64,000 bases of DNA, from assembly GCA_028753945.1 (NCBI GenBank), contig JAPNXP010000004.1:5146001-5210000 (forward strand). The letters run 5' to 3'. This document shows, piece after piece, positions 1 to 64,000 of the stretch; the stretch's first letter is position 1; each line of letters opens with the position of its first letter. The notes below the pieces were generated by a model, which saw only the letters and a list, made by a program, of their open reading frames with translations, was not told the DNA's origin and did not search any database. Source of the stretch: Hexactinellida sp. DTS-2022. Lineage: Eukaryota; Porifera; Hexactinellida. A program made the translations under genes and the position numbers.

Positions 1-557
1 TGTACAGACAATCATGCCATGGCATGACCACTCGTGTTAAATAGAAAACACAATATTTTTATAAGGATTCTATTGCAAATATTCTATTTATTAGAAAATA
101 GAATATTCAATTGAATATAATTTATAGTGTAACTGGATTTATGGACTTGTAAACTTTCACATTCAAATACATATGTGCCTTTGTATATTATTCAATGTTG
201 CAGACAGACTAATGAGCTCTGAACAAAAGGGAAAATAACGAAATTAGAATTCAATTTTTTTTTAAATCATTGACCTCCTTTCTTCCTAAGTCCCTTCACA
301 TGCAGCGTAAACAATACTCCCGAGTGTATCAAACGATTCTGTCATTGCTTAAATTATAGTCGCAAAATCGCAAAAAATTAGTATAAATTTACACTCTAAT
401 ATGTCTCAAAACCTGCACATACTTACCCCAGGCTTATATTAAGAAAATTAGTAATTAATTTTTTGGTTAATAAGTCGCATTAGAGCAGTGGTTTCCAACC
501 TGGGGTCGACACAAGATCTCAATTTGTATTACGATCAATGGGAGGGGTCTACTAATA
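1..557. other. AT-rich spacer with no recognised gene
   Basis: No convincing exon is seen on either strand. The phrase near 488-507 (gtggtttccaacctggggtc) resembles the end of the hAT-like element seen at 44921-45030, so a decayed copy may be here. Upstream exons of the ankyrin/kinase gene could lie here or left of the window, but none was recognised. Confidence 0.5.
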
Positions 558-728
558 CAGTAGAACCTCGTTAATACGAACACCAACGGACGGTCCAAAT
601 ATGTTCGTCTTATCCGGAATTCGTATTAACCGGAGTAATAGCCATTGTAGGGACCTAATTTTTTGTAATTATCTGTTCGTCTTATCCGGAATTCGTATAA
701 CCGTATTCCTACTAACGAGGTTCTACTG
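558..728. mobile_element. Family A pogo-like MITE
   Basis: The element begins CAGTAGAACCTCGTTAATAC and ends with the inverted form ACGAGGTTCTACTG, flanked by TA on both sides. The interior repeats the word TTATCCGGAATTCGTAT twice. It has no coding capacity. It ends 41 bp before the first ankyrin exon. Other full or partial A copies are at 4144-4302, 6505-6654, 28327-28510, 34668-34895, 45617-45782, 53872-54018 and 54044-54219. CAGT ends and TA sites match Tc1/mariner-pogo elements; the family assignment is inference. Confidence 0.8.
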
Positions 729-769
729 TATTTACTACAGGGTATGTATTTACTGCTGTTTATCTACAG

Positions 770-3700
770 AAATGAAAGACTCGAGAGCTAATACTCCCCT
801 ACACTACGCGACCCAGTCAGGAGACAGAGAGATAGTCGCGTGTCTGATTAGACACGGGGCTAATCCCAACGCAGTGGGGGACAGAGGATACACACCTCTA
901 CACATCTCAGTTAGTCCCAATTCAATATAATTTCCCAATTCAATATAATTTGATAAAAATATCGACAAGTTATCAGTTGACTAAATCGATTTGTTCCGTA
1001 GTTTGAGTTTGTTTAAGTTTTCAAGCATTTTGTCTGTCAGTGTTGTTATTTTCCCTGTTTCAATTTCTGTTTTACGGACTGTATTGAAATCCCTTTGTTT
1101 TGACGCTTTCACGTTGGTTCCAGTGTGCTTTATACTCAACTTAGAATCTGGAGTTTTACAGCTGTTCCTTGGTTCTTGTGTAGTGTTTCTAATCTGAGCT
1201 ATTTTCTCTTTGTTCGGCAAACTGCATTTACCTGTTTGCTTTCCTTTCTCTTCATTTGCTTTCCCCATGGTGACCTTTGACCCCGGGTTAGAATTAACAG
1301 CTGTTTGATAGCTGTCAGTGGAAGAACAGTTTGAGTTCGTATCTTCAGATTCTGAGCGCAATTCCTCCATAATGACATCACAGGATCTCTTCCTAATCAT
1401 CCACTTGTGTTCCTGCATTCTGCTAAGTTGTATTCTCTGAGCTGGACAGCTGTCTAGTATTGAGTATAGAATGCTAATACACTCGTCTGATATTATGTGT
1501 GGAAAGTTTAGGTTAAGATTCCTCTCATTTCCTTTCTTAGCAGTTAGCTCGTTCTCTGTGAATGGGAGTTTCCCTATAACCATTGCGTACAGTACAATTC
1601 CCATGCTCCAAATGTCTGAGAAAGTTGCTATATACGGTTTGCCATCTATTACTTCAGGTGCGGCATAGGCTAATGAACCACAATATGTATCACAACGTTT
1701 GTGACTGATCTGTGTTGAGAATCCGAAATCTGATATTTTGAGTTTGTAGTTCTTATCGATTAGTAAGTTCTCGCATTTCAGATCTCTATGAGCGTATCCA
1801 CTACTGTGTATGTATAACATTCCAGCGATTAAATCTATAAAGAAATGTTGTGCAATATCTTCTGTCAAATATTCCCTTGCGATTACGAAATCTAATAAAT
1901 CTCCACACTCTGCTAGATCCATAACAATGAATATGAATTTGTCGTTCATAACAACTTCGTGAGTTGCAACTACATTCGGATGGTTTAGGGAACGCATAAT
2001 TTCGATTTCGCGTTTTGTGAATTTCTCGATTATATCCTCTCCAGCTTTTTCTCTGTTTATAATCTTAACTGCTACATTTCTGTCTTCTTTTATAGAGCGG
2101 CCTTCTTTCACTTTTGCATATGCGCCTGCTCCAATCGTTTTATCGAGAATATAACCGAAAAAAGTGATCGGTTTGACTTCCTTCATCACAATTACTTCTT
2201 TCGGGACAGCGACCCCTGCTTGTGTTGAGTGATCGAATGACATTAAATATATTTGGATTACAATTGTGTCATTTCGCATTTCCTTATATACTCCCACGTA
2301 CTGCCTATTGCAGCTGGGAATCCTATTGGCTGTTGTGTGGAAGCGACCATTCTTATTGGCTTACACGGATATGAATTTATGATTGATTCTTATATGATTT
2401 GTTTACCTTTTTGTGTGTTTCAAATGGTATTTATATAAATACAGTAGACTCTTGTAAATAGGAACACCAGGGGACAGTCGAATTTGTTCGTATTATCCGG
2501 AAATTCGTTTTAACCGGAGTCACTTGCATGCATTTGTATAGGCTAGGGGAATTAACCTTGTACTCCTTAACTGATAATTCCCTTATCCGTGTCCATATTA
2601 ACAGATCTACTGTATTAGTTGTTTGTTTATAAGAACGTATTTATTTCCCCTGCACGTACGTATACAGGCTGTGAAGGGAACTGTTGAGCTAGCTGGCTTC
2701 CTATTAGGGAACGGAGCGGATATTCGTATTGTAGACGATGCTGGTAAGTAAGTGCTATAACAACATTTGTATAACTAATAACTCGACTGTTGCAATAGGT
2801 GACTCTGCTTACCAACTCGCTAGTACGGAAGGAATGAAGAGAAAACTCAAAGGTACAATACTCCTTGTAAAACAAGTCTATAAATCGGTTAATATTTTCA
2901 AACTCAACTTTGACTTACCATTTTCCTCATTAAACGGCTCCAAAAGCTCTTTAAATATTCACTTAATATTTTAAAACTCAAAATTGACTACCAATTTTCC
3001 TCATTAAATGGCTCCAAAAGCTCTTTAAATATTCACTTAATATTTTAAAACTCAAAATTGACTACCAATTTTCCTCATTAAATGGCTCCAAAAGCTCTTT
3101 AAATATTCACTTAATATTTTAAAACTCAAATTTGACTTACCAATTTTCCTCATTAAATGGCTCCAAAAGCTCTTTAAATATCCATTAATATTATAAATCT
3201 TTAATTGATAGAAGCCTGGACTGAAGCTACTCAGCTGGAGAGAACTGATTCGCAAATAACTATCACCCAAACCTGTCTCCTAGAAGAGACAGGGGCTAGG
3301 GGGACAGAGGAAACTGACGGACTTATTGACTCCCAACAAACGGACGGTATATTGTGCTATCAACTGAATGCAACCAACAGACATACAGGACAACAGGGAA
3401 ATGATAACGAGAACTACAATGGTAAGATGTGAACAAGTTGTAATAACAGTAGAACTTCGTTATATGAACACGGTTAATAAGGAATTCCGGTTAATACATA
3501 CAGTCGAAACCGGTTTTTTCTAACACCGGATTTTTCTAACTAACTATTTATTCTAAATGTGTAAGAAAATCTTAGTTTATTTTATTTTAAATCGGTTTAT
3601 TCTAACTATCGGATTAACTATATTTCCATGCAAAGAATTGGTTAGAAAATAATGGTTAATACGTACACTATTTCAGTCCCCTTCAAAGCTTTTCAATACA

Positions 3701-6700
3701 AATGACAAATGATATTTCTTATTACTAATTCCAATGAGGCGAACACATTTTGACGGTCACCTGGTTTTCGTGCTAACGAGGTTCTTACAAATAATAGTTT
3801 ATCTCATCTTCTAAATATGTGAAATACGTTTACGTTCACATATTACATATACAACTTTACTACATTTGGAATGTATTTGGGAAATGATCATGATTTCTAT
3901 AAATTTAATCTTTTTCGTAGTAACTAATTCCCATAGTATAAATGCTCCTCTCATTCAAAATGATTAGATGCTAACTTGGGAATTTAAACTAACTGCTAAT
4001 AGAGCATATTATTATTTTGCTACAGTATTAGAAAAATTGCTATTAGACAAGACACTATACACACCAGTATTTACGTATATCTTACACATACGAACGGAGT
4101 TATTATAGCCGACTTCGTTAGAACGGGATCACTGTAACTTGCTATTAGAGAACACCAACGGACGGTAAAAATTTGTTCGCTTTATCCGGAGTTCGCATTT
4201 ACCGGAGTAATACCCATTGAATAGCCCTGATTATGTAGAACTGTTTGTTCGTCTTATCTGGAAATTTGCATTAACCGTGTTCGTACTAACGAGGTTCTAC
4301 TGTATTTATATTGCTCGATTAGCAGTTATTTTATTGCTACATTATTTGAGAAATTCCTAATAGAGAACACTACTGTATTTACGTATATTATTATAATACC
4401 ATAGATACTAGTGGAGTTGCTATATCCGGCTTAGTGCCTACTGCTAGCAAGGGTCCCCCGCGGACCAATAGGAATGGGTACACCAGTGAGTCGCTCCTGG
4501 CAGAGAGTGGGGTCCGGGGCTCAGACGATGACGAGTGCTATTTGTACGGAGAGGATGAGGAGGGAATGGATCAGCTGAGAGTTCTTCCTAATCAGCTGTT
4601 GGCTGGGAGAGCAATGCGGGCAGCGGGTGAGTACAGGCTTTCTTTGTTAATTCCTGGTTAAAAGGTGATTAAAAATCCAGTACTAAAATTTTCGTCTTTT
4701 CTCATCAAACCAAAAATGACAAAATCAACGATGAAATTTTTCAAAGTTAATATACTAGTAGTAAGGCTCAGGCTTTCATCCAGGAAAAAAATCCAGGAAA
4801 AAAACAGGAAAAGTGAGTATTAGTACAGTGGATGCCGGATATAAGAAGTATACTGTATACTAATGAATTATGCCAAAATATGCCAAAACTCTTGAAAAAT
4901 GGCGTTTTCAGACAAATACCCCCAAAAAATTTTTTACAAACTTTTAGAGTTTAAATAAGTTATATTCAAATACATAATTTATCATATTCCTATAAGCAAT
5001 TCAGAATATATTAATACAACTTTGCTTGCAATACTGTATACTAATGATTATGCCAAAATATGCCAAAACTCTGATAAATGGCGTTTACCTGGGAAGGGGG
5101 TATACTACTAACTAATGTTTGTAACTTAATTAACTTTTGAACTGCCCTAATAGAAAATATTTTATCAAACAAATGCGACTTTTAAAGACAAATATGCTAA
5201 CGCTTAAATGGGTAACCTTTCACATAATTTACTGAACAGAAATACAGCTTGGATTGCAATATATTTTGGTTAAAATTCTTAATTGGCCAACCGTGACTTA
5301 GTTAAGTGGAGTCTAAGAGTACTATACATGCTATTTATAGGAAGTTCAGTTTTAGATTCAACTACCAATCTCCTATCTTCTCAAGAACAGATTTACAATC
5401 AGGTAATATAGTATTTATACAACCCAATAGGATTAGAATATTAGACATTGTTAATACAGTAAACTCCCGTTATAACGAAGTCGGATATAATGAAATACCC
5501 GTTTATACTATGTTATATACGTATATTCCCCAGACGGATAATGTAATTGAATTTTCGCCGCTTATAACGAAGTAATTAAAAGGTCCCTTGTACTTGTTAT
5601 AACGAGGTTGAATGTTTTAATTACAACTGTACTGTCAAATTATGTTTGTTTGTTGTATTACAGAAAAATCAGTATGCAGATTATGTGAATAACTACTCTA
5701 CAAAGAAGAAAGCTAGAAGAAATATGAAAAGTAATTATTTCCTAACTCCTTAACTAATCTTACTATTCTATTATTAATTAATGTGTTCATATTATTTGTA
5801 GGAAAACCAATGAAGCCTCCAACAGAGGATAAGCTTAAAGCGCTATCAATGCCTAAATACCCGAGGTATGTATGTCCCATATAACATATGTGTCCCATAT
5901 AACTACTTGAAATTTAACTGGTCAAAGTTGATCCACCCGGGAAACATTATATTTCGTTTTACATTGTTTTTATTCCTCATTTTTTGGTGTGATGAAAATA
6001 GACGACGAAAATTTTAGTGATGAAATTTTTTAAAGCACCTTTTTTCTGGAATTATTTTCATTGTTTGATAAAGATGGAAAATTTTACATATCCCAACATG
6101 ACAACCATTCTCTCTTTTAGAGGCACAAAGGAATTTGGTGTTCCTATGACTAGAGTATCAGATCCTACCGGCATCAACCAACCAAAACGCAATTTAGCTG
6201 CTACGTCACAAGATAATGTCCAGTGTGTTCAGTCTAACTCAAATATGATAGAAAATATTCGTAACAAACAACCCGAGTCACTTAGGCATAACAACAAATA
6301 TGAAACATCTGGGATTAATACAGGGTATAATAACGCAACCGGAAAGGTCAAAGGAATTCATTTTAAGTTGGGAAAAGAATCGAAATCTACTGTATTTGAT
6401 AGACTACATAAAACACCCATTAGGAATTTGAAACCTAATGCAAAGAGTGATGTTAATCTACTAGCACAGATACATGAAGGTAACAATGGAATTATATTTA
6501 CGTACAGTAGAACCTCGATAGAACTAACACGGTTAATTACGTTAATACGAATACTATTTCAGTCCCCTTCAAAGCCTTTTCACTACAAACAATATTGGTT
6601 AATACGAACTCATTTTGACGGTCCCGTGGTGTTCATATTAACGAGGTTCTATTGTACGATTTAGCATCTATATATTTCTATATTAAAATAGTTTATTCAT

Positions 6701-9700
6701 TAATGAATAATAATTCTGTTAAATGTAGTCAAGTTTTATTAGTAACAGGTAAATAAATACATCAGTAACAAAATGAATAGTAACCAACAACAAACTAGTA
6801 AATATAAACAACATTATTAGTACAAACACAAATAATATTTTTATTATTATTATCAACAGTTATTCCTCTTGGATTACTGTCACAAACTATTTTGTGTATT
6901 AACTGTCCTTCAATTGTAAATATTTGTATTGACTTACTTCTATAATCACTAACAATAATATTATTATTAAAATCAAAACACAAATAAATAGCACCAGTTC
7001 CATTATCTAACTTTATAAAACTTCTAATTATGTCACCTGATTTTGTGAATATATGTATATTATTAATCTTATTATTGTCTGCTACAAAAATGTTGTTATT
7101 GTTTATTTTCACATCACAGGGGTATTTGAGTATATCTTTTCCTATTTCTCTAACAAATTTCAATTCTGAATTTAAGACTGCTATTCTATTATTTCTACAA
7201 TCTGCCACTAACACCTCTCCATTTGTATCTACTGTTATGCCAGTAGGGAAAGCCAGTTCTATTATAGCACTCCGACAAACAAATTTATTGTTTGTTATTT
7301 GGAACTTAAATACAACATCCAGAACAAAATCACTAACAAACACCCATTTGTCAAAGAATGCTATGGAATAGGGATAAAGTAGTCGTCTCTTACCAAATTC
7401 CGCTATGAACTTACCAGTTGTTGAAAATATCTGAATTCTGCTATTATCCGTGTCAGCAATGTAAATACTCTCATTTCTGTAAAGAGCTAAACCACAAGGC
7501 AGGTCAAACTCTCCTTTCTTTTCTCCTTTCTTCCCGAATTTCCTGACAGGATAAATCCTATCTTTGTAATTTTCTGTTCCAAATCCCCTCAGCTGTTCCA
7601 GGAGAGATTCCAAACCCTCAGTACTGAATCTAGGGAAAGTGACCGGAGTTGTTTTTTCATATTTCTTCTGCTCATTTTCCAAATTCTTGATTTGATTCTC
7701 TTTCAGTATAATAATAGGATTCTTCTTTATACTCGCCTCCATGAGTTGTGAAATTAACTTTTGAATGTCTGACACTTGTTTTCTTCTTGTCTCTTCCTTG
7801 TTGAGATAGTCCAGCCTCATGTCATTCAGCTGGACTAGCAACTGGTCTCTCCTCTCAGTCGCTGTTCCAATTATTCTATCAAAGGTAGAACGGATCAGCT
7901 GTTCCACTTTAATGAAGGTGTTAATTGGTAGCTCGCTTTGTGGGAATCTTTCAGCCATTCGATTTGTTGTTTGTTGTTTTGTTTTATGATTAATCTCAGA
8001 TCCTGTCTGTATTTATACCAGTTAATATGTGGCATTATCAGAGGTGTCAAGTGGTGAAATAGAAAGTACAGTATTCACATTTCCCTGTACTCGACCACAG
8101 ATAATAATCATAAGGGAAGTGAGGTATTCTCTCACAGGAATACTCACGTGTTAGCTCAGATGGCTTTCAACATACAACTCAGTTCCTATTATAACTAGCC
8201 GCATTCCTTATAAGGATCTAGTTGCTATGATAATTCAGTATCAGTTTCATTGAACTATATGCTATTTTTGAAATTTAAGAAAGAGTTTGTTGTTATTAAT
8301 TTGGAGGTCATATATTGTTTACTATTGTTTATTTATTTGTTTACTTTATAGAACCAGAAGTGTCAAATCCTGCACAGGAATCTACTAAGCCTGTTGTTGT
8401 TAATTTCGGAGGAATTAAAGGGTTGGCAATTGGGGCAGCCGTTGTATTGGGAAACAACAAAGATAATAATCCATTGAGGTTTGTCTACAAATACATTAGA
8501 ACCTCGTTAATACGAACACGGTTAAATATGGAATTCCCCGTTAATACGAACATATTCCAGTCCCCTTCAATGCCTTTTCAATACAAATGATACCGGTTAA
8601 TTAATACGAATTTCGGAAAGGAGAACACATTTTGACGTTACCCTGGTGTTCGTACTAACGAGGTTATATGGTTTAACTGGGTTTCCGATTAATCGGGTAA
8701 AAGTGTATATAAACTGTCCCATTCAACTGAGTGTATATGTACAATACAGTGGATGCCGGTTGTAAGAACATCGTCGGGAACTGCATATAATGTTTTTATA
8801 ACCAACATGTTCTTATAACCGCCATAAATTATACAGGGTATATGGCAACCGTTTTCCAACATAGTGTTCTTATAACCGAAATATTCTTATAACCAGTATA
8901 AATTATATAGGTATATGGCAACCGTTTTCCAGTAGAATGTTCTCATAACCAACATGTTCTTATATCCGGCATCTATTGTACAGAGTTTAACAGAGTTCTA
9001 TTATTAGGTTCTTCTTGCTGGATATCAATCAGGTGCCAGAGAAAAGAAGAGCCGTTAATGATGTTGCTGTTAACAAACCGACAATAATAACAAACACAAA
9101 CAAACAAATACCAACCAAACCAATAAACCCAACTAGCCTAGCTGTTGTTGCACAAAAGTTTTCAAAGTAAATTCAGTTTATTTATTTATTTATTTAATTA
9201 TTTATTAATTTAATTATTTAGTTAGTTAATTTGTTTATTAGTTTATTAGTTTATTAATTTGTTTGTTAGCTACTTACTTATTTAGTTAATTAATTGGTTA
9301 CATACTTACTTAGTTACGTAGTTAGTTAGTATTTAGACTGGCTGACTTTATTCCTGTACTATTATTATTCATCCCTTCCTAAGGCCCGTACAAGGACTGC
9401 ATCTCAACCTGCAGACTGCCCGTAAGCCCACACAGAGTGACTCTACCGTATACAACCTTAAGACTCCGGCTGAGGAGCTAGCTCTGCTGGAGCTACAGAG
9501 ATCTAACACTACTCAAGTAGAGTCTGCAATGCTAGATGCAGATACTAAGCCAGATAGGTAAGCAACATAACTTAATTAGCATAAACAATATAACTTAATT
9601 TATAATAGTAAAGGAGCCGTAAACTTTCTAAAATGCAAATTTTATTTCTGTAAATGTAAAAATTTTTAAACTGTCTTTACTTATTAAAAGTCAATTTTGT

Positions 9701-12700
9701 AAGCTGTAGATTTTTAATTTTCTAATAATTTTTATTTAATTTTTTTAATTTTTTAATTAAAAAAACTGTCTACTTATTTATATCAATTTGTAAGCTGTAG
9801 ATTTTTAATTTATTAATATATAATTTTCTAATAATTTCCATTTTATTATTTTATTTTGAAATTCAAATAAACTGTATTTACTCTCTATATCTCTTCCAGT
9901 CCCATTGAGTATCAAGAAGACCCCGTAGAGCCACATTCCCCAGTCGGGTCCCCCTCTCCCCTCTCCCCTCCCCCCGAGAGGCCCCCTACCCCCCTAGGCG
10001 CCGCCCCCTCTCACTTCATTCTGCCGCGAGTTTCGCAATCCCCTCAGCTGGTCAGGTCCAGACACAGCTCATTCATAGAGAATTCCATTAGCCAATCTGC
10101 GTCGCTAAGGAAGAGCTCTCAGGATACAGCAGACACGTTTCTGCCGCCCATCAGTCCGGGCAGATCCATTTCTAATCCCGAGAAACACTCCTCTCTCAGA
10201 CCGAGGTACCTAGCTAGTAGTTATAACACAGTATAACGTACCCCTAGGGAATGAGATAAATACGTATCATCCGAGTGTAAAAAACTATAATATCTCTGAA
10301 ATGTAGTGGGATAAATTGAACTTCCAACACAATAAGGGTCGTTACCTTCCGAAACACCTTTCTCAAATGGTTTAACACCTTTATAGTATTTATGAAGTGC
10401 CGAAAAATCTAAAATTACAGCTGTGCCGAAGTTCCTTTAAAGGCACTATATTTTGGTGGTTGGTGGATTGATAATGCCGAGTTTACCCTACATAGACTAC
10501 ATACTGCTTTATAAACTTTGTAAAATTCATTAGTATCTACTCGTTCGAACACTATTTCATCCCCTTCAAAGCCTTTTCAATACAAATTATTTTGGTTAAT
10601 ACGAATTCCGGATAAGTTGAACCTATATGACGGTCCCCTGGTGTCCTACTAACGAAGTTCTATTTATAGATCTAAATCATCTGACTGCATAAGTTTATCG
10701 AAGAGTCTCACTTCAATAAATCTCAGATCAAATCAGGGCACCGAATTAGACATAGACGATTCTATTTTCTGTCGCTGCACCCCTCAAACCCATCGAACAG
10801 CTGTTTCTCCTCTGGGATCAGCTGTTTCTCCTATCTCCAGCAGAGACAAGGGATCAGCTGTTTCTCCTCTCTCCAGCAGAGACAAGGGATCAGCTGTTTC
10901 TCCTATCTCCAGCAGAGACAAGGGATCAGCTGTTTCTCCTCTCTCCAACAGAGACAAGGGATCAGCTGTTTCTCCTCTCTCCAACAGAGACAAGGGATCA
11001 GCTGTTTCTCCTATCTCCAGCAGAGACAAGGGATCAGCTGTTTCTCCTCTCTCCAACAGAGACAAGGGATCAGCTGTTTCTCCTCTCTCCAACAGAGACA
11101 AGGGATCAGCTGTTTCTCCTATCTCCAGCAGAGACAAGGGATCAGCTGTTTCTCCTCTCTCTAACAGAGACAAGGGATCAGCTGTTTCTCCTCTCTCCAG
11201 CAGAGACAAGGGATCAGCTGTTTCCCCTCTCTCCAGCAGAGACAAGGGATCAGCTGTTTCTCCTCTCTCCAGCAGAGACAAGGGATCAGCTGTTTCTCCT
11301 CTCTCCAGCAGAGACAAGGGATCAGCTGTTTCTCCTCTCTCCAGCAGAGACAAGGGATCAGCTGTTTCTCCTCTCTCCAGCAGAGACAAGGGATCAGCTG
11401 TTTCTCCTCTCTCCAGCAGAGACAAGGGATCAGCTGTTTCTCCTCTCTCCAGCAGAGACAAGGGATCAGCTGTTTCTCCTCTCTCCAGCAGAGACAAGGG
11501 ATCAGCTGTTTCTCCTCTCTCCAGCAGAGACAAGGGATCAGCTGTTTCTCCTCTCTCCAGCAGAGACAAGGGATCAGCTGTTAATCAGTGTGGAGAAGAT
11601 GACGTTATTATGCAGGCTATGAACTCTCCTAAAATGAGAGATATTTCTTCTCCGATCCCTTCTCTGCTGAGGACCGCTGCTTCGAGGCAATCTGTGAGTT
11701 TATACCAGTATTTCCTCCAAGGATTTTTTCGGGGTACCCCCCGAAAAATTCGCATTTTTTTCCCTAGACCCCCCGAAAAAAGTCGTGTTTTATCAATGTC
11801 CCTGAAATTAGAGGGTATTAAGCCGACCAATTTGATATAAATAAATTGCTTTTTCTACTCAAAATATTAGATAAATTTCATTTTTAAAGTATTAAACAAC
11901 AAATTAAACATTAAATACTCGCTTGGTGAATTAAAATACTTTCCCAATACGTAGATCAATATACAGTTTGCTATTAGAGCCATAGCTATTACGCCACTCT
12001 ATTAGCTTTTAACTTATTTCCTATCATAGATTGTCCAGAAGCCCATGCTAGCCTCTATCGAGTTGGATCAGATATCTCCCTCCAGAAGGAAGTCCTTTCC
12101 CTCCATCAGTCTCAGTCCTGTGGACCTCCCTCACAGATCTATCGGGTCTCTCTCGGACAACGAGGTTCCTCTCTGTCCCTCTGTCCCGGAGATAGAGAGG
12201 GAAGCGGTTAATAGCGAGGTTAGTTACTTAGGTAGTTAGTTAATTAATTAATTAATTAATAGCGAGGTGAGTTAGCTAGTTAGTTAGGTAGTTAATTACT
12301 TAGTTACCTGCATAATCCGACGTTACTTTGACCCGATTAAGCGGAGAAATCGAATAACCGAAAATATTTTAATTCCGTCTTTTATTCTAACCGGCATGTT
12401 CTTATAACCGACATAAATTATACAGGGTATATGGCAACCGTTTTCCAACATAGTGTGCTTATATCCGATATGTTCTTATAACCGGTGTGCTTATATCCGA
12501 CATCTACTGTATTACATATATTATTAATTACATAATATGTTGCCATTGGTTAGAAAAACTGGTTTCGACTGTATTTCTTATTAGTGTATTATTACCATAC
12601 CTGTTGCCATTAGGAGATAGTATCGGTGCTAGGCAAGTCCCGCAGCAGACTGACTAACAAGTCGTGTCTCACGCCCTCCCTCCCCTCCCCCCTGTCCGCC

Positions 12701-15107
12701 CCCATAGGCGAGCTAGCCGAGTCGGACAGGGAATCCGATGATAGCGAGGAGGACACCGCAGAGGTTATACGCTGGAAGCGGGGAGCTGTGCTGGGCATTG
12801 GGGCCTATGGGACCGTAAGTATAGTGTTCTTGTAGTAGTACCTTGTTATATACCTGTTTTGTTACAGCTAGTCAACTGTTTATACCTGTTTTGTTGATTT
12901 TGTTACAGTTAGTCACTTGGCCTATATCGTGTCTGTTGAAAGTGTTATTGTGTTAGTCACTTGTTTATACCATGTTCGCTTAATACAGCTTTTCCCAACA
13001 TTTTTCGGCCGTGGACCCTTACAGAGAATCTTGCCATTATGTGGGCCCCAGGTTGGGAGCCACTGAAGGTATAGCAAGTCGCATTTTGCATTAAATTTGC
13101 TTGCTAATAGGCGAACTTGCTATTAGAGGAACATAATTAATATTGCTATTAGGCGAACACCACTGTATATACAGTATGCTCTCGTTAATAGGAACACTAG
13201 GGGACCGTATTAATATGTTCGTATTAACCGGAGTCACTTGCATGCATTTGTATAGGCTAGGGGAATTAACCTTGTACTCCTTAACCGATATTTCCTTTAT
13301 CTGTGTTCCTACTAACAGAGTCTATATAACTATTTCTTGTTTAGGTTGTGAGAGGCCTAACTCTTGATAAAGGAATGATAATAGCAGTTAAACAAATCGA
13401 ACTCAATTACTATGATAGGGAGAAAGCTCAGAAAGTTTGTTTACCCTTTATATATACGTACATGTAAACAAAGATTGTTGTTTACTTATTGTTGTGTTTA
13501 TAGCAATACGAATTGGTTAAAGCCGAAGTAGATGTGCTAAAGAGACTTACTCATGTGAATATTGTCAAATACCTCGGATCTTGTCTTGACAACATGACTG
13601 TTAATATTTTTATGGAGTTTGTAGCTGGTGGATCTGTAGCGAAACTTCTTAAAACGTAAATTTACATTTTTTATTTCTCTCAATTGAGTTTCAAATAGTA
13701 CAGCCATTTGTAAATACGCTCCTAATCCTGGTATGATCCAAAAAATGTTTACTCCTAATAACAAATTAATGTTACGGTATAGGAGAGGTTTCCAAATTTT
13801 CGTGCTCCTAATCAAATTTTCCAAAAATCATGCTCCTTGGTTTCAATTCAAAACACCATTAGATGTAACCATAATCTCATTCAATACGGTAGAACCTGTC
13901 TATAACGGCACTGAAAAGCAGATATATAAATATTGCTTTGAATAAGCGCCCCGGCCTTATTGTTTCGTAGGCCAAAATTACCATTAAATATTTTGGTTAA
14001 ACTTCTTGAAACGCGTTACATATGTTATTTCTCAAAACACAGAAAGTGTTTTGATTTTATTATTGTTTACAGATTCGGTCCTTTTGAAGAATCTTTTCTT
14101 CGGAACTACACTCGTCAGATTGTTACAGGAGTTAAATATTTACACTCAAAAACTGTTATTCACAGGTTAGTAGTGAGTTTGTTGTTGTTTACAGTAGAAG
14201 CTAGTTAGTACGAACACTAAGGGAACCGTCTAAATGCGTTCGCCTTATCCTGATTCGTATTAACTTTTAGAATTTGTATTGAAAAGGCTTTGAAGGGGAC
14301 TGAAATAGTGTTCGTATAAACGAAGTTTTACTATACACAGTCGGTTAATAGAGTCACCTCGGGACCTGGTTATTTTGACTTGATTAAGCGGAGAAATCTA
14401 TTAACCGAAAATATTTTAAGCCAACCTGTCATTCCGCCCTATAAATCCTGTGAAATTTGACCCCATTAAGCGGAGAATTATATTAACCTGTGGCTCTATT
14501 AAGCGGAGTATACTGTATGTTGTTTATCTGTTTAATTATTGTAGAGATGTGAAAGGTGACAACATTATGGTAGAACCAAGCGGTTGCATTAAACTAATCG
14601 ATTTCGGATGCGCGCGAGCTTTCAGGGATGAATCATCTACGGTAATTAATGGAATTATTATTGCATATTCCCTACAGTAGATTAATACAATTATTATTGC
14701 ATATTTCTACGGTAATTAATAGAATTATTATTGCATATTCCCTACAGTAGATTAATACAATTATTATTGCATATTTCTACGGTAATTAATAGAATTATTA
14801 TTGCATATTTCCTGCAGTAGATTAATACAATTATTATTGCATATTTCTACGGTATTTAATATAATTATTATTGCATATTCCCTACAGTAATTAATACAAT
14901 TATTATTGCATATTCCCTACAGTAATTAATAGAATTATTATTGCATATTTCCTGCAGTAGATTTACTTTAATAGTTTGTGTTTATTGTAGCTTAGTTACG
15001 AAAAGTTCACAATGCTATGTAAGTCTATGAAGGGTACAGTCTATTGGATGGCTCCTGAAGTTATACGGGAGGAGGAGTATAATGAGAAGGCTGATATATG
15101 GTAACCG

Positions 15108-15169
<62 letters not shown>

Positions 15170-16003
15170 ATTATTGTTGTTGTTATTATTGTTGTTCTTG
15201 TTGTTCTTGTTGTTCTTGTTGTTCTTGTTGTTCTTGTTGTTCTTGTTGTTACTGTTACTGTTGTTGTTATTGTGTTGTTGCTGTTGTTGTTATTGTTGTT
15301 GTTGTTGTTTACTATTCTATCTTATAGGAGCATTGGTTGCACAGTTTTTGAAATGGCTACGGGAAAACCACCTTGGTAAGACAGAATTGAATATGACTGA
15401 TTTGTTGTTATTTACTTGTTTACGATTGTTTGTGTTCAGGGCGTACAAAGAGCTTTCCCAGGAGGCTGCTCTGTTCAGGATAGGAATGGGATACGACATT
15501 CCTAAACTGCCAGATTCTATGTCCGATGGAGTAAAGGAATTCATAGACAGATGTCTACAACAGTCAGTTTGAAATTAGGGATATTAACAGTAGCTCTCGT
15601 TAATAGGAATATGTACAAGGCGAAATATCGGTTAAGGATTACAAGGTTAATTCCCCTAGCCAAATGCATACAAGTTACTCCTGTTAATACGAATTCCGGA
15701 TAATACAGACTAATTTCGATGGTCCCCTGGTGTTCCTATTAACGAGAGTCTACAGTAATATATCGGCCAACACTTTACAATATAAATCCTGGCTTCACCA
15801 AAATGCATTTTTGTTGCAAAAATAACCTTGCAATGCATGAAAATTACATAGTTATTGGTATATGTAGTTCTTTAAATTCTTATATTTAACTGTACTCCAT
15901 TTGTCTCAAACCAGAGATTTATAGATTTACATCGTGTAGAGATCCATCGCAGAGACCGAGTTCTAAACAGCTGTTATTGACACCTTTCCTAAAGGAATTT
16001 TAA
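770..16003 (+). CDS. Ankyrin-repeat MAP3K-like serine/threonine kinase, 24 exons, 5' end uncertain
   Basis: Exons: 770-909, 2668-2743, 2799-2852, 3212-3421, 4405-4626, 5341-5402, 5664-5730, 5802-5865, 6121-6479, 8352-8478, 9008-9166, 9384-9557, 9900-10205, 10670-11693, 12030-12218, 12614-12814, 13345-13434, 13504-13655, 14073-14165, 14545-14641, 14991-15100, 15328-15375, 15440-15562, 15940-16003. Joined, they give about 1,402 residues with no stop. Exons 1-3 form ankyrin repeats (TPLHYA; then TPLHIS joined to [18 protein letters not shown]). A long Ser/Pro-rich linker follows, with a 12-residue tandem repeat. A STE11-type kinase domain closes the protein: glycine loop GIGAYGT, lysine in [26 protein letters not shown], and a terminal DPSQRPS motif. 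All catalytic residues are present, so an active cytoplasmic MAP3K is likely. The first exon follows an acceptor-like cag; its ATG at 772 could be the start, or more exons lie upstream. Two intronless genes are nested antisense in its introns. Confidence 0.85.
981..2279 (-). CDS. TSSK-like serine/threonine kinase, intronless, nested
   Basis: Single-exon kinase of about 432 residues, read from the ATG at 2279; a later in-frame ATG at 2243 is also possible. The kinase domain spans roughly residues 40-300: glycine loop GAGAYAKV, lysine in [31 protein letters not shown], and the CAMK-like [14 protein letters not shown] segment. The HRDLKCEN wording and small compact domain fit the testis-specific serine kinase (TSSK) group, whose vertebrate members act in sperm development and are often intronless. 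The tail of about 130 residues is Ser/Thr/Lys-rich. The gene lies wholly inside the first intron of the ankyrin/kinase gene on the opposite strand. TSSK assignment is by motif recall; a wider CAMK-group kinase is the alternative. Confidence 0.85.
   Translation of the reverse strand: MRNDTIVIQIYLMSFDHSTQAGVAVPKEVIVMKEVKPITFFGYILDKTIGAGAYAKVKEGRSIKEDRNVAVKIINREKAGEDIIEKFTKREIEIMRSLNHPNVVATHEVVMNDKFIFIVMDLAECGDLLDFVIAREYLTEDIAQHFFIDLIAGMLYIHSSGYAHRDLKCENLLIDKNYKLKISDFGFSTQISHKRCDTYCGSLAYAAPEVIDGKPYIATFSDIWSMGIVLYAMVIGKLPFTENELTAKKGNERNLNLNFPHIISDECISILYSILDSCPAQRIQLSRMQEHKWMIRKRSCDVIMEELRSESEDTNSNCSSTDSYQTAVNSNPGSKVTMGKANEEKGKQTGKCSLPNKEKIAQIRNTTQEPRNSCKTPDSKLSIKHTGTNVKASKQRDFNTVRKTEIETGKITTLTDKMLENLNKLKLRNKSI
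2442..2612. mobile_element. Family B pogo-like MITE
   Basis: Starts CAGTAGACTCTTGTAAATAG and ends AACAGATCTACTG with TA on both sides. It carries the family-B core ACTTGCATGCATTTGTATAG. Other copies: 13172-13327, 15588-15755 (inverted), 25489-25666, 59965-60497 (interrupted) and a fragment near 36871-36985. Copies sit 17-55 bp before exons at 2668, 13345 and 25713. Confidence 0.8.
2890..3190. repeat. 74-bp minisatellite, about 4 copies
   Basis: A unit containing CATTAAATGGCTCCAAAAGC recurs with spacings of 74, 74 and 75 bp. It fills most of the intron between exons 3 and 4 of the ankyrin/kinase gene and stops about 20 bp before the acceptor at 3211. Confidence 0.9.
4144..4302. mobile_element. 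Partial family A MITE
   Basis: The interior and right end match family A (ends GAGGTTCTACTG followed by TA). The left terminus is truncated, with the match beginning at the GAACACCAACGGACGG segment. It lies in the intron between exons 4 and 5 of the ankyrin/kinase gene. Confidence 0.75.
4640..5340. repeat. Intron with a duplicated noncoding segment
   Basis: A segment with ATACTGTATACTAATGA followed by two TGCCAAAA words and an ATGGCGTTT motif occurs at about 4851-4912 and again at about 5031-5086. The rest of this intron is AT-rich without a recognised gene. Confidence 0.6.
5457..5612. mobile_element. Family F MITE-like element
   Basis: Begins CAGTAAACTCCCGTTATAAC and repeats the word TATAACGAAG, ending GTTATAACGAGGTTGAATG. 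Related copies are near 24712-24800 and 54642-54715. Classification rests only on the repeated word and the TA-flanked CAGT end. Confidence 0.55.
6795..7958 (-). CDS. Coiled-coil/NHL-repeat protein, copy 1, nested
   Basis: Intronless 387-residue protein with an ATG at 7958. Residues 1-130 are a charged predicted coiled coil ([16 protein letters not shown].., Lys/Glu/Gln-rich). Residues 145-387 form a beta-propeller of NHL-like repeats with signatures such as [26 protein letters not shown] and [14 protein letters not shown]. The plan resembles the coiled-coil plus NHL part of TRIM-NHL proteins but lacks RING and B-box, so ubiquitin-ligase activity is not supported; a protein- or RNA-binding propeller is the general expectation. 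It lies inside the intron between exons 9 and 10 of the ankyrin/kinase gene, antisense. A close paralogue is at 28679-29851, and their upstream flanks of about 290 bp also match. Confidence 0.85.
   Translation of the reverse strand: MAERFPQSELPINTFIKVEQLIRSTFDRIIGTATERRDQLLVQLNDMRLDYLNKEETRRKQVSDIQKLISQLMEASIKKNPIIILKENQIKNLENEQKKYEKTTPVTFPRFSTEGLESLLEQLRGFGTENYKDRIYPVRKFGKKGEKKGEFDLPCGLALYRNESIYIADTDNSRIQIFSTTGKFIAEFGKRRLLYPYSIAFFDKWVFVSDFVLDVVFKFQITNNKFVCRSAIIELAFPTGITVDTNGEVLVADCRNNRIAVLNSELKFVREIGKDILKYPCDVKINNNNIFVADNNKINNIHIFTKSGDIIRSFIKLDNGTGAIYLCFDFNNNIIVSDYRSKSIQIFTIEGQLIHKIVCDSNPRGITVDNNNKNIICVCTNNVVYIY
8490..8670. mobile_element. Degenerate family A MITE
   Basis: Starts cattagaacctcgttaatacg and ends aacgaggttatatgg; both termini have drifted from the CAGTAGAACC consensus. 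It begins about 12 bp after the donor of exon 10 (8478). Confidence 0.6.
8747..8978. mobile_element. Family D MITE (GGATGCCGGTTATAAG type)
   Basis: Starts CAGTGGATGCCGGTTGTAAG and ends ATATCCGGCATCTATTG, flanked by TA. The interior repeats the word TTCTTATAACCG many times and contains TATAGGGTATATGGCAACCG twice. Other copies: about 12385-12510, 22690-22770, 24500-24590, 24921-25076, 34389-34518, 36997-37134, 46630-46790, 51438-51576 and 51768-51916. Confidence 0.8.
10793..11585 (+). repeat. Coding 36-bp minisatellite, about 21 copies
   Basis: This lies inside exon 14 (10670-11693) of the ankyrin/kinase gene. Each 36-bp unit encodes 12 residues, GSAVSP(L/I)S(S/N)RDK. Frame is kept before, through and after the array (341 codons without a stop), which identifies the plus strand as the coding one. 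The reverse strand is also open through the array, giving a periodic 261-residue reading frame that I regard as a shadow. The repeats are Ser/Arg/Lys-rich and probably disordered. Confidence 0.9.
14192..14515. mobile_element. Two abutting MITEs (family A then C) filling an intron
   Basis: 14192-14334 has family-A ends (CAGTAGAAGC.. to ..GAAGTTTTACTA). 14338-14515 has family-C ends (CAGTCGGTTAATAG.. to ..AAGCGGAGTATACTG). Together they make up most of the 379-bp intron between exons 19 and 20 of the kinase, which interrupts the HRD motif between its Arg and Asp codons. Confidence 0.75.
14636..14960. repeat. 70-bp tandem repeat that duplicates a splice donor
   Basis: Units of about 70 bp contain TCTACGGTAATTAATAGAAT and then CATATTCCCTACAGTAGATT. 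The first unit overlaps the end of exon 20 (TCTACG|GTAATT), so later units carry copies of the donor and an acceptor-like CCCTACAG. There are about 4.5 copies. Confidence 0.85.
15104..15312. repeat. (GTT)n microsatellite forming an intron
   Basis: Almost the whole intron 15101-15327 is GTT repeats with ATT, CTT and ACT variants. Long poly-Cys, poly-Val and poly-Leu reading frames across it are artefacts of the repeat. Confidence 0.95.
15588..15755. mobile_element. Family B MITE, inverted
   Basis: Ends are CAGTAGCTCTCGTTAATAGG and GAGAGTCTACAG; the family-B core is read in reverse. It lies in the last intron of the ankyrin/kinase gene. Confidence 0.75.
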
Positions 16004-16282
16004 TTTTTAGCTAACTTGTAAATATGGAACTACTGCTCTATACACAGACACACAGAGTTTATTGTTTGTATAGAAATACGACAAACCTGTAACTTATGCA
16101 TGTGTTTTTATTTAATTTATTAAAATACTACCTTATTTACTGGTTTAGTTGAATAAACAATGACACTATAAACTCAATAATTTAAATGGGAGCGTAAAAA
16201 TGTGTACTTATCCGAAATTCGTATTAAGTCAAATAGGAACATTAATTTGCGAACATAGTTAGGTATATATTTTATGGGAATC

Positions 16283-16447
16283 CTTATATAGAGCTGAGCT
16301 TTGTAGAGTTCAGATTTTTTCCCATACTAAAAGCCCAGGCTTACTTTCTAAAGGTCAATTTAAAACTCTGGAAAAAAACTCACCTTTCTCAGTGCATGAA
16401 TACACATAGTGAAAAACTGAACTCTACAAAGCTCAGCTCTATATAAG
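16283..16447. repeat. 165-bp element with perfect 31-bp inverted ends
   Basis: 16283-16313 and 16417-16447 are exact reverse complements (core GAGCTGAGCTTTGTAGAGTT), separated by 103 bp. It lies between the 3' ends of the convergent ankyrin/kinase and NHL genes. It may be a MITE or a transcribed hairpin. Confidence 0.85.
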
Positions 16448-16489
16448 TAATTTCATATTTTATTAGCAAACTTCAAACAAACAAATAAA

Positions 16490-17714
16490 TTAGAAACATT
16501 GTAATGAGTAATTAGGATTACGAGACACAACAAATATAGTTCCTAATTGAGATATGCAAATACCAATTGGTGTAATGAACTCTCCTATTTTTTTTCCTTC
16601 CTCAATGGTATGGATGTGCTGTCCGCTTTTTGAGAATATCTTTATGGCATGGTGCCTAGTGTCACTAATGATGATATTTCCAGCTAGATCCAAACAGAAG
16701 AACCAAGGGTTATACACCAAACAATCCTCTCCCTGAGAGAGACAGGAACTGAGGAGGGATCCATTCCTTGAAAAGAACTTAACACAGTTGGGACTCCAGT
16801 CCAGCACCACGACACAATACTTTGTTAGTTTCACATCTACTGGGCAGTCTAGTTGTCCAGTTCCGAAACACGTTTTGTATTGAAGCGTTTTGGAGTACTT
16901 TGTTATTCTGTGATTGTTACTATCTGCAACAAACACATCTCCATTTGTGTCGATGGAGAGACCGTGAGGGCTATTTAGCTGTCCTTCTTCTTTCCCTTGA
17001 TTTCCAGTTCTGTTCTTTAGTTTCAGATCTTTCTTACCGAACTGGAACAGAGAGTGGTGTATTATGTCTGTAACTATTATGTGTTCGTCTGTCACAGCTA
17101 TGCCCCATGGACTCGTGAGTATTCCTTGGCCGAAGCTTGTTACGAACTTCCCTTCAAACGACACCACTTGAATTCGGGAGTTGTTAGAATCAGCTATATA
17201 GATTAGCTTGTTTGGTTCATCGATGGAGAGACCAGTTGCATTGAGTTGTTTGACACCTTTCCCTAGTTTCCCAACTGTTAGTGTCGGTTCCACTTTCTTG
17301 GAATAGTCGAGTACCTCCCAAACTGACAGCTCCCCGAATCCTGAGATTACACTCCGTAGCGTTTGGAGAGTCGGACAGTCGAAGAGAGGGTGTGGGAGTT
17401 TGGTAGGTGTCGACAGACCCTCTAGCCTCTAGGCCCTGTTGGTACACCTCAGTGGCCTGTTGGTGAATAGGAATGTTCGTATTCACTTTGAGACTCATCA
17501 GCTGCAACTGTTGTCTCGTTAGTTCCAGTTCCTGAATGGCAGCCTTACGCGTGGTCTCCTTGATGGTGTAGTCCTCTCGGAGCTGGGACAGTTCGAGTAG
17601 GAGAGCGTCCCTCCTCGCGATCAGCTGTGCGATAAGAGGGTCAAAGGTTTGGGCTATCTCTATGGCAACAACATCGAACTGTGCGAATGTGTTTAGTGGC
17701 AGATTAGTGGCCAT
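16490..17714 (-). pseudogene. Coiled-coil/NHL-repeat gene, second type, frameshifted
   Basis: The ATG at 17714 opens a coiled-coil region (MATNLPLNTFAQFDVV.., about 100 residues). The NHL propeller (YIADSNNSRIQVV, VFVADSNNHRITKY, IIISDTRHHAIKIF) continues in another frame to the stop near 16490. The break lies at a tandem CCTCTAG/CCTCTAG on the plus strand at 17419-17432. Counting only one copy of those seven bases would put both halves in one frame, with sensible linker sequence before the propeller. The gene therefore looks recently broken, polymorphic, or affected by an assembly error. Apart from this it has no internal stop. It is more diverged from the other two NHL genes here than they are from each other, and it lies between genes rather than nested. 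Confidence 0.75.
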
Positions 17715-18004
17715 TTGATTGTTGTATGAAGTTAGTTTGTTCTAGTAATTTATTTTGGATTCTGCAGATTCTATCTTATACTTTGTAACCTGAGCATGCC
17801 ATAGTAGCTTATTGGTTAGTAATGGTTGTTATGGAAATAACTGGAAAGTTAGGGAAAGTTTTTTGGTTACACGTGGCTGATTGCATAGCGACCATAATGT
17901 CAATTGGAATTAGATACATTATCTACGTTATAATAAAGAGTTCCCCTAGCCTATACAAATGCATGCGAGTGACTCGGGTTAATTAATAATGCCTCCAAAA
18001 GAAA

Positions 18005-18235
18005 ATGCTATAAAAATAACTGATTAAAAAATCTAAAATTACAGCTGTGCCGACAGCATGCCCTTTAAGGCACTATATTTTGGTCGTTTGGTTGATTTAA
18101 GTGCCTCTAAAACAAAATGCTATAAAAATAACATTAAAAAATCTAAAATTACAGCTGTGCCGACAGCATGCCCTTTAAGGCACTATATTTTGGTCGTTTG
18201 GTTGATTCAAGTGCCTCCCAAAGAAAATGCTGTAA
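18005..18235. repeat. Two tandem copies of a dispersed ~118-bp repeat
   Basis: The segment AAATTACAGCTGTGCCGACA through TTTTGGTCGTTTGGTTGATT occurs twice. A third, diverged copy is near 10406-10470 in an intron of the ankyrin/kinase gene. No coding sense is seen. Confidence 0.7.
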
Positions 18236-18633
18236 AATAACTGATTGAAATAACTGATGGAACACAAATAACTGATTGGATGCATTAATAAACTCTCGAC
18301 CAATTAAATTACAGCCTCTGTTAGGGACATTCTATAATGCAGACCTAACAATTTATAGAAAATTCTTTATTACTAATCGGATAAAACAGTGAGAAATACT
18401 GTAGATGCCGGATATAAGATCATCATATTGGAAACCGAAAACGGTTTCCATTGCGCTCCTTCCTATCAGTTATCTATAGAATTCATTATTGGGGGCCGTT
18501 TTCACCTATGTTTTCTAAGAAAATGCTAAATTTGAAAAGGGAGCGCCCCCCTACTTCTTTTTTGGCAAAACACCACTGATACTAGCTATACTAATTAGCT
18601 CACTAGCTAATAGCTATACTAACACAGTAGCTA

Positions 18634-20360
18634 ATGGCAGATAAGAGCACTCCCTCCCTGGAGGATTACCTTCGGACTCTGAGCTCGCTACTCCCCGAGC
18701 TGAGTGAGCCCGTGAGATCTCACCTCTCGGAGGAGGGACTGCAGCAGCTAGCTAGCTCGCTACTCGATGGAACCGTGTTTGAGATAATCAGAGAGCTAGA
18801 GGAGATACAGGCTCTAACCGAAGAGCATTTGTTGCAGCAGAGAATGAAGGTAGCTGTACAGTGTATTATACAGCCATTCGTAAATACGCTCCTAATCAGT
18901 GTATTATACAGTGTGTTATACAGCCATTTGTAAATACGCTCCTAATCAGTGTATTATACAGTGTGTTATACAGCCATTTGTAAATACGCTCCTAATCAGT
19001 GTATTATACAGTGTGTTATACAGCCATTTGTAAATACGCTCCTAATCAGTATATTATACAGTGTGTTATACAGCCATTTGTAAATACGCTCCTAATCAGT
19101 ATATTATACAGTGTGTTATACAGCCATTTGTAAATACGCTCCTAATCAGTATATTATACAGTGTGTTATACAGCCATTTGTAAATACGCTCCTAATCAGT
19201 GTATTATACAGTGTGTTATACAGCCATTTGTAAATACGCTCCTAATCAGTATATTATACAGTGTGTTATACAGCCATTTGTAAATACGCTCCTAATCAGT
19301 GTATTATACAGTGTGTTATACAGCCATTTGTAAATACGCTCCTAATCAGTGTATTATACAGTGTGTTATACAGCCATTTGTAAATACGCTCCTAATCAGT
19401 GTATTATACAGTGTGTTATACAGCCATTTGTAAATACGCTCCTAATCAGTGTATTATACAGTGTGTTATACAGCCATTTGTAAATACGCTCCTAATCAGT
19501 GTATTATACAGTGTGTTATACAGCCATTCGTAAATACGCTCCTAATCAGTGTATTATACAGTGTGTTATACAGCCATTTGTAAATACGCTCCTAATCAGT
19601 ATATTATACAGTGTGTTATACAGCCATTTGTAAATACGCTCCTTTTTGGTCCCCTTGGAAAATTGGTCCGGGGGGGACCAAAATTTTCATGGAAATTTGG
19701 TACTTCTGTGGAAAATTTGCCCCTCTGAGGTTTGTGTTTATTTATTTGCCGTATTTACTAGAATAGTAGCCTAGGCGATTTTTCGTCATATTGGTTCCAA
19801 AAATTTTATGAATAAGCCTGTCACTGGAAAATTGATCCGGGACCAAAATTCCATGGAAATATGGTCCTAGGATCAGTTTTCCATGGAATTTTGGTCCCCC
19901 GGACCAATTTTCCAGTGACAGTTCTACTGTATTGTGAAAACCCTATGTATATTCAATGGAGTTTAATTGGGCATTAATTAATTAATTAAGAATTATAATT
20001 GGTTCCTAATAGGTGGCCACATGCCAGAAGAAGAAGCAAACCGAGTTGAATCAGGAACTAAAGGAGGAACTGAGTCGGCTAGACGGTAGACAACACAACG
20101 AGGTTGTTATAAAACAGAGGTACGAAGAATCTAAACTGAGATTGGAGAGAGTTTCACAAAGCGAAATGACATCGAAAGATAAAGAAATAATTAGACAACT
20201 AGACCAGTTAGTAGAAGAACAACAATCTATTTTAGAACAAGCGTCATTGCCTTCGTTCTTTATAACTAACGATAAGGAAAGTATAAAGTTACAAATGGGT
20301 GTGTTAGAAGTCGTACAGAGAGTAGGGATTGAATTGGGAGTTTGTAACCCGTGTATTTGA
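18634..20360 (+). CDS. DGCR6: DGCR6-family protein, two exons
   Basis: Exon 1 is 18634-18849 and exon 2 is 20013-20360, joined in phase 0 to give 187 residues, near the usual DGCR6 length of about 220. Exon 1 carries the family hallmark around residues 30-70 (LSEEGLQQLASSLLDGTVFEI, then ELEEIQ and LLQQR). Exon 2 is a Glu/Lys/Gln-rich coiled coil followed by the conserved block LDQLVEEQQSILEQA and, near the end, a LQMGVLEVV segment. DGCR6 proteins are small and coiled-coil-rich; the vertebrate member lies in the DiGeorge critical region and has been linked to GABA-B receptor trafficking. Its role here is unknown. The intron is mostly a 50-bp minisatellite plus a palindromic element. Confidence 0.9.
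18853..19645. repeat. 50-bp minisatellite in the DGCR6 intron, about 15-16 copies
   Basis: The unit includes GTGTGTTATACAGCCATTTG and TAAATACGCTCCTAATCAGT, repeated with very few changes (G/A at one site, T/C at another). It starts directly after the exon 1 donor (18849). The same phrase, TACAGCCATTTGTAAATACG, marks one end of a dispersed element at about 13700-13830, 37215-37395 and, inverted, 44580-44755. The array probably expanded from one end of that element. Confidence 0.95.
19645..19925. mobile_element. Palindromic GGTCC-rich element
   Basis: 19820-19919 is a nearly perfect 100-bp palindrome: GTCACTGGAAAATTGATCCG at one end and its near reverse complement ending TTTTCCAGTGAC, with a central CCATGGAA repeated. 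The preceding 19645-19735 repeats the same words (GGAAAATTGGTCCGGG). No coding capacity. Confidence 0.7.
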
Positions 20361-20741
20361 ACTGAACTAGTTATACTTGTAACTATACTCTGATCTATTG
20401 ATACTATTCTGATGTACAATATAAGTTACAATATACTCTGCTTAATAGAGCCACCGGTAAACAGATTTTTCCTTTAATGGGGTCTAAATTTCACAGGATT
20501 TATAGGAAGGAATTACAGTTTGACTCAAAAATATTTTTGGCTAAGGTAGGAATTTCTATGTGGGGTTTTTCCCAAAAGTACTCAACTAAAATCCGTTTCA
20601 ATCTAATATTCGTTTGGAAACGAACGAATATTCGTTCAATCATTTCAAACGAATATTCGGTATATTCGTTTCAGCCCTACTAAATATACCCTGTTGCCTG
20701 CCTATAATATTAGCTAGCATTGTGACTATATCTCTGCATTA

Positions 20742-21884
20742 ATGGCTACCTCTACCATTGCTATGGACACAGACACACAGGTACCTACCCCCCAAACAGA
20801 GGGATTGTCCGGTCAGGTCCCCAACTCTGCAGGGGGGTATGCCTGGCCTGTGGGAGATATGAACCGACTGAAGAGGTTCCTCTGTCTCGGCTCAGAGGGG
20901 GGCAGCTACTACGCCAGCGAGAAGAAACTAGGTACACACTGGAGTAGTATAACTAGGTATAAAGATAGGGAAAGTTTTATTCCAACTATCAAGGATTGAT
21001 ATCATATATCGAAGTGACAAAATTATCGGAAATTTCTTGATATTTGTCGATATTAATAATTTTTAGATGTATACAAATTGAGAAATAAGTTTATTAGTCA
21101 CAAAACAAACAAATACGTTGTAAACAATAACCAACTAGTAAATATATTGGCTTTCGGCTATAATTTTATAATTTTTATTGTACCGCGGTCTAATTAACAG
21201 AAACGTGTTTATTCAAAGCTTAAACCTCTGTCATGGTCTCTCTCTATATATTGCAATTCCTATGCATGTCTACCGTTGGTAGGCAAGGAGAACGCCACGG
21301 CTATAATCCGACTGCTGGACCAGGGATTGGGACAGGACGCCGTTATTGAGATTCTGGAGTTCTCTAAGCAGGGAAGAGCTGCTAAACAGGAACCAATCAT
21401 ATTCGCACTCGCATTGTGTGCTAGAATGGGTATATAAGCTAGCTAGTTATGTAGTTAGTTAGTTATTAGTTAGTTATTTGTTAGTTAGTTAGTTGTTTGT
21501 TATTAGTTAGTTATTCTTTTAATTATTTGTTTATTTATTTATTTGTTTGTTAGTTTGTTGTTATTTGATTATTTTATGTATTTGTTACTCTTACCTAGTT
21601 AGTTAGTTATTTGTTTGCTTGTTTATTTATTCGTTTGTTTTTTTGTTTTTTTGTTTTTTTGTTTATACTAGTTTATTTGATTATTTTATGTATTTGTTAC
21701 TTAGTAGTTAGTTATTTGTTTGCTTGTTTATTTATTCTTTTGATTTTTTGTTTATTTGTTTGTTTAGTTAGTTAGTTAGTTAATTGCTTGCTTGTTTATT
21801 TATTCTTTTGATTTTTGTTTGTTTGTTTAGTTAGTTAGTTCGTTAGTTAATTGCTTGCTTGTTTATTTATTCTTTTGATTATTT

Positions 21885-21916
<32 letters not shown>

Positions 21917-22121
21917 CATAGTTAATTGTTGTTGTTGTTGTTGTTGTTTACATATTTGTTATAGGAGACACAGAAACTAAGAAGTCTGCCTACAAGGCTC
22001 TCCCTCAGGTTTGCAGGATTCCCACGCATCTGTTTAGCTTCGTTGAGTACTGCGAGTCTCTCAGTAAGGGCACCGGGTGGGGGCGGGCACACCGCAGAGC
22101 CGTAGCCGACTGGTTAGTTAG

Positions 22122-22154
<33 letters not shown>

Positions 22155-22329
22155 CAATAATAACAACAACAACAATAACAACAACAACAACAAATATTTA
22201 TGCAAATATTCATAAAATATTCATGTTCAGATACATAAAACATACAATACTATAAACAACACAACATACATTAGATTCTCGTTATAATTAACACCAGGGG
22301 ACAGTATAAATTTGTTCGTATTACTAACT

Positions 22330-22380
<51 letters not shown>

Positions 22381-25300
22381 ATAATTAAATAACTAACTAA
22401 CAACAACAACAACAACTATTCATATTATATGTCGATACATAAACATGTAGTTACAAAACTCGTTATAACCTCTTGTTTACTAATTTGTTTACAAATTTGT
22501 TTACAAATTTGTTTGTTTAGGTATACAGATAGGAATGCGTATAGTCTCGGCATCCTAGTTACCAAGTACCAACAAAGGAATGGCTGGTCCCACAAAGACC
22601 TCCTCAGGTTATGTCACCTAAAATCAGACAAAGACGAACTCAACATTGTATTCAGGTACTTCTTATTAAACCTTATTTCAACCGTTTTCCAACATAGTGT
22701 TCTTATAACCGATATGTTCTTATAACCGGTGTGCTTATATCCGGTGTGCTTATATCCGACTTCTACTGTATTATACAATTCCCATACATACGCTTAATCA
22801 CAAATTAATGTTTGCGGCATAGGAAAATATCTAATTTTCGCGCTACTAATTAAAATTCTCCAAAAAATCATACTCCGATATGATTTTTCTTATTCCATAC
22901 AGTCAGGTATGCTTATTGTGAATAAATTTTTAATCTGCTTAATATGAACTTTATATTATGAACAAGCCCTATGGTCCCAATTAATAACTTACATAGGGTT
23001 TGTATTAAGTTGAGTTCGCTTATTATGAAGTCTCTATTATGAACACAATTTCCATCCCTTATTATTCATAATAAATACACTACTATATAACATCCCTATC
23101 TATAACATTAAATACAGTATACTCCGCTTAATAGAGCCACCGGTTAATAATTTCTCCGCTTAATGGAGTCAAGGTTTCACAGGATTTATAGGACAGAATT
23201 ACACTTTGGCTTAAAATATTAACGGTTAATAGATTTCCGCTTAATCGGGTCAAAGTACCCTGGTCCCGAGGTGACTCTATTAAGCGGAGTCGCCTACATA
23301 TAACATTCCTATCTCGTATCCTAGATACATAATAAAAGGTTTGCAACAAACGAAAACAGATTTCTCACACCTATCTACCCCAGACACCATTAAACTCCTC
23401 GAATTCCTATCTGCCGTAGAGGTTGCTAAGGCGTGCACCAAAGCAGAGGATATTCTGCCTCTGATTAAGAGCTATGGGTTGGTGAGAGAGCACATTCCTA
23501 CGCCGTTACTTAGCAACGTGGAGGTATGGAGATATCTGCTACAAACTATGCCGATGACGGCTATGATTAGGAATTTGGGGAAAATGACTGCAATAGAGTT
23601 ACTGTCTCCTCTCAGTGGTTAGTTGTAGAAGTACCATAGATAATAATAGACAGTATAACCTCGTTAGTAGGGACACTATTTCAGTCCCCTTCAAAGCCTT
23701 TCAATACAAATGATATTTATTAAAATGCGAATTCCGGAAATTAAGGGGCCGTTCAAACGTTACCTAACTCTACCTAACTTTTTGGTAACCAATATATGAC
23801 AGACAGTAAAACTCCCAGTGAAACTATACAGTATAACTCCGTTTATACGTACCCCCTCGGGAATGGAAATAAGTACGTACTAACCGAGTTTACTCAACAT
23901 AGAAATACATTCTGCTTTATAAACTTGATTAACAAAATTAGTACGTACTAACCCAGGTACGTTATAACCGTTTTCCACTGTCAATATTATAAAAAGCGTG
24001 ACATAGATAGGGTGTATAATTCCGTGACTTTGCATTACATAACGTTATAACTACTGTATACAAATTATGTTTAATGATCATTAAATTGTACTGCATAACG
24101 TTTTAACACCTCTCTCTCTCTCTCTCTCTCTCTCTTATAGCTGAGACCCAGTTAGTGTGTACCAAACTTAAGAACGAGTCTCTACTCAAATCAGCCCGCG
24201 TGCACCCATTCAGTTTGCTGTTAGCTCTCAATGTATACTCGGCTGGGAAGGGAGATAAGGGGTCCCTTGTATGGTCACCTGTCCCGGCTATTTGTTATGC
24301 TCTGGATGCAGCTTTCTATTTGTCTTTCAAGTTTGTTGAGGCTACAGGGAAGAGGTTCTTGTTAGCTCTTGATGTCAGTGGCTCTATGGGCGCTCCTGTT
24401 AGTTGTTGTATAGTGCATGGTTTTTTTTAAGGCCGATCTTGGTGTAAAATTTGCACTAAGATTTTTGGGAGTTACACCACGATTAGTTGTTGTCTTACAG
24501 TATATGCCGGATATTTGAATACCGGTTATAAGAACATGCCGGATATAAGAACACCGGTTATAAGAACATTCGACTGGGTGAACGGTTTCCATTTACTCCT
24601 GTATACTTTATGCTGTTATACGGGGTTTTATTACCACTTTAAATTTACCCTCAATTTCATTAATTAGATACGTATTATATAAGTATACCTTACTTTTATC
24701 TACAGTCATTGACTCAACTCCCGTTATAACCAAGTCGGATATAACGAAGTACCTGCTTATAACGAAGTCATTTAAAAATCCCATATACCCTCTAAACTAT
24801 TAACCGTTTTCCACTTTCGTTTTCACAGTTATTGTATTAGAAGTTTAGTCAAATTTAGCCTCTATTTCTTTTAATTAATAATACAGAAGTACAGTCGACT
24901 CCGCTTAATGAATATCAATACGTTGGATGCCGGTTATAAGCTCATCGTCGGGAACTGCATATAATGTTCTTATAACCGACATAAATTATATAGGGTATAT
25001 GGCAACCGTTTTTCAGTAGAATGTTCTTATAACCGGCATGTTTTTTTAACCCGTGTCTTATAACCGGTATCTACTGTACTTTTAGTCTATACAACTCTTT
25101 CGATATCCTATCCCATTTAGAGGTTGTTTATTAATAATATACTCTTTCTAGATATTAAGTTATTAATTAATAAGTTATGATAAGTTATAAACTCTTAGTT
25201 GCCAATTGAAAGTGAGATTAGAGTTTGTTTATTATATGAGGCTACTGTACTTTAGTTTATACAACTCTCTGTAGATATTATAATCCCATTAGAGGTTGCT

Positions 25301-28300
25301 TATTAACTACACTCTCTCTAGATATTAGGCACTAAGGTGGTTAGCTGCAGAGATGCCTCGGCAGCTATGGCAATGGTTACAATGAAAACAGAACAGAATT
25401 TCCATGTTCTGGGGTTCTCTCATAAACTGGTGAAAATAGCAATTAAGTAAGAATTGAAGTTATGTTGTTATTGTCATGGGAATAAATACAGTAGACTCTG
25501 TTAGTAGGAACACCAGGGGACCGTCTTAATATGTTCGTATTATCCGGAATTACTATTAACTGGAGTCACTTGCATGCATTTGTATAGGCTAGGGGAATTA
25601 ACCTTGTACTCCTTAACCGATATTCCCTTATCCGTGTCCTATTAAGTATTTTAACAGAGTCTACTGTATTTCTTTATAGAGTATGTTCTATTTATGGAAT
25701 TATATAATTTAGCCCTTCAATGGATTTGAAAACAGTCACATCGACAATGAGCAAAATTAGTTTTGGAGGCACGGATTGCTCTCTCCCGATGAAATGGGCG
25801 ATTAAAAATAAGGCTACAGTAGATGTGTTCATGGTGTACACAGATAATGAAACGTATTTTGGAGACATACACCCATCCGAGGTAAGGGCCGTTAAAACGT
25901 TAATTAAGTAGCGAAAATTCTAGAAATTTCTAGCAAATTCTAGGAAAATTATAGGAAAAGAGGTAATGCAGTTCAAAAGTCACGTAAATTCCAAATTTAA
26001 AAGTTCCAGGAATGGTAAAAACAATGATTTTTTAGATTAAATCAAAATCAAAATTAATTGATTTAAACTTGATTTTACTATTTGAAAAGGGTGATGAAAC
26101 CTATTTAAATCGTAGTTATTTCGACGTAATATTACAAAGTATAATCACTCGCAATTCGCAATTGAATACCTGATATACAATTTGATTTATGTTCATCTAA
26201 TCAATGATTTATATTTCCCGAAAAATCAAATAAATTATAAATTTTTCTAGCTGGTTGCCTGGTTCAAACGTTACGTAAATTCCTGTAAATTTTACCCCCC
26301 CCCCCCCCCCTTATGTCACGCTTTTTAACAAGTTTATAACACCTTTTCTAATGTAATTTCAGGCACTGACAAGGTAATATTTTACCATCAAAATGCATTT
26401 TTGCGAAGCCAGGTTTTTTATATTGAAATGTATTACGTATATCCCAATAATTGATTTATTATGTAAGATACATAATATTGGGTAATAGTTATTCTTTTAT
26501 AAATGTAATTAATAATCGATTACATTATTTGATGTTAAATCATATTTTAGTTAATTGTTCATAAATAATTTTGTTTGATAATTTGAAAAACTTTCCTAAA
26601 ATAATTAATCAGGTTTGCTTAATATGAATAACTTTTATTATAATATAACAACTTACATAGGGTTTGTATTAAGTTGAGTTCACTTAATATAAAGTCTCTA
26701 TTGATTTGCGAACACAATTTTTAGTCCCTTGAATGTTCACGATAAAATAACTTGAATATATGGTATTTGTAATAATTAGGAATATTTTTTGAAATTGTCC
26801 CTAGGTAAATTTAGGTATTAATTTCACCTTATCTTACATTAGCTTATATTTTAATATAAATAGTATTATGTGTAAGAATAAGAAAGTTATAATAACATTC
26901 TTTGAATCCATCTCGTTGTCAAGATGTCTGCAGCATTTTTGAATGATTTCGTTCGTAGTTATGACTCAATACTTTTCAGAAATTTCGAGCTTTCATTATT
27001 TGGTTGGGTAAGAATTGCATTTTCAAGTTCGGCTTTTATAATTATAATTTTCTCGCTTTTCAATTTAATATTTTTTTCGGGATTTTATCGTCGAAAACTG
27101 CGACTTTTGAAAAGAACTTCGAAACAATACTACAACTCACATCTAAAAATATACTCCAAAATGTACCTATTTTTAGCCTTAATCCAGATTATAATTGCGT
27201 TATTCGAAATATCAGAATTAATCGGCCATTCTCTGATAAATTCAAATCTAGAAATATTAAACCAACGCATCACTAACAATTGCGTTATACACGAATTCAC
27301 TACAATGGCTGCACTCAAGAATACTAATTTCCTATTTCTACTTCCCCCTATAACTCCAAATTTAATATACCCACTTCTTCTAACATTTGTTTACAGTTAC
27401 CTAATGTTTACATCTAAAATGTTTGCTAATTCCAAATCAAAACGAAGATATTTGTATACTCTCCACATATTAATTTGGGGCACAATACAATTGGTATCAC
27501 TGATTATCCTATTTTCAAACCAGTGGACATTAATAGTTGGTCCTTTCATTTTCACTCTATTCGTTTCAATCGATTTAATTCTCTTCTTATACTACGCATT
27601 TTATCTGAAATACGTTTTATATAAGTGTTGTCGGGATACACTTTGTTATACGGATAATACGAAGGATATAACTAAAATAACTCGGTTTTATAAGAAATAT
27701 AATCATGGCATGATAGTGTTCGTAATAGCTTTTCTTTTCCTTTCGATTTCCCTCATTCTAGTTGCATTGTTTGATGGAGTGCGGAGTTTCCTGTTGAATT
27801 ATTGCTACTATGATATTCCTATGCTGAAAGGAAATACAATGGGTGATAGTGAAATTGGTAAAATCCTTGTTATAACAATTATTCTATTGAAATTCATATC
27901 TATGATATTTTTCGATATTTTCGTGATAGCAAGTTGTGCGGTTATTTCGGTGAAAGTTGTTGCTTTTTATAAAGAATTATGTTTTGTGTCAAATCAACAG
28001 GCAACAAGGTGTTTGTTGTCTAGCAGTTGAAATAAAAAAGTGTTTTTGTTTACTATAATTATTTTGATTATTATAATTTTGTTATTATTCCCCCTTTTGC
28101 TAATTATTATATTTTTTGTTTACTATTCTGTTTTTACCAATTATTGATATTGTTTTATTCCTCTATTAATAATACTATTGCTCTATTAAAATGAATTAGT
28201 TAATTCAGTTCCTATAATATAGTATACGATAATTGAGATATGCTAAATCTAACAATTTGGTTAAAGCACTTTTGTTAATTAAATATAACATGCTTTTTTA

Positions 28301-30870
28301 GAGGAACCACAATATTTTTCTATATACAGTAGAACCTCGTTAATACGAACACCAACGTACGGTGAAATTTTGTTCGCTTTATCCGGAGTTCGTATTAACC
28401 AGAGTAATACCCATTGAATAGCCATTGTAGGGACCTGATTTTGTGGAACTGATTGTTCGTCTTATCCGGAAATTCGTATTAACCGTGTTCCTACTAACGA
28501 GGTTCTACTGTAATTCGTTGTAAATTAAACAGTGACGAATGTTTACCGCTAATTCCAATTGACAGATCTGTTGCTATGGAATAGTTTGCCCAAAATATTA
28601 GAATGTGTCAAGTTGGGAAATACGAAGTTTAATAGTTACTAATAAACAAATATATAACGAATAGTAAACAACAACAAATTAGTAAATATAAACAACACCA
28701 TCATCACAAACACAAATAATATTATTATTATTATCAACAGCTATTCCGTTTGGATTACTCTCACAAACTATTTTGTGTATCAACTGTCCTTCAATTATAA
28801 ATATTTGTATTGACTTACTCTCATAATCGCTAACAATAATATTATTATTCAAATCAAAACACAAATAAATAGCACCAGTTCCATTATCTAATTTTATAAA
28901 ACTTCTAATTATGTCACCTGATTTTGTGAATATATGTATGTTATTAATCTCATTATTGTCTGCTACAAAAATGTTGTTGTTTATTTTCACATCGCGAGGG
29001 TATTTGAGTTTACCTTTTCCTATTTCTCTAACAAATTTCAATTCTGAATTTAAGACTGCTATTCTATTATTTCTACAATCTGCCACTAACACCTCTCCAT
29101 TTGTATCTACTGTTATGCCAAGAGGGAAAGCCAGATCTCCTAAGGCACTCTGACGAACAAATTTATTGTTTGTTATTTGGAACTTAAGTACAGCACTCCG
29201 AATATAATCACTAACAAACACCCATTTGTCATAGAGTGCTATGTAGCAGGGTATATATAGTTGTCCCTTACCAAATTCCGCTACGAACTTACCAGCTGTT
29301 GAGAATATCTGAATTCTGCCATTGATTGTGTCAGCAATGTAGATACTCTCATTTCTGTAAAGAGTTAAACCAGAAGGATGCTTCAACTCTCCTTTCTTAT
29401 TTCCTTTATTACCGAATTTTCTGACAGGATTCATTTTCTTTCTGTAAGGTTCTGTTACATCTTTAACAGTTCCAAATCCCCTCAGCTGTTCCAGGAGAGA
29501 TTCCAATCCCTCAGTACTGAATCCAGGGAAAGGGACTGGAGTTGGCTCTTCGTATTTCTTTTGCTCTTTTTCCAAATTCTTGATTTGATCCTCTTGCAGT
29601 TTGACAATTGGATTTTGCTGGATACTCGCCTCCATGAGTTGTGAAATTAACTTTCGAATGTCTGACACTTGTTTGCTTCGTGTCTCTTCCTTGTTGAGAT
29701 AGTCCAGCCTCATGTCATTCAGCTGGACTAGCAACTGGTCTCTCCTCTCAGTCGCTGTTCCAATTATTCTATCAAAGGTAGAACGGATCAGCTGTTCCAC
29801 TTCAATGAAGGTGTTAATTGGGAGCTCGCTTTGTGGGAATCTTTCAGCCATTCGATTTGTTGTTAGTTGTTTTGTTTTATGATTAATCTCAGATCCTGTC
29901 TGTATTTATACCAGTTAATATGTGGCATTATCAGAGGTGTCAAGGGTGAAATAGAAAGTACAGTATTCACATTTCCCTGTACTCTACCACAGATAATAAT
30001 CATAAGGGAAGTGGGGTATTCTCTCACAGGAATACTCACGTGTTAGCTCAGATGGCTTTCAACATACAACTCAGTTCCTATTATAACTAGCCACATTCCT
30101 TATAAGGATCTAGTTGCTATGCTAATTCAGTATCAGTTTCATTGAATATCTTATATTATTTAAATTTTTAAAATTAATTTTCAAGTGTGTCAATTGAAAT
30201 GTGAATTAACCGATATTCGCCTTATCCCTGTTCCTATTAACGAGATCTATGTTTGTGTAAACACATTCTAGAATAGAGTAGAAGAGACTTGAGAATTTGG
30301 CATGTACTTTGGGTACACAATTTATGGGCCGTTAAACCACAAAATTCCAAGAAAATTAGACACCCCCTCCCTATGTCATGCTTTTTGGATCATTTTGTAA
30401 TACAAAGTATGTTCTGTCACACATTGATTAACTCCTCCCTTGGCCCTTGTAACACTGATTATTAACAGTGGTGTTCGCCTAATAGCAAATTTGCTCTATT
30501 AGAAAGTCCCCAAGCATTAAATGTTAATTATGTCCCTCTAATACAGTGGATGCCGGTTATAAGAACATCGTCGGGAACTGCATAAAATGTTCTTATAACC
30601 GGCATTAACTGTAGCAAGTTCGCTTTTTAGCAAGCAAATTCCTTGCAAATTCACTTGCTATTACGCTAGCACCGCTTAATACACTTATCTATTTAGGCCC
30701 TAAAGGCTTATAGAGCTGCTATTAATCCAGAGGCCAGGTTAATCGTAATTGGGATGTGCAGCAATGAATTCACTATAGCAGACCCTAACGACGCAGGAAT
30801 GTTGGATATAGCCGGATTCGATTCATCTGCGCCTGAAATTATACGGGCATTCTCTGTGGGAGAAATATGA
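20742..30870 (+). CDS. RO60: 60 kDa SS-A/Ro ribonucleoprotein (TROVE + vWA), nine exons
   Basis: Exons: 20742-20931, 21283-21429, 21965-22112, 22521-22655, 23325-23617, 24141-24397, 25337-25446, 25713-25881, 30697-30870. Joined they give about 540 residues, the same size as human Ro60 (538). The TROVE HEAT-like ring starts with [20 protein letters not shown] and continues through [15 protein letters not shown] and [14 protein letters not shown]. The vWA domain follows with the MIDAS motif [15 protein letters not shown] and YTDNET. Ro60 binds misfolded small RNAs and Y RNAs through the ring. The exon 6/7 junction has an alternative (donor after 24401, acceptor before 25329), which would insert a few residues. 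The last intron is 4.8 kb and hosts two other genes. Confidence 0.95.
21430..21964. repeat. Simple-repeat intron of Ro60
   Basis: The intron is almost all GTTA, GTTT and TTTA repeat tracts with a short (GTT)n near the acceptor. The next intron (22113-22520) holds (CAA)n at about 22123-22195 and (CTAA)n at about 22325-22380. No gene is seen in either. Confidence 0.9.
23115..23294. mobile_element. Family C MITE
   Basis: Starts CAGTATACTCCGCTTAATAG and ends TTAAGCGGAGTCGCCTA. The interior repeats the words TCTCCGCTTAAT and CGGTTAATAG. It lies 30 bp before Ro60 exon 5. Other copies: 14338-14515, about 31508-31640, 43936-44136, 53321-53505, about 55125-55255, 58496-58640 and 63297-63398. Confidence 0.75.
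23740..24060. mobile_element. Repeat cluster in Ro60 intron 5
   Basis: 23745-23785 carries GGGGCCGTTCAAACGTTACC, and a related CATAACGTTATAAC lies near 24035-24050; the same phrase opens an element at 46225-46396. A family-E segment (AGTATAACTCCGTTTATACG, CCCCTCGGGAATGG) at about 23830-23975 lies inside. A (CT)n tract of about 28 bp at 24108-24135 precedes exon 6 and may serve as its polypyrimidine tract. Confidence 0.55.
24921..25076. mobile_element. Family D MITE
   Basis: Runs from cgttggatgccggttataag to accggtatctactg followed by TA. Internal words ATGTTCTTATAACCG and GGGTATATGGCAACCG match the family. It lies in the intron before Ro60 exon 7, with a partial copy at 24500-24590. Confidence 0.75.
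25489..25666. mobile_element. Family B MITE
   Basis: CAGTAGACTCTGTTAGTAGG to AACAGAGTCTACTG, flanked by TA, with the CTTGCATGCATTTGTATAGG core. It occupies most of the intron between Ro60 exons 7 and 8. Confidence 0.85.
25882..26923. other. AT-rich first part of the last Ro60 intron
   Basis: No coding sequence is recognised. It includes a run of 18 C at about 26293-26310 and dispersed AT-rich repeat fragments. The phrases TTTGTATTAAGTTGAGTTC at 22999-23017 and 26657-26675 are shared, showing an old dispersed repeat. The promoter of the following membrane-protein gene must lie in its right end. Confidence 0.5.
26924..28030 (+). CDS. Seven-helix membrane protein, intronless, nested
   Basis: Single-exon protein of 368 residues with an ATG at 26924. 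Seven hydrophobic stretches are visible at about residues 30-55, 80-100, 140-165, 180-200, 205-235, 262-285 and 312-350, separated by short basic loops ([14 protein letters not shown] after the first). There is no signal peptide and no extracellular domain. The topology suggests a GPCR-like or other seven-helix membrane protein; I recognise no family signature such as DRY or NPxxY. It lies in the same orientation as Ro60 inside its last intron, so it needs its own promoter. Function unknown. Confidence 0.75.
   Translation: MSAAFLNDFVRSYDSILFRNFELSLFGWVRIAFSSSAFIIIIFSLFNLIFFSGFYRRKLRLLKRTSKQYYNSHLKIYSKMYLFLALIQIIIALFEISELIGHSLINSNLEILNQRITNNCVIHEFTTMAALKNTNFLFLLPPITPNLIYPLLLTFVYSYLMFTSKMFANSKSKRRYLYTLHILIWGTIQLVSLIILFSNQWTLIVGPFIFTLFVSIDLILFLYYAFYLKYVLYKCCRDTLCYTDNTKDITKITRFYKKYNHGMIVFVIAFLFLSISLILVALFDGVRSFLLNYCYYDIPMLKGNTMGDSEIGKILVITIILLKFISMIFFDIFVIASCAVISVKVVAFYKELCFVSNQQATRCLLSSS
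28327..28510. mobile_element. Family A MITE, intact
   Basis: CAGTAGAACCTCGTTAATAC to CGAGGTTCTACTG, flanked by TA. It contains both internal TTATCCGGA words and the AGGGACCTGATTTTGTGGAA core. It is a good reference copy for the family and lies between the two genes nested in Ro60. Confidence 0.85.
28679..29851 (-). CDS. Coiled-coil/NHL-repeat protein, copy 2, nested
   Basis: Intronless 390-residue protein with an ATG at 29851, closely similar to the product of 6795-7958 along its whole length. It has the same N-terminal coiled coil ([16 protein letters not shown]..) and an NHL propeller with [26 protein letters not shown] and [14 protein letters not shown]. Changes cluster in the propeller strands. 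It is antisense inside the 4.8-kb last intron of Ro60, as its sister is inside an intron of the ankyrin/kinase gene. About 290 bp upstream of the ATG is also shared between copies, so the promoter was copied and retroposition is unlikely. RING and B-box are absent. Confidence 0.85.
   Translation of the reverse strand: MAERFPQSELPINTFIEVEQLIRSTFDRIIGTATERRDQLLVQLNDMRLDYLNKEETRSKQVSDIRKLISQLMEASIQQNPIVKLQEDQIKNLEKEQKKYEEPTPVPFPGFSTEGLESLLEQLRGFGTVKDVTEPYRKKMNPVRKFGNKGNKKGELKHPSGLTLYRNESIYIADTINGRIQIFSTAGKFVAEFGKGQLYIPCYIALYDKWVFVSDYIRSAVLKFQITNNKFVRQSALGDLAFPLGITVDTNGEVLVADCRNNRIAVLNSELKFVREIGKGKLKYPRDVKINNNIFVADNNEINNIHIFTKSGDIIRSFIKLDNGTGAIYLCFDLNNNIIVSDYESKSIQIFIIEGQLIHKIVCESNPNGIAVDNNNNIICVCDDGVVYIY
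30546..30608. mobile_element. Short family D remnant
   Basis: CAGTGGATGCCGGTTATAAG to TTCTTATAACCGGCATTAACTG. This looks like a minimal palindromic D element; the rest of the last Ro60 intron from 29852 holds only the promoter region of the NHL gene and dispersed fragments. Confidence 0.65.
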
Positions 30871-31507
30871 GCTTTTTGTGATTTGTTTAGAAAATATATT
30901 TATTTATTGCATGGGATGGATATATTAAATTATTTTTATATATATGTACATTTATTTATTGCATGGGGTATATTCCATTATTTTATACTAGATACATATG
31001 TACATTTATTTATTGCATGGGGTATATTATATTATTTTTATACATACTTCGATTATATTATTTATGGTAGAGACATTGTAAACATTACATTTGTTGGAAG
31101 ATAGCCTTCTAAGTTTATTGGTGTTTTAATTAATTGTTTACCTAGTTTTGCCAACAACAACAATATTATGAATTTGTAAATGCGAAATTAATGTTCAACA
31201 TACTTGTTTTCCTTTACTATAAATGCAGTTTTGATTTTCACGAATTTATTTCTATTTCTATTTGTTTCAAATGTTTATGTTAACACAGCTTGTACAGTGT
31301 ACATATTGTATATACTCTATTCTCTTCAAAAGATGCAATCTGAAGGTTAGTTCTATTATCCTGTGTGTTATATGTTGATAGATTGGGGGGTTTTAACCTA
31401 AACTACATAATAATATATATGTATTCAAAGATAATTTTACAAAAGTGGCAAAATTACCATTAAATTTTAAGGGATACTAAATATAAATTAATATTTTACA
31501 CTATTTT
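30871..31507. repeat. Downstream of Ro60: short tandem repeat and AT-rich spacer
   Basis: At about 30897-31035 the phrase TTTATTTATTGCATGGG recurs three times. It probably lies in the Ro60 3' UTR. No gene is recognised in the remaining spacer. Confidence 0.55.
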
Positions 31508-31766
31508 TTCTTTTTGACCCGATTAAGCGGAGAAATCTATTAACCGAAATTATTTAAGTCCGTCCTATAAATCGTGTGAAATTTTGACCCCATTAAGCAG
31601 AAAAATCTATTAACCGGTGGCTCTATTAAGCGGAGTCGACTGTAGTGACAATTTGGGTTATATCCAACTTCGTTTGATTCGTAATACTATATCCACTTGG
31701 TTATACCGTAGTTACTGTGTATCTAACCACCTACATACAACAGGTCTCTACCAACATGCCCGTACT

Positions 31767-34700
31767 ATGAGTGCTAAGACTCCGGTTAGGAAGTTCACCA
31801 TAGACGGCTCCTCCCGACCGGTCAGGCCTCGCAGCTGTTCCGCCAGAGCCAGGTCTGATCCCATCAACGTGGATGTAGGGAACCTCATGCAGGCCATAGG
31901 GGAGGAAGGTGAGTGAATAGCTAGCTAGTAGGACCTAGTAGTAGGTACACGGTAATTGTAATTCTGGTTAATGCTAATTCACTAATGCTAAGTGAATAAC
32001 TACAGTAGAACCTAGCTAGTCGGTACACGGTTAATACGAACACTATTTCAGTCCCCTTCAAATGGACTGAAATAGTACTAACGAGATTCCTACTAACGAG
32101 ATTCTATTTTGTACAATATAACCAGTGTATTCCAGGTCATACAATATATAAATCAGCTACTAGCTACAGTAGAACCTAGCTTAGTAGGTACAATTATTTT
32201 GTAATTCTTTGTAATTTGTAATTCTGGTTAATACGAACAAACAGTTCCACAAATCAGGTCCCTACAATAGCTATTCAATGGGTAATACTTCGGTTAATAC
32301 TAATTCCGGATAAAGCGAAATTTTTACCGTCCGTTGGTGTTCTTATTAACGAGGTTCTACTTTATTAATTCGCTAATAAGGACTGCTAAGTGAACTAATT
32401 ACGAACACGGTTAATACGAATTCTGGAAAATACGAACACTATTCCAGTCCCCTTCAAAGCCTTTCAATACAAATGATATTGATTAATACGAATTCTGGAA
32501 AAGGCGAACGCATTTTGACGGTCCCCTGGTGTTCCTACTAACGAAGTTCTATTGTATTAACAGACCACACCTTTTCAATTTAGAACCAGGTTTTGCAAAG
32601 GTGATTTAAATGTTAAGAAATGACTACAAATTACGTTATAAAAGGTGTTGGCCGATATATAAGTAATATACTATATACTGTATATGTAATTCCTTGTTTG
32701 TTTCCCTTGTATACTTATAACATAGTCTCGTTTATTCATATTTAATCCCAATGGCTACTGTTTGTCTTATAAACAGTATATTTAGCATTTTATAACAGCA
32801 TTCATGAATACTATTAATTTACTTGTTCTTTGTTCTTAATTTGTATAAATTGATTGTTTTATGTCTCATCTCAACTTCTATTATTCTATTCTGTTATAAT
32901 GAAACCGAAAAGTAAGTACTCTCGTTATAGCATACAAGGGGGGCACTCTGGGATATGTATGTTCTTAAGGGGGGGCATAAATTAACTTCCTAGTGTAAGT
33001 TGTTTTTCTAGGGGGGGGGGGGGGGGGGAATGCCCCCTACAATCCCCTGTATGAAACCCTGCTACTGTACTTACTATCTACTGTACTATACTTACAGGGT
33101 ATTATACAGGAGTAGAATTGAACACTCCTAACTGTCCTAGGGTCACTATAGTATGAATTCTGTACACCTAAAAGGTTAGTTTTGTATTACCATAGCCTAC
33201 TCTATATATAGAGTAGGCTATGGTATTACTCTATGTGGGCTTTCGGCAGTTTTCCCGCTCCTAAACGCAAACATATCCCAATTTATAGCCTCTAGGCGTA
33301 TGGCGCGCTCCTGGATAAAACCCTGTATACTTATGTACTATACTACTTTATCCATTATGTACTACTTACTAATATACTACTATACTATACTATACTATAC
33401 TACTTACTACTAACTACTATCCCACAGAGCACGTATCGTTCGGCAGCACCCAGAACAGAGCCATTCTCCCCTCAGAGCTCCCTCCCTCCCGACTGGGACT
33501 CCTCACCAGGAACAGCGGAGCTCCCGAGAGGGGGCCCGGCTGCTATGAGAACCATCAGGTATGATATGTTAAGTAATTATGTTGTGTTAAGGTATGCTAT
33601 GTTATGTAGTTCATTATACCATCAGGTATGCTAGCTAAGTAACTAGTTACCTTATGTTAAGTTAAGTAACTAATTATACCATGAGCTATGTTAAGTAACT
33701 AACTAACCATGATGTATGTTATCCGGGTGCCAGGAATTTGAAAGTGAAAGTTAATTGAATTTCAAGTGAAATTGATAAAAAAAATTCCTATTTAAACCTT
33801 TGAGCTCAAGTCATCCACGGGTTTACTACTGTATAGCTATTAGGTACTTTGGTTATTTTATAAGTTATATATAAGTTAATTGCCAATTGAAAGTGAAAGT
33901 GAAAGTGGGTTTTTCTATTTATACCTTGGATCCCAGATTCCCAGGGCATTCACTTGTTTTTCTTAATTACTACTTAGTTACTACCAGTTTGTATAAGGTC
34001 TATCCATACTACTATCAAGAGTCTATAAATAGAACTTATAATCCATTACATACTTATATCCGGTGTATACTATATTCCCCTAGAAGTCTAGCTTTATTCA
34101 CGAGGCTGAGATAAGACCTGCGTCCTCTCGCGGTGTCTGTCTGTCCGCCCGGACAGGCCCCCGCTCCCTGGTATTCACCCCCACTAAGATAGGGCGACCC
34201 TTCTCCGCCGCTAGATTTGAGACCCCGGCCCCTGCCACCTACCAGCCTATTCAGACACAGTACCAATTCAATGAGAGCGTTTCTGCCGCCAATAAACCGT
34301 TTGGCTCCGATGGAGAGATGTTGCAGACTCTTAAGGTTAAACAGGTGTGTGTTGTGTGACAACGGTAAGGTGTATTGGCATGTTTAGTACGGTTATAAGA
34401 ACATCGTCGGGAACTGCATATAATGTTCTTATAACCGGCATAATTATATAGGGTATATGGCAACCGTTTTCCAGTAGAATGTTCTTATAACCGGTGTTCT
34501 TATATCCGACATCTACTGTTTTGTTAAGTACATATTTGTCAATATAGGGTAAACCATAAATGGTCAATTACTGGATTTTAGCATTAATAATATACATCCA
34601 AGGTAAATCAGTTTATTTTTACTTTTATTTCATACAAAAAGCAATTATTTCTAATGTTATTATAGGACAGTAGAACCTCGTTAATACGAACACTATTTCA

Positions 34701-36628
34701 GTCCCCTTCAAAACCATTTCAATACAAATAACACCGGATAAGAATACAGGTAAACCTCCCAAAGCGGCACCTCCGAGTAGCGGCAACCTCCGAGAAGCGG
34801 CACAAAACCATTCTCCCGATGAGTGCCGCTTTGGGAGTTTTACCTGTATATACATATTGACTGTCCCCTGGTGTACGTACTAACGAGGTTCTACTATACA
34901 AAAAGCAATTATTTCCTTTCCTACCATCCTTTTTAAGAAGGCTAACTACAGTAGAACCTCGTTAATACAAACACTATTTCAGTCCCTTTCAAAGCCTATG
35001 CAATACAAATAACACCGGTTAATACGAATACCGGATAAGTAGTACACATTTACTGTCCCCTTGTGTACTAACGAGGTTCTACTATCCTATAATAACCTAA
35101 GTTCTACTGTATATCTATTTATAGGAGGTTCTACTGTATATCTAATTATAGGAGGTTCTACTGTATCTCTATTTATAGGAGGTTCTACTGTATCTCTGTT
35201 TATAGGAGGTTCTACTGTATCTCTGTTTATAGGAGGTTCTACTGTATCTCTATTTATAGGAGGTTCTACTGTATCTCTGTTTATAGGAGGTTCTACTGTA
35301 TCTCTGTTTATAGGAGGTTCTACTGTATCTCTATTTATAGGAGGTTCTACTGTATCTCTGTTTATAGGAGGTTCTACTGTATATCTCTATTTATAGGAGG
35401 TTCTACTGTATCTCTGTTTATAGGAGGTTCTACTGTATCTCTCTATTTGTAGGAGGTTCTACTGTATATCTAATTATAGGAGGTTCTACTGTATCTCTAT
35501 TTATAGGAGGTTCTACTGTATCTCTGTTTATAGGAGGTTCTACTGTATATCTCTATTTATAGGAGGTTCTACTGTATCTCTGTTTATAGGAGGTTCTACT
35601 GTATATCTCTATTTGTAGGAGGTTCTACTGTATCTCTGTTTATAGGAGGTTCTACTGTATATCTCTATTTGTAGGAGGTTCTACTGTATCTCTGTTTATA
35701 GGAGGTTCTACTGTATATCTCTATTTGTAGGAGGTTCTACTGTATATCTCTATTTATAGGAGGTTCTACTGTATATCTCTATTTGTAGGAGGTTCTACTG
35801 TATCTCTATTTGTAGGAGGTTCTACTGTATTCCTGTTTATAGGAGGTAGTACTAAAGCCAGGCTTGGGCTGTTACGAACACGACATTTCTCGAAACAGGA
35901 AAGTTAACTCTGGCATAGCTAGTCACGCTACGCCTATAAGAGAGAAACTCAAGTTTCCGAGTAGTGACACTTGTCATGGCTGTAGAGCCACTGTTGTAGG
36001 GGACTATTTCAAGTTTAGGAATGTGGCACTTTGTTCCAGCTGCTACAAGTATAATCTCAGATGGGGAGATAATTATCCACCCAGGTAAGGTCTTGTTTAG
36101 ATATTTTCACACCTTAAATGGGTGTATTTTATTCAATAACTTGGCACGTTTTTGTAATAGTAAAGAGCCAGGATTACTAACTTATAATATCTTACAATAT
36201 TAAGCCGTCAAACGTTACGTAACGCTTTTTATTTTACAAAAAGCGTGATATAGGGAAGGGGTTTATTTGTCGGAAATTTTTATTTACTTAATTGGCATAT
36301 TTTCACACCTCTATTGGCTATATTTCATTAAATTTTTATAATAGTAAAAGAGCCAGGCTTGCTTACTTGTTTAAAGATTAATTTGGGAACTGAGAAAACT
36401 TACCTATTTCAATATCTGAATAACATATTACAAAAAACTTGCTCTATTTAAGTTATTTCTTCTATTTGTAGTTATTTACTCGCTTTTCACAAAATAAGGA
36501 ATCCACTTCCTCCACTTGACACCTCTCAAACCGACAAATCAAATCCCGTCCCTCGAATAGTCAGACCTGAGCTGACAAACCCGAAATTCTCAAAATGGAA
36601 AGCTTACCTCGGAATGTACTTTGCCTAG
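31767..36628 (+). CDS. Pitchfork/SHIPPO-like ciliary protein with CxxC..CxxC motif, five exons
   Basis: Exons: 31767-31908, 33428-33558, 34084-34344, 35843-36084, 36472-36628; about 310 residues. Residues near 48-90 (SFGSTQNRAILPSELPPSRL, then GPGCYEN) match the FG..Q.R..P..PP..LG..GPGxY pattern of pitchfork (PIFO/CIMAP3) and STPG/SHIPPO-type proteins, which bind ciliary or flagellar microtubules. A second PGLGCYEH motif begins exon 4. Unusually, exon 4 also carries CHGC and, 18 residues later, CSSC, a likely zinc-binding pair. The start is the first in-frame ATG after a family-C MITE remnant. The exon 4 acceptor (35842) belongs to the last unit of a minisatellite; using it adds EVVLK before PGLGCY and keeps the frame. 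Family assignment is from motif memory and is tentative. Confidence 0.7.
31909..33427. mobile_element. MITE-rich intron 1 of the pitchfork-like gene
   Basis: Family-A fragments lie at about 32002-32112, 32165-32361 and 32397-32555 (words GAACACTATTTCAGTCCCCT, TTCTGGTTAATACGAA). A run of 18 G is at about 33011-33028. A perfect 38-bp palindrome is at 33188-33225. No nested gene is seen. Confidence 0.65.
33188..33225. repeat. Perfect 38-bp palindrome without spacer
   Basis: The left arm TACCATAGCCTACTCTATA is followed directly by its exact reverse complement. It could extrude as a cruciform or be the relic of a tiny inverted-repeat element. Confidence 0.9.
34389..34518. mobile_element. Family D MITE
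   Basis: From cggttataagaacatcgtcg to ATATCCGACATCTACTG; lies 45 bp after exon 3 of the pitchfork-like gene. Confidence 0.75.
34668..34895. mobile_element. Family A MITE interrupted by another MITE
   Basis: Outer ends are CAGTAGAACCTCGTTAATAC and AACGAGGTTCTACTA. The inner insertion at 34747-34846 is a 100-bp element with inverted ends CAGGTAAACCTCCCAAAGCG / CGCTTTGGGAGTTTTACCTG flanked by TA. A further A copy follows at about 34949-35084. Confidence 0.8.
35085..35842. repeat. 27-bp minisatellite built from a MITE end, about 27 copies
   Basis: The unit is GAGGTTCTACTGTAT followed by CTCTGTTTATAG, with units of 27-29 bp. It contains the family-A terminus (GAGGTTCTACTGTA) and an acceptor-like TTTATAG. 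A family-A copy ends just before the array, its likely seed. The array ends exactly at the acceptor of exon 4 (35843). Confidence 0.95.
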
Positions 36629-37426
36629 CAACCCGATCACTATACAGGAATGCTATACTAACACTCATTGTATCTAGTGTAATGCTGAATAATGCTTCCA
36701 ATCATACAAACATAATAAACCCAAATATACAATTCATAAACAGGTTTTCTATTATCCGAATTTGGTGTTAAATAATTTTTCAGGCTTGCAGTGACTTTTT
36801 GCAACAAAAATGCATTTTGGCAAACCAGGTTTCTATATTCTATATTGTAAAGTGTTGGCCGATATATTACAGTAGACTCTGTTAATAGGAACACCAGGGG
36901 ACCGTATTAATATGTTCGTATTATACGGTATTCGTATTAACCTGAGTCACTTGCTTGCATTTAGCACCGTGCTCTTATTAACCATAGTGTATGTACAGTG
37001 GATCCCGGTTATAAGAACATCGTCGGGAACTGCATATAATGCCCTTATAACATACTTAATTATATAGGGTATATGTCAACCGTTTTCCAATAGAATATTC
37101 TTATAACCCGTGTTCTTATATCCGACATCTACTGTATAAACGAGAGTGATATACATTCAATAGTTAATAAGCTATAAATTCGAGAGATAGTCTACTGTCT
37201 ACATTCCATTCCATTTATTATACAGCCATTTGTAGATACGCTCCTAATCCTGGTCTGATCCTATTTTCGTACGCCTAAATCACAAATTAATGTTACGGTA
37301 TAGGAAAGGATCACAAATTTTCGCGCTCCTAAATTCAAATTTCCAAAAATCATGCTCCAAAAGGAGCGTCTCGCGCTCCTGGATAATTCCTTGATTCCAT
37401 TGCTCCTAACCAGTAACTAGGGTATA
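36629..37426. mobile_element. Spacer before Sm D2: family B and D MITEs and a dispersed repeat
   Basis: A partial family-B copy lies at about 36871-36985. A complete family-D copy is at 36997-37134 (CAGTGGATCCCGGTTATAAG to CCGACATCTACTG, TA flanks). 37215-37395 is a dispersed element starting TACAGCCATTTGTAGATACG and carrying GCGCTCCT words, also seen at 13700-13830 and inverted at 44580-44755. Confidence 0.7.
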
Positions 37427-37783
37427 ATGGCAGTGAAGCCTCGCTCCGAAATGACGGAGGAAGATCTCCGAAAGAGAGAAGAGGAGGAATTCAAGATCGG
37501 TCCCTTGTCAGTGCTGACTCAATCGGTTAAGAACAACACACAGGTCCTCATAATGTGTCGTAATAATAGAAAGCTATTAGGCAGAGTAAAGGCATTTGAT
37601 AGGCACTGTAATATGGTGCTGGAAAATGTTAAGGAAATGTGGACTGAAACTCCTAGGAGTGGAAAGGGAAAGAAAAGAGCGAGACCTGTTAACAAAGATC
37701 AGTTTATTCATAAAATGTTCTTGAGAGGAGATTCTGTTATTCTCGTGCTGAAGAATCCATTGGCAGCCGCTAATAAGGATTAA
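37427..37783 (+). CDS. SNRPD2: Small nuclear ribonucleoprotein Sm D2
   Basis: Intronless, 118 residues, the same length as human Sm D2. It has the N-terminal helix region ([20 protein letters not shown]), the Sm1 motif ([33 protein letters not shown]) and the Sm2 motif ([12 protein letters not shown]). Sm D2 is one of seven proteins forming the Sm ring on U1, U2, U4 and U5 snRNAs and is essential for splicing. The ATG follows a family of dispersed repeats, so the promoter must be short. (CAA)n tracts follow the stop directly and may be in the 3' UTR. Confidence 0.97.
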
Positions 37784-37810
37784 TAACAACAACAACAACA
37801 ACAACAACAG

Positions 37811-37860
<50 letters not shown>

Positions 37861-38024
37861 GCAATAATGGATAATAAGGATTAGGTAGTTAGGTGTCTTA
37901 GTAAAAGGCGAATTGTTAAGGATTGATAAAACTATTTCAAACACACTTGTATACTCCGGTTAATCGGATTGTGTTAGCTAAATAACAACAGCAACAACAA
38001 CAATAATAATACAATAACAACAAT

Positions 38025-38056
<32 letters not shown>

Positions 38057-38110
38057 CGACAAAGAAGAACAATAACGACAAAGAACAACAACAACAACAA
38101 TAAATAGTTA
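37784..38110. repeat. (CAA)n microsatellites
   Basis: Two long CAA-rich tracts, about 37786-37866 and 37983-38103, with AAT, GAA and ATC variants, separated by a short unique stretch. A partial family-E element (AGTATAACTCGGTTATAAC, CCCCTCGGGAATGG) follows at about 38145-38245. Confidence 0.9.
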
Positions 38111-38329
38111 TCTCGTTAAAAACTAATACATATGATAACTATACTACAGTATAACTCGGTTATAACTTCCCCCCTCGGGAATGGAATAATTACTTATTAA
38201 CCGAGTGTACGTACTAACCGAGTTTACTGCTTTATAAACTTGGTTACTTCCTCTAATTAAACACTATTAAGGATTTTATTATTTTGTTGTTGTTGTTGTT
38301 GTGATTAGCTCTATTTATTGGATTTCTCA

Positions 38330-41300
38330 ATGTCGAAATATATTCTAACAACACTTATCTTTCTAACTTTCGTTATTTTCTCTTTTCAGATGGACTGTAC
38401 TAATCCTAACATACCTGACACTCAACTATTTGATGATATACTAGATATTCCCGAAATCGTTATATTTGGGTTTATATTTTCGGATAGTTTCATTAATTGT
38501 CTAGCTCACGACATATATCCTTATAACTATTCATTCGTTGGCTATAGTGCCATATTAGTAGATGATTCTACTGGAACTGTCTTTAAATACATCCGTGTGG
38601 TATATGTTTGTTCAGGAAGTTCCCTTGCCCTCAATAACACACTAAGTGAAGGCTCTCTCACTACCATTACTGGAAATGAACCTTTCCTAAATTCAGATTA
38701 TCTCAGAGAAGATTGCTATTCATGCGATGCTGATATGCCTAGTAACACCTATACATGTGAGGAATGTAACACATCATGTCTAGTTCCTAATAATACACTC
38801 GGTTTCTGCTATGGCCCTTCCATAACTGAATGTTGTCGCTATACACACAATAGTATTTGTGTAGGAGAATGCCCTGGTGGTTATACACCTGATTCTAATA
38901 ACACCTGTGTTTGTATTGCCAGCTGTGATAACGGGACTATAAACAGTACTTGTCAATGTGAGTGTTCCTCTGATTACTTCGGTATAAGGTGTGAAAACCG
39001 GTATCTCCCTTGTGACACTAATCCCTGTATTAATGGTACGTGTATTGATGGCATAGGGAGTATGGTATACATGTGTGATTGTCAGACAGGATTTGATGGG
39101 AGTAATTGTGAAAATAACATAGATGATTGTACTACTAATCCTTGTAATCCTGGTGTTTGTACTGATGGAATTAATTCCTATTCGTGTTCGTGTTCGTCCG
39201 GTTATTCTATTTTGGGGAATATTACACATCCTAACTGTACTTATATTAATGAGTGCGATTTAAACCCTTGTCAGAACCTTGGGAATTGCTCTGATTTTAT
39301 TGGCGGATACAATTGTTCTTGTCCTGACCCTTATAATGGGACAAACTGTAGTGACTGTTCTATAAATAGCTGTGGAAATGGGATTAATAACAACTGTAAC
39401 TGTGTTTGTTATTCAGGACATTTCGGCGAGTTTTGCGAGTCGGATATTAATGACTGTATTCCTAATCCCTGTTTTAACTCTGGTGTTTGTATTGATGGGA
39501 ATGGAACTTATACGTGTGATTGTTCCAATACTTTTTACGAAGGTTTTAATTGCGATAATATAACTAACAATTGTATACCAGATCCCTGTATACACGGAGA
39601 ATGCAATAATTCTATTGGAAATTATACCTGTACATGTGATGGGAATTACACCGGTATAAACTGCTCAAATTGTGAGATTACTTGCATTAACGGAGGTATT
39701 GTAACTACTAACTGTTCGTGTGATTGTTATGAAACTGGTTTTGAAGGTGAAAGCTGTCAAAATGATATTAACGAGTGTTTAATTAATCCCTGTCTCAATA
39801 ATGGGACTTGTCAGAACACGAATGGGAATTATACCTGTACATGTGATGGGAATTACACCGGTATAAACTGTTCAAATTGTGAGATTACTTGTATCAATGG
39901 GGGAAATGAAACTACTAACTGTTCGTGTGATTGTTATGAAACCGGTTTTGAAGGGGAAAGGTGTCAAAATGATATTAACGAGTGCTTAACTAATCCCTGT
40001 CTCAATAATGGAACTTGTGAGAACACGATTGGGAATTATACCTGTACTTGTAATGGGAATTACACCGGTATAAACTGTTCAAATTGTGAGATTACTTGCA
40101 TTAATGGAGGTAATATCACTAACTGTTCGTGTGATTGTTATGAAACTGGTTTCGAAGGGGAAAGGTGTCAAAATGATATTAACGAGTGTTTGACTAATCC
40201 CTGTCTCAATAATGGAACTTGTCAGAACACGAATGGGAATTATTCTTGTAACTGTTCGATAGGATTTGAAGGTGTTAATTGCCAAACAGACATAGATGAA
40301 TGCAGTACAATTCCCTGTATTAACGGTGACTGTATAAACACACCAGGCAATTTCAATTGCAATTGTTTTTTCGGTTTTAACGGTACTTTATGTGAAAATG
40401 CTGTCAGAAACTGTTCATATATAAATTGTCAAAATGGAGGTGTTTGTATACAAACTAATTCCAGCATTTATTGTGATTGTCCTACTTCCTATACAGGTGC
40501 CAATTGTAATTCAAGTATCTGTTTAAATGGTTTTGAGCTGATTGATAATACCTGCGTTAATATTAACGAATGCAAAAGATACATTAATATTTGTGGTGCT
40601 TTTCCAGCGAATTGTACTGACAACATTCCATTGTACACTTGCAGTTGTCCTAACGGATATGTCACGAATGAAACGACTTATTCATCCCAACTTAACTATT
40701 GTACCACAAATATTTGTTCTCCCAAATTGTGTATCGATATAAATGAGTGTTTAATAGGTACACACGGTTGCCATGCCACACAGGAATGTGTGAATACTAA
40801 CGGGAGTTATATATGCATATGTCCGTTTGGTTTTCAACATAATAATGATATGTGTGTACAGTCTATTGTAAATCCTGATTGTCCGATTATAATAGATTCA
40901 AGTGGACATGAATGGCCTGGGGTAATTAGGAGTAGTAGAGTTAAGTTAAAATGTGTGAATAGTGATTATTCTATTGCCGAACGTATTTGCTATTCGCCTT
41001 GTGATTGTAGTGGTGGTTCTTCTTATTGGGGGTTGCCCGATTTATCTGGGTGTAGTTCTTTGGGTTTGAAGGTGTTAGTGGCAGATTTGGAATCTTTGGA
41101 CACATTTCAGGCATTGAATGGTGTTACATTTAAACAGACAGTTATTGCTGTTAGAGTATACGTCAGTACAAACCTGATTCTGGGTAAAGATGTTAAGAAT
41201 TTGCTTTTGCTTTTTCATAAAATTGTTGAAAATATTGGGAAATTAAATACTACTCTACTCGATATAAACTTGTTTATAAATGTGTTAGAAATAGCTGATG

Positions 41301-42937
41301 TGCTCCTAGCAACCTCTTCTGAAGCTTGGAATGAGGCTGGAAATACTTTCGAAGATGTTTTGAATTTACACAATTCTATTTCAGATATTGCTCATTTAAT
41401 CGCGAAATATTTGTATTCAAATAATCCAGAATTCGAATTTAATTTCAATTCAGTTAATATTCAATTACATTTAATTACATTTCACAATTACACGATTAAT
41501 ATTAACGATTACAACACTTACAAACCAACTCCAGATTACATTTTAATTCTCCCTAATGTGAATACTAACATGTTAAATCTACCAATTTTCCAAACTCCTG
41601 AATCTTGTCAAGTATTCATTCAAACTCTTTATTTACCCACATTCCATCACCTACTCCATAGCAACGAACAGACATTATGTGGTGAAATAGTTACCCAATC
41701 ACTTATTTATCCAACACCTTTGTTTACATTTGGAGTACACAGTGTGTTGTGTTCTGTAAATATTGCGAATTTAAGTTCCGCGTTTTTTTACAAAGTAAAT
41801 TCTTCCAAAATAACTTTCTCGATTTCAGAGGCTTCTTATGATTTACAAGCTGTTACTAATTATTCACAATATAAACAATTGAATTCCTTTACACCAACTG
41901 GTTGTCAAGGCCCAATGGAAGACTTAGGCTATTTTGTGTTTGCTTGCAATTCAATAAAAGATAATTTTCTAACTTTGTTACTACCATTAACAGAAACACC
42001 ATTTTACGCTTCAATAATTGGGATTTTGCTCCGTATTTTACTACCTATTTCAGTATTACTTTCTATCATAAGTTTAGTATTACTATTTACTAGATATATT
42101 GTACTTATTGATGGTATGGCATTTGTACGAATGAATGTTATTTTAACACTTGTATTCTCACAAATCATTTTGGTAATAGGGATCGATAGAAATGAATCTC
42201 AAATTGTTTGTATGGCATTAAGATTCCTACTCTATTACTTGTCAATAACAACAATTATTTGGTCACTTATTGACATTATTAATGTTTGTGTAATAACAAT
42301 ATTCGATTCATTTAGAGATGTTATAAATATAACATACTTAATAGTTGGGTATATAATTCCATTGGCTCCTATTGTTGTGACAATGTCCCTATCATTTTGT
42401 TCTTATTCAAGAAATTCTTATTTTTGTATACCAACTATACAAACAAGTGAAAATGCTATTTGGTATATTATGACACCTCTGTTTGTGTTGTTGTTTATGT
42501 TTGTTTGTTTGGTTGTGTTGGTTATTATTATTCTTTGTTACAAACGTAGGAATATCAGAGTTGAATTGACAAGCGATTTTAAATTATTTATTCGTGTTAT
42601 TTTGAGCAGTTTTCTACTTCCAATGCTTGTATTTGTTTTCTGGATTTTTACACTATTGGCTTATTCAACAGACGAACCATATTTCATTTTTCAAGTCGTT
42701 TCCTTAGTTACAGGTACGTCAATTGGAATGTTTATACTATTTATTTACGTTATAGCGAGCGCAGAAGAGTTTAAACCAACAAAATCAGGTCGAAAAGAAG
42801 AGGAAACCACAGTTTTTACTCACATGGCAGCTATGGATAGGATTACTTTTAATCCTCTTTTTAAGGACAGTCAAGGTGATGTACACAGTATTACGCATTC
42901 GAAAGATACCGGAATAGCTAACTACTCTACTTTATAA
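38330..42937 (+). CDS. EGF-rich adhesion G-protein-coupled receptor, intronless
   Basis: One uninterrupted frame of 1,535 residues from the ATG at 38330; the frame is open four codons further upstream but without an ATG. Residues 1-20 form a signal peptide (YILTTLIFLTFVIFSF). About residues 150-860 hold many EGF and calcium-binding EGF modules (DINECLTNPCLNNGTCQNT, DINDC, DIDEC), including three nearly identical units that also carry a CEITCINGG cysteine segment. About residues 860-1230 look like a GAIN-type region. Seven hydrophobic helices lie between about 1240 and 1500, followed by a short tail. This is the plan of EGF-containing adhesion GPCRs, which mediate cell contact signalling. The GPS site is poorly preserved: FACNSIKDNF stands where the usual Cys-x-Cys-x-His-(Leu/Ser/Thr) would be, so self-cleavage is doubtful. 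Confidence 0.9.
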   Translation: MSKYILTTLIFLTFVIFSFQMDCTNPNIPDTQLFDDILDIPEIVIFGFIFSDSFINCLAHDIYPYNYSFVGYSAILVDDSTGTVFKYIRVVYVCSGSSLALNNTLSEGSLTTITGNEPFLNSDYLREDCYSCDADMPSNTYTCEECNTSCLVPNNTLGFCYGPSITECCRYTHNSICVGECPGGYTPDSNNTCVCIASCDNGTINSTCQCECSSDYFGIRCENRYLPCDTNPCINGTCIDGIGSMVYMCDCQTGFDGSNCENNIDDCTTNPCNPGVCTDGINSYSCSCSSGYSILGNITHPNCTYINECDLNPCQNLGNCSDFIGGYNCSCPDPYNGTNCSDCSINSCGNGINNNCNCVCYSGHFGEFCESDINDCIPNPCFNSGVCIDGNGTYTCDCSNTFYEGFNCDNITNNCIPDPCIHGECNNSIGNYTCTCDGNYTGINCSNCEITCINGGIVTTNCSCDCYETGFEGESCQNDINECLINPCLNNGTCQNTNGNYTCTCDGNYTGINCSNCEITCINGGNETTNCSCDCYETGFEGERCQNDINECLTNPCLNNGTCENTIGNYTCTCNGNYTGINCSNCEITCINGGNITNCSCDCYETGFEGERCQNDINECLTNPCLNNGTCQNTNGNYSCNCSIGFEGVNCQTDIDECSTIPCINGDCINTPGNFNCNCFFGFNGTLCENAVRNCSYINCQNGGVCIQTNSSIYCDCPTSYTGANCNSSICLNGFELIDNTCVNINECKRYINICGAFPANCTDNIPLYTCSCPNGYVTNETTYSSQLNYCTTNICSPKLCIDINECLIGTHGCHATQECVNTNGSYICICPFGFQHNNDMCVQSIVNPDCPIIIDSSGHEWPGVIRSSRVKLKCVNSDYSIAERICYSPCDCSGGSSYWGLPDLSGCSSLGLKVLVADLESLDTFQALNGVTFKQTVIAVRVYVSTNLILGKDVKNLLLLFHKIVENIGKLNTTLLDINLFINVLEIADVLLATSSEAWNEAGNTFEDVLNLHNSISDIAHLIAKYLYSNNPEFEFNFNSVNIQLHLITFHNYTININDYNTYKPTPDYILILPNVNTNMLNLPIFQTPESCQVFIQTLYLPTFHHLLHSNEQTLCGEIVTQSLIYPTPLFTFGVHSVLCSVNIANLSSAFFYKVNSSKITFSISEASYDLQAVTNYSQYKQLNSFTPTGCQGPMEDLGYFVFACNSIKDNFLTLLLPLTETPFYASIIGILLRILLPISVLLSIISLVLLFTRYIVLIDGMAFVRMNVILTLVFSQIILVIGIDRNESQIVCMALRFLLYYLSITTIIWSLIDIINVCVITIFDSFRDVINITYLIVGYIIPLAPIVVTMSLSFCSYSRNSYFCIPTIQTSENAIWYIMTPLFVLLFMFVCLVVLVIIILCYKRRNIRVELTSDFKLFIRVILSSFLLPMLVFVFWIFTLLAYSTDEPYFIFQVVSLVTGTSIGMFILFIYVIASAEEFKPTKSGRKEEETTVFTHMAAMDRITFNPLFKDSQGDVHSITHSKDTGIANYSTL

Positions 42938-43935
42938 CATTTGTTAATGTCTTATTCCCCCCTCCTTATTTGAATCCACTTTGTATTCAATTTATTTTAT
43001 TTTTATTATAACTTAAATTTACTATTTTTATTACTTGGTATGAAAATTTATTTTTAGACGCGCAAAATTTTGGCGCATTGGATCGAACTTTGAGATGGTT
43101 TGAATTCGCGAGTAGATTAGGAAAAATATAAATATACAATGGATGTACAAACTTCCGAGCTAAATATTTTCAGAAGTGCAACTAGTTTGAAAGGATATAC
43201 CATGTCTATCAAGTAGATTGGAAGCCTATTTGGGCACAATAAATGTATTCAATCAGGAGATTAATAATCTTGAAATTTTTTTATAAAATTTATTCGCGTT
43301 AATTTCATGTATTTGAAAATGTTCAGCTCCAATTCGCGTTAATTTTATGGAGCGTTAATTTCCTTCGCGTTAATTACATGGCACGTTAATTTCCTATAAT
43401 AAGGTATATTGTCAATAACAACAACAAGAGCAATAACAAGAATACATATTTGTATTCTAAATTTGTAAATGAGTCAATCGTTTTCAAAATTCTCGTTGTA
43501 AGTTAGGCTCTATGTTAATTTGGAATATTCATTACTTTGTTTACCTATTTTGTAAACAACAACAACAAATAGACATAATAGAGATTTGTGAGTGTCAAAT
43601 TCTTATTCAGCATACTTGTTTTACCTAGTATTAACATTTGGTAGGATTAGATCTGGGATATAATTAATTTTTAACAACCCATAATATTAAGTTAAACCTT
43701 TTCTATTTAAGTAGTATGACTTAATAGTTAAGTGCCAAAAAAAAACTTATGTCCGAAAAAATTTACAGACCAAGAACATTTATTAACAACTTTTTACAAA
43801 TTATTCAACTGAAATGGCAGACAGAATACATCAACTGAATAAACTAAGTATCTAATTATTATTTAAATATATTTTTTTGTATACTATTAAGATTCTTATT
43901 AAATTTTCATTAATTTGTTAACTACTATATACGTA
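42938..43935. other. AT-rich intergenic spacer
   Basis: No gene recognised. A phrase CGCGTTAATTT(C/T)ATG repeats at about 43292-43395, and short (CAA)n tracts occur near 43417 and 43555. It separates the receptor's 3' end from the PDZ gene's promoter. Confidence 0.55.
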
Positions 43936-44136
43936 CAGTAGACTCCGCTTAATCGGGACACCGGTTAATCGGGACACCGGTTAATCGGTTTCTCCGCTTA
44001 ATAGGGTCAAAATTTCATAGGATTTATGGGACGGAATTACAGTTTGGCTTAAAATATTTTCGGTTAATCGGTTTCTCCGCTTAATCGGGTCAAAATGACC
44101 TGGTCCCGATGTGACCCAATTAAGCGGAGTCGACTG
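43936..44136. mobile_element. Family C MITE at the start of the PDZ gene
   Basis: CAGTAGACTCCGCTTAATCG to TTAAGCGGAGTCGACTG with TA on both sides, 201 bp. The word TCTCCGCTTAAT and its inverse recur at least six times. It ends 17 bp before the PDZ gene's ATG at 44154, so the promoter or 5' UTR must include or span it. Confidence 0.85.
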
Positions 44137-44153
44137 TACTTAATAGCTGTAAT

Positions 44154-47100
44154 ATGAGTGTATCTAAATCTGAAGCTGAAAGATGTCTAGTTGGTCTAGA
44201 AGAAACAATAGAGATTCTACTACAACAGAATCAACATAGGAATACACACACAATGTGCTGTATCATTATAGTTCTACAGGAATACATAACACACCTATTG
44301 CCCCTATTCGAGCCCTTGAGTAGCGATATAGAATGTCCAGATAAACCGGATCTATCGACAAGTGTTAGTGTCATATTGCATATTGGTGCCGGAGAGAATA
44401 GTGGCATAGTATTAGGGGATTTGGGAGAGAGTTTGGATAATAGAATATTCTTAGAACAGATTATAGTTGGTAGCAGTGCTGAGGGAAATGAGGATATTGA
44501 GATAGACCATATCGTGTTAGGTAAACAACAACAACAACAACAACAACAAATAGTTATCTACTTGAAGCAAGGAGTTATCCAGGAGCGCTAGACGCTCCTT
44601 TTGGAGCATGATTTTTGGAATATTATAATTTAGGAGCGTGAAAATTTGGAATCCTCTCTATACTGTAACATTAATTTGCGATTTAGGCGTATGAAAATTG
44701 GATCAGACCAGGATTAGGAGCGTATTTACAAATAGCTGTATAATACACTGACTTGAAGCCAATTACATAACTATAGTAGAACTCGGTTATAAGTTATAAC
44801 GTACCCCCTCGGGAATGGAAATAAGTACGTATTATCTGAATTTACCCTACATAGAAATACATACTACTTTATAGACTTAGTTTAAATAAATACAGTAGTA
44901 ACAGTACGTACTAATTAGCCCAACGATTCCAAACCGTGGACCCCTAGGAAATACCAAACATTATGTGAACCCCCTCCCATTAACTTAATACAAATTTAGA
45001 AATTTTGTGGACCCCAGGTTGGGAACCACTTTACTAAGCCAAAGTACGTAAGTAATAACCGAGTTCTACTATAGCAAGCTTTAACCTTTAACATTTTTCT
45101 CTATAAGGATCAATATAAAGTTCTTATCTCTAATTACTGAATATAACTAAGTAATATTATTAAGTCTCTATAAGGATTATTAAGTACAATACAAGGTTGT
45201 ATGTATCTCTGTATTTACTGAGTATACAAGGATTAATTAAGTAACAAATTAACATTATAAGGTTGTCTCTGTATTTACTGCTATACCCCCCCACAGAGAT
45301 TAACACGCACCCTCTCCTCCGCTGCTCTTTAGAGAGAGCCGCTCTCTGGTTAGACAGTGCAGAGAGATCTGGTACCGTAGAGCTGTTGCTAGCTCGCAGC
45401 ATTAGCGTAGAGAGAGAAGATACCCGGTATAGGGTGCATAGGGCAGTGGACAGGCTGTCCTATAGACTGAGTCAGGAGGCTGTTAGGAGAGCAAACGGTA
45501 TTATAACTGTTGTAGTACCGAGTTATAGTAGAACCGTAGGGACCAATTAAACACATTCGGATAATTTAATACCGAACTAGTATACTTTATGCAACTACAA
45601 TACATACATACATCTACAGTAGAACCTCGTTAGTACGAACACGGTTAATACGACAAACAGTTCCACAAAATCAGGTCCCTACAATGAATATTCAATGGGT
45701 ATTACTCCGGTTAATACGAACTCCGGATAAAGCGAACACATTTTTGCCGTCCGTTGGTGTTCGTATTAACGAGGTTCTACTGTACATTACATACATTACA
45801 CTACACTACATACATATAACAAGTGAACTACATTAGATATACTGATACCTACATTTATATAACCGAACTCGTAGGGACTAAATAAACAAATTAAAGGAGA
45901 ACTACTTGTATACGTTATGTTAATGCACTACATACATGCATTACAAACTACATTATACTACATTGCATTGATAGCTTGATTAACACTGAAACCTCCATTC
46001 ACCGAACTTGTTGGGACCAATTAACAAATTCGCATAATTAAAGGAGACTACTATACTTTTGGCAAGCCTGATTTATACCAGCATGGGATGTTACCAATGT
46101 TGTTGCGTAATTAGTTCTGTAATAAATTATCCGAATTTGTTTGACTGTTCACAACAAGTTCGGTTACAAGGTTGCACTAGTCTATACGTATATACAACTC
46201 TACCTTTTCATGGCAATTGTGTAAATAGGGGGACTTCAAACGTTAAATAACGCTTCAAAAGGGGGTTGCTTACTAACCAATATGTGACAGATAATCCTTT
46301 GTATTACAAAATTACCAAATAATGTGACATAGAGAGGGGTGTATACAATAAATTTCTGGAATTTTGCGTTACATATCGTTTGAATGCTCCTTAATACATA
46401 CAACTTAACGCCAGGGTACAATTAATGCATTCGTGTAGGTATAACTGATCTGGAAGAGATTTCTAGGATTGTGAGAACTCTAACTAACTCGCGAACTGAT
46501 TCTACTGATTATACTGCCAGCGATCTTAAGATCCATATAAGGAGAGGGACCGAAGATATAGGAATAGCTACTGCTACTAATAGCGATACAGGTAAATAGT
46601 AGGGTATTATAATGGCTTGCTTATTGATCACCGGTTATAAGAACATGCCGGTTATAAGAACACCGGTTATAAGAACATTCTACTGGAAAAACGGTTGCCA
46701 TATACCCTATATAATTTATACCGGTTATAAGAACATTATATGCAGTTCCCGACGATGTTCTTATAACCGGCATCCACTGTACGTGTATACACCAACACCT
46801 TTTCAATATTTTTTCAGAAATGACTTTGTCAGTGCCTGAAAATTAGGGGCCTTATATTAGAAAAGGTGTTGACCAAATATGTGTATATTAGTATTCGCTT
46901 AATAAAAGCTGTTATAATAGGAATTAAACCTAACATTTGGCTCTTTTGTGACCTAAATTAACTTGTCAATACAGCAATCTATTCCACTGTTTATTATTTG
47001 ATAATAGAACTGTTATTATAGGAATTAAACTAACATATTATTATATAACCTATATTATTAATTCCCTGTATTTAGGATTGGTTACCATAGTCTCTATCAG

Positions 47101-50100
47101 AGAAAGCTCTGCTATAGAGAGAGATGGGAGAATATGTATTGGAGATATTATTGTTAAAGTGAATGGAATATCTGTAAATGGGTTAGCAGAAGATAAAATA
47201 ATGGAGCTATTGAACGTTAATAGATCAGTTATACAACTTGTTGTTAAACGTAAGTTTTGTTAGTATTTACTAATGTTGTAAAATTTCCAAAAAAATTGTT
47301 TTCTATGGAAATTTCTGGAAAGATTACATATTCCAAATTATGCTTAGGAACTTTATTTGAAAATTGAAATTGTCAAAATTTTTGTGCTACAGTCGAAATC
47401 GGTTTTTTTTGCCCCCCTAAATGCATGGAAAAAGAGGCAAAAAACCCGTATTTAACATTATACAGTGCTATGAGGTTATGAAGAAACAAGGAGAAGCAAG
47501 GAGGCAAAATAACCCGGAGAGGCAAAAAAACCCGTGGCAAAAAACCCCGATTTCGACTGTACTTAAGTTAGACTGTGATGAGGGAGAATAACAAGCGGAC
47601 AGTAACAACTCTACATTATAGATATAGTGATCAAAATTAAAAAACTAGGTACATATACTGTATAATAATTTTTCCATGTAAAATTTCCGGAAATTTGGCA
47701 TTTTTTTTGAAATTTTCCGACCTTACAACACTACTATTTACACTAATATTTCTGGTCCAAAATTCCCTAAATTCTACTTTTAACTTTGGACTTAAACACC
47801 TCTCTATTAGGTATAGTTTAATTCTGTTAACACCAATACAATAAGTTCATATTCGAGTATAAACTCGTTAGTAGGAACACCAGTGGCCGTAAAATGTGTT
47901 CGCCTTATCCGGAATTCGGATCGTATTAACCGGTGTTATTTGCATTGCAAATTTTACGGCACCTTAAGGTATTACCCATAATGGATTATGGGTATAATTC
48001 AAAGATGCGACATTATTTGAAGGAGGTAATATTTGTACAGAACCCAAACAGAGGTTTATTCTGTATTTATGGGCCATAAAATCTGACAGACATCCTACAC
48101 CTAATAATGGAATCACACTGCAAGCACCTTAGCCATTCCCCTCACGTGCTTGTGTGTTCTTAAATCATAATTTTTTCAGCTTTCTGGGACTCGTAGTCTT
48201 TCCAATTAATTCTGGACAGACAAACCCTCTATAATTGTGTGTTTAAAAGTATGTGTATATTTATGTTTAATAAATGAAATAATTAAAAGTACATTAAAAA
48301 GAATTGTGTGTATAAAATGTATATTATGGGGAGGTATATTTATTAGCATTTATATGAGATTATTCGAAAGGTGCTACTATGTATTAATTTCGTAAATTTG
48401 TTAAATATTTACTATTCACGTTAATAACTAATTGGAACGCTACTATATTACAATGATTGCAGTCTGTTTGCTATGTAACTTTGGTGCGTCTTTTCATGTC
48501 TATTTCTGCTGGAAGAATGGGAAAATCTTTTATTGCATACTTTACATCCATACGGTTTATCCCCCGTGTGTATACGGGCATGAGCAGTTAGATTGCTGGA
48601 GTCGCTAAACGTCTTCTTGCATGTTAGGCATTCAAAGGGTTTCTCGCCCGTATGTATAAGGACATGCCTAGTTAGATGGGTAGACTGGCTAAACCTTTGT
48701 TTGCATGTAGTACACTCAAACGGTTTGTCTCCCTTGTGTATCCGGACATGAGTAGCTAGATTGTTAGACTGGCTAAACCTTTGTTTGCATGTAGTACACT
48801 CAAACGGCTTGTCTCCCTTGTGTATACGGACATGAGTAGCTAGATTGTTAGACTGGCTAAACCTTTGTTTGCATGTAGTACACTCAAACGGCTTGTCTCC
48901 CTTGTGTATACGGACATGAGTAGCTAGATTGTTAGACTGGCTAAACCTTTGTTTGCATGTAGTACACTCAAACGGCTTGTCTCCCTTGTGTATACGGACA
49001 TGAGTAGCTAGATTGTTAGACTGGCTAAACCTTTGTTTGCATGTAGTACACTCAAACGGCTTGTCTCCCTTGTGTATACGGACATGAGTAGCTAGATTGT
49101 TAGACTGGCTAAACCTTTGTTTGCATGTAGTACACTCAAACGGCTTGTCTCCCTTGTGTATACGGACATGAGTAGCTAGATTGTTAGACTGGCTAAACCT
49201 TTGTTTGCAGGTAGTACACTCAAAAGGTTTCTCTCCAGTATGTGTACGGGCATGAGTAGTTAGATTGCTGGAGTTGCTAAACCTTTTGTTGCAGGTAGTG
49301 CATTCAAACGGCTTCTCTCCCGTGTGTATCCGAGTGTGATTATTGAGGTGTGCCTTTCCGACAAACTTCTTATCGCATATCTCGCATATGAATAAATTAA
49401 TTCCAGTGTGTATGCGAGTGTGTCTTGTCAAGTTGTATTTGTGTTGAAACGAACAGGAACACTGTCGACATTTAAAAGGTTTGTTGTCTTTCTGTGTTCG
49501 ATTTCGTGTTCGCACTGGGATTGTCTCTCCCGCGAATATCCCAAGTCCCGCGTTTGTTATCGGTGTAATTCTTAAACAGAGCTGTTTCGGGACTGGAATT
49601 GAAGAGAGGGAATTAGTTTTCATTTCCGACTCTTTTAACGGTTCCAACTCGCCAAACATAGGACAATCACCGAAGTGCATATCATCACATTCCTCACAGT
49701 ATATATAGCAATCTTCTGTCGCTAGTTCTTCTGTATAATCGATTTGTTTTAGAGTTTGCTTGTTCTCTGTTCTGGTTTCTTCACTCGGGTCCCAATCGAG
49801 ATCACTCTCGATTTCAGATTCGGAAATGGAATCTTCTTTCCTTTGCTGAAAAATCGGTCGAATAATCTCCGTATTTATCCCTGCATTACTCAGCAATTCC
49901 GTGAGACTGTGAATAATCACTTCTTTCTCTTTTTCGTAGGAAGATTTCTTGTAGCTATAACTTGCCATTTTAACTATTCTGTTTATTCTAATTTAATTTA
50001 CTTTTATATTTATTTATTTGCTGTTTGTACCCATTGTATTTCTCAGAAATCTGATAATTGTTAATCAATGGTGCAAGTTCAAACGTTGTTTTCAGGAATG

Positions 50101-51111
50101 TATTATGTAAAAGTCATCTGTTTAGAAATGTCACAATGTTGCAGTGAAAACACGTTTTTGGTGTAGTATACTAATTAGAAGAATAGTAGTTATAATCATA
50201 TAACCAAATAACAAGTCAAAACTGTCAAAAGAATATTGATTCAATTATTTGACCAAATACCGTATGATACTATGATTCACATTTGATCTTTGTTTGTTTG
50301 TTTGTGGTGATGTTGTCGGTAAATTTCAAGGGTAATGAATTGTAAATGTTCTTTTTGACAATTTGTTGTCATCTTGATATGTGATTATTATATATTACTT
50401 TCCTACCTTACCATAGGGCGCAGTAAAATTTTACCTCCATATTAAAGTGCCGGCCAAGAAAATCCTAGATAAACCCCTGTTTATCTAGGATTCTAATTTA
50501 TTACTTAGTTGGTAATGGCAGATATTCAATGACATTCTAATCTATTACTTAGTTGGTAATGGCAGATATTCAATGACATTCTAATTTATTACTTAGTTGG
50601 TAATGGCAGATATTCAATGACATTCTAATTTGAATATACGAGTAAGTTTATTTGAAGATTCATTGACTAACAATTTATGAATAATTCCTAAATTATTCAT
50701 TTCTTGGCTATTATTAAAATAATTAGTCAACTTAGGTTATATAGGAAAGCGAGGTTCTACTTAGGAAAGTAGAACCTCGTTGTAGGAACACCAGGGGACC
50801 GTCGGAATGTGTTCGCCTTATATGGAATTCGTTTTAACCAATATCATTTGTATTGAAATGACTTTGAAGGGGACTGAAATAGTGTTCGTACTAACCAAAA
50901 TTTCATATCAACCGTGTTCGTACAAACGAGGTTCTACTGTATTTGTATTTATATTTAAGATGGCGAGAAGAGCGAAGGGAGATCTGTTATAGAATATTCT
51001 GAAAAAGAAAGTTTCGATTCTCAAAAGTTGGAGACTCAGAAACAAACAAGAACTGAAATATATGAAAATGAAACCTTTCAAAATAGTTAGTTCCTTATTT
51101 ATTCAAATGTC

Positions 51112-51149
<38 letters not shown>

Positions 51150-54100
51150 AAACAACATACACAACAACATACAACAACAACAACTACACTTATATTCCTA
51201 TAGAGCCAATACAAGCTGTCTCACCAAACAAGCCCCCTCTCCCAAATACCAATGTACCAATAGAGTTGTCAGGTAGAGACATCACTCATAGGACTGAATA
51301 CACTAGACTGTCCGGACTGTCCCAGAGATCTGACAACAGTGATGAGTATTCCGCTTTGGGACTCAGGAATTCTCCTATGCGATCTTCTTTCCAGGTCATA
51401 CATGTTATAATCTGTAGCCACATTCGTTATAGTATTACAGTGGATGCCGGTTATAAGCACATCGTCGGGAACTGCATATAATGTTCTATAACTGACATAA
51501 ATAATATAGGGTATATGGCAACCGTTCTCCAGTAGAATGTTCTTATAACCGGTGTTCTTATACCCGATATATACTGTATTCTGTTAGAGACTATTGTAGC
51601 TAATTTTGTTCATTTTCATAATACAGTTCACTTAATTGGATCACTTTGGGTAGTTTCAAGTTTGGCTCAATTATACACGAAACTTCAAACTAACTTTACA
51701 ATAATTAGATTTACAGTATAGTGTAACTTATTATTCTGCTTATCTCACACATTATAATACAGTAGTTGTCGGATATAAGCACACCGGTTATAAGAACATA
51801 TCGGTTATAAGAACACTATGTTGGAAAACGGTTGCCATATACCCTATATAATTTATGTCGGTTATAAGCACATTAAGTGCAGTTCCCGACGATGTGCTTA
51901 TAACCGGCATCCACTGACTACAGTAGTATAGTGTATATTGTAACTTATTATTCTTGCTTTTTTCACACATTATATTATCCACAATAACTACAGTATAGTA
52001 TATAACACTGTAAGTATAGTGTGACTAGTTATTCTGCTTATTATTCTGCTTTTCTCACACATATAATATCTACAAAACTACAGTATAGTGTATAGTATAT
52101 AGTGTACATAGTTACCTTATCCCACACTTTATATGCCTGCACTAATTAGGTGCGTCACGTGGCTCTCTCCAGGAATGCCAGCACTCCGCTGGGCTTCACG
52201 ATAGCGGGCGGCAAGGGGTCTCGGAAAGGAGACATCGGGATATTTATAGGACACATTCATGACCGTGGGGCAGCCTCTCAAGAGGGGTCCATGAAGGTGA
52301 GAGGATAAATAAATAGATAAACAAACAAACAAACAAACTAACAAACTAACTAACAAACATTCAACTAACTAACAAACAAACAAACGAACAAACAGACAAA
52401 CAAACTAACAAACTAACTAACAAATAAACAAACAAACTAACTAACTAACTAACTAACAAATAAACAAACAAACAAACAAACAGACAAACAAACAAACAAC
52501 CAACCAACCAACCAACCAACCAACCAACCAATCAACCAATCAACTAACTAACTAACTAACTAAACAAATAAACAAATACACAAATAACAACAAACAACAA
52601 CAAACAACAATAACAACACCATACAATAACTAGATTGGCGATGAGATATTGGAAGTTAACGGATTGAGCTTAGAAGGAATGTCTCAGAGAAAAGCTCTAC
52701 AAACTTTCAAGAAACTCAAGCAAGGCCTGATTACAATAAAGCTAAAGTCTCGTTTTATAGAATCTGAGAATTTAGCTAGTTACGAAATGCGAAATGTGAC
52801 TCTCTATAAGACAGCAGATGCGGGATTGGGATTGGAACTTATTCTATTAATAGACGCAGATGGGGGATATAAAGATGGGATTTATATTCAGGTAATGAGG
52901 GCTTAGTATTACATAGTTAATTAACTGTTTAAATATTACTCCTTATTCAGGTTGCGAGAGTAAAGATTTTTGCATAAAATTAAGACCAAAATTAAAGATT
53001 TAGAGATTTTTTATATTTGAAGATGCAAACAATACTTTTACTGTAAACATTTTAACATAAAATTGCAAACTATTGTCTATTCAAATGACAACTAATTAGA
53101 GTATATTATTATTTTAGCATTTATTTATTCAAATCAATGGATATTTTACTCTAAAAAATCAAATAATTACCTATTTACAGTTCCCTATAACCAGGCTTTC
53201 ATTCAGGGAATTTTTTTGGGACCGAGAAAAAATATTCATATTCTGGAGTTGTTCATTCCTTGAAGGTTTTAGAAAAGGTTTTATTAGGTTTTATTTAGAA
53301 AGGCTTAACAATTATTATTACAGTCGACTCCGCTTAATAGAGCCACCTCGGGACCAGTTTGTTTTGACCCAATTAAGCGGAGAAACCGATTAACCGAAAA
53401 TATTGTATTCCAAACTGTCATTCTGTCCTATAAATCCTGTGAAATTTTGACCCGATTAAGCGGAGAAACCGATTAACCGGTGGCTCTATTAAGCGGAGTT
53501 GACTGTATCTCACTTTTCTAGAATGTTCGAGAGGCATCAGTAGCATACCAAGACGGGTCCCTAACCCGAGGCGACCAGCTGCTAACCATTAACGGAGATC
53601 CTCTAACCAGCACTAACCTACGCAAGGCACACGCTATTATAGGCACCCTGGCCCCGGGGTCTGTCGATATAGGCATACGGAGATACACACCTGTTGCCCC
53701 TCTCGAGAGACTGCTCACGCTAGCCAAGAGGCAGAACAGACTCCAGCCTATTCCCAGCCAATTGAGCATGAGGTTTGTAATGGTAGTATAGTAGTAGATA
53801 ATAGCTAATAGTAGTTAGTAGATCCTAGTTAAGTATAGGAGGTATTGCTTATAGTATTAGTACAGTATAACCCAGTAAGTAAGAACACTGTTAATACGAA
53901 CACTTTCTTATCTCCCTTCAAAGCTTTTCAATATAAATGATATTGGTTAATACAAATTCCGGATAAGATGAACACATTTTGACGGTCCCCTGGTGTTCGT
54001 ACTAACGAGAATATATTGTATACATATACATCTTATAATAAGACAGTAGAACTTTGTTAGTACGAACATCAGGGTACCGTCAAAATGTGTTCATCTTATC

Positions 54101-57100
54101 CGGAATTTGTATTAACCAATATCATTTATATTGAAAAGCTTTGAAGAGAGATGAAATAGTATTCGTATTAACCGTGTTCGTATTATCCGTGTACAAGTAC
54201 AACTAACGAGATTATACTGTATACTATATAATAACATTTATCCCTCAGATTAGAGCCGCGGGCTCCTAGCTACCAAACAGATGCCAGCAACATATTCCTA
54301 CAGGAAATGAATAAGCTCAGCAGTGACAGTTCTGAGAATGATTCCACTTTAGAATCCGACTTAACTAAGCTTATAGCCGGCATAGAGAGGGCTAATTCAT
54401 TCACATTGGGGGAGGAAGTTAATAGAAAACAGGTGTATAGTATAGAGAGAGCTCATGGGTCTGAAACAGCTTTAAGAATGAGTAGAGAGGAATTAGAGAA
54501 TATGGATATTGATGCTCTCCTGTCTCCTATTGATACAGAGCCTGTTAGAGAGGAAATAATGGTACTTAGTCATTAGTCATAGTTATTATAATCGTGTGTG
54601 TATATAAGGGGCTTACTTACAATTAGGTTATTTTATATACAGTCAACTCCCGTTATAACGAAGTGCTCGGGACCGTAGTTTCATTTCGTTATAAGCGGAG
54701 TTTGTTATAACCGGAGTAAAATCAATAGGGACCGTCAAAATGTGTACTCTTTATCCGAATTCGTATTAACCTGTGTCATTTCTATTGAAAAGACAGAATT
54801 TCGTATTAACGAGGTTCTACTGCTAACTCGAGGTTCTACAGCTATTTCTGTTCTAGCCTAACTCAGACTCAGAAGACTCGCTATCTGCCCTATTAGCAGA
54901 GCCACTCCTGCTCTCTTCCCCTATACAGCACACCTCTGTTAATACAGACACCAGCAAGAGAGATATGCAGAGACTGGATATAGCTAGGAGAGGGTACTCC
55001 AGGGATAAGATGATGGAGACTGTTAGTCTTAACAGGAGTATGGGACAAACCTTAGGTAAGCAGTTATACATACGTATTGTATTGTATTGTATTGTATTGT
55101 ATTGTATTGCATTGAATAGTTGGTGAAAAAATATATTAACCGAAAATGTTTAAGTCAAACTGTCATTCCGTCCTATAAATCCTGTGAAATTTTGACCCGA
55201 ATAAGCGGAGTAATATATTAACCGGTGGCTCTATTAAGCGGAGTATACTTTACTGTATTTATAGGAAAAGTAGCTTATTTATTTTAGCTGTTATTAGAGT
55301 TGTTTGAGGAAATAAGTTACATACAATTAATTAACTAATAGTTCCCTCAGTATTTATGTGCTGTATTACAATTTATTAACGGATTTTCCTAGTTGCCTTG
55401 TAGATATATTTTCTATTTATCAGTATTTATTCGCGATTATTCGAGGGGACTGCTATGTATTAATTTCCTAAATTTATTAAATTAACTATTCACAATAATT
55501 GGAGCGCTACTATATTACAATGATTATAGTCTGTTTGCTGTCTAACTTTGGTGTGTCTTTTCATGTTTGTTTCTGCCGGAAGAACTAGAAAATCTTTTAT
55601 CGCATACTTTGCATCCAAACGGCTTCTCGCCCGTATGTATCCGGACATGAGTAGTTAGATGGCTGGGGTCGCTAAACCTCTTCTTACATGTTAGACATTC
55701 AAACGGTTTGTCTCCTGTGTGTATACGGACATGAATAGTTAGATGGCCAGACTGGGAAAACCTTTCCTTGCAGGTAAGGCATTCAAAAGGCTTTTCTCCC
55801 GTGTGTATCCGAGTGTGTCTAGTGAGCTTTAGCTTGTCAGTAAACTTTTTGTCACAAATCTCACATACGAATAAATTAATTCCAGTGTGTATCCGTGTGT
55901 GTCTTGTTAAGTTGTCTTTGCGTTGAAACGAACAGGAACATTGCTGACATTTATAAGGTTTGTCTATTTGTGTTCGATATACAGTTCTCCTTACCACAGA
56001 GTCACGAATCGCTTTATCTTCAGTATCTATTGTTTCTGTCGCCCCTATTCCCAACTGCTTAGCATAGGAATCTCCGTAATACACCAACAGCTCTTCCCCT
56101 GGCCGTATGACCTTATAGCTCCTGTAGTATATCCTACCTCTGAACTGAAACGCAACCAAGTTCTGTTCCTCCTCGCTCCTGGCGCAGTTCACGAATCTTA
56201 ACCAGTTAGCTCTGTTCAGGTCAGCTCCGTCAATGTACCACACTGTTCTACCCGCGTTCCTCTTAATCTGCCATAAATACTCGCTCTCGTTTGGGAAATC
56301 TTCTGCGGATCCCTTAACGAGAGTGCCACCATACGGTCCCATTCGTGTTCGGACTGGGATTGTTTCTCTCGCGAATATCCCAAGTCCCGCGTTTGCTATG
56401 GATGACATTCGTAAGCTGAGCTGTTTCGGAACTGGGATTAGAGAGAGGGAATTAGTTTTCATTTCCGACTCTTTTAACGGTTCCAATTCGCCATACAGTG
56501 GACAATCACCGAAATGCATATCATCACATTCCTCACAGTATATATAGCAGTCTTCTGTTGTCAGTTCTTCTTCTGTATAATCGATTTGTTTCAAATGTCT
56601 CCTTCCCCTCTCAACAGATATTATCTGTGACTCGCTACTGTCCTGTATTTCCAGTGTCTCCTCTAATTTCTGTTGCCGTATGTATCTGCTGACTAATGCA
56701 ATCTCATCTTCCATTAACTGTTGGTCTTCTCTCTTTTGTAGATAATCCTCGTAACTTATTTTGTCTTCAGTTTTCAATGTTTCTTCGTCCGAACTGAATT
56801 CCACGTATTTCAAATCTTCGAAACAGTCCCTTTCCTTATTTCTAACAATTGACTTGTGTGCTGGTTGCTCCTTTGCTTTCCCAAACGTGAAATCCTTTGT
56901 AATCCGACTTTTATCAATCTTCTTTTTAGGAGTCATATTATTATCTGGGGAATCTAGTTTTCTCTTTGCAGATTGTCGTTTGTCCTCGCTTTGTTTGTGA
57001 CCTGCTAAACCTGCTACAAACGGCATTGGTATTATAGTTTGGTTGTTCTCTGTTTTATTTTCCTCACTCGGGTCCCAATCGAGATCACTCTCGCTTTCAG

Positions 57101-60100
57101 AATCGGAAGTAAAATCTTCTTTTCTTTGTTGAAAAGTCGGTCGATTCGTTTCCATGTTTATTCCTAGTTTTCTCAACAATTCGGTATTCCTGCGAATATT
57201 TGCTTCCCTTTCTTTCTCGTAAGAAGATTTCTTTTCGTTATAACTTGCCATTTTAATTATTCTGTTTATTTTAATTTAACTTATTTATATATTTATTTAC
57301 TTGCTGTTTGTACCTATTTTATTTCCCACAAATCTGATTTGTTAATTAATTCATTCATTTCAGTCCTATTTGAATACTAAATTATTTGCATTGAATCTGA
57401 TTGGGTACGAAATCGGAACTATTAATTCCTTTCTGCCAATATGTACAATACGGTTGTTAGGGAATATTCAAGTCTATTTCGTCACACAGAACGTATATGA
57501 CGTATATTCGTATAAATTAATACTATTTTGAAATAATTTACAGGTCTTATAAATCACTTATTACCTAGAGTTTTAATATGATCCTCTAAATACAGTAGAA
57601 CCTCGTTAATCCTCGTTAATAGATGTGTTTTTAAGGTAAATTTCCGATTATTTTCCTATAGGGGATACCGTTATTAAAAAGAGAGAAGACCAACTGTTAA
57701 TGGAAGAGGAGTTTGCATTAGTTAACAGATACATACGGCAACAGAAATTTGATGAGACACCAATCGATTATACAGAACAAGAACTAGCGACAGAAGACTG
57801 TTATATATACTGTGAGGAATGTGATGATATGCACTTCGGTGATTGTCCACTGTTTGGCGAGTTTGAACCGTTAAAAGAGTCGGAAATAAAAACTAATTCC
57901 CCCAATTCAATCCCTGTTCCCAAAGAGCTTTCCTTGCGAATTTCACCATTTCCAAATACGGGAGAGACAATCCCAGTCCGAACAAGAAATCATACACAGA
58001 AACACAAACCATATAAATGTCAACAATGTTCCTGTTCATATCAAAACAAGAGAACCTTAACAAGACACACGCGTATTCACACTGGACGTAACCAATTCGC
58101 ATGTGATATATGTAACAAAAGGTTTAGCGATGCTAGCAATCTCACTGTACACACTCGAATACATACGGGAGATAGGCCCTTTGAGTGTACTTCTTGTAAC
58201 AAAAGGTTTAACAAATCTTGCAATCTCACTAGACATGTCCGGACACATACAGGAGAGAAACCTTACGGGTGCCTTACCTGTAAGGCAAGGTTTAGCGACG
58301 CTAGCAGTCTAACTAGGCATGCCCGGGCACACACGGGAGAGAAACCCTATGAATGTCTCAAGTGTAAGAAAAGGTTTAGCAACGCTAGCCATCTTACTAG
58401 ACATGTCCGTACACAGCACAAGGTTATATAGTTTGTCGCATTATAGTACTATGTCCTTTTCGTATTTGATGAATAAATACAGAATACGTATATACTCCGT
58501 TTAATTAATAGAGCCACCGGTTAATAGATTTCTCCGCTTAATGGGGCGTGAATTTCACAGGATTTTTATTTAAGACGGAATTACAGTTTGACACAAAATA
58601 TTTTCGGTTAATAGGTTTATCCGATAATAAGGTCAAACTAGTGGTACACTAATACCTGTCTGTTTTTTCGTGAGAATAATAGTAAGTATATGGTACCGAC
58701 TTTCCAACAAAGAAAAGAAGATTCCACTTCCGAATCTGAAATCGAGAGTGATCTCGATTGGGACCCGAGTGAAGAAACCAAAACAGAGAACAAGCAAACT
58801 ATAAAACAAATGTCGTTTGTAGCAGGTTTTGCAGCTCACAAACAATGCGAGGACAAACGACAATCTACAAAGAGAAAACTAGATTCCCCAGATAGTAATT
58901 TGACTCCTAAAAAGAGAATTGACAAAAGTCGGATTACAAAGGATTTTACGTTTGGGAAAGCAAAGGAGCAACCAGCACACAACTCAATTGTTAGAAATAA
59001 GGAAAGGGACTGTTTCGAAGAGTTGAAATATGTGGAATTCAGTTCTGACGAAGAAACGTCAAAAACTGATGACAAAATAAGTTACGAGGATTATCTACAA
59101 AAGAGAGAAGACCAACTGTTAATGGAAGATGAGATAGCATTATTTAGCAGATACATACGCATACCTGTCAACCTATTTGAGACATATCCCTGTACGAGGC
59201 TCCTATTTCCCCCTGTACATTGGCCAAAATCCCTGTACAGCCCCCCAAAAAATCTTTCTTGTAAAGGTGAAAACATTAGTTTATATAGACTGTACAGGGA
59301 ATCCCTGTATATACTAATTCAATTAGTTAACTATGTAGTATAAATATTCCTATAAGTGTTGTATAACGAGGTTCTACTATTGACTATTGACTGTTATAAT
59401 GCAATTAGTTAACTATTATAAATATCCCTATAGGTGTTCGTATAACGAGGTTCTACTATTGGACTATTGACTGTATACAACTAAGATAATATATAATATC
59501 CCTATATGTATAACGAGGTTCTACTATTGACTATTGACAGTATACAACTAATATAAATATATAATATCCCTATAAGTGTTGTATAACGAGGTTCTACTAT
59601 TGACTATTGACTGTATACAACTAATATAAATATATAATATCTCTATAGGCATGAATGTACTAGCATGCAGTACACCTCAGGGTGGAGTATTAGTAACGAG
59701 CATTCTAAAGAACGGACCTGCGGCTAAACAAGCGGGCATTCGAATTGGAGACGAACTAATGTTAATCAACAACAAAGCATTAACAGGGCTAACTCAATCA
59801 GAAGTATTAAGCTTATTATCCTCATTAACTGGAGATATGCAATTTGTTATTATACGAACACCAGATTGTATAGATAATGTTGCAGTAGTTAATGATAATA
59901 TGAATGTAGGGCAAACAAGAAAATTAGATCAGGTAAATACTACAGTATTTCAATATTCCTTATACAGTAGATTCTCGTTAATAGGAACACCAGGGGACTG
60001 TCTTAATATGTTCGTATTATCCGGAATTCGTATTAACCGGAGTCACTTGCATGCATTTGTATAGGCTAGGGGAATTAACCTTGTACTCCTTAACCGATAT

Positions 60101-61251
60101 TCCCCTTATCCGTGTTCCTATTAGGCCGTATAAATTAAATTACTTGTTTATCATCCCCGCCCGCCCCAATTTTTACTATCCGTCCGGATCTATTTTATTA
60201 TTATCTTATGAATATAATCGTACAAAATATAAGCAATAAACTTGTGTAAAGTACCTACTATGCATATTTTTAATAAGTCCTATATTTTAGAGCATTACTT
60301 TAATTATTTGGGCATTGTCATGTTATTTTCTAATTAAATAAAATATTAGATTTATTTTTTTGGCATAGGATGATGTTATTTGCATATTAATGGGAATAAA
60401 AAATAAAAATAAAATCCCGTCCGCCGTCCCAATTTTCTCGAAAAATATGGATGATAAACAAGTAATATATTTTATGTGGCCTTAACAGAGTCTACTATAT
60501 TACGGGATACGAATATCACATTCCAATCAGGCTTTCATCCAGGAAAAATTATCGCGCTCCTAAATTTTGTTAGAGCTCGTTCAGTTTTCATTTTGTACGC
60601 CTAGATTAGTCATATTGTATTCAGTCTATGGCAGCAACTCTCGATATTGTAGGCCTAGAATCGATTTTTGTACGTCTAGATAAAAAATCCTGCCAAATTA
60701 CGCTCCTTTAGGCCTGGATAACACCCTGATTCCAATGTACCACTTAGGTATCCAGCTCTTTCTCTGGGTTCGACATGCTAGAACTAACATTCTCTAAACA
60801 CACAACTGACACATTAGGCATAACCTTGTGTCCCAGTAAGGGAAATACAGACGGATATCTACAGATAAGAAGAGTTTTAACTGACGGCTTAGCTAGTAAA
60901 GATGGTAGACTAAGGAAATCCGATAGACTTTATGCATTGGATAGCGTACCGTTATATAAGAGAGCCACTTCCGATGTGGTTAAGCTTTTGAGAGGATGTA
61001 ATAGTGTGTTTACACTTATTATACTGAGAGAAGTGAATAAGCTAGGAAATAGCGAGACTTCCCTTACAGCAAGTTCTCTATCTATTGGATCTCAAGGTAA
61101 ATAGATTGGTATTATAGGAACTGAATAGGAATTAACAACAACTAAACAAACAAACAAACAAATAAATAAATAGACAAACAAACTAACAAACAAACAAATA
61201 AATAAACAAACAAACTAACAAACAAACTAATAAACAAACTAACTAACTAAC

Positions 61252-61287
<36 letters not shown>

Positions 61288-63816
61288 AAACAAACAAACA
61301 AACAAACGTGCAAACAAACAAACAAACAAACAAACAAACAAAACAAACAAACAAACAAACAAACAAAACAAACAACTAAAGTTACTAAACAAACAACGAC
61401 CAAAACAAACAAACCATTTAAACAAACAACAAACAAACAACAAACAAACAAGCATACAAACAACAAACAAACAAACAAGCACACAAACAAACAAACAAAC
61501 AAACAACAAACAAACAACAAACAAACAAGCATACAAACAACAAACAAACAAACAAGCACACAAACAAACAAACAAACAAACAACAAACAAACAAACAACA
61601 ACAATTTATTTAATACTATAGATATCATAGGCAATTCAGGAACCAAGAAAGATATTCTAACAAAGGCTAACAAGTACGCGGGTTCATTTGAGGATTCTCT
61701 TAAAGACATAAGAACTAACGACACAGTTAATACAGTTCGTATCCCCATTAGAATAGCACAGGATATTAAGCGTAGTGTAGATGGTATGTCCGGTTATAAT
61801 TCTGAGTTCACTAATATTACTCCTGCTAGCAGCGAGGACTTTATTGGTGAGAGGAGAGACAATAAACAGGTCTGTTGTTGTTGTTGTTGTTGTTGTTGTT
61901 GATATACTTACTTGTATTTATTCATTTAGTAATTTAGGTCAGTAGTTTGTTTGTTTGTTTGTAAGTTAATTTGGTTGTTTGTTTGTTTGTTTGTTTGTTT
62001 ATTTGTTTGTTTGTTTGTTTGTTTGTAAGTAAGTTAATTTGGTTGTTTGTTTATTTGTTACTTAGTTGTTTATTTGTTTATTTATTTGTTTACTTTAGGA
62101 ACAACAATTGGATACAACAACAAATCAACTTCCACAATTAGACGACAACAAAACCAAAACATTTAATCCCAAACGTATTTTATTCCGGAAAAGACATTTA
62201 ATTAAAAACCCGAATATTCACGAAATCACTCAACCAGTTCCTGAAACGAAAATTGTCGAAGAGAAAAAACCTTCTTTTGTACAACAAATGTCTGTAACAG
62301 GCGAATTACCGCGACAACTAATATTCTCTGGAATGCATTTAGAGAAACAAACCGAATTAGATTCGACTGAAATATCTGATAAAAAAGTTGTTAAGAAAAT
62401 AAAGTTTATGAAACTTTTCAAGATATTAGGTATAAAACTTTCGGAATACAAACAAGGTGAAGTGACAGTAAGTCTTATAGCTACCAGTAGTCCGTTTAAA
62501 CGGTCAAACCCTCCCTTGGAAAAAGGTGATATATTAATTAGTATTAATGGTACTCCGGTCACTTCGAAAAAACAAGCTGAAAAATTCCTATCTTCACTTG
62601 AAAAAGGCGAACACGAAATCGAAATATTATCACAACAAATTAGTGTTTTGAAGGAGGAACATCAAGAGAATACAGAGGTAAACAAAAACGGTTTACAAAC
62701 ACAACAAATCGCGATTCCAAACAAACAATTAAATAATTTTCAAGTAGAATTAATTGCGAGAAATAAACAAGAATTATTCGGCTTAGAATTAGAGGAAGTA
62801 AACAACAACATTTGTGTGAAATCAATTCAACAAAAATCACCTGCTTTTAATTCAAAACAAATACAAACCAACGATAAAATAATTTCAATCGACAGAAAAC
62901 TTTTGACTGAAATTCCCATTAAAGAAGCAAACAAAATATACGAAAACCTTCCCTTATACCAACCAATCCTATTTATACTCGAGCGAGCCACACAACCAAC
63001 CAATGAATCACCGCTACATAATTTGCCTCGTAATCTCTCATTCAGAGACAGGATTATAGAAGTGGAACTAACACGTATAGGTGACAACAAACTTGGTGTC
63101 GTATTGTCTGGTGGAGTAGACACTAGCGATAAGAGGGTCTATATAAGGAGAATTGGACCCAATTCTATTGTGGCAATAGACGGGAAATTAAAGGTATGCT
63201 CTGTTTATATAATAAGATACTTAGTTAGTTAATTAATTAGTTAGTTAGTTAGTTAGTTAGTTTAGTTAGTTAATTAATTAATTAGTTAGTTAGTTACAGT
63301 CAACTCCGCTTAATAGTGCCACCGGTTAATCGGTTTCTCCGCTTAATCGGGTCAAAACAACCTGGTCCCGAGGTGGCTCTATTAAGCGGAGTTGACTGTA
63401 GTAAATTAGTTAGTTAGTTAGTTAATTACTTACTTAATTAATTACAGTATAACTCGGATATAACGTACCCCCTCGGAAATGGGGGGAATTTTCTAATTAA
63501 TTAGTTTTTAATTTTTCGTTTCATTACAAGAACCTTATAAAGTTGTTTGTTGTTGCTAATATTTTTATTGTTATTAACTTATTATCATTGTTGACTTCTT
63601 GTTGTTATTAACTTATTGTTGTTGTTATTGTTGTTGTTGTTATTGTTATTATTGTTGTTTAGATCGGAGATGAGCTAATCTCTGTTAACAGCATGTCGCT
63701 GGAAGGGATATCACACAAGGATGCACTAGTGGTCATAAGGAATGCGGGAGACAAACTAATGTTCAGAGTTTTGCGAAAGAAAGACAGGAGTTTATATCCC
63801 CCAAGTCCAATACACA
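44154..63816 (+). CDS. Multi-PDZ scaffold protein (8 PDZ domains), 16 exons, 3' end beyond window
   Basis: Exons: 44154-44520, 45297-45527, 46439-46591, 47076-47249, 50993-51085, 51204-51394, 52150-52296, 52634-52891, 53522-53772, 54249-54561, 54857-55055, 59649-59932, 60748-61096, 61622-61869, 62099-63193, 63663-63816; about 1,500 residues so far. Exon 2 may instead end at 45521. PDZ domains: 1 in exons 3-4 (GDIIVKVNGISV), 2 in exons 7-8 (PLGFTIAGGKGS, GDEILEVNGLSL), 3 in 8-9 (GDQLLTINGDPL), 4 in 11-12 (GDELMLINNKAL), 5 in 13, 6 and 7 in 15 (GDILISINGTPV), 8 in 15-16 (LGVVLSGG, GDELISVNSMSL). No kinase, FERM or phosphatase domain is seen. The plan recalls MUPP1/PATJ-like scaffolds that gather membrane and polarity proteins, but orthology is not established. 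The last exon could end by splicing after 63816 or read to a stop. Introns 4 and 11 hold zinc-finger genes and fragments. Confidence 0.8.
44580..44755. repeat. Dispersed GCGCTCC element, inverted copy
   Basis: Reverse complement of the element at 37215-37395 (GGAGCGCTAGACGCTCC.., GGATTAGGAGCGTATTTACA). It lies in intron 1 of the PDZ gene. Confidence 0.75.
44773..45075. mobile_element. Family E MITE interrupted by a hAT-like MITE
   Basis: The outer element starts AGTAGAACTCGGTTATAAG and ends AATAACCGAGTTCTACTATA; it carries CCCCCTCGGGAATGGAAATA. Inserted at about 44921-45030 is an element with inverted ends resembling CCAAACCGTGGACCCC and GGACCCCAGGTTGGGAACCA. Its imperfect 8-bp flanks (TAATTAGC/TACTAAGC) fit hAT target duplications. 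A related copy is near 12985-13070. Confidence 0.65.
45617..45782. mobile_element. Family A MITE, intact
   Basis: CAGTAGAACCTCGTTAGTAC to AACGAGGTTCTACTG with TA flanks, in intron 2 of the PDZ gene. The core is inverted relative to the copy at 28327-28510. Confidence 0.85.
46225..46396. mobile_element. Unclassified MITE with TTCAAACGTTA ends
   Basis: One end reads GGGGGACTTCAAACGTTAAA and the other GCGTTACATATCGTTTGAATG, an imperfect inverted pair. Related phrases occur at about 23745, 26270 and 36200 (TCAAACGTTACGTAACGC). No coding capacity. Confidence 0.6.
46626..46790. mobile_element. Family D MITE, inverted
   Basis: ACCGGTTATAAGAACATGCC to TTATAACCGGCATCCACTG followed by TA; the ATATACCCTATATAATTTAT core is the reverse of other D copies. 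It sits in PDZ-gene intron 3. Confidence 0.75.
48448..49968 (-). CDS. SET-less PRDM9-like C2H2 zinc-finger protein, 12 fingers, nested
   Basis: Intronless, 506 residues, ATG at 49968. The N-terminus (MASYSYKKSSYEKEKEVII.., acidic SESEIESDLDWDPSEE) and a Cys cluster YCEECDDMHFGDC match the PRDM9-like gene at 55542-57251. The sequence then jumps from GETIPVRTR to the fingers, so almost the whole SET domain is missing. Twelve C2H2 fingers fill residues 165-495. Fingers 4-9 are six identical copies (CTTCKQRFSQSNNLATH, 84-bp period), joined by HKGDKP rather than HTGEKP linkers. It probably binds DNA in the nucleus. The gene is antisense inside PDZ-gene intron 4. Its upstream flank matches that of the 55542-57251 gene, so it arose by DNA duplication, not retroposition. 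Confidence 0.88.
   Translation of the reverse strand: MASYSYKKSSYEKEKEVIIHSLTELLSNAGINTEIIRPIFQQRKEDSISESEIESDLDWDPSEETRTENKQTLKQIDYTEELATEDCYIYCEECDDMHFGDCPMFGELEPLKESEMKTNSLSSIPVPKQLCLRITPITNAGLGIFAGETIPVRTRNRTQKDNKPFKCRQCSCSFQHKYNLTRHTRIHTGINLFICEICDKKFVGKAHLNNHTRIHTGEKPFECTTCNKRFSNSSNLTTHARTHTGEKPFECTTCKQRFSQSNNLATHVRIHKGDKPFECTTCKQRFSQSNNLATHVRIHKGDKPFECTTCKQRFSQSNNLATHVRIHKGDKPFECTTCKQRFSQSNNLATHVRIHKGDKPFECTTCKQRFSQSNNLATHVRIHKGDKPFECTTCKQRFSQSNNLATHVRIHKGDKPFECTTCKQRFSQSTHLTRHVLIHTGEKPFECLTCKKTFSDSSNLTAHARIHTGDKPYGCKVCNKRFSHSSSRNRHEKTHQSYIANRLQSL
48745..49213 (-). repeat. 84-bp coding repeat encoding identical zinc fingers
   Basis: Six successive 84-bp units (one finger plus linker each) are almost identical at the nucleotide level, with only one or two third-position changes. 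The helix residues are the same in all (Gln -1, Asn 2, Asn 3, Thr 6 by standard numbering). Confidence 0.9.
50490..50640. repeat. Short tandem repeat, 3 copies
   Basis: The unit TTACTTAGTTGGTAATGGCA followed by GATATTCAATGACATTCTAAT repeats three times with about a 61-bp period in PDZ-gene intron 4. A family-A fragment follows at about 50767-50942. Confidence 0.85.
51438..51576. mobile_element. Family D MITE (forward of an inverted pair)
   Basis: CAGTGGATGCCGGTTATAAG to TATACCCGATATATACTG, TA flanks. A second D copy at 51768-51916 lies in opposite orientation 190 bp away in the same intron, so the transcript could fold into a long hairpin. Confidence 0.8.
52300..52630. repeat. AAAC/AACT/CCAA simple-repeat intron
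   Basis: The intron between PDZ exons 7 and 8 is almost all simple repeats of AAAC, AACT, CCAA and ACAACAA type, with no other content seen. Confidence 0.95.
53321..53505. mobile_element. Family C MITE next to PDZ exon 9
   Basis: CAGTCGACTCCGCTTAATAG to AAGCGGAGTTGACTG, flanked by TA. The exon 9 acceptor lies 16 bp further on; the polypyrimidine tract is the short unique sequence between them. Confidence 0.85.
53872..54219. mobile_element. Two family A MITEs in tandem inverted order
   Basis: 53872-54018 and 54044-54219 both carry family-A words (GGATAAGATGAACACATTTTG and its inverse) with the internal order reversed. They fill most of the intron before PDZ exon 10. Confidence 0.7.
55070..55260. 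repeat. (GTATT)n tract and family C fragment
   Basis: About 55073-55107 is a GTATT pentanucleotide repeat. A family-C fragment (CCGAAAATGTTTAAGTCAAA to AAGCGGAGTATACTTTACTG) follows. Confidence 0.75.
55542..57251 (-). CDS. PRDM9-like SET-domain C2H2 zinc-finger protein, nested
   Basis: Intronless, 569 residues, ATG at 57251. Residues 1-70 are charged and acidic (SESESDLDWDPSEE); 95-135 are basic. A zinc knuckle follows (C239, C242, C250 in YCEECDDMHFGDC). The PR/SET domain covers about 275-402 with the PRDM-type signatures GPYGGT, NCARSEEEQNL and ELLVYYGDSY. Five C2H2 fingers run from 435 to 566. In mammals PRDM9 methylates H3K4 and H3K36 and sets meiotic recombination sites. The knuckle and SET domain resemble PRDM7/9/11; there is no KRAB or SSXRD module visible. 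Catalytic activity is plausible but untested. The gene is antisense in PDZ-gene intron 11, next to two related fragments. Confidence 0.9.
   Translation of the reverse strand: MASYNEKKSSYEKEREANIRRNTELLRKLGINMETNRPTFQQRKEDFTSDSESESDLDWDPSEENKTENNQTIIPMPFVAGLAGHKQSEDKRQSAKRKLDSPDNNMTPKKKIDKSRITKDFTFGKAKEQPAHKSIVRNKERDCFEDLKYVEFSSDEETLKTEDKISYEDYLQKREDQQLMEDEIALVSRYIRQQKLEETLEIQDSSESQIISVERGRRHLKQIDYTEEELTTEDCYIYCEECDDMHFGDCPLYGELEPLKESEMKTNSLSLIPVPKQLSLRMSSIANAGLGIFARETIPVRTRMGPYGGTLVKGSAEDFPNESEYLWQIKRNAGRTVWYIDGADLNRANWLRFVNCARSEEEQNLVAFQFRGRIYYRSYKVIRPGEELLVYYGDSYAKQLGIGATETIDTEDKAIRDSVVRRTVYRTQIDKPYKCQQCSCSFQRKDNLTRHTRIHTGINLFVCEICDKKFTDKLKLTRHTRIHTGEKPFECLTCKERFSQSGHLTIHVRIHTGDKPFECLTCKKRFSDPSHLTTHVRIHTGEKPFGCKVCDKRFSSSSGRNKHEKTHQS
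57662..58431 (+). pseudogene. SET-less PRDM-like zinc-finger fragment, possibly an alternative exon
   Basis: An open frame from at least 57662 to the stop at 58429 encodes the middle and C-terminus of the PRDM9-like family: KKREDQLLMEEE, the Cys cluster YCEECDDMHFGDC, then GETIPVRTR leading straight to five C2H2 fingers (SET missing). The N-terminal third is absent here and lies downstream at 58687-59160. It is undamaged as a reading frame. A good acceptor (ATTATTTTCCTATAG) precedes 57662 and its phase fits the donor of PDZ exon 11 (55055), so it might be spliced as an alternative last exon. Otherwise it is a truncated duplicate. Confidence 0.6.
58496..58640. mobile_element. Family C MITE fragment between PRDM-like fragments
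   Basis: Contains ACTCCGTTTAATTAATAGAG, the words TTTCTCCGCTTAATGGGG and TTTTCGGTTAATAG; the right end is degraded. It separates the C-terminal and N-terminal PRDM-like fragments. Confidence 0.65.
58687..59160 (+). pseudogene. N-terminal fragment of a PRDM9-like gene
   Basis: Encodes PTFQQRKEDSTSESEIESD, the basic region with SPDSNLTPKKRIDKSRITKD, and KREDQLLMEDEIAL, closely matching residues 38-191 of the 55542-57251 protein but on the plus strand. After SRYIR the similarity stops and unrelated sequence follows. The first 37 residues are missing. Together with 57662-58431 it looks like two truncated copies in tandem or one copy rearranged with its halves swapped. Confidence 0.8.
59335..59648. 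repeat. ~78-bp minisatellite ending at a splice acceptor, about 4 copies
   Basis: Units contain ATATCCCTATAAGTGTT, TATAACGAGGTTCTACTATT (a family-A MITE end) and GACTATTGACTGTATACAAC. Each unit has an acceptor-like CCCTATAG or CCCTATAAG, and the last one (ATATCTCTATAG) is the real acceptor of PDZ exon 12. Confidence 0.9.
59965..60497. mobile_element. Family B MITE split by a Harbinger-like MITE
   Basis: The family-B ends are CAGTAGATTCTCGTTAATAG and AACAGAGTCTACTA. It is interrupted after GTGTTCCTA by a 358-bp insertion. Confidence 0.85.
60124..60481. mobile_element. Harbinger-like MITE with TTA target duplication
   Basis: The ends are an imperfect inverted pair: GGCCGTATAAATTAAATTAC at the left and ATATATTTTATGTGGCC at the right, each with TTGTTTATCAT or its complement inside. 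TTA occurs on both sides (60121-60123 and 60482-60484) and is single at this point in other family-B copies. A 3-bp TTA duplication fits PIF/Harbinger elements. No coding capacity. Confidence 0.8.
61110..61615. repeat. AAAC/AACT simple-repeat intron
   Basis: Nearly all of this PDZ-gene intron is AAAC and AACT repeat with a duplicated segment containing CAAGCATACAAACAACAAAC and CAAGCACACAAAC. Long Phe/Val/Cys/Leu reading frames on the reverse strand are repeat artefacts. The next intron (61870-62098) is (GTT)n and (GTTT)n. Confidence 0.95.
63215..63662. repeat. PDZ intron 15: GTTA repeats, family C MITE and GTT repeats
   Basis: (TTAG)n tracts flank an intact short family-C MITE at 63297-63398 (CAGTCAACTCCGCTTAATAG to AAGCGGAGTTGACTG). 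A family-E start (CAGTATAACTCGGATATAAC) follows at about 63446, then (GTT)n up to the acceptor. Confidence 0.85.
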
Positions 63817-64000
63817 GTAAGCTAATTATACTAACCGATCAAAAGTATTTGAACAGGAATTTTATTCCAAATACAATATGCTTTATGTAGCGCATTAACA
63901 GCTGTTTAATCTACTCTGAAATACTTTAAATATGTTGCTATAGTAGATTTCATAATCTTGCGATTTTTGTCATTTTATCCAAAATCCATGAAGTGGTACA
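63817..64000. other. Right edge, probably intron of the PDZ gene
   Basis: If the donor after 63816 is used, this is intron and the gene continues outside the window. If not, exon 16 reads on to a stop at about 63888. Nothing else is recognised. Confidence 0.5.

Follow-up and report, generated by a model that had tools for sequence, protein, structure and literature searches.

A PRDM9-like gene with SET-less paralogues in the genome of a hexactinellid sponge

Gene A, a PRDM9-like gene, is located on the minus strand at positions 55542..57251 of the window, the 64,000-nucleotide stretch of Hexactinellida sp. DTS-2022 DNA analyzed here (contig JAPNXP010000004.1, positions 5,146,001 to 5,210,000). 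Its frame of 569 codons runs from an ATG at 57251 to a stop at 55542 without an internal stop, exactly where the preliminary description had placed it. The gene is a single coding exon; its 5' untranslated part could still carry an intron. In the 569-aa protein, a zinc knuckle (residues 235-252; 56496..56549, minus strand), recognized by alignment to PRDM9, is positioned N-terminal to the PR/SET domain (residues 279-402; 56046..56417, minus strand). The latter was identified both by Pfam (PF21549, E = 4.8e-40) and by PDB matches. The C-terminal array at 55551..55955 (minus strand) consists of five C2H2 fingers, all recognized by Pfam. The motifs reported at first inspection (CEEC..C, NCARSEEEQNL and VYYGDSY) are all present, and the open frame together with the Pfam matches bears out the union of knuckle, PR/SET domain and C2H2 array in one protein. 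A chance frame is excluded by the match scores and by two more intact copies in the genome. Searches of viral and prokaryotic collections yielded no relatives of gene A, which is unsurprising for a gene from an animal.

The three local relatives announced earlier are all real, but they are unequal. Gene D (48448..49968, minus strand) is an intact SET-less paralogue of 506 aa with 12 fingers and an excision junction at 49502/49503. Copy E (57640..58431, plus strand) is SET-less as well, without an N-terminus, and carries five fingers in a 263-codon open frame. Copy F (58642..59343, plus strand) is an N-terminal fragment without fingers, resembling residues 35-193 of gene A (84%); its protein matched no Pfam family. 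Six frames were scanned for PDZ domains: three matched, and the other three had no match. The matching frames, each a probable exon of a host gene, are found at 46952..47260 (Pfam, E = 5.4e-9), at 59630..60061 (Pfam, E = 3.7e-9) and, as a weak match below the Pfam cut-off, at 53522..53788, all on the plus strand. The position of the three local relatives between these frames fits placement in the introns of one candidate PDZ gene.

In the 112-Mb genome, three intact copies combine SET domain and fingers: gene A and two more, B and C, situated ~190 kb from gene A and 89% and 90% identical to it. The arrays of A and B contain five fingers each, and that of C contains seven. Partial and broken family copies occur on contigs C1, C3, C4, C7, C11 and C12. 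Among A, B and C, dN/dS is 0.15-0.18 in the N-terminus and 0.18-0.23 in knuckle plus SET, so that purifying selection acts on N-terminus and SET alike. For gene D, the value is 0.24 against A, and 0.24-0.34 across its comparisons with A, B and C. As some pairs of copies share flanking sequence beyond the gene (upstream in D-K, F-G and H-I, downstream in I-J), duplication at the DNA level is indicated too, beside a possible retrotransposition.

The SET-less derivatives proposed in the preliminary description are confirmed. They lack a stretch of 363 bases (121 codons, in frame), corresponding to positions 55979..56341 (minus strand) of gene A. Eight non-intact or SET-less copies, D to K, were aligned at this point, leaving out a scrambled copy on C4; the junction is identical in all five readable ones (D, E, G, H and J), and it does not show in F, I and K. 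Because one exact in-frame excision is common to five copies, the SET-less copies probably arose once. A combined tree favors this single origin with a support of 86/92, and the tree of the knuckle region alone leaves the forks open (p-AU 0.35) and lends a single origin no support; F, I and K were excluded from both. Slippage between two CGAACAC repeats was considered as the cause of the deletion and rejected: the SET-less copies still carry the two of them, and no bases are shared across the junction. A skipped exon in a spliced ancestor, with subsequent retrotransposition, would be consistent with the blunt, in-frame junction. By eye, a PRDM-type gene on C1 apparently has no intron at the place of excision.

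The affinity of knuckle and SET domain to PRDM9 is visible at several levels. Among the 25 PDB sequences matched by gene A (E up to 0.01), the top three are PRDM9, with 137, 129 and 128 bits. The other PRDMs follow with 93 bits (PRDM12), 82 (PRDM4) and 76 (PRDM14 and PRDM11), which leaves PRDM9 a lead of 44 bits over the next family. Over knuckle and SET, gene A is 43% identical to mouse PRDM9 (71/165) and 41% to human PRDM9. Furthermore, Y276, Y341 and Y357 (PRDM9 numbering), the catalytic importance of which is described in passages of PMC5519329, are kept in all three SET-bearing copies; the loss of catalytic residues that would have spoken against the assignment was not found. At least one of these tyrosines is missing in seven of eight non-PRDM9 comparators (PRDM1, 2, 4, 11, 12, 14 and the C1 PRDM-type gene). 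In the eighth, MECOM, two are kept and the third position lies outside the PDB letters used. The knuckle of gene A aligns residue by residue with that of PRDM9. Searched alone, it is weak, with a best E of 0.041 and four matches, one of them to an unrelated ribosomal protein. Moreover, it is not exclusive to the PRDM7/9/11 group, as PRDM4 has a knuckle too (PDB 2l9z).

A tree of the PR domain was built from 13 rows, nine of them PDB-derived, and 136 of 193 columns. PRDM5, PRDM10 and PRDM16, which were likewise among the PDB matches, were left out, and so were the knuckle columns, filled in fewer than half of the rows. In the best tree, the window genes join PRDM9 and PRDM11 with a support of only 44/6; the SET domain was not placed firmly with PRDMs outside the 7/9/11 group. 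PRDM9 and PRDM11 pair without the window genes at 88/90. None of the rival groupings with PRDM4 or PRDM12/14 is rejected (p-AU 0.30-0.41, with 0.41 for the window genes plus PRDM4), and uniting PRDM9 with these genes in one clade costs 3.97 log units relative to the best tree (p-AU 0.09). The SET tree gives PRDM9 no preference over PRDM11 as the relative of the window genes and yields no positive proof.

In the N-terminus of gene A, residues 11-65 (57057..57221, minus strand) resemble the C-terminal half of PRDM9's ancestral KRAB, comprising helix 2 and the B part after it. Direct alignment to this reference scored 67, against a shuffle mean of 25.8 (sd 4.5), a score reached by none of 2000 shuffles; z is ~9 in A and C, the two copies aligned. 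As this half-KRAB similarity was seen by direct alignment only, gene A is not considered to possess a full KRAB, and Pfam recognized no KRAB in its 234-aa N-terminus with matches accepted up to E = 5. No SSXRD match was obtained by Pfam in gene A, and a candidate SSXRD remnant in front of the knuckle was rejected, its direct alignment remaining at shuffle level. Genome searches for KRAB and SSXRD found no match, which proves little, as the controls matched nowhere either. Passages of PMC8892340 caution that a domain as short as SSXRD is not reliably detected. Taken together, the PRDM9-type character claimed at the outset is supported by the best PDB match, the three tyrosines, a weakly PRDM9-like knuckle and the half-KRAB similarity, and not by the SET tree.

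Between copies, the fingers differ most at the DNA contact codons. For fingers 1, 2 and last, contact codons carry 22.8 nonsynonymous and 2.2 synonymous changes, compared with 11 and 19 elsewhere (two edge-disjoint pairs, A-D and B-C; Fisher p = 2.3e-5 on rounded counts). Of the six copy pairs, five give p <0.01, and B-C gives 0.36. Control finger pairs from the genome show most of their changes at contacts as well (16 N, 3 S vs. 5 N, 4 S); these controls are imperfect, as they were chosen for their similarity outside the contacts, and this reduces the number of changes counted there. Fast contact-codon divergence between copies is thus common to the ordinary C2H2 genes of this genome. Within the whole arrays of A, B and C, contact sites account for 31-32% of finger diversity, and the contact/non-contact ratio is 1.48-1.53. 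In comparison, ordinary C2H2 arrays of the same genome (16 arrays from 14 loci, drawn from the matches of the genome search) have a median of 1.40 and a range of 1.16-2.58. The pooled core fingers of A, B and C (eight fingers, after dropping the first two and the last of each array) reach 2.16. A PRDM9-specific finger signature, sought by comparison with ordinary C2H2 arrays, was not established. In gene D, an 84-base tandem repeat (48552..49329, minus strand) comprises six successive fingers, all identical in protein and four of them identical in DNA.

In mammals, PRDM9 picks the sites at which chromosomes exchange DNA. The sponge genome encodes candidate partners for such a function. A CW-PWWP protein (C5:483958; PF07496 and PF00855 in one 272-codon frame) has a CW domain with ZCWPW1 as the best match and ZCWPW2 as the next. 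A SPO11-like gene and a HORMA+PHD protein (HORMAD-like) are present, as is, by eye, a DMC1-like gene. A meiotic role for the gene A family is plausible from this gene content. We give roughly even odds (about 0.5) to the reading that A, B and C, three intact genes for PRDM9-like histone methyltransferases, act as PRDM9 does. In the germ line, their fingers would choose the DNA sites, the SET domain would place H3K4me3 and H3K36me3 on neighboring nucleosomes, and the CW-PWWP reader would recognize nucleosomes bearing both marks near SPO11 breaks. The SET-less copies would stem from one in-frame excision, subsequently copied around the genome. At least gene D would be a constrained finger protein without methylation ability, which might compete for sites or be a plain transcription factor.

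The family may instead be a partial PRDM9 relative that has given up a role in recombination, or never had one, and serves as a sequence-specific methyltransferase in gene regulation, like the fish and platypus genes without KRAB and SSXRD. This is a serious alternative, held to be somewhat improbable. Among vertebrates, PRDM9-directed recombination disappears together with KRAB and SSXRD, mostly accompanied by decay of the tyrosines and of ZCWPW1/2, and the evidence indicates that vertebrate orthologues without the two domains do not direct recombination (passages of PMC5519329 and PMC8892340). Gene A, with no SSXRD and only half a KRAB, would match that precedent, and its within-array finger diversity is inside the ordinary C2H2 range. 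The partial genes of these accounts (Baker et al. 2017, PMC5519329; Cavassim et al. 2022, PMC8892340) are likewise shortened at the N-terminus, with SET and fingers conserved, and those of platypus and catfish keep the tyrosines. However, in most such vertebrates as reported there, the tyrosines are substituted, whereas they are intact here in three of three copies. ZCWPW1/2 also tend to loss or relaxation (ZCWPW2 is absent in catfish, and constraint on ZCWPW1/2 is reduced in platypus), whereas the CW-PWWP protein is kept here. Strong differences in finger contacts between copies may also argue against a departure from recombination. It is possible, if unlikely, that this PRDM9 relative still directs recombination without a detectable SSXRD, with half a KRAB, intact catalytic residues, a ZCWPW-like reader and paralogues of different finger specificity, the SET-less ones being natural inhibitors competing for the same sites. 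If true, a recombination-directing relative with half a KRAB would break the vertebrate-derived rule that a full N-terminus is required.

Convergence of a PRDM4-type or other knuckle-bearing PRDM on PRDM9-like residues is very improbable. PRDM4 is 40% identical to gene A over 133 columns, and its grouping with the window genes is compatible with the tree, but it carries L instead of Y276 and F instead of Y341, it scores 55 bits below PRDM9, and the half-KRAB similarity is of PRDM9 type. Equally improbable, or slightly more so, is a family of mainly mobile debris, spread by retrotransposition or inside larger repeats, with open frames as functionless recent leftovers. The scattered broken copies and the single coding exon would suit such an origin, as would the similarity that, by eye, fades in several copies shortly after a common AATAAA-like site. 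However, dN/dS values of 0.15-0.23 among A, B and C and of 0.24-0.34 between D and these genes oppose it, and neither a poly-A tail nor a target-site duplication was seen in an unsystematic look at flanking sequence.

Like mammalian PRDM9 (Meisetz), gene A combines a knuckle, a PR/SET domain with Y276/Y341/Y357 and C-terminal tandem C2H2 fingers, in a genome with a ZCWPW-like reader. Unlike it, the family is a single coding exon in three intact copies with 5-7 fingers, no SSXRD was found, the ancestral KRAB is detectable in its second half only, and whole-array contact diversity lies within the ordinary C2H2 range of the genome. PRDM11 shares the knuckle and PR domain of the 7/9/11 group, but it is 31% identical to gene A, with F at Y341 and S at Y304. 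PRDM11 is also not known to have a finger array or a KRAB.

The claim to novelty suggested for a family outside vertebrates is weakened. The kind itself is already known, since PRDM9 relatives have been published from Nematostella, a snail, a worm and sponges: passages of Oliver et al. 2009 (PMC2779102) describe concerted evolution of the Prdm9 fingers in Nematostella, Lottia and Capitella, and a 2026 review (PMC13186367) refers to full-length homologues in cnidarians and sponges. The Nematostella gene also changes at finger contact positions according to the former account. Evolution within those arrays is concerted, whereas here only the SET-less gene D is freshly homogenized, with identical contacts too. 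The passages of PMC2779102 on these genes do not mention a SET-less subfamily. What is new is a truncated, single-coding-exon, multi-copy PRDM9-like form with intact catalytic residues and a SET-less offshoot.

Traits that are coupled in vertebrates are uncoupled in this sponge: the front end is truncated, the catalytic residues are intact, the reader is kept, and the copies have different fingers. A hotspot map of this animal could therefore reveal which parts of PRDM9 are indispensable and whether its role is older than the vertebrates, a point left open in the passage of PMC13186367 dealing with it. The SET-less subfamily would offer a natural set of finger proteins freed from the enzyme.

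The genome holding the window comprises 112.4 Mb in 18 contigs, and the window lies on contig C13. As noticed in the preliminary description, positions 55542-57251 hold a SET and zinc-finger gene (gene A): a single frame of 569 codons on the minus strand, from ATG to stop, in which Pfam recognizes a PR domain and five C2H2 fingers. The three best matches in the PDB are mouse and human PRDM9 (137, 129 and 128 bits), followed by PRDM12 (93), PRDM4 (82), PRDM14 (76) and PRDM11 (76). In this search, the zinc knuckle is covered only by the PRDM9 and PRDM11 alignments. A knuckle is present in PRDM4 as well (PDB 2l9z); the 151-residue PRDM4 chain matched here is probably without that part.

Tyrosines 276, 341 and 357 are described as required for PRDM9 activity (PMC5519329). 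Located through the distances between them (65 and 16 residues), all three are kept in gene A and in two other intact copies, B and C; the loss of catalytic residues, which had been named as evidence against a PRDM9-type gene, was not found at these positions. At least one of the three is absent from seven of the eight non-PRDM9 comparators (PRDM1, 2, 4, 11, 12 and 14, and the PR-domain gene on contig C1). The eighth, MECOM, keeps the first two, the third position falling outside the PDB stretch compared.

No Pfam match was found in the first 234 residues of gene A at E values up to 5. When the first 75 residues were aligned with the KRAB region of human PRDM9, residues 11-65 matched with a score of 67; shuffled sequences scored 25.8 on average (sd 4.5), and none of 2000 reached 67. 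The full 231-residue N-terminus scored 69 against a longer piece of PRDM9, reached by 5 of 3000 shuffles. The similarity covers the second helix and the B part behind it, and includes the P-x-F and W landmarks described for the ancestral KRAB-B of PRDM9 orthologues (PMC8835667). In gene D, a SET-less paralogue with 12 fingers (48448-49968, minus strand), this match has largely eroded, its score being equalled in 33 of 2000 shuffles. Because YEKxRxxNIxxN-like helices are found in unrelated proteins too, the half-KRAB similarity of gene A counts as good evidence, though short of final. Direct alignment of gene A revealed no SSXRD remnant.

Judged by sequence score and catalytic residues, gene A is PRDM9-like. 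The designation "PRDM9-type" stands for these two properties and fails for the full KRAB and SSXRD, which were not found, so that the gene falls short of the complete four-domain form. The proposed phylogeny of the SET domain was run, and its tree does not place gene A with confidence. On these grounds, gene A is classed as partial, a PRDM9-like variant.

Copies B (C13:5394527-5396218) and C (from C13:5397452, seven fingers) are intact SET-bearing genes, adjacent to each other and ~190 kb from A. A Pfam search of the genome, which PR domains split across exons may escape, gave seven matches: A, B, C, the C1 gene, one copy each on C11 and C12 and, under the cut-off, a scrap on C4. The C1 gene (L014 2450-4813), nearest to PRDM14 and PRDM12, is the sole other clear PR-domain gene found; an apparent intron interrupts its PR domain, and three fingers lie in a frame apart.

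The nearby SET-less derivatives claimed earlier were recovered: D and E (57640-58431, plus strand) share an identical, blunt, in-frame 363-base excision with three copies outside the window (G on C7, H on C3 and J on C1). The five lie on one side of a branch in the combined DNA tree (support 86/92); knuckle-region DNA alone does not resolve a single SET-less grouping. A single origin of this offshoot is probable. The sequences on C11 and C12 (L013 2421-2861 and L041 2711-3209) are decayed PRDM9-like copies that share 94% identity across 576 bases. Their internal SET deletion is a different one, in which GPY is followed closely by ANNWL or a break. As their flanking frames are alike, they probably sit within a larger repeat. 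Several family copies are also adjoined by a short dispersed repeat, resembling a DNA transposon end, with the words GAGCCACCGGTTAATAG and TCCGCTTAA (window 55129-55264; kin at 14394, 23100, 43958, 53389, 58505, 63303 and others).

In pairwise comparisons of A, B and C, dN/dS is 0.15-0.18 upstream of the knuckle and 0.18-0.23 in the knuckle and SET. For D against these three it is 0.24-0.34, so that D looks constrained as well. In the array of D, six consecutive fingers do not differ in protein sequence, and four of these are identical at the DNA level too; this run is a recent expansion, uniform also at the contact sites.

Fingers were compared by place (fingers 1, 2 and last), with -1, 2, 3 and 6 as DNA-contact codons. 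Between A and B, the contact codons show 13 nonsynonymous and 0 synonymous changes, all other codons 8 and 9. Four of the other five pairs of copies resemble A-B (p < 0.01); B-C is weaker, with 9.3 and 1.7 at contacts versus 6 and 4 elsewhere (p 0.36). For the two edge-disjoint pairs A-D and B-C together, the contacts show 22.8 and 2.2 versus 11 and 19 elsewhere (Fisher p 2.3e-5, rounded counts). Such change between copies matches the PRDM9 pattern, a likeness tempered by two controls. The control arrays include a cluster on C1 (L028 to L035, C1:15.6-16.3 Mb) of C2H2 genes that each read as a single frame and encode tandem arrays of up to 12 fingers. The contact/non-contact diversity ratio of whole arrays is 1.48 in A, 1.48 in B and 1.53 in C, and has a median of 1.40 (range 1.16-2.58) in 16 ordinary arrays; the pooled core fingers of A, B and C (8 fingers, counted without the first two and the last of each array) give 2.16, the control range being for whole arrays only. 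Of 23 reciprocal pairs among 129 control fingers, the 22 closely similar ones show 16 nonsynonymous and 3 synonymous changes at contacts versus 5 and 4 elsewhere. Since ordinary arrays and control pairs behave similarly, change at the contacts is common to C2H2 genes in this genome and does not set the PRDM9-like family apart.

A CW-domain search of the genome gave two loci, on C5 and C14. The C5 locus has CW and PWWP within one 272-codon frame, its CW domain matching ZCWPW1 best in the PDB and ZCWPW2 next; the C14 locus is MORC-like by eye. ZCWPW1 is described as the reader of both PRDM9-written marks, coevolving with PRDM9 in vertebrates (PMC8892340). The genome also carries SPO11-like, HORMA+PHD and DMC1-like genes, the MutS and RecA kin (MSH-like, RAD51, DMC1-like) being named by eye. 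These partners show that the genome has a meiotic toolkit, which does not amount to a role for PRDM9. The SPO11-like, HORMA+PHD, DMC1-like, MSH5-like and ZCWPW-like genes each read as a single long frame, as does RAD51, in two near-identical copies on C2; MSH2-like and MSH4-like genes appear intron-split. The loci of these genes are L048 1465-2562, L045 1405-2541, L057 1492-2541, L052 1342-3570, L044 907-1725, L055 and L056.

PRDM9-like genes are already known outside vertebrates: Prdm9, its fingers evolving in concert, is reported from a sea anemone, a snail and a polychaete (Oliver et al. 2009, PMC2779102), and a 2026 review mentions full-length homologues, of unknown function, in cnidarians and sponges (PMC13186367). 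Among the listed open-access papers on PRDM9 in sponges and other invertebrates, on ZCWPW1 in invertebrates and on PRDM9 retrogenes, no title or abstract opening describes an intronless PRDM9 family or a SET-less subfamily derived from PRDM9. Gene A would most likely work as PRDM9 does, and the probability of a meiotic role like that of PRDM9 is put near one half. The value of the finding lies in the combination: a truncated front, intact catalytic residues, a reader still present in the genome, several copies that differ in their fingers, and an offshoot without SET, probably of single origin.
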